A DNA stretch of 56,591 bases, from positions 1 through 56,591 of the forward strand of contig CALXKJ010000014.1 of NCBI GenBank assembly GCA_944388955.1. The letters are read 5' to 3'. Each line of letters starts with the position of its first letter. The first letter of the stretch is position 1. The DNA comes from an uncultured Spirochaetaceae bacterium (GTDB lineage: Bacteria > Spirochaetota > Spirochaetia > Sphaerochaetales > Sphaerochaetaceae). The notes below the pieces were generated by a model. That model was given only the letters and a program-made list of their open reading frames with translations, did not search any database and was not told the origin of the DNA. This document shows, piece after piece, positions 1 to 56,591 of the stretch. Both the position numbers and the translations under genes were made by a program.

Positions 1-48
1 AACTTGAAGATGCAAAGCTTATAATATAGCTTAAAAGAAGGTCTGGTA

Positions 49-1572
49 GTGTCTACCTTCAGGGGGTTAGTTCATATAGAACCAGCCGCGGCTGAAGGTC
101 TATTTGGTTTTACGATTTCCGCAGATGTCGCACTCGAGGGGTATCTTCACACCAATCCTGATGATTTTGGCGATGTCGATATGTGGGGTGATGTCGCTCA
201 TGTCGGCGATTACAATGAATCGACGCCTATGGTTTCTGTTCCTCTTGAGACATGGTTCGGCAACAACATCTATGGTTTCAGCAGCTTCGACCTTGGCGTG
301 AACAGAGTGTTCTCAGATAAGGATGCTCAGGAAGGTGGACTCTGGTATACAAATATTCTCATGGTTCCTCCAAGTGTACTTGGTGATCTTGATTTTAACT
401 TCCCAAACAGGGCATTTGGCTCTATAGGAGGCTCTTGGTGGAACTTCTCAATCGGAAGAGACAAGCTTAGATGGGGACCTGGGGAATCGGGAAACCTCAC
501 AATCGGTGATCAGATACCGTATCATAACAACGCACGCTTCACCGCATTCTCTAAAGTCTTCAAATACACGTTCAGCATCTCGTCATTTGTCCACCCGATG
601 AATTATCTGAATGAGAAAGGCTATCTTGATCTTACATATGGACAGACAGATAAACGTGATGGCATCAATATGTTCATAGCGCATCGCCTTGAATGGAGAA
701 TTCTCGATAAGGTTAACATGGCTCTTACTGAGTCAATAATGTACCAGAGTGATACCAATCAGTTTGACTTCCTTGTTTTAAGTCCGACAGCTGTCTTCCA
801 TAACTACTACATCCGAAGCAACGCCAATTCGTTGCTGAGTTTCGAGGCAGATTACACATTCCTTGATCACTGGAACCTCTATGGAGAGGCAGTGATTGAT
901 GAATTCAAGATGCCGGGAGAGTTCACGAAAGATGGTCCACCTTCTGCCTATGGATTCATTCTTGGTGTGAAGACGGCGTATCCTCTTGATGGTGGTATGC
1001 TTTATGGCTCTATTGAAGGAGCTTATACATATCCCTACCTGTACCTTAGGGATGATGGTGAATCGTATGGTGGTGATGGTGCAAAATATGGTATCAACTT
1101 CGTGGTCGCGACTCCTGATTTCGTCAATAGCGGAACGAGTGAGTATACTCTCGACTACCTAGGTTATCGCTATGGCAATGATAGCGTTGTCGGTAATCTC
1201 AAGGTAGGTTATGAGAAGTTCGGAAAGTGGAAAGCTGAGTTTGATTTCACATATTGGGCAGATGGCACGATGGATATGAATTCGAAGTGGGTTGAGACTA
1301 CTCCTGGTGTTGATGATCCTGTTGCTCCGACACCTGAGCATGATATGGGGACCAATAATAATGGTGGTAGCTGGGATGCAAACAGCAATTATAAGTCCCG
1401 CAACGCAGTCGCTCACTGGTTTATCCTCACGCTTTCAGGAGAGTGGAATATCATCGATAGGCTTAATCTCTATGGGCAGATCAGGTTTCTTGGAGTCCTT
1501 AATGATGGGAATATAAGAGGGGAGACAGCCACGGATTTCCAGATAAGCCTTGGCCTGAGCTACAGTTTCTGA
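49..1572 (+). CDS. Wzi-like outer-membrane beta-barrel protein, atypical N-terminus
   Basis: Predicted outer-membrane beta-barrel related to the capsule-assembly Wzi family. Support: a Gly/aromatic-rich sequence of alternating polar and hydrophobic residues; a central block near residues 137-153 (GRDKLRWGPGESGNLTIGD) like the family's conserved GR-x-WGPG segment; and a C-terminal strand ending in SYSF with the terminal Phe typical of barrel proteins. Role in surface polysaccharide attachment is inferred from the family. I take GTG at 49 as the start: an AAGAAGG stretch lies at about 35-41, and an in-frame TAA at 22-24 prevents extension. Oddly, no hydrophobic signal peptide precedes the mature-looking sequence that begins after AAAE, so the 5' end may be damaged or rearranged. 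A terminator follows at 1593-1622. Confidence 0.6.
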   Translation: MSTFRGLVHIEPAAAEGLFGFTISADVALEGYLHTNPDDFGDVDMWGDVAHVGDYNESTPMVSVPLETWFGNNIYGFSSFDLGVNRVFSDKDAQEGGLWYTNILMVPPSVLGDLDFNFPNRAFGSIGGSWWNFSIGRDKLRWGPGESGNLTIGDQIPYHNNARFTAFSKVFKYTFSISSFVHPMNYLNEKGYLDLTYGQTDKRDGINMFIAHRLEWRILDKVNMALTESIMYQSDTNQFDFLVLSPTAVFHNYYIRSNANSLLSFEADYTFLDHWNLYGEAVIDEFKMPGEFTKDGPPSAYGFILGVKTAYPLDGGMLYGSIEGAYTYPYLYLRDDGESYGGDGAKYGINFVVATPDFVNSGTSEYTLDYLGYRYGNDSVVGNLKVGYEKFGKWKAEFDFTYWADGTMDMNSKWVETTPGVDDPVAPTPEHDMGTNNNGGSWDANSNYKSRNAVAHWFILTLSGEWNIIDRLNLYGQIRFLGVLNDGNIRGETATDFQISLGLSYSF

Positions 1573-1592
1573 TTTTAGATGATTAATCATTG

Positions 1593-1622
1593 GCAGGATG
1601 CGGTATCGTGTCCTGCTTTTTT
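1593..1622 (+). terminator. Rho-independent terminator of the Wzi-like gene
   Basis: A 10-bp stem (GCAGGA outer arm pairing with TCCTGC, two G-U pairs inside, GTAT loop) is followed directly by six T residues. It lies 20 bases after the stop codon. Confidence 0.85.
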
Positions 1623-1662
1623 GTTCGATTATTGCTTTCGTACTGATTCTTTGCAATTAAAA

Positions 1663-1707
1663 TATGAAATATGCATGAAACTGGAAAATTATGCATAAAG
1701 TATTCAT
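1663..1707 (+). promoter_or_regulatory. Candidate ArgR operator region of the liv operon
   Basis: Two AT-rich elements, TATGAAATATGCAT (1663-1676) and TATGCATAAAGTATTCAT (1690-1707), resemble ARG boxes. The second is nearly identical to TATGCATAAGTATGCATA in front of argR in this same window (30388-30405). They lie 90-130 bases upstream of the liv-type substrate-binding gene. ArgR binding is inferred. Confidence 0.4.
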
Positions 1708-1795
1708 TTTACTATTAACATGGTGCTGAATAGCCGTTATTATCTGAGACATATCCAGATTTTCTGGAACTGGGTAGTCCCAGAGGAGGTAGATT

Positions 1796-2968
1796 ATGAA
1801 GAAGGCTCTTGTGTTTCTTCTCGTTCTCGCTATGCTCGTTCCGCTTTTCGCAGGTGGAAGCAAGGAAGATGACAACACCATCCGTATAGGTGTCTTCGAA
1901 CCAGCCTCCGGTGATAATGGTGCCGGTGGTAAGCAGGAGACGCTTGGTATTGAATACGCAAATTCCCTTACACCGACAATTGAGCTGAATGGTACAGTCT
2001 ACAATGTGGAGCTCATCAAGGCTGATAACGAAAGCTCCAATGATAAAGCCGCTACGGCTGCATCGATGCTTGTCAATGAGGATGTCTCGGTTGTACTTGG
2101 CTCATATGGCTCTGCAGTTTCCATTGCCGGAAGTGATATCTTCCGCGCAGCTGGTGTTCCTGCAATCGGAGTCACATGCACCAACCCGCAGATTACAGAA
2201 GGCAATACGCACTATTTCCGCATCTGCTTCCTTGATCCATTCCAGGGAACAGTGCTTGCGGCATATGCATATAATGAAATCGGAGCAAGAAAGGCCTACT
2301 GTCTTTCAAAGCTCGGTGATGATTACTCCGGTGGTCTTGTGAATTACTTCATCGAGGAATTCGAGCGTCTTGGAGGAGAGTGTGTCTCTGAGACATTCCC
2401 TGAAGGCAACAGTGACTTCACATCATATATCGCAAATGCGAAGAACAGCGGCGCGGAAGTATTCTTCTCTCCTGTCTCCACTGAGGCTGCACAGCTTATC
2501 ATCGACCAGTCCTCGAGCCAGGGACTCGGAATGCCTATCCTCGCTGGTGACACATGGGATTCGAATGTCATTCTTCAGGCTGCACGCGGCAAGAGCAATG
2601 TCGATGTTACTGTGACTACATTCTATCCGGAAGGCGCTGATGCTTCGTTTGATAACGGCTTCAAGGATTGGGTCAATGCAGATTCTACAAGGCTCGCTAA
2701 CAATGGCGGTGATGATACTGTCGCGGCTGTAACGGCTATGGGTTTTGATGCGTACAATTTCGCTCTTCAGGCGATAAAGAATGCAGGCTCCTCTGATCCT
2801 GCAGATGTCATGGAGGCAATCTGGAAGACTGAGATTGATGGCGTGACTGGGCACATTGCTCTTGAGCAGGTCAATGGAGATGCAATCCGCAACACTGTTT
2901 ACGTAAAACACTGCAATACGGAGACAGGTCGCTGGGATGCACTTCCAGCAGTAGTTGTAGGTGAGTAA
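1796..2968 (+). CDS. livJ: Liv-type amino-acid ABC transporter substrate-binding protein
   Basis: Periplasmic binding protein of the branched-chain/polar amino-acid (HAAT) ABC family, delivering ligand to the LivHMGF complex encoded next. The N-terminus is a Sec signal peptide (MKKALVFLLVLAMLVPLFA) cleaved before GGSKED, without a lipobox Cys. The mature part has the type I periplasmic fold seen in LivJ: an N-terminal IRIGVFEPASGDNGAGG segment, then GIEYAN, and SVVLGSYGSAVSIAGSDIFRAAGVPAIG. At 390 aa it has the normal length. A GAGGAGGT ribosome-binding site precedes ATG 1796. It is the first gene of a five-gene operon behind ArgR-like boxes, so arginine or a related amino acid is a possible ligand; the substrate cannot be read from sequence. 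Confidence 0.9.
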   Translation: MKKALVFLLVLAMLVPLFAGGSKEDDNTIRIGVFEPASGDNGAGGKQETLGIEYANSLTPTIELNGTVYNVELIKADNESSNDKAATAASMLVNEDVSVVLGSYGSAVSIAGSDIFRAAGVPAIGVTCTNPQITEGNTHYFRICFLDPFQGTVLAAYAYNEIGARKAYCLSKLGDDYSGGLVNYFIEEFERLGGECVSETFPEGNSDFTSYIANAKNSGAEVFFSPVSTEAAQLIIDQSSSQGLGMPILAGDTWDSNVILQAARGKSNVDVTVTTFYPEGADASFDNGFKDWVNADSTRLANNGGDDTVAAVTAMGFDAYNFALQAIKNAGSSDPADVMEAIWKTEIDGVTGHIALEQVNGDAIRNTVYVKHCNTETGRWDALPAVVVGE

Positions 2969-2975
2969 TCGATAA

Positions 2976-2990
2976 AAGGGCTGTCCCCTT
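2976..2990 (+). other. Short hairpin between livJ and livH
   Basis: AAGGG and CCCTT arms around a 5-nt loop, in the 34-nt gap just before the livH ribosome-binding site (GAAGGAG, 2991-2997). Such hairpins often protect the binding-protein mRNA from decay. There is no T-run, so it is unlikely to be a full terminator. Confidence 0.35.
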
Positions 2991-3002
2991 GAAGGAGTAC
3001 TG

Positions 3003-3917
3003 ATGATAGGTTTCCTGCATGACAATCTCTCATATTTTCTTTCTGGAATCTCCGTAGGGGGACAGTATGCCCTCATAGCTATCGGCTATACGATGGTCTA
3101 CGGAATCCTGCGCCTGATAAACTTCGCTCACGGCGATGTATTCATGGCCGCAGGGCTGGTGATGGTGTATCTTTCGTCATCACTTCCGTTCACCATTTCA
3201 ATTCCCCTCGTGATAATAATCACAGTAGCGCTCGGTTTCCTGATCGAGCGCATAGCATATAAGCCACTGCGATCTGCACCGCGTATGTCTGTCATGATCA
3301 GCGCGATAGGCGTTTCATATCTTCTTCAGAATGCTGCGCTCTATTTCACCGGTGGCTTGGCGAAGGTTTATCCTTCAATTCCATTCCTGTCAGATTCAAT
3401 CGTCATCTGGGATGCGACAACGAGGATGGTCACTATCATCACACCATTTCTGACAATCATCCTTGTGGTTCTTCTCACGCTTCTCATAAAGCACACGAAG
3501 ATAGGCATGGCGATGAGAGCTGTCTCAAGGGATTTCGAGACAAGCCAGCTGATGGGAATAAAAATCAATAATGTTATCTCAATCACATTCATGATTGGCT
3601 CGCTTCTCGCGGCGGTCGCATCTCTTCTGTATTTCACGAACTATGCATCAGTAACGCCCACCAGCGGCAGCATGCCAGGTCTCAAGGCGTTTGTTGCGGC
3701 AGTCTTCGGAGGAATCGGGAGCATCCCCGGCGCTGTCATAGGCGGATTCATAATCGGAATCTGCGAGAATATCATCAAGGGCGGCGCCTCGATATTCGGA
3801 ATCCCCGGTACTGGCTGGACGACATTCTCAGATGCATTCACTTTTGCATTCCTTATCGTCATTCTCGTTGTGAAGCCCACTGGGCTGTTTGGCGAGAAAT
3901 CCGTGGATAAGGTTTAA
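3003..3917 (+). CDS. livH: Liv-type amino-acid ABC permease, LivH subunit
   Basis: Inner-membrane permease of the HAAT family, 304 aa, with about eight hydrophobic segments. Family marks include GGQYALIAIGYTMVYGILRLINFAHGD near the N-terminus (classic LivH start), the EAA-like GLKAFVAAVFGGIGSIPGAVIGG segment near residues 220-245, and a VKPTGLFGEK C-terminus. It pairs with LivM to form the channel. ATG 3003 follows GAAGGAG with good spacing. The gene sits between the binding protein and livM, separated from livM by only 11 bases. Confidence 0.93.
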   Translation: MIGFLHDNLSYFLSGISVGGQYALIAIGYTMVYGILRLINFAHGDVFMAAGLVMVYLSSSLPFTISIPLVIIITVALGFLIERIAYKPLRSAPRMSVMISAIGVSYLLQNAALYFTGGLAKVYPSIPFLSDSIVIWDATTRMVTIITPFLTIILVVLLTLLIKHTKIGMAMRAVSRDFETSQLMGIKINNVISITFMIGSLLAAVASLLYFTNYASVTPTSGSMPGLKAFVAAVFGGIGSIPGAVIGGFIIGICENIIKGGASIFGIPGTGWTTFSDAFTFAFLIVILVVKPTGLFGEKSVDKV

Positions 3918-3928
3918 GGGGGCATAAT

Positions 3929-5044
3929 ATGGATAAAGCAAAGAAAAGGAAACTTGCCCTCACATGGACGTGTATCGCAGCCCTCTATCTTGTGATACTC
4001 ATCCTTGAATTGACTATGAGGCCGACATCAATACTCTTTACCGTCCTCAAGAAGGGTGCAATATATTCGCTTGTCGCTGTATCGATGAATCTTCTCAATG
4101 GATTCACAGGACTTTTCTCCCTGGGACAGGCGGGATTCATGCTCATCGGAGCATATACATACGCAATCCTGACGATGCCAAGCGAGGTTAAGACATCGCA
4201 GTCGGTTTATAAATACTATCAGTGCTTCATAACATTCGATACTGGTGTCTTCATAGGACTTCTTGCTGCCGGGTTGATGGCCGCGCTTTTCGCATTCCTT
4301 ATCGGTCTTCCGGTCTTGAGGCTTAAATCGGATTATCTCGCGATAGCAACCCTCGGGTTTGCGGAGATTGTGAGAGCCGTGTTTCAGTGGGATGTGCTGG
4401 GACCTGTTACAAACGGCGCGAATCTTCTCAGAAGCTATATCGATCTTACACGCGTTACTATCCCGTTCACGGATATACCATTTCCTCCTACGTTGTTTGT
4501 ATTCATTGCCGCAGGCGTGTGCATACTTCTTATCGTGCTTCTCATAAATTCATCATATGGCCGTGCCTTCAAGGCTATAAGGGATGATGAGACAGCGGCA
4601 GAGGCCATGGGCATAAATCTTTTCCGCCATAAGGAGCTTTCGTTTGTTATATCATCATTTTTCGCCGGTATCTCTGGAGCGCTTCTTGCGATGTTCCAGT
4701 ACACTGTACAGGCTCAGCAGTTCAAGTCAATGATGACATACGAGATCCTTCTCATCGTGGTTATTGGAGGAATCGGCTCTATTTCAGGCTCGTGCATCGC
4801 ATCTTTCCTGTATATCACGCTGTCTGAATGGTGGCTCCGTGGACTCGACATGGGGACATTCCTTGGAATCAACGCGCCAGGCCTTTTCAGATCAGGCTTC
4901 CGTAAGCTTGTCTTCTCTATAATCATAATGATTATCGTCCTCTTCTTCTCGAGGGGAATAATGGGTGACAAGGAGCTTTCGTTCACGCGTATTAAAGCTT
5001 TCTTCCAGCGTAAAGGGAAAAACAGGAAGGAGGTGAAAGCATGA
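3929..5044 (+). CDS. livM: Liv-type amino-acid ABC permease, LivM subunit
   Basis: Second membrane subunit of the HAAT transporter, 371 aa. The N-terminal cytoplasmic/TM1 region is followed by YSLVAVSMNLLNGFTGLFSLGQAGFMLIGAYTYA, the conserved LivM signature, and later by LRLKSDYLAIATLGFAEIVR and SFFAGISGALLAM. It probably heterodimerises with LivH and docks LivG and LivF. The start has a strong AAGGGGG site 7 bases upstream. Its stop overlaps the livG ATG by 4 bases (ATGA), indicating translational coupling. Confidence 0.93.
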   Translation: MDKAKKRKLALTWTCIAALYLVILILELTMRPTSILFTVLKKGAIYSLVAVSMNLLNGFTGLFSLGQAGFMLIGAYTYAILTMPSEVKTSQSVYKYYQCFITFDTGVFIGLLAAGLMAALFAFLIGLPVLRLKSDYLAIATLGFAEIVRAVFQWDVLGPVTNGANLLRSYIDLTRVTIPFTDIPFPPTLFVFIAAGVCILLIVLLINSSYGRAFKAIRDDETAAEAMGINLFRHKELSFVISSFFAGISGALLAMFQYTVQAQQFKSMMTYEILLIVVIGGIGSISGSCIASFLYITLSEWWLRGLDMGTFLGINAPGLFRSGFRKLVFSIIIMIIVLFFSRGIMGDKELSFTRIKAFFQRKGKNRKEVKA

Positions 5045-5889
5045 CACAGAGCCTTCTTGAACTCAGGAATGTGACAATGCAATTTGGCGGCGTAGTGGCT
5101 GTCAATGATTTCTCGATGCATGTAGATGAAGGAGAGATTGTCGCTCTTATCGGTCCGAATGGCGCTGGAAAGACAACAGCTTTCAACTGCATCACGGGAG
5201 TGTATGAGCCGACAAATGGCGAGATTCTCTACCGCGGCCATACAGTTGTCGTGAGTCATCCGCATGGAAAGATGAAGAAGAATTATGCCGGCCATAATGC
5301 AGAGCTCTACATGGACAGAAAGATAATCCATCCAACACCTGATGAAGTCACGAAGCTGGGGATCGCGAGGACGTTCCAGAACATCAGGCTCTTCAAGAGC
5401 ATGACCGTCTACGATAACGTTCTTACTGCGATGCACTTGAGAGCGAGGCAGAATGTCTTCTCTTCGGTTTTCCGTCTTAGCTATAAGGAAGAGAGGAGAA
5501 TGAGGGAGGATACTGACAGGCTTCTCAAGGAGCAGGACCTCTATAAGTATAAGGATGAAAAGGCTACAAGTCTTCCATACGGCAAGCAGCGACGTCTGGA
5601 GATTGCACGCGCGCTCGCTACAGAGCCTGAGCTTCTTCTTCTCGATGAGCCGGCAGCAGGAATGAATCCACAGGAGACCAAGGAGCTGAGCTCATTTATA
5701 AGGGAGATTAAAGACAAGTATAACCTTACAGTTTTCATGATTGAGCATCATATGGATCTAGTCATGGGGATATCAGACAGGATATATGTTCTCGATTTCG
5801 GTTCTCCTATAGCGGAAGGAACGCCGGAGGAGATTCAGAGTAATGAACGTGTCATAAAGGCGTATCTGGGAGAAAGCGATGAAATTTGA
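5041..5889 (+). CDS. livG: Liv-type amino-acid ABC transporter ATPase, LivG subunit
   Basis: Cytoplasmic ATPase of the HAAT importer, 282 aa. Visible motifs: Walker A GPNGAGKTT near residue 39, the LivG-type GIARTFQNIRLF segment, the signature region SLPYGKQRRLEIARALATEP (SLPYGxQRRLE is diagnostic of LivG; here it stands in for LSGGQ), Walker B LLLLDEPAAGMNP, and the H-loop histidine in MIEHHMD. About 30 residues near 75-105 are longer than in E. coli LivG. It overlaps livM by 4 bases and livF by 11 bases. Confidence 0.94.
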   Translation: MTQSLLELRNVTMQFGGVVAVNDFSMHVDEGEIVALIGPNGAGKTTAFNCITGVYEPTNGEILYRGHTVVVSHPHGKMKKNYAGHNAELYMDRKIIHPTPDEVTKLGIARTFQNIRLFKSMTVYDNVLTAMHLRARQNVFSSVFRLSYKEERRMREDTDRLLKEQDLYKYKDEKATSLPYGKQRRLEIARALATEPELLLLDEPAAGMNPQETKELSSFIREIKDKYNLTVFMIEHHMDLVMGISDRIYVLDFGSPIAEGTPEEIQSNERVIKAYLGESDEI

Positions 5890-6580
5890 AGTGGAAGGAT
5901 TATCAGTTAACTATGGTGGAATCGAGGCTGTACGTGATATATCCTTTTCTGTCGAAGAAGGTGAGATTGTCACGCTTATCGGGGCCAATGGCGCAGGAAA
6001 GAGCACGACGCTGAGAACTATCGCGGGTCTTGTGAAGCCTAAATGCGGGAAGATTCTCTTCGATGGCAATGATGTGACTGGTAAGGATCCTGCATATATT
6101 GTCGGCAAAGGGATTACACTCGTTCCGGAAGGAAGAAAGATTTTCCCAGATCTTACGGTTCTTGAGAATCTGAGAATCGGCGCATATCTTCGCAAGGATA
6201 ATATCGAGGATGATATCGAATGGGTTTATTCACTTTTCCCGAGGCTCAAGGAGCGAAGCTGGCAGTATGGTGGAACGCTCTCGGGTGGTGAGCAGCAGAT
6301 GCTTGCTGTTGGACGTGCTCTGATGTCCAAGCCGAGAATCATGATGATGGATGAGCCGTCATTGGGACTTGCGCCTCTTGTAGTGAAGGATATCTTCTCA
6401 ATCATCAAGGAAGTCAACAGGAATGGCGTGACAATCCTCCTTGTCGAGCAGAACGCCAACATGGCGCTGCAGATAGCAGATAAGGCTTATGTCATGGAGA
6501 CTGGAGTAATAACGCTTTCAGGCTCTGGGGTGGAGCTTATGAATAATGAAGGTGTGAGAAAAGCATATCTTGGCAAATGA
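5879..6580 (+). CDS. livF: Liv-type amino-acid ABC transporter ATPase, LivF subunit
   Basis: Second ATPase of the importer, 233 aa, the usual LivF length. Motifs: Walker A GANGAGKST, Q-loop/VPEGRKIFPDLTVLENL (LivF hallmark), signature LSGGEQQMLAVGRALM, Walker B MMMDEPSLGLAP, and H-loop region LLVEQNANMAL. The start overlaps the end of livG by 11 bases. It is the last liv gene; no convincing terminator separates it from the MATE gene that starts 54 bases later. Confidence 0.94.
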   Translation: MKFEVEGLSVNYGGIEAVRDISFSVEEGEIVTLIGANGAGKSTTLRTIAGLVKPKCGKILFDGNDVTGKDPAYIVGKGITLVPEGRKIFPDLTVLENLRIGAYLRKDNIEDDIEWVYSLFPRLKERSWQYGGTLSGGEQQMLAVGRALMSKPRIMMMDEPSLGLAPLVVKDIFSIIKEVNRNGVTILLVEQNANMALQIADKAYVMETGVITLSGSGVELMNNEGVRKAYLGK

Positions 6581-6634
6581 TTTTCTGATTTTTCTTTCTC
6601 TTTGGCTGTAATGGGAGTAGTATTCTTCTTAGTC

Positions 6635-8011
6635 ATGAGACATGAAACATCAGAAGAGCGATTCAGGAAGATGACAGAGACGCCCGTGAGGCGTCTTATT
6701 ATCACGCTTTCAGTCCCGACGATAATAAGCAATCTTGTGTCTACTCTATATAATGCCGCGGATACATTCTTTGTCGGACAGATTTCGACAGCTGCTTCAG
6801 CGGCGGTTGGTGTGGCGCTTTCACTGCAGGCTGTCATACAGGCAATCGGATTCTTCTTCGGGCAGGGCAGCGGAAACAATATGTCCAGACAGCTAGGCTC
6901 GCATCATGAGAAGACAGCGGAAATACTAGCTTCAACGGGGTTCTTCTCTTCCCTTATATTCTCTCTTCTCGTGATGGTCTTCGGCCTCATATTCCTGCGT
7001 CCTCTTTCAGTCTTCCTTGGCTCATCCGAGACGATACTTCCATATGCGATGGATTACATATTCTGGATTCTTATCGCATCTCCATTCATGGCATCGTCAT
7101 TTGTACTGAACAATCAGCTGCGCTTCGAGGGTAATTCATTCTATTCGATGATTGGCCTGACGACTGGTGGTATTCTCAATCTTGTCCTTGACCCGCTTTT
7201 CATCTTCGTTTTCGATATGGGGATATCAGGGGCGGCGCTTGCGACAGCTATAAGCCAGTTCATCAGCTTCCTCATTCTCTTCATACTCTCCCAGAAGATA
7301 GGGACAGTGAAGATCAGGCTCTCATCATTCAGACCCACAAAGGAAATACTTGGAATGATTACCAATGGCGGCTTGCCATCGCTTTGCAGACAGAGTGTCG
7401 CATCGGTTGCGATGGTATCGCTGAATAATGCTGCGCTTCCATTCGGCGATGCCGCTATTGCTGCAATGGCGATTGTCAACAAAATAGGCAATTTCACGAA
7501 TTCCGTGCTTCTTGGTGTAGGACAGGGGTATCAGCCGGTGTGCGGTTATAATTTCGGTGCTGGGCTGTATAGACGCGTTAAGGATGGCTTCTGGTTCTGC
7601 GTGAAGGTGATGTCAATCGTTCTTGCCGTTCTTGCTGTGATAGAGTTCATCTGGGCATCTCCTATCGTAGGCTTCTTCAGGAAAGGAGATCCGGATGTTA
7701 TTGAAATCGGTGACATAGCGCTCCGCTTACGTTGTTTCACGCTTGTTCTTTCGAGCTGGATTACAATCAGCAATATGCTGCTGCAGACTACAGGGAAGAT
7801 GTGGAGAGCATCAATTCTCGGCTTTGCCAGACAGGGTTTGATACTCATCCCTATTGTATGGCTGCTGCCTCCTTTTATAGGCATATGGGGCATCCAGATT
7901 GCACAGCCACTAGCAGATCTCATCACATTCATGATGTCCGTGCCGATGACGATGAGCGTAATCAGGGCAATGAATGAAGGTGTGCGTAAGGAAGAGCTGC
8001 AAAATACATGA
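6635..8011 (+). CDS. MATE-family multidrug/cation antiporter
   Basis: Twelve-helix inner-membrane exporter of the MATE family (about 458 aa). The N-terminal TETPVRRLIITLSVPTIISNLVSTLYNAADTFFVGQ and the GQGSGNNMSRQLG segment are typical of the NorM/DinF-like bacterial branch. The half-repeat recurs around LNNAALPFGDAAIAAMAIVNKIG. Substrate unknown; drugs or metabolites are exported against Na+ or H+ in the family. I prefer ATG 6635 because it gives the normal family N-terminus; a TTG at 6602 and ATG at 6611 lie in the same frame. None has a good Shine-Dalgarno sequence. A TATTCT hexamer ends 8 bases before ATG 6635. Confidence 0.85.
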   Translation: MRHETSEERFRKMTETPVRRLIITLSVPTIISNLVSTLYNAADTFFVGQISTAASAAVGVALSLQAVIQAIGFFFGQGSGNNMSRQLGSHHEKTAEILASTGFFSSLIFSLLVMVFGLIFLRPLSVFLGSSETILPYAMDYIFWILIASPFMASSFVLNNQLRFEGNSFYSMIGLTTGGILNLVLDPLFIFVFDMGISGAALATAISQFISFLILFILSQKIGTVKIRLSSFRPTKEILGMITNGGLPSLCRQSVASVAMVSLNNAALPFGDAAIAAMAIVNKIGNFTNSVLLGVGQGYQPVCGYNFGAGLYRRVKDGFWFCVKVMSIVLAVLAVIEFIWASPIVGFFRKGDPDVIEIGDIALRLRCFTLVLSSWITISNMLLQTTGKMWRASILGFARQGLILIPIVWLLPPFIGIWGIQIAQPLADLITFMMSVPMTMSVIRAMNEGVRKEELQNT

Positions 8012-8028
8012 AATGATTTTTAACTTCT

Positions 8029-8055
8029 GAAAAATCACCCAAGAAGTGATTTTTC
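8029..8055 (+). terminator. Perfect 10-bp inverted repeat after the MATE gene
   Basis: GAAAAATCAC and GTGATTTTTC are exact reverse complements around a 7-nt loop. With A residues 5' and T residues 3' it could terminate the MATE transcript. It may equally be an operator of the following ATPase gene. Confidence 0.5.
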
Positions 8056-8058
8056 TGG

Positions 8059-8083
8059 ACTTAAAAGTCATTTTAAGTAAAAT
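8059..8083 (+). promoter_or_regulatory. Palindrome and -10 element of the first DUF4143 ATPase
   Basis: ACTTAAAA-GTCA-TTTTAAGT (8059-8078) is a perfect 8-bp inverted repeat. Its last base begins a TAAAAT hexamer (8078-8083) that lies 7 nt before ATG 8091. The arrangement looks like an operator over a promoter, with a very short or absent leader. Inferred from spacing only. Confidence 0.4.
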
Positions 8084-8090
8084 ATCTGAT

Positions 8091-9401
8091 ATGTACAGAG
8101 GTATAGAACAGACACTTTCTGAGTGGAAGAATGATGCGAAGCGTAAGCCGCTTCTGCTCATCGGGGCTCGCCAGACGGGAAAAACATACATCCTTGAGAA
8201 ATTTGGAAAAGAATCATTTGATTCTGTCATTAAGATTGATTTTGAGAGGAATCCAAATGCAAAGCATGTATTTGAAGGCAATCTTGAGCCTGAGTCGATC
8301 ATTCCGCAACTCGAAATACTTACAGGTGTCAGATTCATTCCTGGAAAGACACTTATAATACTTGATGAGATTCAGGCATGTCCTCGGGCTCTGACGGCAT
8401 TGAAATATTTTAAGGATAGTGGAAGGAAGCTGCATGTTGTAGGAGCTGGCAGCCTGCTTGGTGTTGCAATAAACAGGGAGGATTTCTCTTTTCCTGTCGG
8501 CAAGGTTAAGACAATCCGGCTATATCCTCTGGATTTTGAGGAATTCCTTATTGCTTCTGGCAATGACAGGCTTGCTGTCATGTGCCGGGAATCTTTTGAA
8601 ACATGCAATCCATTGCCCGAGGCTATGCATATCAAGCTTATCGACCTATATCGCACTTACATCATTATAGGTGGGATGCCGGAAGTTCTGCTGGCTTATC
8701 TGGAAAATGGAAGCTACATTGCAGCGGGTGAAGTGCAGGAAGGCATTCTGTCAGATTATCGCTCTGATATCGCAAAATATGCCGATGATTCACAGAAAGT
8801 ACTTGCACAGCGTGCATTTGATACGATTCCGATGCAGCTGGCAAAAGAGAACAGAAAGTTCCAATACAACCTTATAAGGAAAGGGGCGACTTCAGCTGTA
8901 TTCGGCGAAGCCATTGAGTGGCTCTCGGCAGCTGGCCTCACTCTCAGATGCGTCAAGATTACAACACCTGGGATTCCTCTGAAGGCATATGAGGACATTT
9001 CATCGTTTAAGCTGTATCTGCTCGATACAGGGCTTCTGATACGTATGTCAGGAATGCCGAGGGAAAGCATTCTCAGTGGTATGGGAGAGCGTTTCATGGG
9101 TGGTATCACAGAAAATTATGTCGCTTCATCTTTCGTTTCCCGAGGAGTCCCTTTGTATTATTGGGAATCTTCAGGCCAGGCGGAAATCGATTTCGTCATC
9201 CAGCGAGGCTCTGATGCCGTTCCAGTAGAGGTCAAATCGAGCGAGCATGTGCGTTCGAGAAGTCTCTCTGTATATAAAAACAGGTTTTCTCCAGAGCTCA
9301 GCATCAGGCTATCAACGAGGAATTTCGGGCTTGAGAATGGAATTTTCTCTGTTCCTCTATATGCTGCATGGCTTGTGGCTGAGAGCGGAAGGCTTTCGTA
9401 G
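8091..9401 (+). CDS. DUF4143-type AAA ATPase (first copy)
   Basis: AAA_14/DUF4143 family ATPase of unknown cellular role, about 436 aa. N-terminal P-loop: Walker A GARQTGKT and Walker B LIILDEIQ, followed by the conserved KYFKDSGRKLHVVGAGSLLG sensor region. The C-terminal DUF4143 half ends with EIDFVIQRG-x4-VPVEVKSS, a D-x(n)-ExK arrangement like PD-(D/E)XK nucleases. I place the start at ATG 8091 rather than the in-frame GTG at 8046, because the latter lies inside an inverted repeat and adds nothing resembling the family. There is no Shine-Dalgarno sequence; a TAAAAT hexamer sits 7 nt upstream. It is the first of three members in this window. Confidence 0.85.
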   Translation: MYRGIEQTLSEWKNDAKRKPLLLIGARQTGKTYILEKFGKESFDSVIKIDFERNPNAKHVFEGNLEPESIIPQLEILTGVRFIPGKTLIILDEIQACPRALTALKYFKDSGRKLHVVGAGSLLGVAINREDFSFPVGKVKTIRLYPLDFEEFLIASGNDRLAVMCRESFETCNPLPEAMHIKLIDLYRTYIIIGGMPEVLLAYLENGSYIAAGEVQEGILSDYRSDIAKYADDSQKVLAQRAFDTIPMQLAKENRKFQYNLIRKGATSAVFGEAIEWLSAAGLTLRCVKITTPGIPLKAYEDISSFKLYLLDTGLLIRMSGMPRESILSGMGERFMGGITENYVASSFVSRGVPLYYWESSGQAEIDFVIQRGSDAVPVEVKSSEHVRSRSLSVYKNRFSPELSIRLSTRNFGLENGIFSVPLYAAWLVAESGRLS

Positions 9402-9408
9402 AAAGGAA

Positions 9409-9428
9409 GGGGCTCCCGAAGGAGCTCC
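9409..9428. terminator. Bidirectional stem-loop between convergent genes
   Basis: GGGGCTCC and GGAGCTCC pair over 8 bp (one G-U) around a CGAA tetraloop, between the ATPase stop and the NSS symporter stop. The T-richness is only moderate on the minus side (CCTTCCTTTC). Likely shared terminator. Confidence 0.55.
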
Positions 9429-9433
9429 CTGAT

Positions 9434-10807
9434 TCAGATAAGCGCTGTCACGATACCATTTACGGAGATTATCGCGATGATGAGCGGAAGTATCCACGCA
9501 CAGTAGAATCTTAATGCCGTTGGCACTTTCAGGCCTTCGCCTGTATTCGCCTCTGCTATGAATTTATCCCAGCCCCAGCCATAGCGATGCGAGCAGAAGA
9601 TGACATAAGCAAGGCTTCCAAGAGGGAGGATTATATTGGAAACAAGGAAATCCTCTCCATCAAGGATTGTTGATCCAGCGCCAAGCGGCTGAATATCTGA
9701 AAGTACGTTGTAGCCAAGAACCGCAGGAAGCGAAAGCACGAAAAGCGCTATGAAATTTATTATTGCAGCTTTGCGTCTTGACCATCCATGCATATCCATC
9801 CAGTAAGCGGAGATATTCTCGAAAACCGCAATCAGTGTTGATAGCGCCGCGAATATCATAGCGAGGAAGAAGACTGCGCCCCAGATTCCGCCCATTCCCA
9901 TCTGCGTGAATACGTTAGGAAGCGAAATGAAAAGAAGTGATGGGCCCGATCCGGCTTCGACTCCGAATGATGCACATGCGGGGAAGATGATGAATCCAGA
10001 AAGAAGTGCGACTGTCGTGTCGAGGCATATGATTCTTATTGATTCTCCTCCTAGCGATCTTTTCCTATCGAAATAGGAGCCGAAAATAGTCATTGCCCCG
10101 ATTCCGAGAGAGAGCGTGAAGAACGCCTGTCCCATAGCCGCGAAGACGGACTCACCGAATCCATATTCATGTACAAGGTTGCCGAAGTCGGGCTTCATGT
10201 AGAAAGCTATTCCTTCTCCAGCATTCGGAAGAAGGCATGAGTGGATCGCGAGAATGAGCATAAGCACGAAAAGGATGACCATCATCACTTTCGTTATTTT
10301 CTCGACACCATTCTTAAGACCAATGATGACAACGCCTGCGGTAAGAAGAAGGGCCAGCCCCATGAGCACAATCTGCAATCCCGGCGCAGCAGTCAGCGAT
10401 GAGAAATATGTTTCTACAGCAGCTGTGTCAAACGACTTGTTGAGGCGACCGGAGAGGAATGAGAAGAAGTAGTACAGGAGCCAGCCTGTGATAGTCGAAT
10501 AGTACATCAGGAGAAGATAATTTCCCGCGATGGCTGCATAGCCTATGCCATGCCACTTTGTCTTTTCGGGTTCGAGCTTCTTGAGCGCGCCTACGATATT
10601 CATTCTTCCTGCTCTTCCGATGGCGAATTCCATGATCATTACAGGAACACCCATGAACACGAGGAATAGAAGATACAGGAGTACAAATGCTGCACCGCCG
10701 TATCTGCCCGTGATGTATGGGAATCTCCATACATTTCCAAGCCCGATTGCGCAACCTGCGGACAGCAGAATGAATCCCAGGCGTGACGAGAGTTTTTCTC
10801 TTGCCAT
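9434..10807 (-). CDS. NSS-family Na+-dependent amino-acid symporter
   Basis: Sodium:neurotransmitter-symporter family protein (LeuT/TnaT/MhsT type), 457 aa, about 11-12 membrane helices. The N-terminus carries the family's unwound-helix region SAGCAIGLGNVWRFPYITGRYGGAAF, and helix 6 has GQAFFTLSLGIGAMTIFGSY. It imports amino acids with Na+ in the inner membrane; the substrate is not determinable here. An AAGAGG site precedes the ATG. It starts 2 bases after the DUF1846 stop and is last in a gdhA-DUF1846-transporter operon, so it probably supplies or balances amino acids for glutamate metabolism. Confidence 0.92.
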   Translation of the reverse strand: MAREKLSSRLGFILLSAGCAIGLGNVWRFPYITGRYGGAAFVLLYLLFLVFMGVPVMIMEFAIGRAGRMNIVGALKKLEPEKTKWHGIGYAAIAGNYLLLMYYSTITGWLLYYFFSFLSGRLNKSFDTAAVETYFSSLTAAPGLQIVLMGLALLLTAGVVIIGLKNGVEKITKVMMVILFVLMLILAIHSCLLPNAGEGIAFYMKPDFGNLVHEYGFGESVFAAMGQAFFTLSLGIGAMTIFGSYFDRKRSLGGESIRIICLDTTVALLSGFIIFPACASFGVEAGSGPSLLFISLPNVFTQMGMGGIWGAVFFLAMIFAALSTLIAVFENISAYWMDMHGWSRRKAAIINFIALFVLSLPAVLGYNVLSDIQPLGAGSTILDGEDFLVSNIILPLGSLAYVIFCSHRYGWGWDKFIAEANTGEGLKVPTALRFYCAWILPLIIAIISVNGIVTALI

Positions 10808-10809
10808 GT

Positions 10810-12336
10810 TTAACCTCTTTTCTCTGTATTTCTTGCTGGATATCTTGGGTCGCTGGTATATAGAAGTCCCAGTTTCCTCAGTCCAGACATATCACCATTG
10901 GAAGGAATGTGCGTGAGATGCACATCCGCATCTTTAAGATTTGGCAGTTCTGCAAGCGCTTTGGCGGCATCCGCATCCTCGGAGGCACTCATTGCGAGAG
11001 CGATGAGTATCTCATCAAGATTCATGCTGACACCTTTGCCGCTGAGTATGTCTCTCTTCATTGCCGTGATACTCGAGATGACATTCTTTGAAATGAGATC
11101 CTTTTCCTTCGGTATTCCCGCCATAGCCTTGAGCGCGTTGAGAAGAAGCGCAGAGCAGGCATGGAGCGTTATTGAGTTGTGAGCTGTTACGATTCTTCCA
11201 TCAGGAAGCTCAATCGCAGCTGCGCATACAGTACCGTTCTTGCCTTTTCCCTCGTTTATCGCTTTCTCCAGTGCTTCGCGCGCCGGAATCACGACAGCTC
11301 TGTCCTCAGGTTTAAGCTTGGCTTTGTCCATGATTGCGGAAATCCTGTTCACTGTTTCCTGATCAGCTCTTCCTGCGACGTAGTCAGTCCTGATTGCGAA
11401 ATATCTCCTGATGATCTCATCCTGTCCGGCTTTGCGGCAGACTTCGTCATCTGTAATACCGAAACCGCATCTATTCACGCCCATGTCGGTGGGTGATTTG
11501 TATTTGCATTCACCTGTTATTCTCTCAAGAATTCTCGCGAGAAGCGGAAAAGCCTCAAGATCTCTTGAGTAGTTGACGGTGACTTCATTGTATGCCGCAA
11601 GATGGAAATGATCGATGAGATTGACATCTCCGATATCAGCAGTTGCAGCTTCATAAGCGATATTGACAGGGTGGTCGAGCGGAAGATTCCAGATTGGGAA
11701 TGTCTCGAGTTTTGCATATCCCGGCTTCATGCCCATCTTCGCTTCGTGGTACATCTGCGAAAGGCAGGTGGCAAGCTTGCCGGATCCAGGTCCCGGCGCT
11801 GTAACGATTACAACAGGAGCTGATACAGGTATGTATTCATTCCTGCCGTAGCCATTGTCTGAGACAACGACGTCTATATTCGATGGATAACCTGGAGTGG
11901 CTGGATGCGTGTAGACATGCACGCCCATTCTTTCAAGCTTGTTGCGGAATGCGTCAGCTGCAACCTGATTCTCGTAACGCGTGATGACGACTTTATCGCA
12001 TTTGAGGCCGTAGGCCGCGAAATCATCAATCATCTTCAGTACATCCGCGTCATAGCTTATGCCGAAATCCGATCTGATTTTCCCTCTTTCTATGTCTCCT
12101 GCGTAGATGCATATGATGATATCAAGTCTATCCTTGAGGGACTGGAAGACCTTCATCTTGTTGTTCTCATCGAATCCCGGAAGCACTCTTGCCGCATGTT
12201 TGTCGTGGAGCAGTTTTCCGCCACACTCAATATAAAGGTGTCCGGAAGAAGACTCCCGGACCCTTTCAAGTATGTACTTTGTCTGCTCTTCAACATATCG
12301 GGCGCTGTCAAACCCTATTCTATGCATATCAGACAT
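10810..12336 (-). CDS. DUF1846 family protein
   Basis: Member of the DUF1846 family (about 500 aa in Firmicutes and others); structures of homologues exist but the function is not established. Recognisable by MHRIGFDSARYVEEQTKYILERV at the N-terminus, GGKLLHDKHAARVLPGFDENNKMK, VVIVTAPGPGSGKLATCLSQMYHE (P-loop-like, near residue 175), and PKEKDLISKNVISSITAMK in the C-terminal part. The ATG at 12336 lies inside the last codons of gdhA (overlap 8 bases), with a GGAGG three bases upstream; the next ATG at 12327 is a reasonable alternative. The overlap implies translational coupling with gdhA and suggests a role in amino-acid or nitrogen metabolism. Confidence 0.85.
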   Translation of the reverse strand: MSDMHRIGFDSARYVEEQTKYILERVRESSSGHLYIECGGKLLHDKHAARVLPGFDENNKMKVFQSLKDRLDIIICIYAGDIERGKIRSDFGISYDADVLKMIDDFAAYGLKCDKVVITRYENQVAADAFRNKLERMGVHVYTHPATPGYPSNIDVVVSDNGYGRNEYIPVSAPVVIVTAPGPGSGKLATCLSQMYHEAKMGMKPGYAKLETFPIWNLPLDHPVNIAYEAATADIGDVNLIDHFHLAAYNEVTVNYSRDLEAFPLLARILERITGECKYKSPTDMGVNRCGFGITDDEVCRKAGQDEIIRRYFAIRTDYVAGRADQETVNRISAIMDKAKLKPEDRAVVIPAREALEKAINEGKGKNGTVCAAAIELPDGRIVTAHNSITLHACSALLLNALKAMAGIPKEKDLISKNVISSITAMKRDILSGKGVSMNLDEILIALAMSASEDADAAKALAELPNLKDADVHLTHIPSNGDMSGLRKLGLLYTSDPRYPARNTEKRG

Positions 12337-13687
12337 AGCCCTCCGCAAGCATCGCGCGTGAGACTTTCATGAAACCTGCGATATTCGCACCATCAACATA
12401 GTTATTCTTCTCAGAATACTTCTCAGCAGCTTCGCTGATATTCCTGTAGATGTTGTTCATGATTGTCTGGAGCTCTGAATCGACTCTCTCACGTGTCCAC
12501 TGCATTCTCATTGAATTCTGGCTCATCTCGAGACCTGAGACCGCTACGCCACCTGCGTTGGCAGCTTTGGCAGGAGCAAGAAGAATGCCATTGCCCATGA
12601 TAATGGATTCAGCTTCGACAGAGCAGGGCATGTTCGCACCTTCACCGACAAGCTTTATGCCATTCTTCACGAGGTGCTCCGCATCTTCCTTGAGAATCTC
12701 ATTCTGCGTCGCGCATGGGAATGCGTAATCTGCCTTGATGTCCCAGATCGGGTTAGGCACAGATGGATCGCGCTCAATGTACTCAGCACCCTTGAAGTGC
12801 TCTGCATATTCCCTGATGCGTCCTCTCTTGACGTTCTTGAGCATCTTAACCCATTCAAGCTTCTCTTTTGTGATTCCGCTCTCGTCGTAGATCATTCCAG
12901 TGGAGTCGGAGAGCGTGACAGGCTTGGCTCCAAGCGCAAGAAGCTTCTCGACTGTGAACTGTGCAACATTTCCAGAGCCTGAAACAAGGCATGTCTTGCC
13001 TTCGAGACCCATGCCATTGCCTCTTAAGATTGCGTCTGAAAGATATACAAGTCCATAACCTGTGGCTTCCGGCCTGATGTTTGAGCCACCGAAATCCATT
13101 CCTTTGCCTGTAAGCACTCCTGTGAATGAATTCGTGATTCTCTTGTACTGACCGAAAAGATATCCGATTTCTCTTCCACCTACGCCGATGTCGCCAGCTG
13201 GAACATCCGTATCAGGTCCGATATGCCTATAAAGCTCTGTCATGAAAGACTGGCAGAAGCGCATGACTTCATTGTCGCTCTTTCCTTTTGGATTGAAATC
13301 AGAGCCGCCTTTTCCACCGCCCATCGGAAGACCTGTGAGACTATTCTTGAAAACCTGCTCGAAAGCGAGGAACTTCATGATTGAGAGATTTACTGATGGA
13401 TGGAATCTGAGTCCTCCCTTATACGGTCCAATAGCAGATGACATCTCAACGCGATAACCTCTGTTTATCTGGACTTTTCCCTCGTCATCAATCCATGGAA
13501 CGCGGAACATGACAACACGCTCAGGCTCTGTCATTCTTTCAAGAATCTTGTGGTATGAGACTTCAGGAAGATCATCGATGATTTTGTCGATAGACTGAAG
13601 AAATGTGTAGACCGCCTGCTGGAATTCTTTCTGGTCGGGATCGGTCTTAAGTACGTGCTCGTATACACGCTGTGTTTCGTCATGCAT
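12329..13687 (-). CDS. gdhA: NAD(P)-specific glutamate dehydrogenase
   Basis: Hexameric glutamate dehydrogenase of about 452 aa: 2-oxoglutarate + NH4+ + NAD(P)H to glutamate. Motifs include GGLRFHPSVNLSIMKFLAFEQVFKNSLTG, the catalytic-lysine segment LPMGGGKGGSDFNPKGKS, DVPAGDIGVGGREIGYLFG and the dinucleotide fold VSGSGNVAQFTVEKL. The enzyme belongs to the 450-aa hexameric class (E. coli GdhA-like, usually NADP-linked). I start at ATG 13687, after AGGAG with 10-nt spacing; the open frame extends 60 codons further upstream but that part has no family similarity. The downstream overlap with DUF1846 and the adjacent NSS symporter indicate a single operon. Confidence 0.95.
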   Translation of the reverse strand: MHDETQRVYEHVLKTDPDQKEFQQAVYTFLQSIDKIIDDLPEVSYHKILERMTEPERVVMFRVPWIDDEGKVQINRGYRVEMSSAIGPYKGGLRFHPSVNLSIMKFLAFEQVFKNSLTGLPMGGGKGGSDFNPKGKSDNEVMRFCQSFMTELYRHIGPDTDVPAGDIGVGGREIGYLFGQYKRITNSFTGVLTGKGMDFGGSNIRPEATGYGLVYLSDAILRGNGMGLEGKTCLVSGSGNVAQFTVEKLLALGAKPVTLSDSTGMIYDESGITKEKLEWVKMLKNVKRGRIREYAEHFKGAEYIERDPSVPNPIWDIKADYAFPCATQNEILKEDAEHLVKNGIKLVGEGANMPCSVEAESIIMGNGILLAPAKAANAGGVAVSGLEMSQNSMRMQWTRERVDSELQTIMNNIYRNISEAAEKYSEKNNYVDGANIAGFMKVSRAMLAEGYV

Positions 13688-13870
13688 AAGGCTTTTTCTC
13701 CTAACTTTTTCCGATAATAAATACATAAGGAAAGAAGGAAAAGAGCAAAGGGGCTGGCAAGGATAAATTTCCTCAACTTCTTTCCTGAATAGCAGATTGC
13801 TTTCTGAATGTAGAATATGATTATGCAGGGGATATCCTAAACAGTCTACTTTTGTTGACAAGTACAAGAT

Positions 13871-13916
13871 TAGCCAAGTCCGGCAACGAAAACATAGCCA
13901 AGTCCGGCAACGAAAA
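13871..13916. repeat. Two tandem 22-bp direct repeats upstream of the second DUF4143 ATPase
   Basis: Copies at 13871-13892 and 13895-13916 are identical over 22 bases (beginning TAGCCAAGTCCGGC, ending AACGAAAA) and are separated by CA, giving a 24-bp period. They lie 46 bases before the ATPase start codon and about 180 bases before (divergent from) gdhA. Only two copies are present. Confidence 0.85.
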
Positions 13917-13939
13917 TAATTTATGCTTGAAGTTTTTTA

Positions 13940-13945
13940 TATAAT
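13940..13945 (+). promoter_or_regulatory. Consensus -10 hexamer before the second DUF4143 ATPase
   Basis: A perfect TATAAT lies 16 nt before the GTG start at 13962 and 23 nt after the 22-bp repeats. No good -35 element is seen at 16-18 nt, so activation through the repeats is possible. Confidence 0.4.
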
Positions 13946-13961
13946 ACAATAAATTAAAAGT

Positions 13962-15266
13962 GTGGAAGTTAAGTCAAGAAAATATATTCCTAGAGTGGTT
14001 GATGAGCAGCTGAGACTGTGCTTGGAAAGCAGTGGCGCAGTTCTCATTGAAGGGGCTAAATGGTGTGGGAAGACAACATCCGCGAAACAAGTAGCAAACA
14101 GTGTTGTGGATCTTGGGGATCCTGATAAAGAAGATGAATACTTTGCTCTTGCAGCCATTGCACCTTCAAAGCTTCTTGATGGAGATGAGCCACTGCTCAT
14201 TGATGAATGGCAGCGAATCCCTAAGCTATGGGACTCCGTCCGTACTTTGGTTGATAGAAAAGGAGGGTTTGGCCATTACATCCTTACAGGTTCAGCGACA
14301 CCTTTAAGCAAGATGGATGAAGCAAGTAGAAGGCATAGTGGGACGGGGCGAATCTCCAGTGTGAGGATGCGTCCATTTTCCTTGTTTGAATCTGGGGATT
14401 CCAATGGTATGGTAAGTCTGTCAGCTCTATTTTCAGGTGAAGATGCTGTGCAAGGAAGTAATCCTATGGATATCAATAGACTTGCATTCCTTTGCTGCCG
14501 TGGGGGATGGCCTGAAGTATGTATAGCTGAGAATATCCGAGATAGAGCGGCTCTGATGGTTGCCCAGTCATATGTTGATTCGATTTGCTCTGGCAAGTTC
14601 GAGAACGAGGATGGTATTGTCCGTGATAAGGATAAGATGGCATTGTTTCTCCGTGCATACGCCCGTACTGTCGGCTCTCAGCAATCAATTGCTGATCTAT
14701 GCAAGAATCTTTCTTTTTCAGGTACATTCTCTTTTTCCGAGAAATCAGCATATTCGTATCACAAGTCTTTGCGTGACATATTTGCGATTGAGGATATGCC
14801 GGCATGGAATGCAAATCTGAGATCGAAGACAGCAATAAGAACTTCTGATACACGGTATTTCAGTGATCCATCGATTGCCGCTGGTAGCCTTGGGGTTGGG
14901 ACAGATGATCTTATCAAGGATATTAGGACATTTGGATTCATCTTTGAGAATCTCTGTATGAGAGATCTTCGTGTGTATTGCGGAGCAAATGGAGGGAAGG
15001 TTTTCCATTATAGGGATAAATCAGGACTTGAATGTGATGCAGTAATCCATCTTCCGAATGGAAAATTCGGGCTTGTTGAAATCAAGCTTGGAGGAAAAGA
15101 AGCTATTGAGCATGGCGCAAAGACGCTGATAAAGCTCGCGGGCAAGATTGATGAGAATATAATGGGAGAGCCATCCTTCATGATGGTGCTTATAGGGGTA
15201 GGAGCATACGCTTACAGAAGGGAAGATGGCGTCTTTGTTGTTCCGATAAGCATGCTGGGGCCTTGA
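13962..15266 (+). CDS. DUF4143-type AAA ATPase (second copy)
   Basis: AAA_14/DUF4143 ATPase, 434 aa, with an N-terminal P-loop (GAKWCGKTT near residue 31), Walker B LLIDEWQRIP and the sensor segment GHYILTGSATPL. It belongs to the WxRIP subgroup and differs from the first copy. The C-terminal DUF4143 half contains GLECDAVIHLPNGKFGLVEIKLGG, again a D-x(n)-ExK arrangement like PD-(D/E)XK nucleases. The start is GTG 13962 (VEVKSRKYIPRVVD after the start gives the usual family N-terminus); there is no clear ribosome-binding site. It stands alone, downstream of 22-bp direct repeats and convergent with the AraC gene. Biological role unknown. Confidence 0.85.
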   Translation: MEVKSRKYIPRVVDEQLRLCLESSGAVLIEGAKWCGKTTSAKQVANSVVDLGDPDKEDEYFALAAIAPSKLLDGDEPLLIDEWQRIPKLWDSVRTLVDRKGGFGHYILTGSATPLSKMDEASRRHSGTGRISSVRMRPFSLFESGDSNGMVSLSALFSGEDAVQGSNPMDINRLAFLCCRGGWPEVCIAENIRDRAALMVAQSYVDSICSGKFENEDGIVRDKDKMALFLRAYARTVGSQQSIADLCKNLSFSGTFSFSEKSAYSYHKSLRDIFAIEDMPAWNANLRSKTAIRTSDTRYFSDPSIAAGSLGVGTDDLIKDIRTFGFIFENLCMRDLRVYCGANGGKVFHYRDKSGLECDAVIHLPNGKFGLVEIKLGGKEAIEHGAKTLIKLAGKIDENIMGEPSFMMVLIGVGAYAYRREDGVFVVPISMLGP

Positions 15267-15274
15267 TAGTTTGG

Positions 15275-15306
15275 TAGAGCCATTGTCTGTGACAGTACAT
15301 GCTCTA
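15275..15306. other. Inverted repeat between convergent ATPase and AraC genes
   Basis: TAGAGC (15275-15280) and GCTCTA (15301-15306) are exact reverse complements, with a small internal CTGT/ACAG hairpin. It may mark transcript ends but lacks T-runs. Confidence 0.25.
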
Positions 15307-15376
15307 TGTGTCTTATGAAGCATTGAGCAATGTGCCATATCGTTTAATCCCATATGCTGCGCAGTGAAATATGTCA

Positions 15377-16216
15377 TCAATTCCTTTTCTGAAGAACTGA
15401 ATTGCTCCTGTATTGTGATGGCGTGATGGAGAAATGCTTCTTGAATGCCCTCACGAAGTGGCTTTCATCATAGAATCCGAATCTTTCGCTTATGGTTTTT
15501 ATAGGGAGATTCGTATTCTCTAAGAGCACACAGCTCTTTGATAACCGTATTCTTTGGCACAGGGCTTTTGCGCTGCAGCTGAAATACTTGTTCACGAGAC
15601 GCTCAAGGTGCGTGACGCTTATATTCATCCTGCTGCTGATTTCCTCCAGGCTCAGGTCATATCCATTCTCAGCCACGATGCTCATGAATCTGTCCGAGAA
15701 GTCAACATTCGTTTCCTGGGACTGCTCGATGATGTCAATCACAAGCGACTCTGCCTTGTTTACCAGCTTGAGTGTATTTATATCTGTCTGCATGTAGATT
15801 TCCCTGAATGTCGAATCGAAAGACACGGAGCCTGTAGTGAATTGCATATGAATTCCCTCTGCAAAATGTTTTCGCAGCAGAGTCACAAGACCCCGTCCGT
15901 CAGTCTGGTTGAATATGTCTATGCCAAGCTGTGAATAACCATCTGGGGAGTATAGCTCGTGAAGCGCTTTCGGGGCTATTATCGCGACCTGTCCTTTCTT
16001 CATCACAAGAGTCTCTTTTTCCGTGATAATCTCCAGCGTTCCGGAAGTGACAAGTATCAGCTGATAGAAGCTGTGCGAGTGCATTTCCTTCCTGTAGCCC
16101 TTTACTCTCTCGAGGATGTGGAGCTGTCTGTAAGGTGATGGAAGCTGGGCAAGTATACCGCTTCGTATATAGAGCTGATTTTCCCTTTCGTCAGAATCTA
16201 TGATTATCCTACCCAT
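15377..16216 (-). CDS. AraC-family transcriptional regulator of the uronide operon
   Basis: AraC/XylS regulator, 279 aa. The N-terminal cupin-like ligand domain contains MHSHSFYQLILVTSGTLEI and the KGQVAIIAPKALHELYSPDG segment. The C-terminal double helix-turn-helix spans about residues 180-275, with LSLEEISSRMNISVTHLERLVNKYF and IKTISERFGFYDESHFVRAFKKHFSITPSQYR, the AraC signature. It is divergent from the sugar-uptake/glucuronidase operon and is probably its activator, with a uronide-type inducer inferred from context. No Shine-Dalgarno sequence exists: TTTACA-N17-TAAAAT ends only 6 nt before the ATG, so the mRNA is probably leaderless. Confidence 0.9.
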   Translation of the reverse strand: MGRIIIDSDERENQLYIRSGILAQLPSPYRQLHILERVKGYRKEMHSHSFYQLILVTSGTLEIITEKETLVMKKGQVAIIAPKALHELYSPDGYSQLGIDIFNQTDGRGLVTLLRKHFAEGIHMQFTTGSVSFDSTFREIYMQTDINTLKLVNKAESLVIDIIEQSQETNVDFSDRFMSIVAENGYDLSLEEISSRMNISVTHLERLVNKYFSCSAKALCQRIRLSKSCVLLENTNLPIKTISERFGFYDESHFVRAFKKHFSITPSQYRSNSVLQKRN

Positions 16217-16222
16217 GGTAAG

Positions 16223-16255
16223 ATTTTACAATTTATTGTTCATTTTGTAAATTGT
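16223..16255 (-). promoter_or_regulatory. araC promoter overlapping inverted repeats
   Basis: On the minus strand TTTACA (16246-16251) and TAAAAT (16223-16228) are separated by 17 bp, and the -10 ends 6 nt before the AraC ATG. The same DNA holds nested inverted repeats: TTTACAA/TTGTAAA (16225-16251) and ACAATTT/AAATTGT (16228-16255). These could be an operator for autoregulation and for the divergent operon. Confidence 0.5.
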
Positions 16256-16331
16256 GGAATTGGTTTGCGGGGGTACTATGAAGCAAAGAGGCAGGAAAGA
16301 GAGCGGTTCTGCCTGATACTGGAGGTAAACG

Positions 16332-17498
16332 ATGCAGGTCCGTATAAATCGTCTGACACCTGGAGAAGGACATTATTTCTATGGTTACTATGATAACTAT
16401 GCAATGACACAGGATGGCTCCAGGCACCTTCTGAATAAAGTCTCGTTCATGGATCGGCTCCAGAAGGCCGGTGATGTATGCAATCTTGGCTATCTCGATA
16501 GAAAAGAAGGAAATATAAAGTATTTTGCAAAAACATCGGCTTGGAATTTCCAGCAAGGCTGCATGCTTGAGTGGGATCCAAAGGAGCAGAACTGCGTGTA
16601 TTATAACGACTTCTCCGACGGACACTACAAAAGCGTGCACCTGAATCTGGAGACAGGTGAGAGGAAGGAAATCATGTTTCCTCTCGCTGATATATCCCCA
16701 GATGGCAGATATGGATTATCAGTCAATTTCCCTCGCATCTATGATTTCCGTCCGGGATACGGCTACTGTAATACAGTAGATTCGTGGAAAGATATTACAG
16801 CTCCTGCGGATGATGGTATATATCTTATTGATTTACGCTCAGGATCTGGCAAGCTTCTGATCCCATATTCAGAGATGATCAAGTATTTCTCTCTCAGTGA
16901 GAGTACTGACGGATGCAAGGTGGTTATCAACCACATCACATTCAATGCTGAGTCTGACAGATTTGTATTTCTTATCAGGTGTTTCCCTAAGGGAAGCGAT
17001 GATTGGGTGACAGGAATAGGCACAAGCGATTTAGATGGCAATATCTATGTTCTCAGAAACTACACTTTCGCTTCCCACTATTACTGGAAGGAGAATGGCG
17101 TGCTGCTGATTTATGCTGACTGCGGAGAAGGCGATGCGCTCTATGAACTCTATGACCAGAGCCAGGAATACAGAATCATAGGCAGGGAGCTTTTCACGGA
17201 GGATATCCACTGCAGTTACTCACCTGATAGGGAGTGGATTATAGGGGATGGGTATCCTAATGCGGAAGGCTATAGGCCAGTGTTCCTTTACAACATCGCA
17301 TCTGATTACGGCAGGAAGATTGCTGATATCTATTCACCGCTTCCATCGATTATGGATATCCGTACGGACCTTCACTGCAGATGGTGTCCGGATGGGGAAC
17401 ATGTCACATTCGATTCAATTCACGAGGGTTTTAGAGGTATATATGAGATGGATCTCTCAGAAGCCCTCGAGGAGATAAAAACAGGAGGAAGAAAATGA
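16332..17498 (+). CDS. TolB/WD40-like beta-propeller related to oligogalacturonate lyases
   Basis: A 388-aa cytoplasmic protein (no signal peptide) with repeated propeller blades: ADISPDGRYGLSVNF, INHITFNAESDRFVFLIR, DIHCSYSPDREWIIGDGYPN and DLHCRWCPDGEHVTFDSIHEG. The arrangement HITFN, then DIHCSYSPD and DLHCRWCPDGEHVTFDS, resembles the oligogalacturonate lyase (Ogl) superfamily, whose members cleave unsaturated galacturonides in the cytosol using Mn-binding histidines. Catalytic activity is not proven from the motifs. GGAGGT lies 6 nt before ATG 16332. It is the first gene of the uronide operon and overlaps the binding-protein gene by 4 bases (ATGA), supporting a role in processing the imported saccharide. 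Confidence 0.7.
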   Translation: MQVRINRLTPGEGHYFYGYYDNYAMTQDGSRHLLNKVSFMDRLQKAGDVCNLGYLDRKEGNIKYFAKTSAWNFQQGCMLEWDPKEQNCVYYNDFSDGHYKSVHLNLETGERKEIMFPLADISPDGRYGLSVNFPRIYDFRPGYGYCNTVDSWKDITAPADDGIYLIDLRSGSGKLLIPYSEMIKYFSLSESTDGCKVVINHITFNAESDRFVFLIRCFPKGSDDWVTGIGTSDLDGNIYVLRNYTFASHYYWKENGVLLIYADCGEGDALYELYDQSQEYRIIGRELFTEDIHCSYSPDREWIIGDGYPNAEGYRPVFLYNIASDYGRKIADIYSPLPSIMDIRTDLHCRWCPDGEHVTFDSIHEGFRGIYEMDLSEALEEIKTGGRK

Positions 17499-18781
17499 GA
17501 AAGGGACTGACACTATGCATCGTGCTTCTTCTTACGGCCTTTTCCGTATTTGCAGGAGGAGCGTCTGACGCTAAGGGAGCAGATGGGAAGACTGTCATCA
17601 CAATCTGGTATGAAGGCAACGATTCACGTCTTCCATTCTTCAAGGCCGCGGAAGCGGAGATGCAGAAGGATTATCCGGATTATTCCATCAATGCAGTCAC
17701 ATTCGACAATGCAACGCTCGTGACAAGATCGCTTCAGGCTGCAACTGCAACAGGTGGCGTTGATCTCATATTCAACGAGGCCTCAAGGCTTCTGACGACT
17801 TATCAGCAGTCAGGTGGCGCATTCGAGGATCTTTCAGATGTTCTGGCTGCAAGCCCTAATAGCGAGACAGTGACTGATGCAGACAAGAAGGTCTGTTCAT
17901 CGGGTGACAAGCTCATAGTCTATCCTGTCAACAGATCAGTGAATGCTCTTGGGTATAAGACAGATATCATCGAAGTCTCTGAGGACCAGGCTCCTTCCAC
18001 TTGGGAGAAATTCGTTGAGCTTGGAAAGCGCTATGAGGAAGCTGGAATCAATGGATGGACTCTTCACCTTGGTACAGATCCGAAGCAGGCTTTCAATCTT
18101 TTCCTTACCGGTGGCAATGGAATGACGGATCTCTGGCTTGATACAGAGGCAAATGCAAGTAAGATTGATGAGAATAAAGAGCTTTTTGCCCAGATTATCG
18201 ATCTCTACACAGGACAGGACGCGATATGGGATCCAGATGCCATCAATGAGGATTTCGCGGCTATGTATACGAAGATCCAGAGCGGAAGCGTTGGTATGTT
18301 CCGTGTAGGTAACTGGAATGTAGTCGGCTGGGATCAGCCAGATAGCGGAGTTGGTGAATATGTCACAACAACATGGCCATCGCTTGATGATTCCGGAAAG
18401 GGCGGTCTTCTCCTTGGAGGAGTCAGAGGAATGGCAATGCCATCGAATGCACCCGAGAAGGAAGCTGCAAAGATATTCCTTCAGTACTGCATGACAGAAG
18501 CTGCGCAGAAGGCAAGCTTTGATACAATGGGCTCTTGTATGGATTACAGCGTAGTCGATATGGATTCACTTACAGAGAATCAGAAGATATTCTTCGATTC
18601 CGATGTGACTATCTATCCAGCTGACTGCTATGAGGGTGCATTCCCTTACTATCCACAGCTTCTTGAAGTATTCGAGAGAGGTCTTACGGAAGCATATTCC
18701 GCTGACGGATATGATGAAGTGATAAGCATTCTTGAGAAGACGGATGCGGCTGTGAATCAGGTATTCGCAGAAAACAACTGA
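17495..18781 (+). CDS. Sugar ABC transporter substrate-binding protein
   Basis: Family-1 (CUT1) extracellular solute-binding protein, 428 aa. The Sec signal peptide ends before AGGASD (MRKGLTLCIVLLLTAFSVF); there is no lipobox Cys, as for the LivJ-like protein in this window. The body has TVITIWYEGNDSRLPFFKAAEAEM, SGDKLIVYPVNRSVNALGYKTD and the C-terminal helical region of the class. It most likely binds an oligosaccharide or uronide, judging from the Ogl-like and beta-glucuronidase genes in the same operon. The start overlaps the upstream gene by 4 bases, and AGGAGG precedes it. Confidence 0.9.
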   Translation: MRKGLTLCIVLLLTAFSVFAGGASDAKGADGKTVITIWYEGNDSRLPFFKAAEAEMQKDYPDYSINAVTFDNATLVTRSLQAATATGGVDLIFNEASRLLTTYQQSGGAFEDLSDVLAASPNSETVTDADKKVCSSGDKLIVYPVNRSVNALGYKTDIIEVSEDQAPSTWEKFVELGKRYEEAGINGWTLHLGTDPKQAFNLFLTGGNGMTDLWLDTEANASKIDENKELFAQIIDLYTGQDAIWDPDAINEDFAAMYTKIQSGSVGMFRVGNWNVVGWDQPDSGVGEYVTTTWPSLDDSGKGGLLLGGVRGMAMPSNAPEKEAAKIFLQYCMTEAAQKASFDTMGSCMDYSVVDMDSLTENQKIFFDSDVTIYPADCYEGAFPYYPQLLEVFERGLTEAYSADGYDEVISILEKTDAAVNQVFAENN

Positions 18782-18790
18782 GTCTTATAA

Positions 18791-18822
18791 GGAGGCCACG
18801 GCACTCCGCCGCCGTGGCTTCC
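18791..18822 (+). other. Stable stem-loop between binding-protein and permease genes
   Basis: GGAGGCCACGGC and GCCGTGGCTTCC pair over 12 bp (one G-U) around ACTCCGCC. Followed only by TGTTT, it is likely a transcript stabiliser or partial attenuator giving more binding protein than permease. Confidence 0.65.
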
Positions 18823-18852
18823 TGTTTCATGGAAAGGAGGAAAAGGGTACAG

Positions 18853-19728
18853 ATGATCAGAGATAAAGTGAATTTGATGAGGCGCTACTGGCTGCTGTAT
18901 TTCTTCATAGCTGTTTTTGCTGTCATATCGATAATCTTCGGAATCTATCCAATGATAAGCAGTTTCTGCTACTCCTTCTTCAAGGGAAGCTCTGTGATGA
19001 GCAATCCTGTATTTGTCGGATTGGATAACTACACGAAGCTTATCCATGATGAGTATTTCTGGAAGTCATTCCGGCTGACAATTCTCTTTACTGTAATAAG
19101 CGTGCCAATGAACATCATCGTGTCGATGATACTCGCCCAGCTTTTGGATAAAGTGAAAAGAGGACAGCTTTTCTTCAAGCTTGCCATATTCATCCCATAC
19201 ATTACGCCCGATGTAGTAGGCTCTGTTGTATGGAAGCATGTCTTCAATTCCCAGGGAGCCGCCAACAGTCTTCTGACAGCCCTCGGCTTTGAGCCGGTAG
19301 GTTGGCTGACAACACCGGAGACGGCCTTTGCGGTCCTCGCTTTCGTAGAGCTCTGGAAGCATGTCGGACTCTATACGATTATAATAATGACCAATTACCA
19401 GCTCATAGACCGTACGATGTATGAAGCTGCGATGATAGATGGTGCCTCTTCATGGCAGGAATATTTCTATATAACGATTCCCGCTCTGAAGCCTGCGATA
19501 TCGCTGAACACGGCATATGCCATAATACAGTTCCTCAAGACATATACTGTATCGAGGATAATCACATTCGGAGGCCCGAACTACAGCACAAACTTCCTTT
19601 CATATTATGCATATAGCAAATACGAGAGGATGGATTTCGGTTCTGCCACGGCTGTTGCGACCATGCTTTTCATTCTTATCGTCGTTATCACGCTGCTTGG
19701 CGGAAAACTCAAGAGGAGGGGATTATGA
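18853..19728 (+). CDS. Sugar ABC transporter permease, MalF-like
   Basis: CUT1 inner-membrane permease, about 291 aa and six helices. The cytoplasmic EAA loop is YEAAMIDGASSWQEYFYITIPALKPA near residues 195-220. An N-terminal RRYWLLYFFIAVFAVISIIFGIYPM segment forms TM1. I prefer ATG 18853: AGGAGG (18835-18840) lies 12 nt upstream, while the more upstream in-frame codons at 18814 and 18829 fall in the stem-loop or the ribosome-binding site itself. It pairs with the following MalG-like subunit, whose ATG overlaps this stop (ATGA). The ATPase is not encoded here; a shared MsmK/UgpC-type ATPase elsewhere is likely. Confidence 0.9.
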   Translation: MIRDKVNLMRRYWLLYFFIAVFAVISIIFGIYPMISSFCYSFFKGSSVMSNPVFVGLDNYTKLIHDEYFWKSFRLTILFTVISVPMNIIVSMILAQLLDKVKRGQLFFKLAIFIPYITPDVVGSVVWKHVFNSQGAANSLLTALGFEPVGWLTTPETAFAVLAFVELWKHVGLYTIIIMTNYQLIDRTMYEAAMIDGASSWQEYFYITIPALKPAISLNTAYAIIQFLKTYTVSRIITFGGPNYSTNFLSYYAYSKYERMDFGSATAVATMLFILIVVITLLGGKLKRRGL

Positions 19729-20582
19729 GACGACGGACAAAGACACCTGTGATGGTGCTCATATATGCAATTCTCATAATCGTATCATTTGTAATGATCT
19801 ATCCGTTTCTCTGGATGCTCTTCGGCTCATTCAAATCGAATTATGAGATTATAAACTATCCGCTGTCGCTCCTGCCTAAGAAGTGGACAGTAGAAGGCTG
19901 GCGGAATATACAGATGCTTTCAGGTAATCCGCTGATGCATTATTTCAAGAACAGCGTGATTATAGGAGTAGGTACAACGGCTGTGGTTGTTCTTGCCACA
20001 TCCCTTGGCGGCTATGCGCTGTACAGAAAGAAGGATCTTCCGTTCTTCCGTGTCATCGAGGGCTGTTTCTCGATTGCGCTGATGTATCCAGCTGTTCTTC
20101 TTCTGATTCCTCTTTATGTCATTGTCATAAAGATGGGACTATATGGGCAAGGCAACTTCTGGGGTATCATTCTCGCATCCTCCACAGGCGCATGGGGAGC
20201 CGCGCTGCCATTCTTCCTTTTCCGAAACTTCTTTTCCTCTGTTCCCTATGAGCTTACAGAAGCCGCTACAATCGATGGGGCGAATGAGATACAGTTATTT
20301 TTCAGGATAATGGTTCCTGTCATGGCTCCTGTATTCTCGACTTCAATCCTGATTTCATTCCTCACGAGCTGGGGTCTCTGGCTTCCTGTTGTCATGCTCA
20401 GCCAGGATATGAGCACTTACAACCTTGCCGCGATGCTCGTGAATCTCAACTCCGATCTGGGAGTCGATCTTTCGATGACGGCAGCTCTGTCTACATGTAT
20501 TACACTACCTGTAGTCATTCTGTTCCTCATAACACAGAAGAAGGTCATGGAAGGCATTGCCGCTGGCAGTGTCAAAGGCTGA
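19725..20582 (+). CDS. Sugar ABC transporter permease, MalG-like
   Basis: Second CUT1 permease, 285 aa. After an N-terminal TM segment (MVLIYAILIIVSFVMIYPFLWMLFGSFKS, typical of MalG), the EAA loop appears as YELTEAATIDGANEIQLFFRIMVPVMAPV. It forms the channel with the preceding protein. Coupled by a 4-base overlap, and followed after 15 bases by the beta-glucuronidase gene with GGAGGT as ribosome-binding site. Confidence 0.92.
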   Translation: MRRRTKTPVMVLIYAILIIVSFVMIYPFLWMLFGSFKSNYEIINYPLSLLPKKWTVEGWRNIQMLSGNPLMHYFKNSVIIGVGTTAVVVLATSLGGYALYRKKDLPFFRVIEGCFSIALMYPAVLLLIPLYVIVIKMGLYGQGNFWGIILASSTGAWGAALPFFLFRNFFSSVPYELTEAATIDGANEIQLFFRIMVPVMAPVFSTSILISFLTSWGLWLPVVMLSQDMSTYNLAAMLVNLNSDLGVDLSMTAALSTCITLPVVILFLITQKKVMEGIAAGSVKG

Positions 20583-20597
20583 TAGGAGGTTGGCCAT

Positions 20598-22361
20598 ATG
20601 GAGAACATGGAAAAATATTATGAGCATCTGCATCTGCGCACATATGATGCGAAGCTGCATACTGCACCGATAGGAGCTGAATCGCTTATATTCACAGGTG
20701 GAAGGAATGAAGAAAGTCTCGATGGTATGTGGAAATGCATGCCTGATGTCTTCGACACTATTATCCGTAAGGAGCTTTATGGTCCCGTGAAGCGTGATAC
20801 AAACGGAATGGAGATACCTACGGATTATGCATTCGGAGATGGTTTTGATATCGCGATTCCCGGCAGTGTCAATCTCGCAGATCCCCATTTCTACCTCTAT
20901 GAGGGTAGTACAGTATATACAAGGGCATTCACGTACTATGAAGAGAAGAAAGGGGAGCGTGTCTTCATACGTTTCGGTGCTGCCAATTATGAATGCAGGG
21001 TTTTCATTAATGGCGAGTACCTTGGACGTCATATCGGAGGATTCACTCCATTTGCCATAGAGCTCACAGGGAAGCTTAAGGAGAAGAATGAGCTTCTGGT
21101 CATAGTCAATAACAGAAGAAGCTTCGAGCAAGTGCCATCTGAAAATTATGACTGGTTCAATTATGGAGGCCTGACAAGATCTGTTTCCCTGTACAGAGTA
21201 CCTGAGTCGTTTATCAAGGACTTGCATGTCTCCCTCGTTCCTGATGGCACTTATGGCCACATCAAGACTGGAATTGAAGTCGATGGTAAAATTGATGAGG
21301 CTGTCATCCGCATACCGGCTCTTGGCCTGGAAAAGAAGATTTCCCTGGCAGGCGGCCATGGCGAAGTGATTCTTGATGCTTCTCCAGAACTCTGGTCACC
21401 AGATAATCCCTTCCTGTACGAAGTAAGCGCAGAGGCAGGTGATGATAAGGTTTCTGATAAGGTTGGTTTCAGGGAGATAAGAACAGACGGCAAGAAGATT
21501 CTCCTCAATGGCAAGGAAATATTCCTTAAAGGCATATGCTGCCATGAAGAGAGCAGCAAAGGCGGGAGGTCATTGTCAGATGAAGAGCGCATGATGATTC
21601 TCCGCACGGCGAAGGAGCTTGGATGCAATGCCCTCAGGCTGACACATTATCCTCATAGCGAGAGGATGTCCCAGCTTGCTGATGAGCTTGGAATCATGCT
21701 CTGGGAGGAGATTCCTGTATATTGGCTCATAGATTTCGAGAATCCTGAAACGCTTCTTAACGCGTCTAACCAGCTGAAGGAGCTTATGAGGAGAGATTAC
21801 AACAGGGCAAGTGTTATAATCTGGAGCGTCGGTAACGAGAATCCTGATACCGATTCCCGTCTGAACTTCATGAGCAAGCTTGCCTCTATCTGCAAGGAGT
21901 ACGATAAGACACGGCTTGTCAGTGCTGCATGCCTTGTGAACATCGATAGCATGGCAATCTGTGATAGGCTGTGCGATGTCGTCGATATCATATCCTTCAA
22001 TCAGTATTACGGCTGGTATTTCCGCTCTTACGATGGACTGAAGCAGATTCTCGACAATTCCCATGTAGATAAGCCTCTGATGATCTCCGAGACAGGAGCT
22101 GGCTGTGATTATGGTCATCATGGGACGGCTGAGGAGCTTTTCACTGAGGAGCATCAGGCACGTGTGTATGAGTATCAGATCAGATATTCCGATGGCAGGA
22201 TTCAGGGATTCTTCCCATGGATTCTCTACGATTTCAGATCTCCGATACGCATGAATCCATATCAGACGGGATGCAACAGGAAAGGCCTTGTGTCGGATGA
22301 TAAAGTCCATCGCAAGAAGGCTTTCTATGTTCTCCAGGAATATTACAGAAGCAGAAAGTGA
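20598..22361 (+). CDS. uidA: GH2 beta-glucuronidase (or beta-galacturonidase)
   Basis: Glycoside hydrolase family 2, 587 aa, cytoplasmic (no signal peptide). Order: jelly-roll sugar-binding domain (about 30-200), immunoglobulin-like domain, then the TIM barrel starting near LNGKEIFLKGICCHEE. Acid/base Glu414 sits in WSVGNENP and the nucleophile Glu498 in ISETGAG, close to E. coli GusA Glu413 and Glu504. N560-x-K562 (NRKG) matches the N-x-K motif that recognises the uronate carboxylate, so a uronide substrate is favoured over a galactoside. Last gene of the AraC-linked operon with an Ogl-like protein and an ABC importer. Cleavage of terminal glucuronic acid from imported oligosaccharides or host conjugates is inferred. 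Confidence 0.88.
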   Translation: MENMEKYYEHLHLRTYDAKLHTAPIGAESLIFTGGRNEESLDGMWKCMPDVFDTIIRKELYGPVKRDTNGMEIPTDYAFGDGFDIAIPGSVNLADPHFYLYEGSTVYTRAFTYYEEKKGERVFIRFGAANYECRVFINGEYLGRHIGGFTPFAIELTGKLKEKNELLVIVNNRRSFEQVPSENYDWFNYGGLTRSVSLYRVPESFIKDLHVSLVPDGTYGHIKTGIEVDGKIDEAVIRIPALGLEKKISLAGGHGEVILDASPELWSPDNPFLYEVSAEAGDDKVSDKVGFREIRTDGKKILLNGKEIFLKGICCHEESSKGGRSLSDEERMMILRTAKELGCNALRLTHYPHSERMSQLADELGIMLWEEIPVYWLIDFENPETLLNASNQLKELMRRDYNRASVIIWSVGNENPDTDSRLNFMSKLASICKEYDKTRLVSAACLVNIDSMAICDRLCDVVDIISFNQYYGWYFRSYDGLKQILDNSHVDKPLMISETGAGCDYGHHGTAEELFTEEHQARVYEYQIRYSDGRIQGFFPWILYDFRSPIRMNPYQTGCNRKGLVSDDKVHRKKAFYVLQEYYRSRK

Positions 22362-22384
22362 CGGATTCCTCACTCCTTTTTGCT

Positions 22385-22412
22385 GGCCGCTGGTACTTCC
22401 CACGCGGCCTTT
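22385..22412 (+). terminator. Stem-loop after the uronide operon
   Basis: GGCCGC (22385-22390) and GCGGCC (22404-22409) pair, extended inside by TGG/CCA, and are followed by TTTA. Weak-tailed terminator between the GH2 gene and the phosphofructokinase gene. Confidence 0.5.
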
Positions 22413-22481
22413 ATGCCGCCAGATAATTCTCTATCCGGAATATGGAAAATCTATGCTAAACTGAGAGAAAGGAGATTTGTT

Positions 22482-23552
22482 ATGAAAATCGGTATTCTCA
22501 CAAGCGGTGGTGACTGTCCGGGTCTTAATGCGGTAATCAGAGGATTCGCGAAGTATGTCTTCAATAACATCAAGGACGCAGAGCTTATAGGTATTTCCGA
22601 AGGTTATCTTGGATTGATACAGAATGAGGCGAAGAAGATGAAGCCATCTGATTTCTCCGGTATCCTCAATGTGGGTGGTACAATCCTTGGAACATCGCGA
22701 CAGCCATTCAAGAAGATGACTGAGGAGGACCGCAACGGCAAGAGCCGCCTTGATATGATGAAGAAGAATTACAAGGAAATGGGGCTCGATGTGCTTGTGA
22801 CGCTTGGAGGTGCAGGTACTCATAAGACAGCGGCTCTTCTTTCCGCAGAAGGCCTTAATGTCGTTGGTATACCGAAGACTATCGATAATGATATATGGGG
22901 CACAGATGTGACATTCGGTTTCCATACCGCTGTTGATATCGCGACAGAGTGTATCGATAGAATCCATACCACAGCTGCAAGCCATGGCCGTACGATGCTT
23001 GTCGAGATCATGGGCAACAAGGTCGGATGGTTAACTCTTTATTCCGGTGTCGCAGGTGGTGCTGACATAATCCTTCTTCCTGAAATCCCATATGATCCTG
23101 ATACTGTCGTGAAGATGGTCAAGAAGAGACTTGATAGCGGTAAGGCTTTCAATATCATTGCGATTGCTGAGGGCGCTATGTCCATTGAAGAGTCCAAGAT
23201 GAAGAAAGCTGAGCGTCTTGAGTACAGAAATGGACGCGCGACAGGAACGGAGAAGCTTGCCCAGTATATTGAGGAGCATGCAGAAGTTGAGACTCGCTAT
23301 GTTGTTCCGGGCCATATCCAGCGCGGCGGTTCTCCATCCCCATATGATAGATTCCTTTCCACGGAGATGGGCTCTTTCGCCGGTGAGCTGGTGGAGAAGG
23401 GCAAATTCGGTGTTACAGTGGCGATGCGCGGCAACGAGGTCACGTACAACAGGCTTTCTGATATCGCGGGCAGAATGAAGTTCATCCCTGAAGGCGATCA
23501 GCGTGTCGCGATGGCGCGTAAGATCGGTATCTACTTCGGGGACGAGAAGTGA
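22482..23552 (+). CDS. pfkA: 6-phosphofructokinase (ATP/PPi donor uncertain)
   Basis: Glycolytic phosphofructokinase, 356 aa: fructose 6-phosphate to fructose 1,6-bisphosphate. Start at ATG 22482 after AAAGGAG; N-terminus MKIGILTSGGDCPGLNAVIRG. Donor-site residues are mixed. GGAGT (109-113) has Gly where PPi enzymes carry the second Asp of GGDD, which suits ATP. PKTIDND (131-137) has the Lys typical of PPi-type and some group III ATP enzymes. The catalytic Asp is in TIDND; substrate residues appear in MGNKVGW and in PGHIQRGGSPSPYDR. Its stop overlaps the GTG start of the Ppx-like gene, which is coupled to polyphosphate kinase. Confidence 0.93.
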   Translation: MKIGILTSGGDCPGLNAVIRGFAKYVFNNIKDAELIGISEGYLGLIQNEAKKMKPSDFSGILNVGGTILGTSRQPFKKMTEEDRNGKSRLDMMKKNYKEMGLDVLVTLGGAGTHKTAALLSAEGLNVVGIPKTIDNDIWGTDVTFGFHTAVDIATECIDRIHTTAASHGRTMLVEIMGNKVGWLTLYSGVAGGADIILLPEIPYDPDTVVKMVKKRLDSGKAFNIIAIAEGAMSIEESKMKKAERLEYRNGRATGTEKLAQYIEEHAEVETRYVVPGHIQRGGSPSPYDRFLSTEMGSFAGELVEKGKFGVTVAMRGNEVTYNRLSDIAGRMKFIPEGDQRVAMARKIGIYFGDEK

Positions 23553-24448
23553 GGCTTGCTGTTATAGATTTCTCTTCCGTGGCGATTTCCCTTCTCGTCG
23601 CAGATACTGGTGGCGAGAAGAACTATCGTCCTGTAGCTGGCTTGAGGAGATCTGTTCCTATCCTTGATTATCTTACACATGATGGCAATCTTTCGGAGAC
23701 TGGAATCAGGAAGTGCAAGGAGGAAGTCCGCTATCTCAGCGAGGCAGCAAGGAATGCGGGTTCTGATGAAATCCATCTGATAGCGACTGCCTCGATGAGA
23801 ATCATCAGGAACAGGGATGAGGTAAGCCGGGAGATATCAGAAGAAGCGGGATGTGATGTCGTGCTTCTCTCGGGGCGGGATGAAGCCTATGCAGATTACA
23901 TGGCTAACAGGGAATTCAGTATACTTTCTCCCGCCCTTCTTCTGGACATAGGAGGTGTATCCGCGGAGTTCGCGGATCTTTCCGACTCAAAGAAAAAACA
24001 TATGTTCTCGCTCCCTATAGGGCCTGTAATGCTGATGACGATGTTTGATTCCTTGTATCCCGATGTGGATGAAATCAGACAAATCAGGAAGCACATACGT
24101 AAAATCTTTGTTAAATCGGAAGTTTATCCTTGCGCCGTGTTCAGAAGAGTCATTATAACTGGCAATGATGCAGATGCTATATACCGCATATACGCGGATT
24201 TCTATTCAATAAGCCCATCAGGACTGCATGTCATGGATAGAAAGAAAGTGAAGCAGTTGTTGCGGTATCTTGTTTCCTCGGATGGACGTTCCTCTCTTAT
24301 TGTGAGGAATGCGCCGGAGAAGGGCAGGACAATCCTTCCGTCATTTGCTCTTCTTTATGAAACGATGAAGCATTTCAGCGCGGAGAGCGCATTGGTCTCT
24401 CCGTGGGGTGTTAAGGAAGGATATATGAGAATCCTGATGGAGGAATGA
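23549..24448 (+). CDS. Ppx/GppA phosphatase-like protein with altered phosphate loop
   Basis: Actin-fold protein similar to the N-terminal two domains of exopolyphosphatase/guanosine pentaphosphatase, 299 aa. Visible parts: VIDFSSVAISLLVAD (canonical phosphate-1 loop is D-x-GSNS, here D-FSSVA), the middle ATASMRIIRN segment (usual ATxAxR), SGRDEAYADYM (usual SGxEEA), and LLLDIGGVSAEF (usual DIGGGSTE). Two of the four loops thus deviate from the hydrolytic consensus, so activity is doubtful and a regulatory role is possible. The start is GTG 23549, overlapping the PFK stop by 4 bases. The gene precedes ppk, the classic genetic partner of ppx. Confidence 0.75.
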   Translation: MRLAVIDFSSVAISLLVADTGGEKNYRPVAGLRRSVPILDYLTHDGNLSETGIRKCKEEVRYLSEAARNAGSDEIHLIATASMRIIRNRDEVSREISEEAGCDVVLLSGRDEAYADYMANREFSILSPALLLDIGGVSAEFADLSDSKKKHMFSLPIGPVMLMTMFDSLYPDVDEIRQIRKHIRKIFVKSEVYPCAVFRRVIITGNDADAIYRIYADFYSISPSGLHVMDRKKVKQLLRYLVSSDGRSSLIVRNAPEKGRTILPSFALLYETMKHFSAESALVSPWGVKEGYMRILMEE

Positions 24449-24452
24449 ATTT

Positions 24453-26513
24453 ATGGCGAAAGAAAAGGACAACGCAATCAAAGCCCCTTACATAAACAGG
24501 GAATATTCATGGCTTCAGTTCGATAGAAGAGTGCTGGATCAGGCAAGAAATCCCGATAACCCTCTTCTTGAACGCTGCCGCTTCCTTTCCATTTTCATTT
24601 CCAATCTCGATGAATTCGTGCGTGTGCGGCTTGGCTCTCTTGTCAATCTCGAGCTTCATAGCCCTGGCTATATTGATAACAAGACAGGCATGAACGCACG
24701 TGACCAGATAAACATGATCCTTAATCTTCTTCCTGGATTATACAAGAAGTCTGATGAGACATTCTCGAAGCTCAGGCGTGAGCTCAAGTCTTCCGGTGTT
24801 GATATCATCATGCACAATACAATCACGGAAACACAGAAGGTGAAGGCGTTGCAGTATTTCCAGGAGAATGTCATTCCTTTCCTTTCCCCCCTTGTTCTTG
24901 ATGCAAAGCATCCGATGATCCGTTTCGAGAACCAGCGTCTTTATCTCGTCCTCCGCCTTGAGCGCGACGGACGTGAGATGTTCGGTGTTGTCTCGATGGG
25001 CATGCGGATTGAGCCTCTTATCAGGATAGGAGGTGGGAAGAAAGTGAAGCTGCTTCCCGCGGAAGAGATGCTCTATCTCTTCGGTGATACGCTATTCCCA
25101 GGTACCACCATCAAGGAGAAATCCCTCCTTAGGGTGACGAGGAATGCCGATTTTGAGGCGACTGTCGAGGATGCTGATATCGAATACGATTTCGACTTCT
25201 CGAAGCTTATAAGAAACAGAATCGAGAGCAGGGGAAGCCTTGCTGTCGTCAGACTTGAGATGAATACACAGTCAGATGAGCTCAAGCAGTTTCTTATCAA
25301 GCACCTTGGAATAAAGAAGAATCAGGTATTCATGGTTGAAGGCTCCTTCTCTTATAAATACATGTTTGATCTCGACAGGTTCTTCCCCCTCGAGGAGCGT
25401 ACAAAGCTCAGATACCCCGCATTCAAAGGCAGTGTTCCCGCTGGTCTTGAGCGCGGCGTCATGATTGATACAGTGCTTAAGCGTGATGTTTTCCTCTCAT
25501 ATCCATTCCAGTCGATGGATCCGCTTCTCTGGCTTCTTGAGGAATGTGCGGATGACCCGAGGGTTTCGAATATAAAGATAACAATCTATCGCCTTGCGAA
25601 GAATTCTCGTATAGTGGCTTCCCTTGTAAGAGCGGCTGAGAACGGCAAGGATGTCTCTGTTGTTATGGAGCTCTGTGCACGTTTCGATGAAGAGTCTAAT
25701 CTGAGTTATGCGCGCGAGCTTCAGGAGGCGGGGTGTACTGTCTTCTATGGCATCGAGAACTACAAAGTGCATTCGAAGATTATCTCCATCGTCCTTCGTG
25801 ATAACGGAAAGATCCGCTATATAACGCATCTCGGCACAGGCAATTACAATGAGAGCACCGCTAAGCAGTATACAGATCTGAATATCATCACATCTGACAG
25901 GGAAATCGGACTTGATGGTGTAGCTTTCTTCCGTAATCTCGCCACTCTTACGATGGACTATAAATATAGACGTCTTCTCGTCGCTCCAGAGACGCTGAAG
26001 TCAGGTCTGGTCGCTGAAATGGATAAGGAGATAGCGAAAGGTCCAGAGGGCTCTATTACATGCAAGATGAATTCTCTTTCCGACAAGGAGCTTATCGACA
26101 AGCTCGTCGAAGCTTCCAATGCAGGCGTCAGAATCCGCCTTCTCATAAGGGGCATAAGCTGTCTTCTTCCTGGTGTTCCAGGGCTCACAGAGAATATTGA
26201 GATAATGAGTATCGTCGGACGCTTCCTTGAGCATTCCAGAATCTATTACTTCGGCTCAGGCAGCATGTATATATCATCGGCAGATCTGATGACCAGAAAC
26301 ATTGACAGGAGAGTGGAGATTGCAACCCCTGTTCTAGATCCGAAGATAAAGAAGACGATAGCGAAGATGCTTGAGATTATGTTCGAGGATCATGCGAAGG
26401 GCAGAACGCTTTCAAATGAAGGACATTATTCCCCGCTTGTGACATCTGATGATGGCACAGACTCCCAGAAGCGGTTCCTTGAGATGTATCGTGGAGGTAA
26501 GAGCTACCTTTGA
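24453..26513 (+). CDS. ppk: Polyphosphate kinase 1
   Basis: Synthesises polyphosphate from the gamma-phosphate of ATP, reversibly; 686 aa, standard length. N-terminal domain INREYSWLQFDRRVLDQA and the SIFISNLDEFVRVR segment are diagnostic. The autophosphorylated histidine is His440 in YKVHSKI (E. coli His435), and the second catalytic histidine is His594 in FLEHSRIYYFG. HLGTGNYNESTAKQYTDL is also conserved. GGAGGAATGAATTT gives a ribosome-binding site inside the end of the Ppx-like gene, 4 bases away. It forms an operon with the Ppx-like and PFK genes and is followed by a strong terminator. Confidence 0.97.
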   Translation: MAKEKDNAIKAPYINREYSWLQFDRRVLDQARNPDNPLLERCRFLSIFISNLDEFVRVRLGSLVNLELHSPGYIDNKTGMNARDQINMILNLLPGLYKKSDETFSKLRRELKSSGVDIIMHNTITETQKVKALQYFQENVIPFLSPLVLDAKHPMIRFENQRLYLVLRLERDGREMFGVVSMGMRIEPLIRIGGGKKVKLLPAEEMLYLFGDTLFPGTTIKEKSLLRVTRNADFEATVEDADIEYDFDFSKLIRNRIESRGSLAVVRLEMNTQSDELKQFLIKHLGIKKNQVFMVEGSFSYKYMFDLDRFFPLEERTKLRYPAFKGSVPAGLERGVMIDTVLKRDVFLSYPFQSMDPLLWLLEECADDPRVSNIKITIYRLAKNSRIVASLVRAAENGKDVSVVMELCARFDEESNLSYARELQEAGCTVFYGIENYKVHSKIISIVLRDNGKIRYITHLGTGNYNESTAKQYTDLNIITSDREIGLDGVAFFRNLATLTMDYKYRRLLVAPETLKSGLVAEMDKEIAKGPEGSITCKMNSLSDKELIDKLVEASNAGVRIRLLIRGISCLLPGVPGLTENIEIMSIVGRFLEHSRIYYFGSGSMYISSADLMTRNIDRRVEIATPVLDPKIKKTIAKMLEIMFEDHAKGRTLSNEGHYSPLVTSDDGTDSQKRFLEMYRGGKSYL

Positions 26514-26519
26514 TTTATG

Positions 26520-26545
26520 GCAGGGCAGAGATGTCCTGCTTTTTT
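26520..26545 (+). terminator. Rho-independent terminator of the pfk-ppx-ppk operon
   Basis: GCAGGGCA and TGTCCTGC pair (8 bp, one G-U) around a GAGA tetraloop, followed by six T residues. Confidence 0.9.
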
Positions 26546-26554
26546 GATATTACC

Positions 26555-26705
26555 TATCAAAAATGTGAGATTTGCTATCAAAAATAGCGTTTTTTGAATC
26601 AAAAATCTGATTTCTAAAATAAAAAATAAAACATCTAAAATAGATAATTATTTATAATAAAAAGAAATAAATTGAATATCAAAAATGATAGAAAATATCA
26701 AAAAT
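26555..26705. repeat. Phased A-tract repeats (TATCAAAAAT family)
   Basis: In the 400-base gene-free stretch 26514-26916, the decamer TATCAAAAAT occurs at 26555, 26576, 26677 and 26696, with AATCAAAAAT at 26597. The first three start exactly 21 bases apart, and two further degenerate 21-bp units (26618, 26639) continue the series. The last pair is 19 bases apart. A-tracts repeated at two helical turns predict strong DNA curvature. The rest of the stretch (26706-26903) shows nothing I can name. Confidence 0.75.
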
Positions 26706-26903
26706 CATTGAAAACTATCTATAAATTGGCAAGAGAATACCATTTCTAGGCGCAGCGAAAGATGGTGATGAATTGCCGCATCTGCTTGGTTTGTAAGCAT
26801 ATAATGGTAAAATAAAGCTCAGGATGACATTGCCTGATAAACCGAAGAGCAAATGGCAGCCTTTCATAGCTGTATGAACATGATTAATCTCAGGATGTAG
26901 GGG

Positions 26904-26909
26904 TATTAT
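26904..26909 (+). promoter_or_regulatory. -10-like hexamer directly before the second MATE gene
   Basis: TATTAT ends 7 nt before ATG 26917, and no Shine-Dalgarno sequence is present in the 30 bases upstream. If used, the transcript would start at or next to the ATG. No clear -35. Confidence 0.35.
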
Positions 26910-26916
26910 CTCTGCC

Positions 26917-28256
26917 ATGGAAAACACATCTTCTGATTTTACTGAAGGGCGTATCGCCGGCAAATTGATACGTTTCATGCTTCCTATTCTCGGAGCGCTT
27001 ATCCTGCAAGCCGCGTATGGAGCGGTAGATGTTCTCATGGTTGGCTGGTTCGGCTCAACGGAGGGGCTTTCCGGAGTATCTACAGGAAGCAGTATCATAA
27101 ATCTTGTAACGTTTGTCCTTACGGGTCTTGCGACGGGAATCACGGTTCTCTTAGGAAATTTCATCGGAAGCAGGAATACAGAGAGAGCAGGGAAGATGCT
27201 CGGCTCCGCGATTCTATTCTTTGTCATTGTGGGAGTTGTGCTCACTGCTGCACTCCTTGTTTTCGCTGAGCCGATCGCAAGACTCATGAGGGCTCCTGAG
27301 GAAGCTGTCAGCAATACTGTGTCATATGTTCGCATATGCGGCGGTGGAATCATATTCATCATCGCGTACAACGTCATAAGCTGTATATTGCGAGGAATCG
27401 GGAATTCCCGTCTTCCTCTCATCTTCGTCGCTATTGCATGCGTTGCGAACATCATCGGGGACTATGTGCTTATCGCTATCTTCCATATGGATGAGGCGGG
27501 TGCCGCTATCGCGACTGTTGTGGCCCAGGCTATCTCCGTACTCTTGTCGCTTGTTATCCTCAGGAAGGAAAAGCTTCCGTTTCATATAAGAAGGAAGGGT
27601 TTCACATTCAGCAGCGAGCTTGGGCTTTTCCTTAAAGTAGGCTCTCCTATAGCTCTTCAGGAGCTCATGACGCAGATTTCATTCCTCGCTCTTATCGCAT
27701 TCATCAATAATCTCGGTCTTGAGGCATCGGGTGGGTATGGTGTTGCGAACAAGATTGTAACATTCGTTATGCTTATCCCATCATCTATAATGCAGTCTCT
27801 TTCATCATTCATCGCGCAGAATGTAGGTGCGGGAAGGGAAGACAGAGCGAAGAAGACTATGGTTACCGGTATGGCGATCGGAGCAGGAATCGGTGTGTTC
27901 ATGTTCCTTCTTGCATTCTTCTGCGGCGGGAGTATCTCGCACATTTTCGCAACGGATGAAGGGGTTATTATGCGCTCTGCTGAGTATCTGAAGGGTTTTG
28001 CGCCTGAAGCTATTGTCACAGCTGTGCTCTTCTCGTTCATGGGATATTTCAGTGGGCATGGGAAGACTTTTTTCGTGATGATCCAGTCATGATGCAGACG
28101 TTTATTGTCCGCCTCCCTGTGGCATACATCATGGCAACCCAGCCTGATCCAAGTCTGACGATGATTGGCATCGCGGCTCCGCTTGCCACTGTGTTCGGCA
28201 TTCTAATCAATACACTTTATTTTGCTTATTTTGTGGAGAAAGAGAAGAAAATCTGA
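26917..28256 (+). pseudogene. MATE-family exporter gene interrupted by a frameshift near its 3' end
   Basis: The first frame encodes 391 aa of a MATE antiporter (IAGKLIRFMLPILGALILQAAYGAVDVLMVGWFGS, GLATGITVLLGNFIGS) and stops at 28090-28092, right after GHGKTFFVMIQS. The expected last transmembrane region continues without interruption in another frame (28089-28256: MMQTFIVRLPVAYIMATQPDPS to FVEKEKKI, 55 aa). Together they give about 446 aa, the normal family length. Adding one base near 28088-28090 would restore the frame. This could be a real mutation or an assembly error; the last one or two helices would be lost. The substrate is unknown. There is no Shine-Dalgarno sequence at the start. 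Confidence 0.8.
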
Positions 28257-28260
28257 AAGA

Positions 28261-28299
28261 GAAAGAAGAAGCCCCTCTGCCATTGTGAAGCCGAGGGGC
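28261..28299 (-). terminator. Terminator of the argR-pgi transcript (possibly bidirectional)
   Basis: GCCCCTC and GAGGGGC (28271-28277, 28293-28299) form a 7-bp G+C stem. On the minus strand it is followed by TTCTTCTTTC. It lies between convergent MATE and pgi genes. Confidence 0.6.
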
Positions 28300-28321
28300 A
28301 TGAATTATCCATTATATAAAT

Positions 28322-29899
28322 TCAGATGAGGAAAGAAGCGTATGCTTTCAGAATCTCATCGCCTTCACAGCCTGCGAGGACTTTCTTCGCAAGCACCTTG
28401 CCAAGCTGGACGCCTTCCTGATCGAATGAGTTGAGATTCCAGATGAATCCCTGGAACATTACCTTGTTCTCATAATGCGCAAGAAGCGCTCCAAGCGAAG
28501 CTGGTGTAAGTTCTTCGCCATAGATGAGGGATGAAGGCCTGTTCCCATCGAATTCCTTGTTCGGATTCTCGTCGTCCTTGCCTCTTGCGAATGCTGCAAT
28601 CTGGGCAGTGAGATTCGCGTTGAGCTTTGTCTGGCTATAAGAGCCAGCTGTTACGATATCCTTACCATACTGGCATTTTCTGAATCCAATGAACTGAAGA
28701 GGGATGATATCAGAGCCCTGATGCAGAAGCTGATAGAAGGAATGCTGTCCGTTTGTTCCAGGCTCGCCGAAAATCACAGGACCTGTAGGATAGCTTATCT
28801 TCTCACCATTTCTGTTCACATGCTTTCCGTTGGATTCCATATCAAGCTGCTGAAGGTGTGCAGGGAAGCGTGATAGCGCCTGGGAATATGGAAGGATTGC
28901 AGTTGCAGGATAGCCCATGATGTTTCTCAGGTAGAAACCGATAAGAGCATCAAGAAGCGCTCCATTCTTGGTTATGTCCTTCTCTGTTGAAAGCACATCT
29001 TCCTCGTGTGCACCGTCCAGCAGTGCTTTGAATGTGTCAAAGCCGTATGCAAGAGACAGAACGACACCGCCGACTGCTGATGTGGATGAGTATCTTCCTC
29101 CGATATAATCATCAATGAAGAATGATGCGAGCATCGATTCATCCTTCGCGAGAGGTGAGGTCTTGGATGTGACTGCGACCATGTGCTTTGAAGGTACAAA
29201 GCCATCAATAGGTGCATTCTTCAGTGTCTCAAGGACGAGATCCCTGTTTGTGAGCGTTTCCTGTGTAGTCCCGCTTTTTGAAACAAGTATGAAGAGTGTG
29301 CGCTCAAAATCGAGACGCTCTATCACAGCCGCGGCATCGTCGGGGTCGACATTCGAGATGAATTCGCCTTTGAGCTGCTTCACGTTGTTTCCATCCGCCC
29401 AGCCTTTAAGAGCGAGGTAGAGAGCACGAGGACCAAGATCCGAGCCTCCGATACCAATCTGGCATACAGTAGTGAATGTCTTGCCTGTGGAGCCCTTTAT
29501 GCTTCCGTTTCTCACGCCTTCTGAGAAGTCGTGGATCTTCTTCAATTCACCTTTGTAGAAATCATCCTTGTCCTCGCCGTCAGCTTCAATTTTGCTGCCG
29601 AGTACGTTACCTCTTGTGAGGTGATGAAGGACAAGTCTTTTCTCACCGGGATTCATCATTTTCCCTGAAAGTATTTCCTTATACTTCCCGATGAGATCCA
29701 TTTCATCGGAAAGTGCCTGCAGCTCTTTGATTGTATCATCGGATACAGGCATTGCTGCCCAGTTGTAGCTCAGACCTCCGCCGAGCTTGACTGATGATGA
29801 TTTCACGCGTTCAGGAGTGAGAAGCTCCTTGACCGAATTCTTCTTTCCTTCCTTGAGGGCTTTGTAGCCTTCTGTTCTGTCGAGATTGATGTATTCCAT
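28322..29899 (-). CDS. pgi: Glucose-6-phosphate isomerase
   Basis: Interconverts glucose 6-phosphate and fructose 6-phosphate; 525 aa. Signatures: VCQIGIGGSDLGPRALYLAL, LVSKSGTTQETLTN (sugar-phosphate-binding SIS motif), DDYIGGRYSSTSAVGGV (PGI signature 1) and GEPGTNGQHSFYQLLHQG (signature region with catalytic Glu and His). It starts one base after the argR stop, with AAAGGA as ribosome-binding site inside the end of argR. Co-transcription of a glycolytic gene with argR is unusual, and the argR operator would then also influence pgi. Confidence 0.96.
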   Translation of the reverse strand: MEYINLDRTEGYKALKEGKKNSVKELLTPERVKSSSVKLGGGLSYNWAAMPVSDDTIKELQALSDEMDLIGKYKEILSGKMMNPGEKRLVLHHLTRGNVLGSKIEADGEDKDDFYKGELKKIHDFSEGVRNGSIKGSTGKTFTTVCQIGIGGSDLGPRALYLALKGWADGNNVKQLKGEFISNVDPDDAAAVIERLDFERTLFILVSKSGTTQETLTNRDLVLETLKNAPIDGFVPSKHMVAVTSKTSPLAKDESMLASFFIDDYIGGRYSSTSAVGGVVLSLAYGFDTFKALLDGAHEEDVLSTEKDITKNGALLDALIGFYLRNIMGYPATAILPYSQALSRFPAHLQQLDMESNGKHVNRNGEKISYPTGPVIFGEPGTNGQHSFYQLLHQGSDIIPLQFIGFRKCQYGKDIVTAGSYSQTKLNANLTAQIAAFARGKDDENPNKEFDGNRPSSLIYGEELTPASLGALLAHYENKVMFQGFIWNLNSFDQEGVQLGKVLAKKVLAGCEGDEILKAYASFLI

Positions 29900-29900
29900 A

Positions 29901-30371
29901 TTATTCCTTTATCTCCGGGATACGTGCATTGAAACTATCCAGGAGATCCTCCTTTGTCATTCCTTCCCTGAGGATAACGAATATAGTGTCATCACCGGCA
30001 ACCGTGCCGAGAATTTCAGGTAGCGCGAGGACATCAAGCGCAAAACCTACGCTGTTTGCATGTCCCGGACGTGTCTTGATAACTCCGAAATTGCCAGAGA
30101 ATTCTATAGAGATTATTCCTCTTCTTACGTCCTGAATGTAGCTTTTTTCAGACTCGCTCACAAGGTCGCTCTCAGGCAGTGTGTAGTAATAGCCAGACCA
30201 TCCATCAGAGATTTTTCCGACTTTGAGCATCTTCAGATCTCGGGAGAGTGTAGCTTGCGTAACGCTGTAGCCTTCTTTCTTCAGAAGCTCGAGAAGCGTG
30301 TCCTGATTATCTATTCTGTTGTTCTTTATAAGCTCTTTGACAACAGAGAGGCGATTGTGCCTTTCCTTCAT
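29901..30371 (-). CDS. argR: Arginine repressor
   Basis: ArgR/AhrC regulator, 156 aa. The N-terminal winged helix contains the DNA-recognition segment SVTQATLSRDLKML. The C-terminal arginine-binding/hexamerisation domain contains GTVAGDDTIFVILRE (the GTIAGDDT motif whose aspartates bind arginine). GGAGG stands 6 nt before the ATG. Directly upstream are three ArgR-like half sites (30388-30414), pointing to autoregulation. The gene forms a two-gene unit with pgi. Confidence 0.95.
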   Translation of the reverse strand: MKERHNRLSVVKELIKNNRIDNQDTLLELLKKEGYSVTQATLSRDLKMLKVGKISDGWSGYYYTLPESDLVSESEKSYIQDVRRGIISIEFSGNFGVIKTRPGHANSVGFALDVLALPEILGTVAGDDTIFVILREGMTKEDLLDSFNARIPEIKE

Positions 30372-30387
30372 TTATTCCTCCGAGTGT

Positions 30388-30414
30388 TATGCATAAGTAT
30401 GCATATCATATGCA
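30388..30414 (-). promoter_or_regulatory. Candidate ArgR operator upstream of argR
   Basis: Two TATGCATA palindromes (30388-30395, 30398-30405), then a perfect inverted repeat TGCATAT-C-ATATGCA (30400-30414), give half sites about 10 bp apart, as expected for ArgR dimers on one face of the helix. It lies just upstream of the argR ribosome-binding site. The exact consensus in this lineage is unknown. Confidence 0.6.
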
Positions 30415-30448
30415 ATTCTACCGCTCAAAAGCGCAGGATGCAATACGC

Positions 30449-31780
30449 TTATTCAGTCGATACTGTATCTTTATTCTCTTCGTCGCGTGGCAGGATTATA
30501 TTGAGGATTATAGCGACAATGGCGGCAATCACGACAGGCGATGAGGCGAACACCATCGTAACCCACTCCGGAAAGCGTGAAAGGGACTCACTTACCATGC
30601 TGACACCCATACCGAGAGCGGCGGAAAGTCCGACTATAGAAGTGTTTCTGTAGCTCATTGGCTGCATTGCGACCAGCTTCATGCCTGTCATGGCAATTGA
30701 TGCAAATACTGATACGGTTGCACCTCCCAGCACGCATTGGGGTATGGTAGTAAGAAGTGCTGAGAATTTCGGTACAAGTCCTGCCGCAAGGAGCATTCCC
30801 GCAGTAAGAGCGAGAACGCGCCGGTTGATGACTTTTGTTGATGATACTATTCCCACATTCTGGGAGTATGTCGCATTTGGAAGTCCTCCGAAGAGCGATG
30901 AAAGGATATTCGAAACTCCGAAACCGATTATACCGCCTCTGAGTTCCTCTCCGCTTGGCTCCCTGTTCATTCCTCCTACAGTAGTTGCCGACATATCTCC
31001 GATAGCCTGAACAGCATTGATTGCAAACAGCACGGAGAACGCGAGGGAAGATGAGAATTCACAGCGTATGCCGAATGGTGCCACCGCAGGAAGAGCAAAA
31101 GCGGAAGCTGTTCCGATGGGAGAGAAGTCGACCATTCCGAAGAAGAAAGAAAGGATATATCCTGCTGCGATACCGATGAGAATGGAGCTGAGCTTCAGCA
31201 TTCCCTTGCCGAAATGATTCAACGCGGTAACGCATACAAGCGTGAAGATTGAAATAAGCCAGTTCTGCCATGAACCGAAGTCGGCATTCCCGGAGCCTCC
31301 CGCCATGTAGCTTATTGCGGTGGGGTAGAGCGAAAGACCGATTGTGAATACTACTGTGCCTGTAATAAGCGGAGGAAAAAGGCGATGGAGCTGTTTCGCG
31401 AAAATACCGATTATTATGGCGACAATACCGCCTATGAGCTGTGCGCCGAATATTTGGGCGAGGCCAAATTCAGATGCCACTTCCTGCATTGTCGCAAGAT
31501 AAGCAAAGCTTACACCCATTATTACAGGAAGGCGGGCACCGCAGAAACGGGTGACGCCGAAAAGCTGCAGCAGGGTTGATATGGCGGCACATACAAGAGA
31601 AGACTGTATCAGAAGGATTCGCATTGGATTGGACAGTCCAGCTGTCGCTGAGATTATGATTGCAGGTGTCACACATCCGACTATCATCGCAACAAGATGC
31701 TGCAAAGCCATCGGCAGGGAGTATCTGAGTTCTGGCAGTTTTCCATCCTTCTCGAAAAGAAGGCTCTTTGTATCTTCCAT
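30449..31780 (-). CDS. NCS2-family uracil/xanthine permease
   Basis: Nucleobase:cation symporter-2 protein, 443 aa, about 12-14 membrane segments in the inner membrane. Support: YSLPMALQHLVAMIVGCVTPAI at the N-terminus (NCS2 QH motif), the GARLPVIMGVSFAYLATMQ segment, and NATYSQNVGIVSSTKVINRRV (the family's QNVG motif). It imports a purine or uracil; the exact base is uncertain. I start at ATG 31780: the frame extends 51 codons upstream, but that part is unlike the family. There is no Shine-Dalgarno sequence; an extended -10 (TGG-TATACT) ends 6 nt before the ATG, so a leaderless mRNA is likely. Confidence 0.88.
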   Translation of the reverse strand: MEDTKSLLFEKDGKLPELRYSLPMALQHLVAMIVGCVTPAIIISATAGLSNPMRILLIQSSLVCAAISTLLQLFGVTRFCGARLPVIMGVSFAYLATMQEVASEFGLAQIFGAQLIGGIVAIIIGIFAKQLHRLFPPLITGTVVFTIGLSLYPTAISYMAGGSGNADFGSWQNWLISIFTLVCVTALNHFGKGMLKLSSILIGIAAGYILSFFFGMVDFSPIGTASAFALPAVAPFGIRCEFSSSLAFSVLFAINAVQAIGDMSATTVGGMNREPSGEELRGGIIGFGVSNILSSLFGGLPNATYSQNVGIVSSTKVINRRVLALTAGMLLAAGLVPKFSALLTTIPQCVLGGATVSVFASIAMTGMKLVAMQPMSYRNTSIVGLSAALGMGVSMVSESLSRFPEWVTMVFASSPVVIAAIVAIILNIILPRDEENKDTVSTE

Positions 31781-31786
31781 GGAGAG

Positions 31787-31795
31787 AGTATACCA
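31787..31795 (-). promoter_or_regulatory. Extended -10 promoter of the NCS2 permease
   Basis: On the minus strand TGG-TATACT (TG-N extended -10) is followed by six bases (CTCTCC) and then the ATG. No ribosome-binding site fits between, so transcription probably begins at the start codon. Confidence 0.5.
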
Positions 31796-31844
31796 TCTGT
31801 TTTCATGTTCGGATGATGTGCTATCCTTTTCAGAGGAGGATTTT

Positions 31845-32375
31845 ATGGCTTTAATCATCATTGTAGCCGTTATCGCTGTCGTTATTATCTGGGCAATCAG
31901 CTCATATAACAGCCTTGTGAAGCTTAGAAACAAAGGTGATGAGGCCGAAAGTGCGATTGACGCTCATCTCAAGGAAAGAGCAGATCTCATCCCGAATCTC
32001 GTAGAGACAGTCAAAGGCTATGCTTCCCATGAAGCTGAGACGCTGGAAAAAGCAATCGAGGCAAGAAACAGCGCTGTTGATAAACGCAGCTCGGAGCGTG
32101 AGATTTCCGGAGCGCTTGGTCATCTTTTCGCTGTGGCAGAGAATTATCCAGATCTCAAGGCTAATCAGAATTTCCTTGATCTACAGCAGCAGCTTTCACG
32201 CATAGAAGAAGAGCTGAGAAATGCCAGAAAGTACTATAACGCTATTGCCAGAGAATACAATGACAAGACTATGGTATTCCCTTCATCAATCATTGCTTCC
32301 GCCTTCCATTTCCCGAAGCGCGATTACTATGAAGCCGATGAAGAGGACAGAAAACGCGTTGATGTGAGGTTCTGA
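31845..32375 (+). CDS. lemA: LemA family membrane protein
   Basis: LemA-family protein, 176 aa: a single N-terminal membrane helix (MALIIIVAVIAVVIIWAISSYN) followed by a helical bundle outside or at the membrane. Typical segments are NSLVKLRNKGDEAESAIDAHLKERADLIPNLVETVKGYASHE and FPSSIIASAFHFPKRDYYEADEEDR. The biochemical function is unknown. LemA and DUF2207 genes are commonly adjacent, as here (1-base overlap TGATG). The start has an excellent AGAGGAGGA site. Divergent from the NCS2 permease. Confidence 0.92.
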   Translation: MALIIIVAVIAVVIIWAISSYNSLVKLRNKGDEAESAIDAHLKERADLIPNLVETVKGYASHEAETLEKAIEARNSAVDKRSSEREISGALGHLFAVAENYPDLKANQNFLDLQQQLSRIEEELRNARKYYNAIAREYNDKTMVFPSSIIASAFHFPKRDYYEADEEDRKRVDVRF

Positions 32376-34177
32376 TGCGGAAGGCGTTTGTTTTCCTTCT
32401 CCTATGTCTTGCGCTTCTTCCTGTAGCGGCGGAGAATTTCAGGATTCTTGATTACTCTGTGGACATCAGCGTGGATAAGGCGAAAAGCCTTTTGGTGACA
32501 GAGTCGATTACCCTCGATTTCACCATACCATCGCATGGTTTCATAAGAGACATCGAATATAGATTCGGAAGCGTGAAGGCAGATATCTCAGAGGTGAATG
32601 CATCGGAGCCATTTCAGATGAATGACGATGGCTCTGAAGTGACACTTCGTTTCGGTACCTCTGATAAATTTATCAGCGGTGTGCATACGTATAGTTATCG
32701 TTACCGCTATACACTTCCCGCAGATGATTACAGTGACTATGATGAGCTTTATTACAACATTGTCTCTGCTAATGCCTGGCGCACTGATATGGATTGTGTC
32801 TCTTTCTCAATAACATTCCCATCACCGCTTTCAGAGGATAGAATCTGGGTGACATCAGGTAGGTATGGCTCCCAGAGCCTTCTTCCTTTCTCTTTGTCTG
32901 CTGATGGACTGACGGTAAGGGGCGAATATTCATCTCTTCCTGCGCTCTGTGCTATCACAGTAAGGGCGGAGATGGATGATGGCTATTTCTCTGAAGCCTC
33001 CAGACCAATTCCAATCTATATTTTCTCGATTGCTGTTTCTCTGCTGTCTTTCATCGCGGTACTTCTTGTCTGGTATCTTCGGGGACGAGATGAAAAGCCT
33101 GTCATATCACCTGAATTCTACCCGCCAGAAGAGTTCTCACCAATGGATGCAGCTTATATTCTTGATGGCTCCCTCTCTGACAGAGCGGTTTCCGCGATGC
33201 TCATATATTGGGCAGAGAAAGGATGCATGACAATTGAAGATAGAGGTAAAGATGATTTTTCATTCACGAGAATAGAATTTCCAGCAAGTGGCAATGAAGC
33301 GGAGGATTACCTCTTCTCATCATTCTTCTCTTCCGAGCATGTGGATATAGAGACTCTCAGGCGGACAGGCTTCTATATGCAAGCCGCTGAAGCTGGGAGA
33401 AAAGAGGGAATGCGCTTCACGGGCTCCAAGGCTCTGTATACACCATCTTCTGAGAAGCTTAGAAAACTTGTCTTACGCCTTATGATTATACCTGTAATCA
33501 TTCACGCGCTGCTTGCTTCTCTCGAGATGCCGGGTTTCTTCACTATATTCCTCCTTGTCCCATCATTCATGGCCTATATGGTCTCGATGCAGCTTGGAAA
33601 GCATATGGCTGCTGCGAATACAGTGAAAGAGAAGCTCAGAAGCACTGGCCCGTTGTTATTCTTTGTCGCATTCATCTTCGTCTTTATTCTCATTGCTCTT
33701 TCCCAGACTGGGCTTATGCCATTTGGGGCCGCAGTCGTGGATACAGCTATATTCCTTATTTCCCTTGTTCTCTCAATGATTGCCGCGGGGCATATCAATA
33801 GAATGACTGAATATGGGAGAAAGGCTGTGGAGAAAATCCTTGGATACCGTGAGTTCATAGATAAAGCGGAGAAAGACAAGATAAAAAGACTGTCTGAAGA
33901 GAATCCTGGGACATTCTATAAAACTCTTCCATATGCCATGGCTTTTGGTCTTGAGGAGAAGTGGACAGAGGCTTTCCGGGATATCTCAATAGAGCCTGTC
34001 TCCTGGTACACCGGGGATATCATGATGGCTGCGACATTCGGCAGAAGATGGCATTATGCATACTCCTCGCGGATCATGCCTCAGAATAATATGCCCCGTG
34101 GAGGTGCTGGAACATTCAGAGGTTCTTCAGGTCATGCAGGCGGTGGTTTCTCCGGAGGCGGCGGCTCATCATGGTAG
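32375..34177 (+). CDS. DUF2207 (YciQ-like) membrane protein
   Basis: A 600-aa envelope protein: Sec signal peptide (MRKAFVFLLLCLALLPVAA), an extracytoplasmic beta-rich DUF2207 domain (about 20-205: VTESITLDFTIPSHGFIRDIEYRFG), a membrane helix near 215-235, a cytoplasmic part with FYPPEEFSPMDAAYILDGSLSDRAVSAMLIYWAEKGC, two or more further helices around 365-470, and a C-terminal Gly/Ser tail GHAGGGFSGGGGSSW that is typical of the family. Function unknown; it co-occurs with LemA. It overlaps lemA by 1 base and the prenol-kinase-like gene by 7 bases. Confidence 0.88.
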   Translation: MRKAFVFLLLCLALLPVAAENFRILDYSVDISVDKAKSLLVTESITLDFTIPSHGFIRDIEYRFGSVKADISEVNASEPFQMNDDGSEVTLRFGTSDKFISGVHTYSYRYRYTLPADDYSDYDELYYNIVSANAWRTDMDCVSFSITFPSPLSEDRIWVTSGRYGSQSLLPFSLSADGLTVRGEYSSLPALCAITVRAEMDDGYFSEASRPIPIYIFSIAVSLLSFIAVLLVWYLRGRDEKPVISPEFYPPEEFSPMDAAYILDGSLSDRAVSAMLIYWAEKGCMTIEDRGKDDFSFTRIEFPASGNEAEDYLFSSFFSSEHVDIETLRRTGFYMQAAEAGRKEGMRFTGSKALYTPSSEKLRKLVLRLMIIPVIIHALLASLEMPGFFTIFLLVPSFMAYMVSMQLGKHMAAANTVKEKLRSTGPLLFFVAFIFVFILIALSQTGLMPFGAAVVDTAIFLISLVLSMIAAGHINRMTEYGRKAVEKILGYREFIDKAEKDKIKRLSEENPGTFYKTLPYAMAFGLEEKWTEAFRDISIEPVSWYTGDIMMAATFGRRWHYAYSSRIMPQNNMPRGGAGTFRGSSGHAGGGFSGGGGSSW

Positions 34178-34785
34178 AGGATGTTCTCTGGATTATCTTT
34201 TCCGCTCTCTATGTGCTTTTCATACTTGCCGTGGCATGTTTTCTCGTAAAGTACCATAAGATTGGGAATGAGAGCGCCAGGAAGCTTGTTCATGCATCTG
34301 TCTCCCTGTGGGTTTTTGTCATGGTTTATGGAATGAATAGCTTATGGGCGCGGATTGCTGGGCCTTTGGCCTTTATTTTCATAAACGCATTCCTCTGGAA
34401 AAGGAAGGGCAATGCCGAGCATGGTGGCATGAATGGCCTTATATGTTTTCCTTTCTCGCTTCTTCTGCTTTCCATTCTTTATTCAGCGGAAGTCATAAAA
34501 GCTGGGACAGCTGTTTCTTCAATGCTTGTTATGGGCTTTGGGGATAGTATTGCGGCCTTAGTGGGGATGAAATACGGTAAGCACAAGCTTTTCGATAAAA
34601 GCGCAGAGGGCTCTTCTGCAATGTTGATTGTCTCTCTTCTTGTCCTATTCCTCTTCTCAGGGAAAGAATGGTATATGGTTATTTCGGTTGCGGTGGCAGC
34701 GGCTTTTGCTGAGGCTGTATCATCAAAAGGCTGGGATAACCTTATCGTGCCGCTTATTACCGCGGTGCTTCTGGAGCTGCTATGA
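34171..34785 (+). CDS. VTE5/DGK1/SEC59-type prenol or lipid kinase
   Basis: Polytopic membrane protein, 204 aa, of the CTP-dependent phytol/dolichol/diacylglycerol kinase superfamily. Family marks: NESARKLVHASVSLWVF (conserved RK-x-xH after TM1) and GFGDSIAALVGMKYGKHKL-x4-KSAEGSSAM, matching GD-x-xA-x-xG-x-x-G-K-KS-x-EG. In plants VTE5 makes phytyl phosphate; yeast Dgk1 and Sec59 act on diacylglycerol and dolichol. The substrate here is unknown. The immediate neighbour (ATGA overlap) is a DUF92 protein, the family of VTE6, which adds the second phosphate in plants, so a two-step prenol-to-prenyl-diphosphate pathway is plausible. Confidence 0.8.
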   Translation: MVEDVLWIIFSALYVLFILAVACFLVKYHKIGNESARKLVHASVSLWVFVMVYGMNSLWARIAGPLAFIFINAFLWKRKGNAEHGGMNGLICFPFSLLLLSILYSAEVIKAGTAVSSMLVMGFGDSIAALVGMKYGKHKLFDKSAEGSSAMLIVSLLVLFLFSGKEWYMVISVAVAAAFAEAVSSKGWDNLIVPLITAVLLELL

Positions 34786-35609
34786 GATCCTGGACAGACA
34801 TTCTCGATGAGCGATTGCTATCGCTTCCTCCATATATAAGACTTGCGATCATACTTCTAGCGCTTGGTGTCATGGCATTCATTTCATGGAAGAAGAAATT
34901 CCTCACATTGTCTGGGATTATAATGGCAATCGTTATTGGAATGGTTGTCTTCTATATAGGCGGGGTATCATGCTTTGTGATGCTTCTTTTCTTCTTTGTT
35001 TCTTCTTCGGTTATCGAGAAGCTTGTACGCAATGATGACAGGATAGGGAAAAAAGGCGGAAGACGGGACATGGCACAAGTCGCGGCAAATGGTGTTCCCG
35101 CGGCCTTGATGCTCATATTGTCCCGAGTGTCACCATTTCCTTTAGAAGCATTGATTGCATTCGCCGCGGCTATTGCAGAAGCCGAAGCAGATACGATGGC
35201 AAGCGAAATCGGGATGCTCAGCCATAAAGATCCTGTATCAATCATAACATTCACGAAAGTACCGAAAGGGCTTTCTGGTGGAGTGACGGTATTAGGTACA
35301 ATAGCCTCTCTTGTCGCATCGTCAGTCATGGCATTGCTTTTCATGGGCACAGCAGGATGCCTTTTATCTGAGGCTGTCATAATAGCGGCATCTGGATTGC
35401 TTGGCGCGCTTTTTGATTCATTTCTTGGCGCGACCGTTCAGGTGCATTATCGTGACAAGACAGGAGCCCTGACTGAAAGACCCTATGATGGCGAAGGAAA
35501 CAGGAATGAAAGAGCACGTGGCATGAAGTGGATTGATAACGATGCAGTCAATTTTCTTTCTGGTCTATTCTCTGCTTCTATTGCGTTATCGCTGATGCTG
35601 ATTAGATGA
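34782..35609 (+). CDS. DUF92 membrane protein (VTE6-like, putative prenyl-phosphate kinase)
   Basis: Polytopic protein, 275 aa, of the DUF92/TMEM19 family. Signature regions: GKKGGRRDMAQVAANGVPAALM, AAIAEAEADTMASEIGMLS (usually ADTxASEIG), FTKVPKGLSGGVTVLGTIASL (usually GxxGGVSxxGT) and GLLGALFDSFLGATVQ (usually DSLLGA). Arabidopsis VTE6 of this family is a phytyl-phosphate kinase; bacterial members are mostly uncharacterised. It overlaps the VTE5-like gene by 4 bases and ends the lemA operon. Function is inferred from the pairing. Confidence 0.78.
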   Translation: MRSWTDILDERLLSLPPYIRLAIILLALGVMAFISWKKKFLTLSGIIMAIVIGMVVFYIGGVSCFVMLLFFFVSSSVIEKLVRNDDRIGKKGGRRDMAQVAANGVPAALMLILSRVSPFPLEALIAFAAAIAEAEADTMASEIGMLSHKDPVSIITFTKVPKGLSGGVTVLGTIASLVASSVMALLFMGTAGCLLSEAVIIAASGLLGALFDSFLGATVQVHYRDKTGALTERPYDGEGNRNERARGMKWIDNDAVNFLSGLFSASIALSLMLIR

Positions 35610-35692
35610 ATGATTGCATTCTTATCATTTCAGATGATTCTGCTGATTGCTCTGTATTTTCATTATCTGCGTGCCATAGAGTAAGAAAATTA

Positions 35693-35712
35693 TGTTGAAA
35701 AACTTTTCAACA
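35693..35712. other. Nine-bp inverted repeat in the groEL upstream region
   Basis: TGTTGAAAAACTTTTCAACA is palindromic except for its central AC. It lies in the 390-base gap 35610-35999, 98 bases after the DUF92 stop and about 300 bases before groEL. It could be a weak terminator or an operator. The rest of the gap (35713-35919) shows no recognisable gene. Confidence 0.4.
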
Positions 35713-35919
35713 AAACCCAAACCGGAATGTGTTAACCGCTTTTCTGAGTAGGCATACAGCTTTCTGTGATATGTGTACATCCATTCTATCAAGCAGAGTG
35801 GAGATATTCTGAATGATTATGTCCTTAAAGTTGCCACTCCAGCTCAGGGATTTCACGCATTGCTTTAGATTTTTCTCGGTAATCTGCATGTGCATATCTG
35901 CAAATTGGCTCTACCCACC

Positions 35920-35948
35920 TTGCCGCTTTTGCAGTTTGTTTATATCTT
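35920..35948 (+). promoter_or_regulatory. Putative groEL promoter
   Basis: TTGCCG (35920-35925), 17-bp spacer, TATCTT (35943-35948). The same TATCTT -10 is seen for the thrS and rRNA-like promoters in this window. No CIRCE element (TTAGCACTC/GAGTGCTAA) is present anywhere in the gap. Confidence 0.5.
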
Positions 35949-35999
35949 AACGTTTGGCAGTTATCTGCTTTCAATAATGAATAAGGAGAGAATATAGAT

Positions 36000-37631
36000 A
36001 TGGCAAAGCAGCTTCAGTTCAATGAAGAGGCAAGGAAGTCTCTTGTAAATGGTGTAGAGAAGATTTCCAAGGCTGTAATGACAACTCTTGGACCAAAGGG
36101 AAGGCTCGTTCTTCTTGATAAGAAATACGGTGCGCCTACCGTAACGAAGGACGGTGTCTCAGTAGCACGTGAAATCGAGCTTGAGGATCCGTTTGAGAAC
36201 ATGGGCGCTCAGCTTCTTAAGGAAGTCGCAGCAAAGACAAACGATGTGGCAGGCGACGGAACAACAACTGCAACGGTCCTTGCATGGTCAATTACCAAGG
36301 AAGGAATGAAGAGCGTTGCCGCTGGTGTAAGCCCGATGGGAATCAAGAAGGGTATCGACAAGGCTGTTGAGGATGCGGTGAGCGTCATCAAGAAAGAAGC
36401 TAAGATGATCCAGGACAAGGAAGAGATTGCCCAGGTTGCTTCTATTTCCGCTAACAACGACAGGACTATCGGTGATGAGATTGCCAATGCTATGGACAAA
36501 GTTGGCAAAGATGGAGTTATCACAGTAGAGGAGTCCAAGACAATCGAGACAACAGTTGATTTTGTTGAAGGCATGCAGTTCGACCGTGGTTATCTCTCAG
36601 CATATTTCTGCAATAACAGAGACACTATGACAGCTGTCCTTGATAACCCATACATCCTTATCTATGACAAGAAGATTTCAGCAATGAAAGATCTTCTTCC
36701 GCTTCTTGAGAAAGTCGCGCAGTCAGGTAAGCCGCTTCTTATCATCGCAGAGGATGTTGATGGCGAAGCTCTTGCAACACTTGTTCTCAATGCAGTGCGT
36801 GGAACACTCAATGTCGTAGCTGTTAAGGCTCCTGGTTTCGGTGACAGAAGAAAGGCAATGCTTGAGGATATCGCAATCCTTACAGGCGGACAGGTTATCA
36901 CGGAAGAGCTTGGAATGAAGCTTGAGAATGCTGATATCACAATGCTTGGAAAGGCAAAGAGCGTGAAGGTCGAGAAGGAGAACACGACAATCATCAATGG
37001 TGCTGGTTCTACAGACGCTATCCGTGACAGGATTGCTCAGATCAAGATGCAGATTGAGGATTGCACATCTGACTACGACAGAGAGAAGCTCCAGGAGAGA
37101 CTTGCTAAGCTTGCTGGCGGTGTTGCAGTTGTCAATGTCGGTGCAGCAACAGAAGTTGAGCTCAAGGAGAAGAAGCACAGAGTTGAGGATGCTCTCAGCG
37201 CAACACGTGCTGCTATCGAAGAGGGTGTTATTCCTGGCGGTGGTGTAGCTCTTGTTCAGGCTGTGAATGAGCTTTCCAAGAATGATATCTCTGCTCTTAC
37301 AGAGGAAGAGAAGGTCGGTTACAAGATTGTTATCCGTGCTCTTGAGGAGCCTATCAGACAGATTGCAGAGAATGCAGGTGTCGATGGATCCATCATTGCT
37401 GATAAGTGTAAGAACGAGAAGAAGGGTGTCGGTTTCGATGCTAATGCTATGAAGTGGGTCAACATGGTCGAGAGCGGAATCATCGATCCTGTAAAGGTTA
37501 CACGCTCTGCTCTGCAGAATGCGGCATCGATTGCTTCCCTGATTCTTACGACAGAGTGCGCTGTAACAGATATCCCAGCTCCAGAGCCGGCAGCTCCTGC
37601 AGGCCAGGGCATGGGCGGCGGAATGATGTGA
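36000..37631 (+). CDS. groEL: Chaperonin GroEL
   Basis: 60-kDa chaperonin, 543 aa, full length, cytoplasmic double ring. Conserved parts: [31 protein letters not shown], the ATP-binding [15 protein letters not shown] with catalytic Asp, and GGGVALVQA in the C-terminal equatorial domain. It ends with the disordered GGM tail (GQGMGGGMM). AAGGAG precedes ATG 36000. No groES lies nearby, so the co-chaperonin must be encoded elsewhere. Codon use is strongly biased, as expected for a highly expressed protein. It is followed immediately by a strong terminator. Confidence 0.98.
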
Positions 37632-37635
37632 TTTC

Positions 37636-37666
37636 GAGAGCGGCAGGCAACTGCCGCTTTCTTTTT
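37636..37666 (+). terminator. Rho-independent terminator of groEL
   Basis: AGCGGCAG and CTGCCGCT around a GCAA tetraloop, extended by GAG/TTC with one G-U, then TTTTT. Confidence 0.9.
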
Positions 37667-37671
37667 GCCTC

Positions 37672-38151
37672 ATGATTATCAGGAAAATTGTTGATAATGA
37701 TATCACTGCAGCTGTGGCAATCTGGAATGAGATTGTGAGAGAAGGCAATGCTTTCCCTCAGGACTGGGAGTTATCCGAAGAAGAGGCTTCCGGTTTCTTC
37801 TCATCTCAGAGTTTCACTGCTGTCGCATGCGAGGATGACAAGATTGCCGGACTCTATATTCTTCATCCGAATAATGTCGGAAGATGCTCGCATATTGCAA
37901 ATGCAAGCTATGCTGTCTCTTCTTTATTCCGTGGAAAGGGAATAGGAAGAAAACTTGTTGAGCATTCGCTTGAAACAGCTGCTGCACTTGGATTCAGGAT
38001 TCTCCAGTTCAATGCTGTCGTCGCTACCAACACTGCGGCAAGAAAGCTTTACGAGAGCCTTGGATTCATGCCGCTTGGTACAATCCCTGGTGGTTTCAGA
38101 ATGGATGATGGACACTATGAGGACATAGTGCCGTACATACATGTTCTTTAG
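37672..38151 (+). CDS. GNAT-family N-acetyltransferase
   Basis: Acetyl-CoA-dependent GNAT enzyme, 159 aa. N-terminus MIIRKIVDNDITAAVAIWNEIVREG and acetyl-CoA loop VSSLFRGKGIGRKLVEHSLETA (R/Q-x-x-G-x-G/A motif) near residues 82-95, followed by NTAARKLYESLGF, typical of the phosphinothricin/amino-acid acetyltransferase subgroup. The substrate is unknown. The start follows the groEL terminator by only 5 bases and no ribosome-binding site is visible, so expression probably depends on read-through. Confidence 0.85.
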   Translation: MIIRKIVDNDITAAVAIWNEIVREGNAFPQDWELSEEEASGFFSSQSFTAVACEDDKIAGLYILHPNNVGRCSHIANASYAVSSLFRGKGIGRKLVEHSLETAAALGFRILQFNAVVATNTAARKLYESLGFMPLGTIPGGFRMDDGHYEDIVPYIHVL

Positions 38152-38153
38152 GT

Positions 38154-39464
38154 CTACCTGCTATCGTAATCATCATTCGATTTATCGTTGCTGCCTTTGA
38201 TTGTCAGCCTAACGTTCTTCATCTCCTGATTCTTCACCGCGTTGATGATCCCGAATTCATCTGCTGTGATTGTCAGATTCTCCATAACAAGATTCTGGAT
38301 CGGCTGATGCTCATAGCCTTCGATGTTGAAGGCTCTGCTTCTGCCTGTGTAATCAGGGGTAAGGGACGCTGTGATGTTTTTAAGATACACATTCTCTACA
38401 AGTGTATCTGGGATATCATCAGGAAGCTCTTCGGTGAGTTTCTTCCAGTGCTCCGGTATCTCCTTCAGCCTGTATTCCTCAGGAAGCCGGCATATGGAGT
38501 AGCCCCTGTTCCAGTCAAGGCAGATGTGGACAGGGTAGCGTACGTTTATCATCTTCAGATCAGAGACAACGATATTCCTGATGTAGCCACGCCTTGGATG
38601 AGATGACTTGATCCTGAATCCACAGTCGGTATTCTCAAAATTGAGATTCCTGATGAAGATGTCGTGTACACCACCAGATATCTCGCTTCCGATTGTCACC
38701 CCGAAGCCCGAGAGGATTCTGCAATTCTCGACCGTTACATGGTGGCAAGGCCTTCCAATGCGGTAGCCATCTGCATCGCGTCCGGATTTGATGCATATTG
38801 AGTCATCATTCGTGTTCGTGACGCAGTTTCTCACAATGACATCTGAGGATGAATCGATATCAATGCCATCGGTGCTTGGACCATGTTTGTCTCCTGCATT
38901 GATGAATACGCCATCTATAACGATATGCTCGGAGTAGAGAACATGGAGATTCCAGAATCCTGGCTCTGAGGAAATAATATCCTTGATTTCCACGTTCTTT
39001 GAATTCATGACCACTATATTTCTCAGTCGTCTGCAGTCATAATCAGCAGCCCATCTGAGGCCTTTCACGTCATATTCACCCCTGTATCCGGATTTTTCGT
39101 CCTCTCCCCAGTATTTATTCCACCAATAGCGCCCCTGTCCGGAGACTGTTCCGTGCCCTGATATCCTGACATTCTCCGCATCGTTTACATTGAGTATTCC
39201 AGGATACGCCTTCATTTCTATACCAGCTATACGTGTATCGATTACAGGGTATTCCTTCTCGTCTGTAGTCCCGATGAGCTCCGCACCTTCTTCAAAGACA
39301 ACATTCATATTGCTTCTGATGAAGATTGAGGCTGTAAGGTATTTTCCTTTTGTGATGATAAGCGTTGCTTTATCTTCATAAGCTTTATCTATCATTTGCT
39401 GAAGCTCTTTCGTGACAAGAGTCTTCCCATCAGCTTTTACTGCATCTGTTCTGTATTCATTCAT
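38154..39464 (-). CDS. GH28 polygalacturonase-family protein, intracellular, catalytic-region His replaced
   Basis: Right-handed beta-helix glycoside hydrolase family 28, 436 aa, without signal peptide, so probably acting on imported oligo-uronides. Motifs in order: STDGIDID (TDG 198-200 with Asp202), NTNDDSICIKSG (Asp220, Asp221), SGFGVTIGSE (253-255 GFG) and FRIKSS (RIK 284-286). The usual GHG triad reads GFG; Phe254 (codon TTC) replaces the conserved His. The three carboxylates and RIK remain, so a changed specificity or mechanism is possible. No Shine-Dalgarno sequence: an extended -10 (TGC-TATGCT) ends 6 nt before the ATG. Stands alone, convergent with the GNAT gene. Confidence 0.88.
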   Translation of the reverse strand: MNEYRTDAVKADGKTLVTKELQQMIDKAYEDKATLIITKGKYLTASIFIRSNMNVVFEEGAELIGTTDEKEYPVIDTRIAGIEMKAYPGILNVNDAENVRISGHGTVSGQGRYWWNKYWGEDEKSGYRGEYDVKGLRWAADYDCRRLRNIVVMNSKNVEIKDIISSEPGFWNLHVLYSEHIVIDGVFINAGDKHGPSTDGIDIDSSSDVIVRNCVTNTNDDSICIKSGRDADGYRIGRPCHHVTVENCRILSGFGVTIGSEISGGVHDIFIRNLNFENTDCGFRIKSSHPRRGYIRNIVVSDLKMINVRYPVHICLDWNRGYSICRLPEEYRLKEIPEHWKKLTEELPDDIPDTLVENVYLKNITASLTPDYTGRSRAFNIEGYEHQPIQNLVMENLTITADEFGIINAVKNQEMKNVRLTIKGSNDKSNDDYDSR

Positions 39465-39470
39465 AGCAGA

Positions 39471-39479
39471 AGCATAGCA
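39471..39479 (-). promoter_or_regulatory. Extended -10 promoter of the GH28 gene
   Basis: On the minus strand TGC-TATGCT, then six bases (TCTGCT), then the ATG at 39464. Same layout as in front of the NCS2 permease and the third DUF4143 ATPase. Confidence 0.45.
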
Positions 39480-39563
39480 TCTGAATTGTGGTTATGCACG
39501 CAGAAAAGACATAATCATGGATGTATATTGATGCCATTACTGGATAGACTCCAATTTATTTTC

Positions 39564-39601
39564 TTACGGAGATATGGAGTTCTGAGTAGCAATCTCCGTA
39601 A
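39564..39601. promoter_or_regulatory. Perfect 10-bp inverted repeat upstream of the third DUF4143 ATPase
   Basis: TTACGGAGAT (39564-39573) and ATCTCCGTAA (39592-39601) are exact reverse complements with an 18-nt centre. The right arm covers the place of a -35 element for the -10 at 39610, suggesting an operator. Confidence 0.5.
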
Positions 39602-39606
39602 AACAA

Positions 39607-39615
39607 TGATATCCT
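39607..39615 (+). promoter_or_regulatory. Extended -10 of the third DUF4143 ATPase
   Basis: TGA-TATCCT followed by six bases (TGATTT) and ATG 39622. No ribosome-binding site; likely leaderless. Confidence 0.45.
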
Positions 39616-39621
39616 TGATTT

Positions 39622-40809
39622 ATGATCAAGCGACTGATAGAAAAACAGATAATCCAGTCGATGAAGGATTTTCCTTCCGTCACGATTTACGGACCACGTC
39701 AGTGCGGGAAGACGACGACGGCCAGAAATCTCTTTCCTGATTTCAGCTATGCGAATCTTGAAGATATGAATGTACGGCGTCTTGCATTTGATGACCCAGA
39801 AGGCTTTTTCGCGCGTTTCCCTGAGCCTGTCATAATCGATGAGATTCAGCGGGTACCTGAATTGATATCTGCTGTTCAGATCCGTATTGATAAGACAGGC
39901 AAGAAAGGGCAGTACGTCCTTACAGGAAGCCAGCAGATAGCATTGAAAGCCGCAGTTTCCCAATCGCTTGCCGGAAGGACAGCGGTACTCAACATGCTCC
40001 CCCTTTCTGTTAAGGAGCTTGTGAAAGAAGGCATCGTCCTTGATAGAGATACCCAGCTATTAGCGGGGAATATGCCATATCTATACGCTAATAAAGGGAT
40101 TTCGCCTTCAGAGTATTACAAAAGCTACATAGAGACTTATCTTGGGCGCGATATCGCGATGCAGAATCAGGTGCATGATATGATGTCATTCGAGAGAATG
40201 CTGCATCTGCTTGCTTCCAGAGTGGGGCAACTGCTTAATGAATCATCACTTGCATCTGATACGGGCATAAGCACGAAGGTTATCAAGGGTTGGCTATCCA
40301 TACTTGAAGCTACACATATAATCTATTTCCTGAAGCCATGGTATTCATCGAGGACAAACCAGGAAGTGAAGACGCCTAAGATTTATTTCTGTGATACAGG
40401 AATAGCCGCGTACCTTCTTGGTATTGAGACTCCAGCTCAGATGAACCGGGATCCTCTTATGGGTCAGCTTTTTGAGAACATGATCATCATGGAAGCCTTG
40501 AAGGCTGAGTATGACAATAATACTATCGACAGCCTGTTTTTCTTCCGTAACAGCAATGGCGTTGAAGTGGATCTCATGCATAGAAGACCAGAGGGAATGA
40601 ATATAGCTGAAGTTAAGTCCTCAATGAGCATTAGCAAGGATTTCCTGAAAGGCATTGATTATTACAGGAATAAATTCGGTGCAGCTTCCAGCAATGTCAT
40701 TTATGCGGGTGAAAGCTGTCCTGAATATCTTGGAAGCGGCTTTGTGAATTTCCACGAAGCATATGATCTTTTTGTCCCCAAGACGCAGAGATTCAGGTTG
40801 GATATATAA
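39622..40809 (+). CDS. DUF4143-type AAA ATPase (third copy)
   Basis: AAA_14/DUF4143 ATPase, 395 aa. Walker A GPRQCGKTTTARNLF near residue 24, Walker B EPVIIDEIQRVPEL, sensor segment GQYVLTGSQQIALK. The middle part (YKSYIETYLGRDIAMQ, LASRVGQLLNESSLASDTGISTKVIKGWLSILEATHI) is the conserved family region with a winged-helix-like module. The C-terminus has NGVEVDLMHRRPEGMNIAEVKSS, a D-x(n)-ExK arrangement. It is the most canonical of the three copies here. Start at ATG 39622, no Shine-Dalgarno sequence. It is followed by a decayed RhuM gene. Function unknown. Confidence 0.88.
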   Translation: MIKRLIEKQIIQSMKDFPSVTIYGPRQCGKTTTARNLFPDFSYANLEDMNVRRLAFDDPEGFFARFPEPVIIDEIQRVPELISAVQIRIDKTGKKGQYVLTGSQQIALKAAVSQSLAGRTAVLNMLPLSVKELVKEGIVLDRDTQLLAGNMPYLYANKGISPSEYYKSYIETYLGRDIAMQNQVHDMMSFERMLHLLASRVGQLLNESSLASDTGISTKVIKGWLSILEATHIIYFLKPWYSSRTNQEVKTPKIYFCDTGIAAYLLGIETPAQMNRDPLMGQLFENMIIMEALKAEYDNNTIDSLFFFRNSNGVEVDLMHRRPEGMNIAEVKSSMSISKDFLKGIDYYRNKFGAASSNVIYAGESCPEYLGSGFVNFHEAYDLFVPKTQRFRLDI

Positions 40810-40833
40810 TGACTGGAGTCATGGGATTGGAAA

Positions 40834-41342
40834 ATGAGCAAAACAATAAGAACTTCTCTTGTGCGTTCTTCTGCTGCTGAGTATCTGACTTATGTTGCTG
40901 CAACTAGTGGCTCAGATGAAAGCGTTGAACTTAGGTATGAAGATGAAAATATCTGGCTTACGCAGAAGATGATGGCAATACTTATGGGAGTGGGATGTAC
41001 GCACAATCAATGATCATATCAAGAAAATCTATGGAGATTCAGAACAGTCTCGCGAGGCAACTATTCGGAAATTTCGAATAGTTCAAACAGAAGGGGACAG
41101 GCAAGTATCTAGAGAAGTAATCCACTACAATCTTCAGATGATTATTGCTGTCGGCTTCAAGGTCAACAATGAACGAGCCGTCCAGTTCAGGAAGTTACAA
41201 ACGCAATTGTTAAGGACTTTGCTATCAAAGGGTTGGTGATTGTTATACAGAGGATTTGTATTACCAAGTCTTGGAAATGGGAGATTTCCCATTCGGATTC
41301 ATAGACTTATCTAAGGCAGATATTGGGAAGTCCTATGAATAG
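40834..41342 (+). pseudogene. Decayed RhuM-family gene
   Basis: Frame 1 reads MSKTIRTSLVRSSAAEYLTYV to MMAILMGVGCTHNQ and stops at 41011. Frame 2, from 40994, continues the RhuM homology (DVRTINDHIKKIYGDSEQSREATIRKFRIVQTEGDRQVSREVIHYNLQMIIAVGFKVNNERAVQFRK) and stops at 41237. Further pieces appear in other frames (IVKDFAIKG, then TEDLYYQVLEMGDFPFGFIDLS ending at TAG 41340). At least three frame breaks are needed to join them. RhuM proteins (WLTQ, RTI..H, YNLDMIISVG-R motifs) accompany mobile or defence islands; their function is not settled. This gene is very unlikely to be functional. Confidence 0.8.
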
Positions 41343-41368
41343 GATTATGCTCATTGCACCTCCCATCC

Positions 41369-41398
41369 TTGACGCTGTTTGCATGTAGGTGCTACTTT
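41369..41398 (+). promoter_or_regulatory. Putative promoter of yajC-secDF-ispH
   Basis: TTGACG (41369-41374), 18-bp spacer, TACTTT (41393-41398), 31 bases before ATG 41430. A GCACCT/AGGTGC pair of arms flanks the -35. Confidence 0.5.
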
Positions 41399-41429
41399 TT
41401 TGGATAAGACTTCAAAGAGAGGTGTTTCT

Positions 41430-41816
41430 ATGGAAGGTCAGATGATGACTACACTCATCACGTTTGTTCTTATAATCCTTATCTTCTATTTCCTTATTAT
41501 CCGTCCGCAGAGAAAGAGGGACAAGGAAACAAAGGCAATGCTTGCCGCTATGAAGAAAGGCGACAAGGTCGTTACTATCGGTGGAATCCACGGAACTATC
41601 GTTGCCGTTAAAGAGCAGACTGTTGTAATCAAGGTTGATGACTCTGCACGCATAGAGTTCTCCAAGAGTGCTATTTCTACAGTAGTGAACAAAGATGCCC
41701 AGAAGGCAGCTCCTAAGAAGGAACAGAAGGAAAGCATCGCTGAAGAGAAGAGCACAGAGGCTCCAAAAGGCGAGGCAGGTTCTATCGGTGAGCCTGAGAA
41801 AACGGACAAGGAATAA
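41430..41816 (+). CDS. yajC: Preprotein translocase subunit YajC
   Basis: Small inner-membrane accessory of the Sec holotranslocon, 128 aa: one transmembrane helix (ITFVLIILIFYFLIIRP), then RPQRKRDKETKAMLAAMKKGDKVVTIGGIHGTIVAV, the YajC signature, and a charged Lys/Glu/Ala-rich tail. I start at ATG 41430, after GAGAGG; the frame is open 17 codons upstream but that stretch covers the promoter. It precedes secD, as in most bacteria. Confidence 0.95.
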   Translation: MEGQMMTTLITFVLIILIFYFLIIRPQRKRDKETKAMLAAMKKGDKVVTIGGIHGTIVAVKEQTVVIKVDDSARIEFSKSAISTVVNKDAQKAAPKKEQKESIAEEKSTEAPKGEAGSIGEPEKTDKE

Positions 41817-41838
41817 TATTCCTTACACAGCAGATTAT

Positions 41839-41870
41839 GCCGGAGGATTATCTTCCGGCTTATTTTATTG
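41839..41870 (+). terminator. Stem-loop between yajC and secD (attenuator)
   Basis: GCCGGAGGA and TCTTCCGGC form a 9-bp stem (one G-U) with a TTA loop, followed by TTATTTTATT. It would terminate part of the transcripts and lower secDF expression relative to yajC. No ribosome-binding site is visible before secD. Confidence 0.6.
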
Positions 41871-41874
41871 ATTT

Positions 41875-43599
41875 ATGAAGAAAACTGGACGTATTCTCCT
41901 CGTGATTCTGGTTATTGTCGTAGCAACGCTTCTGCTTCTTCCGACGATCAGATGGTATCTGTTCATCCCTGAAAGCACGAAAAGAGCAGCTGCCGGAAGC
42001 AATGAGGATATCAGAGATTATGCGATGGGGCAGGCTGTGAATGGCGTGAATGAGCTTAAAGCGCTTCTTTCTGCTGATAGAAGCAGCCCTGTACCTGAAA
42101 AATATACATACCTTGAGGATTATGCAGGAAGATATCTTAAGGATAAGCCATCAGAATGGACAATCTATTCGCTGCTTTCTGCATTTCCCGATGAGAGCGC
42201 GCTTTTTGACAGCATTGAATCATATTACAGGGATGATCTTCTTGAAGCGAAGAATTTATCTGGAAAAGTCCTTCAGCTTGGACTTGATCTGAGAGGTGGA
42301 ATGTCTGTCGTGCTTGAAGCTGATATAGAATCCTACAGCAGTACGCATGATGGCTATGTCCCGTCACGCTCTGAGCTGACAGCGCTGCTGGAGGAAGATA
42401 TAGATGTGCTCACATCACGTATCGATCAGTATGGTGTCACAGAGCCTGATATAAGACTTCAGGGAGTGGACCAGATTCTCATTGAGGTTCCAGGTGAAGC
42501 TGACCCGGAGAGGGTTGATTCATTCCTGATGGGGCGAGGAGCACTTACATTCCAGCTTGTTTCGTCAGAGCTCACGAATCGCGTTAATCGTGAATATATG
42601 GCTTCTCTTGCAAGTGCGTTTAATGCTGATGGCGAGATAATCACACCACCATATATTCCTGAAGGGTATACGGTAGCAGGATATTATACAGAAGACGAAT
42701 ACGGCATAGACACATTGGAGCAGTTTGTTGTGCTTCACGATGAGGTGGCCCTCGATGGGCGCCATCTTGAGTCAGCGCGCATGGAGCGTAATCCGCAGAA
42801 TAACCAGCCGGTCGTCAATTTCCACCTCGATAGCGAAGGCGCCGATATTTTTTACGCGTTCACATCCCAGCATGTCGGGGAACAGCTTGCAGTTGTGATG
42901 GATGGGCGTGTTAAGAGCATAGCTACAATCAACGACGCGATTTCCGCGGATGTTCAGCTGACAGGCTCTTTCACTGAGGCGGAAGCAGAGGCTCTGGCGG
43001 TCATTCTCAAGACATCTTCTCTTCCGATAGACCTCCGTGTGATATCCCAGCAAGGCGTTGGAGCGACACTCGGAAATGACTCTGTGCGTATAGCTCTTCA
43101 TGCGATAATTGCAGGTCTTGTGCTGGTTCTCGCAGTGATGATCGCTTATTACAGTACTTCAGGTCTTATTGCGGATATCGCGCTGCTTCTGAATTTCTAT
43201 ATGATGATATCGGTGCTGTCAGCATTGCATTTCACGCTGACGCTTGCTTCGATAGCAGGTCTTGTGCTGACGCTTGGTATGGCAATCGATGCCAACGTAA
43301 TCATCTATGAGCGAATGAAAGAGGAAGCAGCTCTTGGAAAAAGCTTCTATGATGTTGTGAATCTCGGATTCGGAAGGGCGTTCTGGACGATTATGGATTC
43401 GAATGTGACGACGATAATCGCCGCAATAGTCCTTTCCGTCTTTGGCTCAAGCACCGTCAAGGGCTTTGCGAATACATTGGCTATCGGTGTCGCATGCTCT
43501 CTCTTCACATCGCTCTTTGTCTCACACCTTCTTTTTGATCTATTTGTCAGTGAAGAGAACGGGAGGAGCATCAGACTGTCATGGAGGAAAAGGAAATGA
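41875..43599 (+). CDS. secD: Protein translocase subunit SecD
   Basis: RND-type membrane protein using the proton (or sodium) gradient to help SecYEG release translocated proteins; 574 aa. One N-terminal helix, the large periplasmic P1 domain starting with LGLDLRGGMSVVLEAD, the conserved VDVLTSRIDQYGVTEPDIRLQG segment, and five C-terminal helices with ALLLNFYMMISVLSAL and TLGMAIDANVIIYERMKEE (D5 motif), as expected. ATG 41875 lacks a Shine-Dalgarno sequence. It overlaps secF by 4 bases. Confidence 0.96.
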   Translation: MKKTGRILLVILVIVVATLLLLPTIRWYLFIPESTKRAAAGSNEDIRDYAMGQAVNGVNELKALLSADRSSPVPEKYTYLEDYAGRYLKDKPSEWTIYSLLSAFPDESALFDSIESYYRDDLLEAKNLSGKVLQLGLDLRGGMSVVLEADIESYSSTHDGYVPSRSELTALLEEDIDVLTSRIDQYGVTEPDIRLQGVDQILIEVPGEADPERVDSFLMGRGALTFQLVSSELTNRVNREYMASLASAFNADGEIITPPYIPEGYTVAGYYTEDEYGIDTLEQFVVLHDEVALDGRHLESARMERNPQNNQPVVNFHLDSEGADIFYAFTSQHVGEQLAVVMDGRVKSIATINDAISADVQLTGSFTEAEAEALAVILKTSSLPIDLRVISQQGVGATLGNDSVRIALHAIIAGLVLVLAVMIAYYSTSGLIADIALLLNFYMMISVLSALHFTLTLASIAGLVLTLGMAIDANVIIYERMKEEAALGKSFYDVVNLGFGRAFWTIMDSNVTTIIAAIVLSVFGSSTVKGFANTLAIGVACSLFTSLFVSHLLFDLFVSEENGRSIRLSWRKRK

Positions 43600-44822
43600 G
43601 CGGTAATACATCAAAGCCAAGCGGGATTCTTAGATACCGTTTTGCAGCAATCATAGCATCATCCCTGTTTATCGCCGTGGGTATTGTCCTCTTCTTTGTG
43701 CTTGGATTCAACACGGGAATCGATTTCGGCTCCGGCTTTTCCGAGCGCATTCAGATAGCACCTGTTGGCTTTGTCGCATCATATAATGGGAAAGGTGAGG
43801 CGACACTGAGTGTCAGTGGCAGAACACTTGAGCTTACCATCCGTACTGATAGCGGTGTTGATGTGACATCATTTGATGAAGCAGATTATCCATCTGTCTC
43901 TGATATCGTCACTCGTCTCAATGAAATCGGAGTGGAGGCCAAGCTTGTAACGGATGCTCCTAGCCGCAATATAGTGACAGGATTCGGTTTCCCCGCAGTG
44001 CTTTCCAGCAATGAGACGCGTATCAACTACGCGACAGACACAGTCGATGTCACTATTGCCGATATAAGAGAAGCACTCTCTCCGCTGGGAAGTGTCAATG
44101 TGCAGACAGTCGGCTCTGAAAGCGAGGCTATATATCAGGTGAGAATCGCTGTTGAGGAGGGTGAGACACAGCGGGACGCTGAAAAGATGGTGAATACGCT
44201 TATCTATCAGGCATTCGGAGAGGAGAATACGGTAATACTCCAGTCAGACTTCGTTGGTCCGAAGTTCTCGTCATCGCTTTTCAGTGATTCAATCAAAGGT
44301 CTTTTGATAGCCCTCGCGCTTATTCTCGGTTATATCGCTCTGCGTTTTCGCTTCTCCTATGCGATTTCCTCGATAATAGCGCTATTCCATGATGTCCTTG
44401 CGATGCTCTCTTTTGTGCTTATCTTCCGCTTTGAGGTCTCGTCAACGACGATAGCCGCAGTACTTACGATTATCGGTTACTCGATAAACAACACAATCGT
44501 CATATTCGACCGTGTCAGGGAGAACATAAAGCTTGAGAAAGGGAAGCCTGTCGATGCGATTATCTCGCTTTCTGTCAGGCAGTCTCTGACCCGTACGATA
44601 ATGACAAGCCTCACGACGCTTGTAGCTATCGTTCCTCTCGCGATACTCGGCTCTGGAGATATCCAGCTGTTTGCGATCAATCTGACATGGGGAATCATAG
44701 CGGGAGCGTATTCTTCGAATTTCCTTGCACCTGCATTCCTTTATTATTTCCATCGTCTGATGCCTATCGACAAGGAGAAGGAGAAGAAAGAGGATACAGG
44801 GGAGGATTATCTTCTGGTATGA
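43596..44822 (+). CDS. secF: Protein translocase subunit SecF
   Basis: Partner of SecD, about 408 aa. N-terminal helix, then GFNTGIDFGSGFSERIQIA (usual GxDFxGG), a periplasmic domain, and helices with VGPKFSSSLFSDSIKGLLIALALILGYIALRFR and TIIGYSINNTIVIFDRVREN. I choose ATG 43596 (ATGA overlap with the secD stop, GGAGG 8 nt upstream); an in-frame ATG lies at 43581. The protein is longer than E. coli SecF (323 aa) through an enlarged periplasmic domain. It is coupled to ispH by another ATGA overlap. Confidence 0.95.
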   Translation: MSGNTSKPSGILRYRFAAIIASSLFIAVGIVLFFVLGFNTGIDFGSGFSERIQIAPVGFVASYNGKGEATLSVSGRTLELTIRTDSGVDVTSFDEADYPSVSDIVTRLNEIGVEAKLVTDAPSRNIVTGFGFPAVLSSNETRINYATDTVDVTIADIREALSPLGSVNVQTVGSESEAIYQVRIAVEEGETQRDAEKMVNTLIYQAFGEENTVILQSDFVGPKFSSSLFSDSIKGLLIALALILGYIALRFRFSYAISSIIALFHDVLAMLSFVLIFRFEVSSTTIAAVLTIIGYSINNTIVIFDRVRENIKLEKGKPVDAIISLSVRQSLTRTIMTSLTTLVAIVPLAILGSGDIQLFAINLTWGIIAGAYSSNFLAPAFLYYFHRLMPIDKEKEKKEDTGEDYLLV

Positions 44823-45646
44823 AACTGGTCAAGGCGGCATCAATGGGCTTCTGCCGCGGGGTAAGGGCCGCTATAGAAAAAGCGGAAACCGCGGCCTCAT
44901 CATCATCGCCTGTGTATGTCTATGGTGATATCGTCCATAGCTCAGCTGTTATGGACAGGCTCCGTGCCCTCGGGATTATACGTATAGAGCGTATAGAAGA
45001 GGCAGAGGAGCCGGGTGCTGTCATTATAAGAGCTCATGGCATAGCTGATGACGAGAGGAAAGCCTTTGAGAGAAAGGGCTTTACGATAATTGATGCCACC
45101 TGTCCTGTGGTTCTTCATAACCAGAAACTGCTCAGGGAAGCTGAAGGTCACGTAATCATAATAGGCAAGAAAGGGCATCCTGAAGTCCTTGCGCTTTGCG
45201 GTGCAAGAAGGGAGGCCGCGGTTGTCTCATCGCCGGAGGACGTGAGGAATCTATCTCCCGGCAGCTATAAAGCGGTATTGCAGACCACATTCCCATCTCC
45301 CTCTCCGATTCTCGAGGAAGCCGAAAGGCAAGGTGTCAGGATAGAGCTTCTCAACGCCATATGTCCCGCTTCGGGTGAGAGACGCAAGGCCTTATGCGAT
45401 ATCATTCCATCTGTCGACGCTGTTGTTGTTATAGGAAGCGCATTCTCATCCAATACGGCAGAGCTGCTCTCAATCGCGAAAGAAAGCGGGAAACCATCTT
45501 ATCTTGTCTCTGATGCAGATGAGATTCCCAGCGAGATATATTCATTTGGCACGGTTGGCATTACAGCCGGTGCTTCTGCTCCTGATTCTCTTGTCGACTT
45601 GGTGGTGAGAAAGCTTGAATCGGGCAGTGATAAACCTCTCTTATAA
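44819..45646 (+). CDS. ispH: 4-hydroxy-3-methylbut-2-enyl diphosphate reductase
   Basis: Last step of the MEP isoprenoid pathway: HMBPP to IPP and DMAPP, a cytoplasmic [4Fe-4S] enzyme, 275 aa. The three cluster cysteines are Cys12 (SMGFCRGV), the Cys in IIDATCPVV, and the Cys in NAICPASGERR. The substrate residues are in IVHSSAVMDRL, IRAHGIADDE and GITAGASAPDSLVD. Start ATG 44819 overlaps the secF stop by 4 bases and has GGGGAGG upstream. Encoding IspH with SecDF is unusual. Shorter than E. coli IspH (316 aa) but the core is intact. Confidence 0.95.
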   Translation: MKLVKAASMGFCRGVRAAIEKAETAASSSSPVYVYGDIVHSSAVMDRLRALGIIRIERIEEAEEPGAVIIRAHGIADDERKAFERKGFTIIDATCPVVLHNQKLLREAEGHVIIIGKKGHPEVLALCGARREAAVVSSPEDVRNLSPGSYKAVLQTTFPSPSPILEEAERQGVRIELLNAICPASGERRKALCDIIPSVDAVVVIGSAFSSNTAELLSIAKESGKPSYLVSDADEIPSEIYSFGTVGITAGASAPDSLVDLVVRKLESGSDKPLL

Positions 45647-45757
45647 ACCATTTTTAGCAGATTGATGTTCTTCTGTTCACATTAAAATCAAGATAGTTTC
45701 ATTTTGTGTTACAGATTGTGCTTTATTTGTCCTAATTACTGATATGCAATCATTTTA

Positions 45758-45786
45758 TTGACTTATGTGAAAACATCGTATAGTCT
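45758..45786 (+). promoter_or_regulatory. Promoter of the hydrogenase operon
   Basis: TTGACT (45758-45763), 17-bp spacer, TAGTCT (45781-45786), 23 bases before the first gene. The spacer contains the small palindrome ATGT-GAAA-ACAT (45765-45776), a possible operator. It does not match the Rex or FNR consensus well. Confidence 0.6.
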
Positions 45787-45809
45787 CATATATGACTTGA
45801 GGAGTAACT

Positions 45810-46091
45810 ATGGCGGAAAAGGAGAAGCTCAAGGTTGAGCTATGCATGGGGTCAAGCTGCTTTGCGAGAGGCAACAGCGGCAATCTCATTGGCCTTGAGG
45901 AATATATCGAGCACAATGGTCTTGCTGACAGAATAGAGCTTGAAGGGCATCTCTGTCTTGGCAAATGCAGCACAGGCCCGCATCTGAAGATTGGCGATAA
46001 AGAATATTCAGGAATAGCTGATCCTGATGCTGCGGCAGATCTTATCAGAGCGGCACTGGAGGAGCGTGATGCAGAATCCGATATACACTGA
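45810..46091 (+). CDS. Thioredoxin-like [2Fe-2S] ferredoxin (hydrogenase-associated, first)
   Basis: A 93-aa protein of the NuoE/HydC C-terminal type. The four ligand cysteines are in CMGSSC (Cys-x4-Cys) and CLGKC (Cys-x3-Cys), followed by GPHLKIGDKEYSGIADPDAA (usual P-x-x-x-x-x-Y/G region). It probably shuttles electrons to or from the hydrogenases encoded next. GAGGAG precedes the ATG. First gene of the operon; it overlaps the sensory hydrogenase start by 23 bases. Confidence 0.88.
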   Translation: MAEKEKLKVELCMGSSCFARGNSGNLIGLEEYIEHNGLADRIELEGHLCLGKCSTGPHLKIGDKEYSGIADPDAAADLIRAALEERDAESDIH

Positions 46092-47859
46092 AGTAACCAG
46101 CTGTCGTGATTGCTATAAGTGCGTCCGCTCTTGCCCTGTCAAGGCAATACAGATAAAAGACGGACATGCGATGATCATCAAGGACAGGTGCCTGTATTGT
46201 GGCCGATGTGTTCATGTATGCCCGAATAGCGCGAAGAAAGTCAGGAATGATGTCGATAGAGTGAAGCTTGCAATGCAGTCTGGGCGAAGAGTCATATGCT
46301 CTCTTGCCCCGTCATATGCCTCGGAATTCGGAGGACGGGAGAAGGAGCTTCTCACTGCTTTGAAGAAGCTTGGTTTCTCCGCTATTTCTGAGACAGCTAT
46401 AGGCGCTGCTCTTGTCACGGAGGCGCTCGATATCTACGCTGCAGAGCATGGTGGACATTGTCCTTTCATCAGTACCGCATGTCCTTCTGCAGTCGCGCTT
46501 GTCAGGAAATATTTCCCTGATGAAGCTGGAAAGCTTGCTCCAGTCCCGTCGCCGCTGCAGGCACATTCAGCATATCTCAGGCATATTTACAATGATGATT
46601 TTGTCATAGTCTTCATCGGACCATGTATCGCCAAAAAGAGCGAGGCTGACACAACTCCCGGCTATCCAGATCTCGCAATAACATTCAAGGAGCTCCGGGT
46701 ATGGCTTCAGGAGGAAGGCATATCGCTTGATGATATAGAGGCTGAGGATGTTGATTTCATTCCTTGCAAAGCAGGCATTTCCACAATCTATCCGATAGAA
46801 GGCGGTCAGATTGCCTCTTCCTCTATCTGGGGAGGAAGCTCTGTCAGATGCGACGCACTTGCATTCTCAGGTATGGAGCAGCTCATGTCCGCACTCGATG
46901 AGAAGGAAGTCCCGCTTGAGTATTTCATGGAGCTTCTCGCATGCGAGGGAGGATGCATTAACGGACCTGGTTCAGACCAGAGCATCTCAATGGCTGCCCG
47001 CAAAGGCAAGGCTTCCAGCCATACACTGAAACGCCTTGATGAACAGGATCTCTTCAAAGGCGATGAGGAATTTGCCAGGAAGCTTCTTGCAGAAGGTTAT
47101 GGAATACTCCATACAGATGCCCCCGCAGCTGAGACTGGCTTCAGGAAAGCACACAGCGAGGATGAGATAAAGAGGGCACTTGTGGAGCTTGGAAAGCTCA
47201 CTAAGGCGGATGAGCTTAATTGTGGTGGCTGTGGCTACAATACATGCCGCGATATGGCTATCGCATATCTTGATGGCATGGCCGAAGTCGAGATGTGCGT
47301 GACGAAGATGAGGAAGGAAGCTGAGAGCAAGGTCGATGTTCTTCTCAGAACGATACCTATGGGTGTTGTCATCGTCGACTCCGACTTGCAGATTGCAGAT
47401 TGCAACAAGAACTTCCTTGAGTTCTTCGGCGATATGGAGGAAGGCTTCATCGATCAGAGCATCCTGCAGATGGTGAAAGGACTTCCGCTTGAGCGTTTTG
47501 TGCCTTTTGCTGACAAGTTCCGTGACCAGTTCTATCTTTCGCATCCAGGGCAGTACAGAGTCCACTTCAAAGATAAGTATCTCCGTGTCACATTCTTCCT
47601 CGTGGAATCGAAGAGACTTCTTGGCGCGATGTTCGAGGATATAACAAGTCCGACTATCAAGCGTGAGACTGTCGTGAAGAAAGCTGAGGACGTTATCCAG
47701 AAGTCATTGGAGACAGTACAGCAGATAGCCTCGCTTCTTGGAGAGAATGCTGCTGAAACTGAAATCATGCTCAATTCCCTCATTGATGCATTCAGTGTTC
47801 ATGGGACTGGGGAAGGCGAGAGTGACTTCCGCGAGGATGAAGGCGGTGATCTGGCATGA
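46069..47859 (+). CDS. hydS: Sensory (group C, HydS-type) [FeFe]-hydrogenase with PAS domain
   Basis: About 596 aa. Order: two [4Fe-4S] ferredoxin motifs (Cys12-51), H-cluster domain (about 75-300), a further Fe-S motif CGGCGYNTC (Cys385, 388, 393, with Cys410), and a C-terminal PAS domain (about 420-535: LLRTIPMGVVIVDSDLQIADCNKNFLEFFG). H-cluster motifs: L1 TACPSA (136-141), L2 IGPCIAKK (Cys186), L3 LACEGGCINGPG (Cys292, Cys296). The proton-transfer Cys of TSCCP is Ala137, as described for sensory HydS of Thermotoga. No signalling output domain is attached; the following SpoIIE phosphatase is the probable partner. ATG 46069 has GGAGG 7 nt upstream. Confidence 0.88.
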   Translation: MQNPIYTEVTSCRDCYKCVRSCPVKAIQIKDGHAMIIKDRCLYCGRCVHVCPNSAKKVRNDVDRVKLAMQSGRRVICSLAPSYASEFGGREKELLTALKKLGFSAISETAIGAALVTEALDIYAAEHGGHCPFISTACPSAVALVRKYFPDEAGKLAPVPSPLQAHSAYLRHIYNDDFVIVFIGPCIAKKSEADTTPGYPDLAITFKELRVWLQEEGISLDDIEAEDVDFIPCKAGISTIYPIEGGQIASSSIWGGSSVRCDALAFSGMEQLMSALDEKEVPLEYFMELLACEGGCINGPGSDQSISMAARKGKASSHTLKRLDEQDLFKGDEEFARKLLAEGYGILHTDAPAAETGFRKAHSEDEIKRALVELGKLTKADELNCGGCGYNTCRDMAIAYLDGMAEVEMCVTKMRKEAESKVDVLLRTIPMGVVIVDSDLQIADCNKNFLEFFGDMEEGFIDQSILQMVKGLPLERFVPFADKFRDQFYLSHPGQYRVHFKDKYLRVTFFLVESKRLLGAMFEDITSPTIKRETVVKKAEDVIQKSLETVQQIASLLGENAAETEIMLNSLIDAFSVHGTGEGESDFREDEGGDLA

Positions 47860-49052
47860 ATAATATCTTCATAGATGTGGATTACGCACAGATTTACAAG
47901 CATGGACAGAAAATCGGCGGTGATGTCTTCCTTCTTTCAAGGAATCCGGAGAACAATCAGATTGTATCTACACTCTCCGATGGTCTTGGAAGCGGGGTAA
48001 AAGCGAATGTTCTCGCATCTCTTACCGCGCATATGGCTCACCGCATGTCTTTCTCGCCCATCGATCTCAGCCACTCTGCGAAGATAATCATGGATACGCT
48101 TCCTGTCTGCAAGGAGCGTAAGATAAGCTATTCAACCTTCACTATTGCGGATATACGTTATGGTGAAGACAAGGAGAATATCTCTGTCAATCTCGTTGAA
48201 TATGACAACCCGCCATCTCTGCGTTTCTCAGGCTCTACGCCTGTAAGCTGGGAGAGAACGCGCACGGAGCTTCAGAGAGAAGGCGCATTCAAGAAAGAGG
48301 TTATCGCTCACTCATCATTCGACCTTGAAATCGGAGATAGACTTGTCATGTTCTCCGATGGCGTCACACAGTCAGGACTGGGTAAAAGCCTGCCGCTTGG
48401 CTGGAGGCTTGATGGAGTGAGGAAGTTCATCAGCGAGCAGATTGAGAAGGATCCAGATATCTCATCTCGTGAGCTTTCGCGGACTATCGTGCAGAAAGCT
48501 TACTCTCTGGACGGACTTGCCTCCAAGGATGATATAACATGCGTTGTGGTGTATATCAGGAAGCCAAGGCGTACGCTTATCGTTACAGGTCCACCGTTCA
48601 CGAAGGAAGCGGACGCTATCCTTGGAGAGAAGATTGCAGCATTCAATGGCCGCAAGATCGTATCAGGTGGAACCACAGCCCAGATTGTTGCGAGACTCTT
48701 CGGGAAGAAGCTTACGCTTGATCTCTCCTCTTGGTCGAAGGATGTGCCTCCTGCTTCGAAGATGGAGGGAATCGATCTGGTGACTGAAGGGATGCTGACG
48801 CTTTCCCGTGTCGCGACTATACTTGAGAAAAGGCTTAATCCCGCAGAGCTTCCGAATGACCCTGCAAGGAAATTCGTGGAGATACTGCTCGATAGCGATC
48901 AGGTATTCTTCCTTGTCGGGACGAAGATAAATGAGGCTCATCAGGATCCGAACATCCCTGTTGAGATAGGAATAAGAAGGACTATCATCGGGCGATTGAG
49001 AAATGCGCTTGAGGAAATATATCTGAAGGAAACTTCACAGGAATATCTATAG
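47856..49052 (+). CDS. SpoIIE-type PP2C serine phosphatase
   Basis: A 398-aa protein, soluble. The N-terminal half has the SpoIIE/PP2C core: KIGGDVFLLSR (metal-binding GD), STLSDGLGSGVKANVLASLTA, FSTFTIADIRY-like segment, LEIGDRLVMFSDGVTQSG and SKDDITCVVVYIR, with the expected Asp residues. The last about 150 residues (from RRTLIVTGPPFTKEAD) are less clear. It overlaps hydS by 4 bases. SpoIIE-like phosphatases commonly follow group C hydrogenase genes; it may relay the H2 signal by dephosphorylating an anti-sigma antagonist or another regulator, but the target is unknown. Confidence 0.85.
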   Translation: MNNIFIDVDYAQIYKHGQKIGGDVFLLSRNPENNQIVSTLSDGLGSGVKANVLASLTAHMAHRMSFSPIDLSHSAKIIMDTLPVCKERKISYSTFTIADIRYGEDKENISVNLVEYDNPPSLRFSGSTPVSWERTRTELQREGAFKKEVIAHSSFDLEIGDRLVMFSDGVTQSGLGKSLPLGWRLDGVRKFISEQIEKDPDISSRELSRTIVQKAYSLDGLASKDDITCVVVYIRKPRRTLIVTGPPFTKEADAILGEKIAAFNGRKIVSGGTTAQIVARLFGKKLTLDLSSWSKDVPPASKMEGIDLVTEGMLTLSRVATILEKRLNPAELPNDPARKFVEILLDSDQVFFLVGTKINEAHQDPNIPVEIGIRRTIIGRLRNALEEIYLKETSQEYL

Positions 49053-49065
49053 GAGGATATTTATT

Positions 49066-49326
49066 ATGAAGAAGGCAAAAGTAAAAGTAAGGATCTGCCT
49101 TGGAACAGCCTGCTTTGTGCAGGGTGGAGCTGATCTCCTGCTCTACAACGATTTTGTCGATCCTGCAATTCTTGCAGAGTGTGAGATTGAAGGCTGTTCA
49201 TGCCTCAATGAATGCAGAGTAGGCAATGGAAGTGCACCTTATGTGTCTATTAACGATAAGATATACAGCGGAGTGAATCAGGATATGTTCTGCAAGCTCC
49301 TCGCGGAGGCTGTGAAGAATGCTTGA
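49066..49326 (+). CDS. Thioredoxin-like [2Fe-2S] ferredoxin (hydrogenase-associated, second)
   Basis: An 86-aa paralogue of the first gene of the operon: CLGTAC (Cys-x4-Cys) and CSCLNEC, then APYVSINDKIYSGVNQDMF. Electron carrier for the catalytic hydrogenase whose gene it overlaps by 8 bases. AGGAGG precedes the ATG. Confidence 0.85.
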   Translation: MKKAKVKVRICLGTACFVQGGADLLLYNDFVDPAILAECEIEGCSCLNECRVGNGSAPYVSINDKIYSGVNQDMFCKLLAEAVKNA

Positions 49327-50773
49327 GCTTAATAATCAGTACACACTCATGAAGAGGAAAATCGACACTGAGGTACTTAAGTGCTTCTTTGACGATACTC
49401 TTGTAGAGAAAGCTGATAAGCTCCCGTATGAAATCATCCCCAAGAACCGTGTTCCTTTCAGATGCTGCATCTATAAGGAAAGGGCTATGGTCCGCTATAG
49501 GATAATGGCGCTTTCAGGCATCGATATCGAACGCGATGATGATGAGGAGAAACCGCTTTCTCTCTATATGCAGGAAGTGCTTGATGAGGATAAACCGCCT
49601 CTTCCGCTTCTGACGACCATCACCACAGGTTGTTCCGGATGTCCGAAATCACAGTATAGGATCAGCGATGGCTGCCGTGGCTGTTTTGCGCGTCCATGTA
49701 TGTCAAACTGCCCTAAAGATGCGATAGTATTCATCAATGGACAGGCTCATATCCAGGAAGACAGGTGTATCAGATGTGGAAAGTGCATGGAGGTATGTCC
49801 ATTCCATGCTGTCGTGCATATCCCTGTACCCTGCGAGGAAGCATGCCCTGTTGATGCAGTAACGAAGAATGAGGAAGGCTTTGTCGAGATTGAGCACGAC
49901 AAGTGCATCGGATGCGGCAAGTGCGTGCGCTCATGCCCATTTGGCGCTATCGTTGAGCGCTCTGGTCTCTTCCCTGTTCTCAAGATGCTCAAGAGAGGCG
50001 AGAAAGTCGTTGCCATGATTGCACCGGCTATCGAAGGTCAGTTCCCCGGCACGCTTGAACAGCTCAAGGAAGCTATTAAGAAGGCTGGCTTCTATGATGT
50101 GGTTGAAGTCGCTGAAGGTGCGGAAGTCACTTCTGTTAATGAGGCAAAGGAGCTTTATAACAAGATTTCCGAGAATGAGGGCTTCATGACAACATCGTGC
50201 TGCCCGGCATACATGGAGCTTGTTGACAAGCATATACCTTATCTCAAGACCAGACGCTCCGATTCCCTTTCTCCGATGGGCTATATCGCCAAGATCGTCA
50301 GAGAGAGATATCCTGAATGCAAGAGCGTCTTCATCGGGCCATGCCTTGCAAAGAAAGTGGAAGTAGCGAAGAAATACCGCGATGAAATCGATGGTGTCAT
50401 GACTTTTGCAGAGCTTGCATCGCTATTTGTGGCAAAGAATATCGATGTGCGTGAAATGGCTGGGGAAAGTCTGGGAGACACAGCTTCATTCGAGGATTGC
50501 CGTGAGTTCGCGGTCTCTACAGGTGTCGCTGCATGTGTGCTCAGAAGATTCCAGGAGGAAGGCAAGACTCCTCGTATCCTGCCTATCAACGGTCTTGACA
50601 AGAAGACTGTCAGACTGATGAAGACGTGGGAGAAGAGAGCGCCTGAAGCCGACCTTGTCGAAGTCATGGCATGTGAAGGCGGATGCCTTGCAGGCCCTGG
50701 AACAATCGTAAAACCGGCACTTGCATTGAAGCTCAGGAATGCAGCAAAGACTGCAAAGCCAGCTGCTAAGTAA
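49319..50773 (+). CDS. [FeFe]-hydrogenase, catalytic, group B-like
   Basis: A 484-aa iron hydrogenase: 2 H+ + 2 e- to H2 or the reverse. The unusual N-terminal part (1-100) is followed by a Cys-rich region TTGCSGCPKSQYRISDGCRGC and [4Fe-4S] motifs CIRCGKCMEVCP (150-161) and CIGCGKCVRSCP (196-207). The H-cluster motifs are complete: TTSCCPAY (Cys294, Cys295), IGPCLAKK (Cys341) and MACEGGCLAGPG (Cys451, Cys455). The proton-transfer Cys is present, unlike in HydS. The architecture suits the monomeric group B. The HydEFG maturases are not in the window. Ends the operon; a strong terminator follows. Confidence 0.88.
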   Translation: MLELNNQYTLMKRKIDTEVLKCFFDDTLVEKADKLPYEIIPKNRVPFRCCIYKERAMVRYRIMALSGIDIERDDDEEKPLSLYMQEVLDEDKPPLPLLTTITTGCSGCPKSQYRISDGCRGCFARPCMSNCPKDAIVFINGQAHIQEDRCIRCGKCMEVCPFHAVVHIPVPCEEACPVDAVTKNEEGFVEIEHDKCIGCGKCVRSCPFGAIVERSGLFPVLKMLKRGEKVVAMIAPAIEGQFPGTLEQLKEAIKKAGFYDVVEVAEGAEVTSVNEAKELYNKISENEGFMTTSCCPAYMELVDKHIPYLKTRRSDSLSPMGYIAKIVRERYPECKSVFIGPCLAKKVEVAKKYRDEIDGVMTFAELASLFVAKNIDVREMAGESLGDTASFEDCREFAVSTGVAACVLRRFQEEGKTPRILPINGLDKKTVRLMKTWEKRAPEADLVEVMACEGGCLAGPGTIVKPALALKLRNAAKTAKPAAK

Positions 50774-50777
50774 AATC

Positions 50778-50804
50778 ATCCGGTCAGAAATGGCCGGATT
50801 TTTT
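50778..50804 (+). terminator. Rho-independent terminator of the hydrogenase operon
   Basis: ATCCGGTC and GGCCGGAT (8 bp, one G-U) around AGAAAT, then TTTTT. Confidence 0.88.
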
Positions 50805-50819
50805 CAGGAGAGATATTCT

Positions 50820-51821
50820 ATGCTGATTCCTTTCAGCGAGATGGAGAGCACTTTCAGACAGATTCTCATAAAGCATGGCATGAACGCTGAGGAGGCCGCG
50901 CTCTCTGCGCATCTTTTCACATCATCTTCTGCAGATGGCGTTCATAGCCATGGATTGAATCGTTTTCCCCGATACGTCTCCATGATCGATAGCGGAGTCG
51001 TAGATATCAGTCACAAAGCTGTCCTCAAGGAGCGCATCGGCACCCTCGAACGCTGGGATGGACAGCATGGGCCTGGAGACATAAACGCGTGGAATGCGAT
51101 GTCCCGTGCCGTTGATATTGCAGATGAAAATGGCGTCGGCGTTGTCGCTCTCGGCAATACCAACCATTGGATGAGACCTGGAAACTACGGCATAGAGGCT
51201 GTCCGCAGGGATGCGATAGCCATACTCTGGACAAACACGATGCCGAACCTTCCGCCATGGGGTTCATCTGAAGCACGTATCGGCAATAATCCGATAGTCT
51301 TCGCTATCCCCTATAAGGATACGCCTGTAATCGTGGATGTCGCGATGTCCATGTTCAGCTATGGAAAGCTTGAGAAATACCGTATGGACGGTGAGATGTG
51401 CCCAGTAAATGGCGGATTCGATGAGAATGGGAATATCACGAGAGATCCGGATGCGATACTGAGAACAAGGAATCTCCTTCCTACAGGTTACTGGAAGGGC
51501 TCAGGTCTCTCCATTGCCCTTGATCTCATAGCGATGTGCCTCTCAGGCGGTAATGGCGTGAAGGATATCTCCCCAGTCTCTGAGAAGGAGACAGGGCTCT
51601 CGCAGGTCTTCATGGCTTTCAGTCTGTCGATGTTCCCAGATAGGGCGGAGCTGGAAAGGAAGATAGGCGAGACTCTGAGCTGGATTGACTCATCTGCTCC
51701 GCGCTCAGAAGGAATCCATATACATTATCCAGGGGAAGGAATGAAGAGAACGAGGGATAAGAGCATGGCTGAAGGCGTGTATGCTGATGATTCGGTATGG
51801 GAGTATGTGAAGACGCTGTAA
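50820..51821 (+). CDS. yiaK: 2,3-diketo-L-gulonate reductase-like (malate/L-lactate dehydrogenase family)
   Basis: NAD(P)H-dependent oxidoreductase of the malate/L-lactate dehydrogenase (Ldh_2) family, 333 aa, the same length as E. coli YiaK (DlgD, 332 aa). Shared segments: DGVHSHGLNRFPRYV (YiaK: SGVYSHGVNRFPRF), GVVALGNTNHWMRPGNYG, TNTMPNLPPWGSSEARIGNNP, VDVAMSMFSYGKLE and LLPTGYWKGSG. The catalytic His is in HSHG and the substrate His in NHWMR. It would reduce 2,3-diketogulonate in ascorbate/gulonate use, though relatives act on ureidoglycolate or other acids. ATG 50820 follows CAGGAG; the longer open frame runs into the terminator of the upstream operon. Confidence 0.87.
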   Translation: MLIPFSEMESTFRQILIKHGMNAEEAALSAHLFTSSSADGVHSHGLNRFPRYVSMIDSGVVDISHKAVLKERIGTLERWDGQHGPGDINAWNAMSRAVDIADENGVGVVALGNTNHWMRPGNYGIEAVRRDAIAILWTNTMPNLPPWGSSEARIGNNPIVFAIPYKDTPVIVDVAMSMFSYGKLEKYRMDGEMCPVNGGFDENGNITRDPDAILRTRNLLPTGYWKGSGLSIALDLIAMCLSGGNGVKDISPVSEKETGLSQVFMAFSLSMFPDRAELERKIGETLSWIDSSAPRSEGIHIHYPGEGMKRTRDKSMAEGVYADDSVWEYVKTL

Positions 51822-51887
51822 TCATCTTCCTGTATTGCGAAAACACATCTTTCTGTGTAGAAGATATAACTACATAGGAGAAAGATA

Positions 51888-52763
51888 ATGCTTTTACTTG
51901 AGACTGCAGCTGCTGCTGTGGCAGAAGATCCTGATATCGCGGCGGCTGTTGATGCGTTTGCGGGAGAAATCGAGAAGGGCCTCCATATACCGCGGTTTGT
52001 CACATCCATCATCATTGCAGCTGTTATAATAATCGTCGCGAAGATCCTTATCGCTATCATCAAGAGGATGATCCTCAAACTTTCCAAGCGGAGCAGAAAG
52101 TTCACATTCATAATGGCACAGCTTGTCTGGAAGCTTGCTGCAGCGCTTATATGGGTTATCGCTATAGTCTCAGTGCTTGGAATCTTCGGCATCGATCTTA
52201 CCCCAGTCCTCGCAGGTCTTGGAATTACCGGTGTTGTTTTAGGCTTCGCACTTCAGGAATCCATCAGCAGTCTCTTCAGTGGCGTGATGATTGCAATCAA
52301 CGCGCCATTCAGGGTAGGCGACTGGGTCGATATAGGTGATATATCCGGTACTGTTGTTTCTATGGATCTTATGTGCGTAACGCTCTCATCAGGCGATAAC
52401 AAGAAAATCACGATGAACAACAAGAATGTATGGGGAAACACAATCGTCAATTACTCATATATCGATAAACGCAGGCTCGATATGTCCGTTACAGTCCGCT
52501 ATACAGATGATCTTGAGAAGGCGAAGAGCACGATAAGGGAGCTTGTGACATCATATCCGGAGGTTCTCAGGGATCCCGCTCCGCTTGTGGAAATCGGCTC
52601 ATATAATGATTCTTCCATTTCCATCTATGTGCGTCCATGGGTCATGCCTTCCGATTACTGGCCGGTATACTGGCGCTTCAATGCAGATATCCTGAAGACG
52701 CTTAACGCAAATGGCATAGACATGCCATTCAATCAGATGGATGTGCATCTCATAAAAGACTGA
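51888..52763 (+). CDS. mscS: MscS-family mechanosensitive channel
   Basis: Small-conductance mechanosensitive channel, 291 aa. Three membrane helices with the pore helix TM3 around LTPVLAGLGITGVVLGFALQESISSLFSG, close to the GAAGLAVGLALQGSLSN motif of E. coli MscS, and the cytoplasmic beta domain VGDWVDIGDISGTVVSMDLMCVTLSSGDNKKITMNNKNVWGNTIVNYS. It protects against osmotic down-shock. AGGAGAAAG precedes the ATG. Single gene, ended by a hairpin at 52785-52810. Confidence 0.95.
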   Translation: MLLLETAAAAVAEDPDIAAAVDAFAGEIEKGLHIPRFVTSIIIAAVIIIVAKILIAIIKRMILKLSKRSRKFTFIMAQLVWKLAAALIWVIAIVSVLGIFGIDLTPVLAGLGITGVVLGFALQESISSLFSGVMIAINAPFRVGDWVDIGDISGTVVSMDLMCVTLSSGDNKKITMNNKNVWGNTIVNYSYIDKRRLDMSVTVRYTDDLEKAKSTIRELVTSYPEVLRDPAPLVEIGSYNDSSISIYVRPWVMPSDYWPVYWRFNADILKTLNANGIDMPFNQMDVHLIKD

Positions 52764-52784
52764 AGAGCAATGCATCCTATCGTC

Positions 52785-52810
52785 TCCCCAGTATGCTTTC
52801 CGGCTGGGGA
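52785..52810 (+). terminator. Stem-loop after mscS
   Basis: TCCCCAG and CTGGGGA are perfect 7-bp arms around 12 nt, followed by TTCATTCTCT. Moderate terminator. Confidence 0.6.
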
Positions 52811-52836
52811 TTCATTCTCTCATATGCACTCAATGC

Positions 52837-52865
52837 TTGATGCTTCTCTGTCTTTGGAGTATCTT
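52837..52865 (+). promoter_or_regulatory. Promoter of the thrS T-box transcript
   Basis: TTGATG (52837-52842), 17-bp spacer, TATCTT (52860-52865). The predicted start near 52872 gives a leader of about 270 nt, right for a T-box. Confidence 0.6.
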
Positions 52866-52871
52866 CTAGCC

Positions 52872-53133
52872 AACAGCTGAGACGAAGACGAGTAGTATCT
52901 GATTCCGCCGCTGAGAGGGTGTCCGTTTTATACGGGTGAGAGACACCTGGGGATAGGGTATGAAAACCACTTCCGAGCTGCATGGGTGAAAGGAAACGAG
53001 TATTCCATGCCGTATCAGGCGTTAACGATGAATGAGCGTCCCTGTTTCAGGGGAAGCAAGGTGGAACCGCGGAGCCTTTGCAGCTTCGTCCTTGCATGTT
53101 GCGAGGATGAGACTGGAAAGGCTTTTCTTTTTT
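52872..53133 (+). ncRNA. T-box leader (tRNA-Thr sensing) upstream of thrS
   Basis: The T-box sequence AAGGTGGAACCGCGG (53058-53072) is present in canonical form. Upstream is a long stem I region (about 52872-52990); a candidate specifier is ACC (Thr) at 52966-52968, followed by A. After the T-box comes the competing terminator: AGCCTTT (53073-53079) pairing with AAAGGCT, an inner stem around TCGTCCT/AGGATGA, then TTTTCTTTTTT. Uncharged tRNA-Thr would stabilise the antiterminator and let thrS be transcribed. The exact stem I boundaries and the specifier are my reading. Confidence 0.88.
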
Positions 53134-53143
53134 AGGAGGCAAT

Positions 53144-54880
53144 ATGGCAGATAACGAGAAGCTGGCGACGATCAGACACTCCATGGCCCATGTTATGGCG
53201 GAGGCTGTGCTTGATCTTTTCCCAGACACAAAGATTGCAATCGGACCTGCGATTGAGAATGGCTTCTACTATGACTTTGATTTTTCCAAGCCGATAGTCG
53301 ATGCTGATCTTGAGAGAATCACAGAGAGAATGAAGGAGATTATCGCATCAGGTGTTTCCTTCGAGAGAAAGGAAGTCTCAAGAGAGGAGGCTAAGGCCTT
53401 CTTTGCTGACCAGCCCTATAAACTTGAGCTGATCGATGCCATCCCAGAGGGGGAGACTGTCTCCATGTATACTCAGGGTGGCTTCACGGATCTTTGCCGT
53501 GGTCCGCATGTAAAGAGCACAAAGGAGCTCAATAAGGACTCATTCAAGCTTCTTTCGATAGCCGGTGCATACTGGAGAGGCAGCGAGAAAAATCCGATGC
53601 TCACACGTATTTACGGTACAGCATGGTCGAATCCGAAAGAGCTCAGGGTCTATATGGATTATCTTGCTGATGTCGATAAGAGGGATCACAGAAAGCTCGG
53701 CAAGGAACTCGATCTCTTCTCTCTCCATGAAGAAGCAGGTCCTGGACTTGTTTACTGGCATCCTAGGGGAGCCCGTGTAAGACAGGCCATCGAGGATTTC
53801 TGGAGAAAAGAGCACTACAAGAATGGCTACGAGCTTGTATATACGCCTCATGTGGGACGCAGCTGGCTCTGGGAGACTTCAGGACATCTTGGTTTCTACA
53901 AGGAATCGATGTATCCGCCAATGGAGATGGATAAGTCAGATTACTATGTGAAGCCGATGAACTGCCCATTCCATATCATGATTTATAAGAACACAAAGCA
54001 CAGCTATCGTGAGTTCCCGTTCCGCTGGGCTGAGCTCGGGACTGTATACAGATATGAGAAGGCCGGTGCGCTTCATGGTCTGATGAGAGTGCGCGGATTC
54101 ACACAGGATGATGCCCATCTTTTTGTAACTCCAGAGCAGATGGATGATGAGATTATCGAGGTTCTCAGATTCTCGATGTTCATGCTTCATTCATTTGGTT
54201 TCGAGGATATCCACGCATATATCTCTACACGTCCTGAACACTCTGTCGGAGATCCTGAGAAGTGGACTGCCGCAACAGAGGCTCTGAAGAAGGCCGTCGA
54301 GAAGGAAGGTCTGAAATATGATATTGATGAAGGCGGTGGCGCTTTCTATGGGCCGAAGATCGATCTCAAGATAAAGGATGCTATCGGACGCGAGTGGCAG
54401 CTTTCGACTGTTCAGTTCGATTTCAATCTTCCAGAGCGCTTCAATCTTACTTTTGTCGATAAGGATGGCACTGAGAAGAGACCTTATATGATTCACAGGG
54501 CGCTTCTCGGCTCCCTTGAGCGCTTCTTCGGTGTTCTAGTTGAGCACTATGCAGGGGCATTCCCACCATGGCTTTCACCTGACCAGATCGCGATTATCCC
54601 GGTCGGAGAGTCCGCATATGACTACTCGAAGAAGCTTGAAGCAAGACTCAAGGCTGAAGGCTTCCGTGTTGTCTCTGATTTCTCAGCTGACAGAATGAAT
54701 GCCAAGATCCGCAACGCCCAGAAGATGAAGACGCCTTATATGCTCATCATCGGCGAGAAGGAAGCTGCGGATGATCTTGTGTCTGTCCGCTATAGGAATG
54801 GAAAGCAGGTCGGTGGTGTCAAGACTGAGGATTTCATCGCTGAGGTCCATAAGGCAATAGACAGCAAAGAGCAGATATGA
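53144..54880 (+). CDS. thrS: Threonyl-tRNA synthetase lacking the TGS domain
   Basis: Class II synthetase, 578 aa, charging tRNA-Thr. The protein starts directly with the editing domain (ATIRHSMAHVMAEAV, HxxxH), and CRGPHVKST provides the editing Cys. The catalytic core follows with motif 2 around TVYRYEKAGALHGLMRVRGFTQDDAHLF and the zinc ligands MNCPFH (Cys), with the His residues in the core. It ends with the anticodon-binding domain (QIAIIPVGESAYDYSKKLE). The usual N-terminal TGS domain (about 60 aa) is absent: E. coli ThrRS has 642 residues. AGGAGGC lies 5-6 nt before ATG 53144, after the T-box terminator. Confidence 0.97.
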   Translation: MADNEKLATIRHSMAHVMAEAVLDLFPDTKIAIGPAIENGFYYDFDFSKPIVDADLERITERMKEIIASGVSFERKEVSREEAKAFFADQPYKLELIDAIPEGETVSMYTQGGFTDLCRGPHVKSTKELNKDSFKLLSIAGAYWRGSEKNPMLTRIYGTAWSNPKELRVYMDYLADVDKRDHRKLGKELDLFSLHEEAGPGLVYWHPRGARVRQAIEDFWRKEHYKNGYELVYTPHVGRSWLWETSGHLGFYKESMYPPMEMDKSDYYVKPMNCPFHIMIYKNTKHSYREFPFRWAELGTVYRYEKAGALHGLMRVRGFTQDDAHLFVTPEQMDDEIIEVLRFSMFMLHSFGFEDIHAYISTRPEHSVGDPEKWTAATEALKKAVEKEGLKYDIDEGGGAFYGPKIDLKIKDAIGREWQLSTVQFDFNLPERFNLTFVDKDGTEKRPYMIHRALLGSLERFFGVLVEHYAGAFPPWLSPDQIAIIPVGESAYDYSKKLEARLKAEGFRVVSDFSADRMNAKIRNAQKMKTPYMLIIGEKEAADDLVSVRYRNGKQVGGVKTEDFIAEVHKAIDSKEQI

Positions 54881-54884
54881 TTTA

Positions 54885-54935
54885 CAGCTGCCCGTCGGAA
54901 GATGGGCAGCTGCTGCAATTGATGCCTTGGGCATC
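54885..54935 (+). terminator. Two hairpins after thrS
   Basis: CAGCTGCCC (54885-54893) and GGGCAGCTG (54904-54912) form a perfect 9-bp stem. A second small hairpin GATGCC-TTG-GGCATC (54921-54935) is followed by TTAGTTT. Partial or full termination before the pgsA-like gene. Confidence 0.55.
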
Positions 54936-54963
54936 TTAGTTTAACGTATCAACAGGAGTGATT

Positions 54964-55560
54964 ATGAATCTGCCTAATAAGCTTACAGTTCTGCGCCTTA
55001 TACTGGTGCCTGTCTTTTTCCTTTCGTATTGCATTTCGCTTCTCGGCAGCGAGATGACGACTATCATTTCTGCTGTACTGATGTTTGTCTCATATGCTGT
55101 TGCTGAGCTTACTGATCTTCTCGATGGGAAGATCGCGAGGAAATACAATCTTGTAACGGATCTGGGAAAAGTGATGGATCCTTTTGCTGACACGCTTTCC
55201 CATCTGACATTCTTTGTATGCTTCATGTCATATGGAATCATGCCTGTATGGGCATTCATAATCATCATGTGGAGGGAATTCTCGATTCTCTTCCTCCGCA
55301 TGCTGATGATGAGAGCAGGAAAGGCCATGCCTGCAAACATCTGGGGAAAGAGCAAGACTGTATTCTACGCTATCACATCAATCCTTTCGATTATCTACGT
55401 GGTTCTTGCGGCTTTCATTGCAAGAGGACAGTGGAACTCAACATATGAGACAGTCCTCTATGTATTCTTCGCTCTTGCTGCAGCCGCTTCGCTTATGAGT
55501 TTCATTACATATCTCGCTGCGGTATTCAAATCGAAAGCCCTCTCGGGAATGACAAGATGA
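54964..55560 (+). CDS. pgsA: CDP-alcohol phosphatidyltransferase, PgsA-like
   Basis: Membrane enzyme, 198 aa, that joins CDP-diacylglycerol to an alcohol, probably glycerol 3-phosphate giving phosphatidylglycerophosphate. N-terminus MNLPNKLTVLRLILVPVFF is typical of PgsA. The catalytic motif D-G-x2-A-R-x8-G-x3-D-x3-D is present as DGKIARKYNLVTDLGKVMDPFAD, with all four Asp. Start ATG 54964 after CAGGAG (GTG 54958 is 2 codons upstream). Overlaps the HAD gene by 4 bases. Confidence 0.9.
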   Translation: MNLPNKLTVLRLILVPVFFLSYCISLLGSEMTTIISAVLMFVSYAVAELTDLLDGKIARKYNLVTDLGKVMDPFADTLSHLTFFVCFMSYGIMPVWAFIIIMWREFSILFLRMLMMRAGKAMPANIWGKSKTVFYAITSILSIIYVVLAAFIARGQWNSTYETVLYVFFALAAAASLMSFITYLAAVFKSKALSGMTR

Positions 55561-56351
55561 ATAGCCTCAGAGGCCTTCCATTCAACGGTTTCTCTGAAGA
55601 TGAGAGGAAGAGCGTCGGGATTGTTGTCTCTGATGTCGATGACACGATAACGAAAAGGGGCAAGCTTTATCCGGACGCGCTTCGCTCTCTCTGGCGGCTT
55701 AAGCGCGATGGTAAGATGATAGTCCTCCTTACCGGAGGCTCTGCGGGTTGGGCTGATTGCTATATAAGGCAATGGCCAGTAGATGCCGTCATAGCAGAAG
55801 GCGGCGCTCTTATTCTCGCTCACGCAAAAGGCGGAGATATTGTTTATAAGATGAATCCCATGGTGAACGCGAATTACCAGCATCAGAAGGAGAATCTCCT
55901 GAGACTTACAGCTGGTCTTCAGCTTTCGTCCGACCAATATGCCCGCATATATGATGTTGCATACGACAAGTCAAAGCTGTCAGAAAAGGAGAGGAAGACT
56001 CTCATCTCAATGGTTAAGGCTTCTGGCGGTCACTGGAGCGAGAGCAGTATCCATATCAATGTAGGATTCGGTAATTACTCTAAGCGCTCATCGCTTCTTT
56101 TCTTCATGAGCGCGCTTTTCAGCATCGATAAGGAGAAGCTTTGCAATACAGCTCTCTATTTTGGTGATAGCCTCAATGATGAGGACATGTTTTCCCTCAT
56201 TCCACTTTCTGTCGGAATGCATAGTGTTGAGGATATGAGGAATGAGTTCTCATATCTTCCGCTATATATAACTGAAGGCTATGGTGGTGATGGCTTCAAT
56301 GAGGCTGTGGAGTCGTTACTTACCGTAATTGCTTCCGAAGAAACGAAATAA
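55557..56351 (+). CDS. HAD-superfamily (Cof/IIB type) hydrolase
   Basis: A 264-aa soluble phosphatase-like protein. Motif I is VVSDVDDTIT (nucleophile Asp and +2 Asp), motif II LLTGGS, then an inserted IIB cap, and motifs III/IV are the Lys in NYSKRSSLLFF and YFGDSLNDEDMF. Sugar- or polyol-phosphates are usual substrates, and its coupling to the pgsA-like gene (ATGA overlap) makes phosphatidylglycerophosphate dephosphorylation possible, but this is inference only. The C-terminus matches the usual GVAY-type end poorly (GYGGDGFNEAVESLL). Confidence 0.82.
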   Translation: MNSLRGLPFNGFSEDERKSVGIVVSDVDDTITKRGKLYPDALRSLWRLKRDGKMIVLLTGGSAGWADCYIRQWPVDAVIAEGGALILAHAKGGDIVYKMNPMVNANYQHQKENLLRLTAGLQLSSDQYARIYDVAYDKSKLSEKERKTLISMVKASGGHWSESSIHINVGFGNYSKRSSLLFFMSALFSIDKEKLCNTALYFGDSLNDEDMFSLIPLSVGMHSVEDMRNEFSYLPLYITEGYGGDGFNEAVESLLTVIASEETK

Positions 56352-56381
56352 AAATTTTTGATAAAAATCTTATAAATTATG

Positions 56382-56411
56382 TTGACAAAATACTCTCGCC
56401 TGATGTATCTT
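56382..56411 (+). promoter_or_regulatory. Strong promoter, probably of an rRNA operon
   Basis: Consensus TTGACA (56382-56387), 18-bp spacer, TATCTT (56406-56411), preceded by an AT-rich UP-like stretch (AAATAAAAATTTTTGATAAAAATC). A G-rich discriminator region follows (GATTGGGC). Confidence 0.65.
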
Positions 56412-56417
56412 GATTGG

Positions 56418-56591
56418 GCACGCCGATAAGGCGATTGATATTTGACAGTATATCAGCGAAGGGAAGAGAAGAGATAAAAGAAGCTTGGTAAGCTTCTGTC
56501 AATTCAAGCGAACAAAGGCAGAACGGAAAAAGGAAAGCCGGTTCGTGCGAGCGGCAGGAAAGAATGATTCGGAAAAAGGCCGCGTCCTAGA
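56418..56591 (+). ncRNA. Putative 16S rRNA operon leader (partial, runs off the window)
   Basis: No coding frame fits. The stretch is purine-rich and contains the boxA-like GATATTTGACA (56440-56450), a perfect hairpin AGAAGCTT-GGT-AAGCTTCT (56479-56497) and a repeated CGGAAAAAGG (56524, 56570). Such leaders with a TTTGACA element directly precede 16S genes in several phyla. The 16S gene itself is not reached, so this remains inferred. Confidence 0.5.

Follow-up and report, generated by a model that had tools for sequence, protein, structure and literature searches.

Fermentation in guts and in syntrophic communities is steered by the partial pressure of H2. An operon from a gut spirochaete, in which a sensory-type [FeFe]-hydrogenase (HydS) is encoded next to a SpoIIE-type phosphatase, raises the question of how H2 might be sensed and which protein the phosphatase would act upon. 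Our overall reading, which we consider probable, is that this is an hfs-type H2-sensing operon, with HydS gating a phosphatase that adjusts hydrogenase and fermentation genes. All coordinates are positions in the window, i.e. the whole 56,591-nucleotide stretch of DNA that was analysed, and the operon spans positions 45810-50773 (Table 1).

Layout and conservation of the operon

A sequence-only reading of this DNA had proposed five closely packed genes sharing one promoter, and both parts of this proposal held. An ORF check returned the same five reading frames, co-directional on the plus strand, with intergenic gaps from gene 1 to gene 5 of about -23, -4, +13 and -8 nt when the HydS start is taken as the ATG at 46069. 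A promoter block, AATCATTTTATTGACT-N15-TATAGTC, lies 5′ of the first gene and is kept in seven congeners, and a terminator-like hairpin follows gene 5. A generic promoter scan left this conserved block unflagged. Further upstream lies a degenerate palindrome that is near-perfect in several relatives (TGTGA-N6-TCACA); judging from its letters it is possibly an operator, putatively of the Rex or CRP/FNR type.

Table 1. Features of the operon and its flanks, in window coordinates.
Feature	Position	Strand	Basis
Degenerate palindrome ATGTTC-N6-TCACAT	45665..45682	.	Compared with relatives
Promoter block: TTGACT, 15-17 nt, TATAGT/TAGTCT	45748..45786	+	Conserved in alignment of seven congeners
Gene 1: thioredoxin-like [2Fe-2S] protein, HfsA position	45810..46091	+	PF01257 30 bits; ahead of HydS in relatives
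Gene 2: HydS/HfsB-type sensory [FeFe]-hydrogenase	46069..47859	+	Pfam domains, tree, H-cluster substitutions
HydS C-terminal helix, proposed phosphatase contact	47659..47793	+	Presence/absence across HydS types
Gene 3: SpoIIE-type PP2C phosphatase, HfsC position	47856..49052	+	PF07228, structure model, metal residues
Phosphatase C-terminal alpha/beta domain; conserved GGTT, EGxxT and GxxxN motifs	48558..49049	+	Alignment, model, fold searches
Gene 4: second thioredoxin-like [2Fe-2S] protein	49066..49326	+	PF01257 25.5 bits; between phosphatase and group B enzyme in relatives
Gene 5: group B1 [FeFe]-hydrogenase, HfsD position	49319..50773	+	TIGR04105, H-cluster motifs, group B clade
Terminator-like hairpin with T-tail, after last gene	50778..50799	+	Sequence scan

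The operon is of the hfsABCD type found in Thermoanaerobacterium and Ruminococcus albus, plus one additional [2Fe-2S] gene: a small first gene is followed by HydS, phosphatase and hydrogenase, which matches the published description of the Thermoanaerobacterium order. The sequence-only reading had staked itself on this gene order recurring in relatives, and it does. The five-gene order is repeated across the Spirochaetota, as well as in Riflebacteria, Bacteroidota, Kiritimatiellota and Alphaproteobacteria bins, and is therefore far from chance; in 89 of 93 loci, HydS is the immediate 5′ neighbour of the phosphatase. The sensor-phosphatase-hydrogenase arrangement, already known from ethanol-producing Clostridia, is thus present in many phyla. 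Three Bacteroidales phosphatase loci that appeared to lack HydS (L162, L165 and L167) belong to genomes with HydS elsewhere. One locus (L198) carries a second phosphatase, with a normal HydS operon some 11 kb away.

Both small proteins match the 2Fe-2S_thioredx family (30.0 and 25.5 bits, cut-off 24.8). One of their genes precedes each hydrogenase gene, an order which suggests that each protein serves its neighbouring hydrogenase. The fifth gene product, previously called group B-like, passes the NCBIfam group B1 model (TIGR04105, 515.9 bits over residues 6-465, cut-off 450). It also matches Fe_hyd_lg_C (181.6 bits), has intact H-cluster motifs and falls in the group B clade of our tree.

HydS is a sensory-type enzyme with a phosphatase-linked tail

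The Pfam domains of HydS are Fe_hyd_lg_C, Fer4, FeS and PAS, and its parts comprise two [4Fe-4S] clusters, the H-domain, an FeS domain (PF04060, 34.5 bits), a PAS domain and a C-terminal helix. The PAS domain scores slightly under the Pfam cut-offs (PAS_9 24.7 of 27; PAS_8 21.3 of 21.8). HydS thereby has the C-terminal FeS domain followed by PAS that is expected of group C, with the reservation on the PAS score just given, and it fails the group B1 model (174.6 bits against a cut-off of 450). In our tree, which was built without a named group C reference, HydS lies outside both the group A clade (support 100) and the group B clade (support 88). The PAS-bearing enzyme clusters with other phosphatase-linked HydS rather than among the catalytic enzymes, the placement that would have spoken against the sequence-only reading.

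The active site points the same way. The equivalents of the cubane-ligating cysteines C300, C355, C499 and C503 are invariant in all 35 phosphatase-linked HydS compared, and the proton-transfer cysteine is replaced by alanine in 26 of these 35. The window HydS carries the sensory-type substitutions C299A, M353G and M497L; its partner hydrogenase retains C299 and M497. Together with the tree, these substitutions bear out the earlier view of HydS as a sensory-type enzyme.

The C-terminal helix co-segregates with the phosphatase, being present in 101/101 phosphatase-adjacent HydS and in 0/14 HydS of the histidine-kinase type. In the Bacteroidales HydS of hydABC operons its place is taken by a HisKA-HATPase output and a response regulator. 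Because of this distribution the helix is likely to be the contact with the phosphatase. Any electron relay to PAS is conjectural, since H2 does not reduce the C-terminal cluster of TamHydS, a sensor of group D (PMC13104023).

The sequences themselves show the parts, their conserved order, the residues of the H-cluster and of the phosphatase, and the joint occurrence of helix and phosphatase. From these we infer which signal is read (H2), how the two proteins dock, which way control runs and what is dephosphorylated, as follows. The non-prototypical [FeFe] domain of HydS would sense H2 or a low-potential redox state, and the FeS and PAS domains would relay this state to the C-terminal helix, which would dock on the adjacent SpoIIE-type phosphatase and gate it. 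The phosphatase would then dephosphorylate a Ser/Thr-phosphorylated partner encoded elsewhere, and this would adjust the operon's own group B hydrogenase together with related fermentation genes.

Alternatively, HydS could be an auxiliary redox enzyme rather than a sensor, part of one electron-transfer complex whose assembly or activity is directly regulated by the phosphatase. The pairing of each hydrogenase gene with its own preceding [2Fe-2S] gene, as in NuoE-type electron transfer, fits this idea, as does the suggestion that HfsABC functions as a hydrogenase without HfsD (PMC13277313). However, most HydS have no proton-transfer cysteine, HydS and phosphatase occur in several lineages at loci with neither a group B nor a NuoF-type bifurcating hydrogenase, and the same HydS core is elsewhere fused to a histidine kinase. 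We regard this explanation as unlikely.

The phosphatase and a candidate counterpart

Under the sensor reading, the phosphatase would carry the output. It matches PF07228 SpoIIE (48.6 bits, cut-off 25), and the PP2C metal residues D23, D42, G43, D168, D225 and D226 are invariant in all 111 phosphatases compared. A single-chain model (pLDDT 89.4) has SpoIIE (5mqh) as its best PDB match (E 1.3e-14), and a structure search with this model places the catalytic domain nearest to the SpoIIE, RsbU and RsbX structures. For the C-terminal domain, a profile search of solved structures and Pfam gave no significant match. The best Foldseek match, methylglyoxal synthase, reached an E-value of only 7.5e-3, and the best VIA match was a chain of the formyltransferase/hydrolase complex (Fhc) that is related to formylmethanofuran dehydrogenase (Z 9.6, rmsd 3.0, 116 residues). 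As these matches may reflect just a common alpha/beta arrangement, the domain was given no family.

The sequence-only reading had taken the operon to look like a complete H2 sensing and response unit, and proposed searching the genome for STAS/anti-sigma partners; completeness is not supported, and a classical partner of this kind is unlikely. The operon has no target, transcription factor or kinase, the last as that reading had itself remarked. The genome, 95.6% complete, has no STAS match in a PF01740 search (STAS_2, PF13466, lay outside it) that does detect STAS in each of ten controls. Hanks kinases did not turn up either, nor did any RsbW/SpoIIAB-type kinase (HATPase_c_2) above cut-off; two weak HATPase_c_2 matches belong to a sensor-kinase-like protein and to the end of an ABC-transporter ATPase-like protein.

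The likeliest counterpart, which we put forward tentatively in place of a STAS/anti-sigma switch, is the HydE-type GHKL ATPase of the bifurcating-hydrogenase operon. In the window's genome its gene lies between hydC and hydD (positions 8155-8646 of locus L004; HATPase_c 30.3 bits). The 163-residue protein is fast-evolving, with 53% identity to the nearest congener, and residues N14, D40, G42, G63 and G65 of the N, G1 and G2 boxes are invariant in ten members. Bacteroidales as well as one spirochaete carry such a gene alongside the HydS operon. It adjoins HydB1 in L075 and likewise in L198 and L199, there with DRTGG and PHP genes.

As a survey query, a single GHKL sequence was too divergent (18/296 genomes), and an alignment query let through too much below about 60 bits (283/296 genomes, mostly much longer histidine-kinase-like reading frames), so that counts are limited to matches above about 60 bits. 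Among genera with [FeFe] enzymes, 19 have both GHKL and phosphatase, 8 have the phosphatase without a strong GHKL match, 19 have GHKL without the phosphatase and 37 have neither (OR 4.6, uncorrected for deeper relatedness). Since each is found without the other, the two are not obligate partners. A fuller scheme, which we hold to be rather unlikely as a whole, is a phospho-switch free of STAS and sigma factors: GHKL, with DRTGG and PHP where present, would phosphorylate a regulator linked to hydrogenase, and this would be undone by the phosphatase, which H2 would gate and its unassigned C-terminal ligand domain would modulate.

Another candidate substrate is P-Ser-HPr, in which case the phosphatase would oppose HPr kinase and couple carbon catabolite control to H2. 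P-Ser-HPr can serve as a substrate of PP2C phosphatases, and among recognised protein Ser kinases only HPr kinase (213 bits) turned up in this genome. But HPr kinase is also a phosphorylase, so a second enzyme is not needed, and in the loci examined, short of a systematic search, the hfs-type operon is unlinked to HPr kinase; we find this proposal very doubtful. Classical partner switching, in which the phosphatase would, like SpoIIE and RsbU, act on a STAS anti-anti-sigma factor and so release sigma from its RsbW-like kinase, is highly improbable given the lack of PF01740 (STAS) and Hanks matches and of RsbW-type matches above cut-off, despite the structural likeness of the catalytic domain and a further spirochaete (L091) whose [FeFe] sensor is fused to an RsbW-like domain.

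Comparison with known systems

The hfsABCD architecture has been published (PMC5707799, PMC11837493, PMC8924675; Thermoanaerobacterium saccharolyticum, Shaw 2009). What we add is a HydS tail helix that tracks the phosphatase, a phosphatase with its metal residues kept and a conserved C-terminal domain, and a genome without STAS, Hanks or RsbW-type matches above cut-off. The helix, the domain and the missing STAS and Hanks parts narrow the signalling question to a few proteins, and it is directly testable.

The phosphatase shares its PP2C fold and metal residues with Bacillus SpoIIE and RsbU. It differs in having an extra C-terminal alpha/beta domain where those proteins have N-terminal membrane or RsbT-binding parts, and in that the PF01740 search found no STAS substrate in its genome. 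The GHKL protein is likened by description to Acetobacterium woodii HydE (Awo_c27000), a small ATP-binding protein of the hydABC operon which resembles histidine-kinase ATPase domains, is not an enzyme subunit and is not known to act on any substrate (PMC3315566). In the window's genome the copy is short and fast-evolving.

HydS resembles the group C enzyme TmHydS of Thermotoga maritima (PMC10055695) in its C-terminal FeS and PAS domains, in Ala at the proton-transfer cysteine and in Gly at M353, whereas the M497 position is Leu in HydS and Ser in TmHydS. The R. albus cluster, which responds to H2 level (PMC6776011; cluster: Zheng 2014), likewise has a regulated hydrogenase next to a Ser/Thr phosphatase and a PAS-bearing group C HydS, but there the pairing is with an alcohol/aldehyde dehydrogenase and an enzyme of group A1, and in the window with one of group B1.

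A close parallel, compared by description, is hfsABCD of T. saccharolyticum. There, in the same order, a small first gene is followed by those for HfsB, a sensory [FeFe] enzyme with PAS, for the serine phosphatase HfsC and for HfsD, a hydrogenase linked to ferredoxin that PMC8924675 calls group B. Our operon belongs to a different phylum and carries, between phosphatase and hydrogenase, another [2Fe-2S] gene. In the homologous operon, ethanol and adhE expression rise when hfsA or hfsB is lost but not when hfsC or hfsD is (PMC5707799), and supplying extra hfsD to a strain without hfsABCD has the same effect as losing hfsB (PMC11837493). Clostridia gain in ethanol yield when the homologous sensor gene is deleted.

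The HydS-phosphatase core and its promoter

The five genes proposed from the sequence alone were confirmed at their positions, overlapping or almost touching and with consistent domain matches, and a terminator-like hairpin lies at the operon's 3′ end. The accompanying proposal of a single promoter is also supported, since the block TTTTATTGACT-N15-TATAGTC upstream of gene 1 is invariant in an alignment of seven congeners amid mostly variable surroundings. This is better support than that of a generic promoter scan of the window, which did not flag the operon promoter.

The same gene order, [2Fe-2S]-HydS-phosphatase-[2Fe-2S]-group B, recurs among the fetched loci in several spirochaete families, the comparison that the sequence-only reading had proposed, and also in metagenome bins of Riflebacteria, Bacteroidota, Pontiellaceae and Alphaproteobacteria. 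About 40 of 296 Spirochaetota genomes carry a full-length phosphatase orthologue (>100 bits); an [FeFe]-hydrogenase accompanies it in 39 of the 40. HydS lies directly upstream of the phosphatase in 89 of the 93 loci with sufficient flank, a group B enzyme lies downstream in 46/93 and a bifurcating-type flavoprotein subunit falls inside the locus in 25/93. The core that stays constant is therefore the HydS-phosphatase pair, with an exchangeable catalytic hydrogenase.

Some loci show further arrangements. In the Riflebacteria locus L132, hydC-hydB-hydA is followed by two HydS-phosphatase pairs on either side of a group B gene. In close relatives (L056, L057, L058, L060, L097, L099-L101, L103-L105, L109) a second Rex repressor gene sits directly upstream of the operon, with 33-38% identity to the hydABC-linked Rex where measured; the window genome has one Rex only, divergent from hydC.

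Two hydrogenases and a phosphatase

The last gene of the operon scores 515.9 bits against the curated group B1 model, above its cut-off of 450, and HydS falls below that cut-off. Placement of the PAS-bearing enzyme had been set in advance as a test of its sensory role, and in a tree of 95 H-domains it groups with the phosphatase-linked HydS proteins; bifurcating HydA forms one clade (support 100) and group B enzymes another (support 88). Prototypical enzymes carry C, M and M at the three second-sphere positions considered for TmHydS (PMC10055695). In the window HydS these are A, G and L, and its group B partner retains the C of the first position and the M of the last. The cubane ligands are complete in both.

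The predicted phosphatase model (pLDDT 89.4) best matches the SpoIIE phosphatase domain 5mqh (E 1.3e-14), and the metal-binding residues are invariant in 111/111 sequences. A separate alpha/beta domain is predicted with confidence (pLDDT 91.8) for residues 235-398; its GGTT, EGxxT and GxxxN motifs are near-invariant, it has no Pfam match and its fold resemblances are only weak. This domain may bind a ligand.

Candidate signalling partners

A C-terminal helix around VQxIAxLLGENAAETE is present in 101/101 phosphatase-adjacent HydS proteins and absent from fourteen HydS-like proteins of Bacteroidales hydABC operons. Pfam scans of two of these fourteen show HisKA and HATPase domains at the C-terminal end, with a response-regulator gene alongside. 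A third form, at spirochaete locus L091, carries an RsbW-like HATPase_c_2 domain N-terminal of the [FeFe] domain. We therefore see one sensor core with three phospho-signalling outputs, the helix going with the phosphatase. HydS would speak to the phosphatase through this helix, and this pattern is the best evidence for it here.

The operon phosphatase is the sole SpoIIE protein found in the window genome. The proposed search of this genome for STAS or anti-sigma partners found no STAS protein (PF01740) and no RsbW-type kinase above cut-off; no Hanks kinase was found either, and an HPr kinase was. A small GHKL ATPase gene, between hydC and hydD of the bifurcating-hydrogenase operon, supplies a partner that is so far a candidate and no more. 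Its product resembles A. woodii HydE, which is similar to histidine-kinase ATP-binding domains and has a possible role in assembly or signalling (PMC3315566), and the N, G1 and G2 boxes are kept in ten family members. In one spirochaete the GHKL gene instead lies directly downstream of the HydS operon's group B gene (L075), and both hydABC clusters seen at L205 are without it; in two Bacteroidales genomes it comes after the HydS operon, together with DRTGG and PHP genes (L198, L199). Genera tallied by hand number 19 with phosphatase and GHKL, 8 with phosphatase only, 19 with GHKL only and 37 with neither (odds ratio 4.6, p 0.002, in a test that ignores deeper phylogeny). The association is positive, not obligate.

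Coordinates of the operon and of features at related loci
Feature	Locus	Position	Remarks
Five-gene operon	window	45810-50773 (+)	
Degenerate palindrome	window	45665-45682	several relatives have TGTGA-N6-TCACA here; would fit an operator of Rex or CRP/FNR type
GHKL gene	L004 (window genome, hydABC)	8155-8646	
HydD-like protein	L004	8639-9019	without any cysteine; L091 homologue retains Cys motifs
hydABC cluster	L091 (spirochaete)	8464-12025	in a row: DRTGG-like gene, RsbW-like ATPase-HydS-like [FeFe]/FeS fusion, PHP-like gene, GHKL gene
[FeFe] sensor-HisKA-HATPase fusion	L161	925-3359	beside response regulator, divergent from same-locus HydS-phosphatase operon; two H2-sensor types side by side
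[FeFe] sensor-HisKA-HATPase fusion	L156	813-3235	as L161
Second same-family phosphatase	L198 (Bacteroidales)	1133-2323	~11 kb from normal HydS operon; preceded by a 328-aa gene without known function

Comparison with hfsABCD

Deletion of hfsA or hfsB in T. saccharolyticum raises ethanol yield and adhE expression, and deletion of hfsC or hfsD brings no such rise (PMC5707799). In T. thermosaccharolyticum, hfsD given to a strain without hfsABCD mimics the loss of hfsB (PMC11837493). This points to a restraint of hfsD output by HfsB, perhaps by way of HfsC. R. albus strongly downregulates its HydS cluster when grown together with an H2 consumer (PMC6776011). The operon of the window corresponds to hfsABCD, with an extra [2Fe-2S] gene and in a different phylum; given this correspondence and the published counterparts, it is a further member of the hfsABCD kind.
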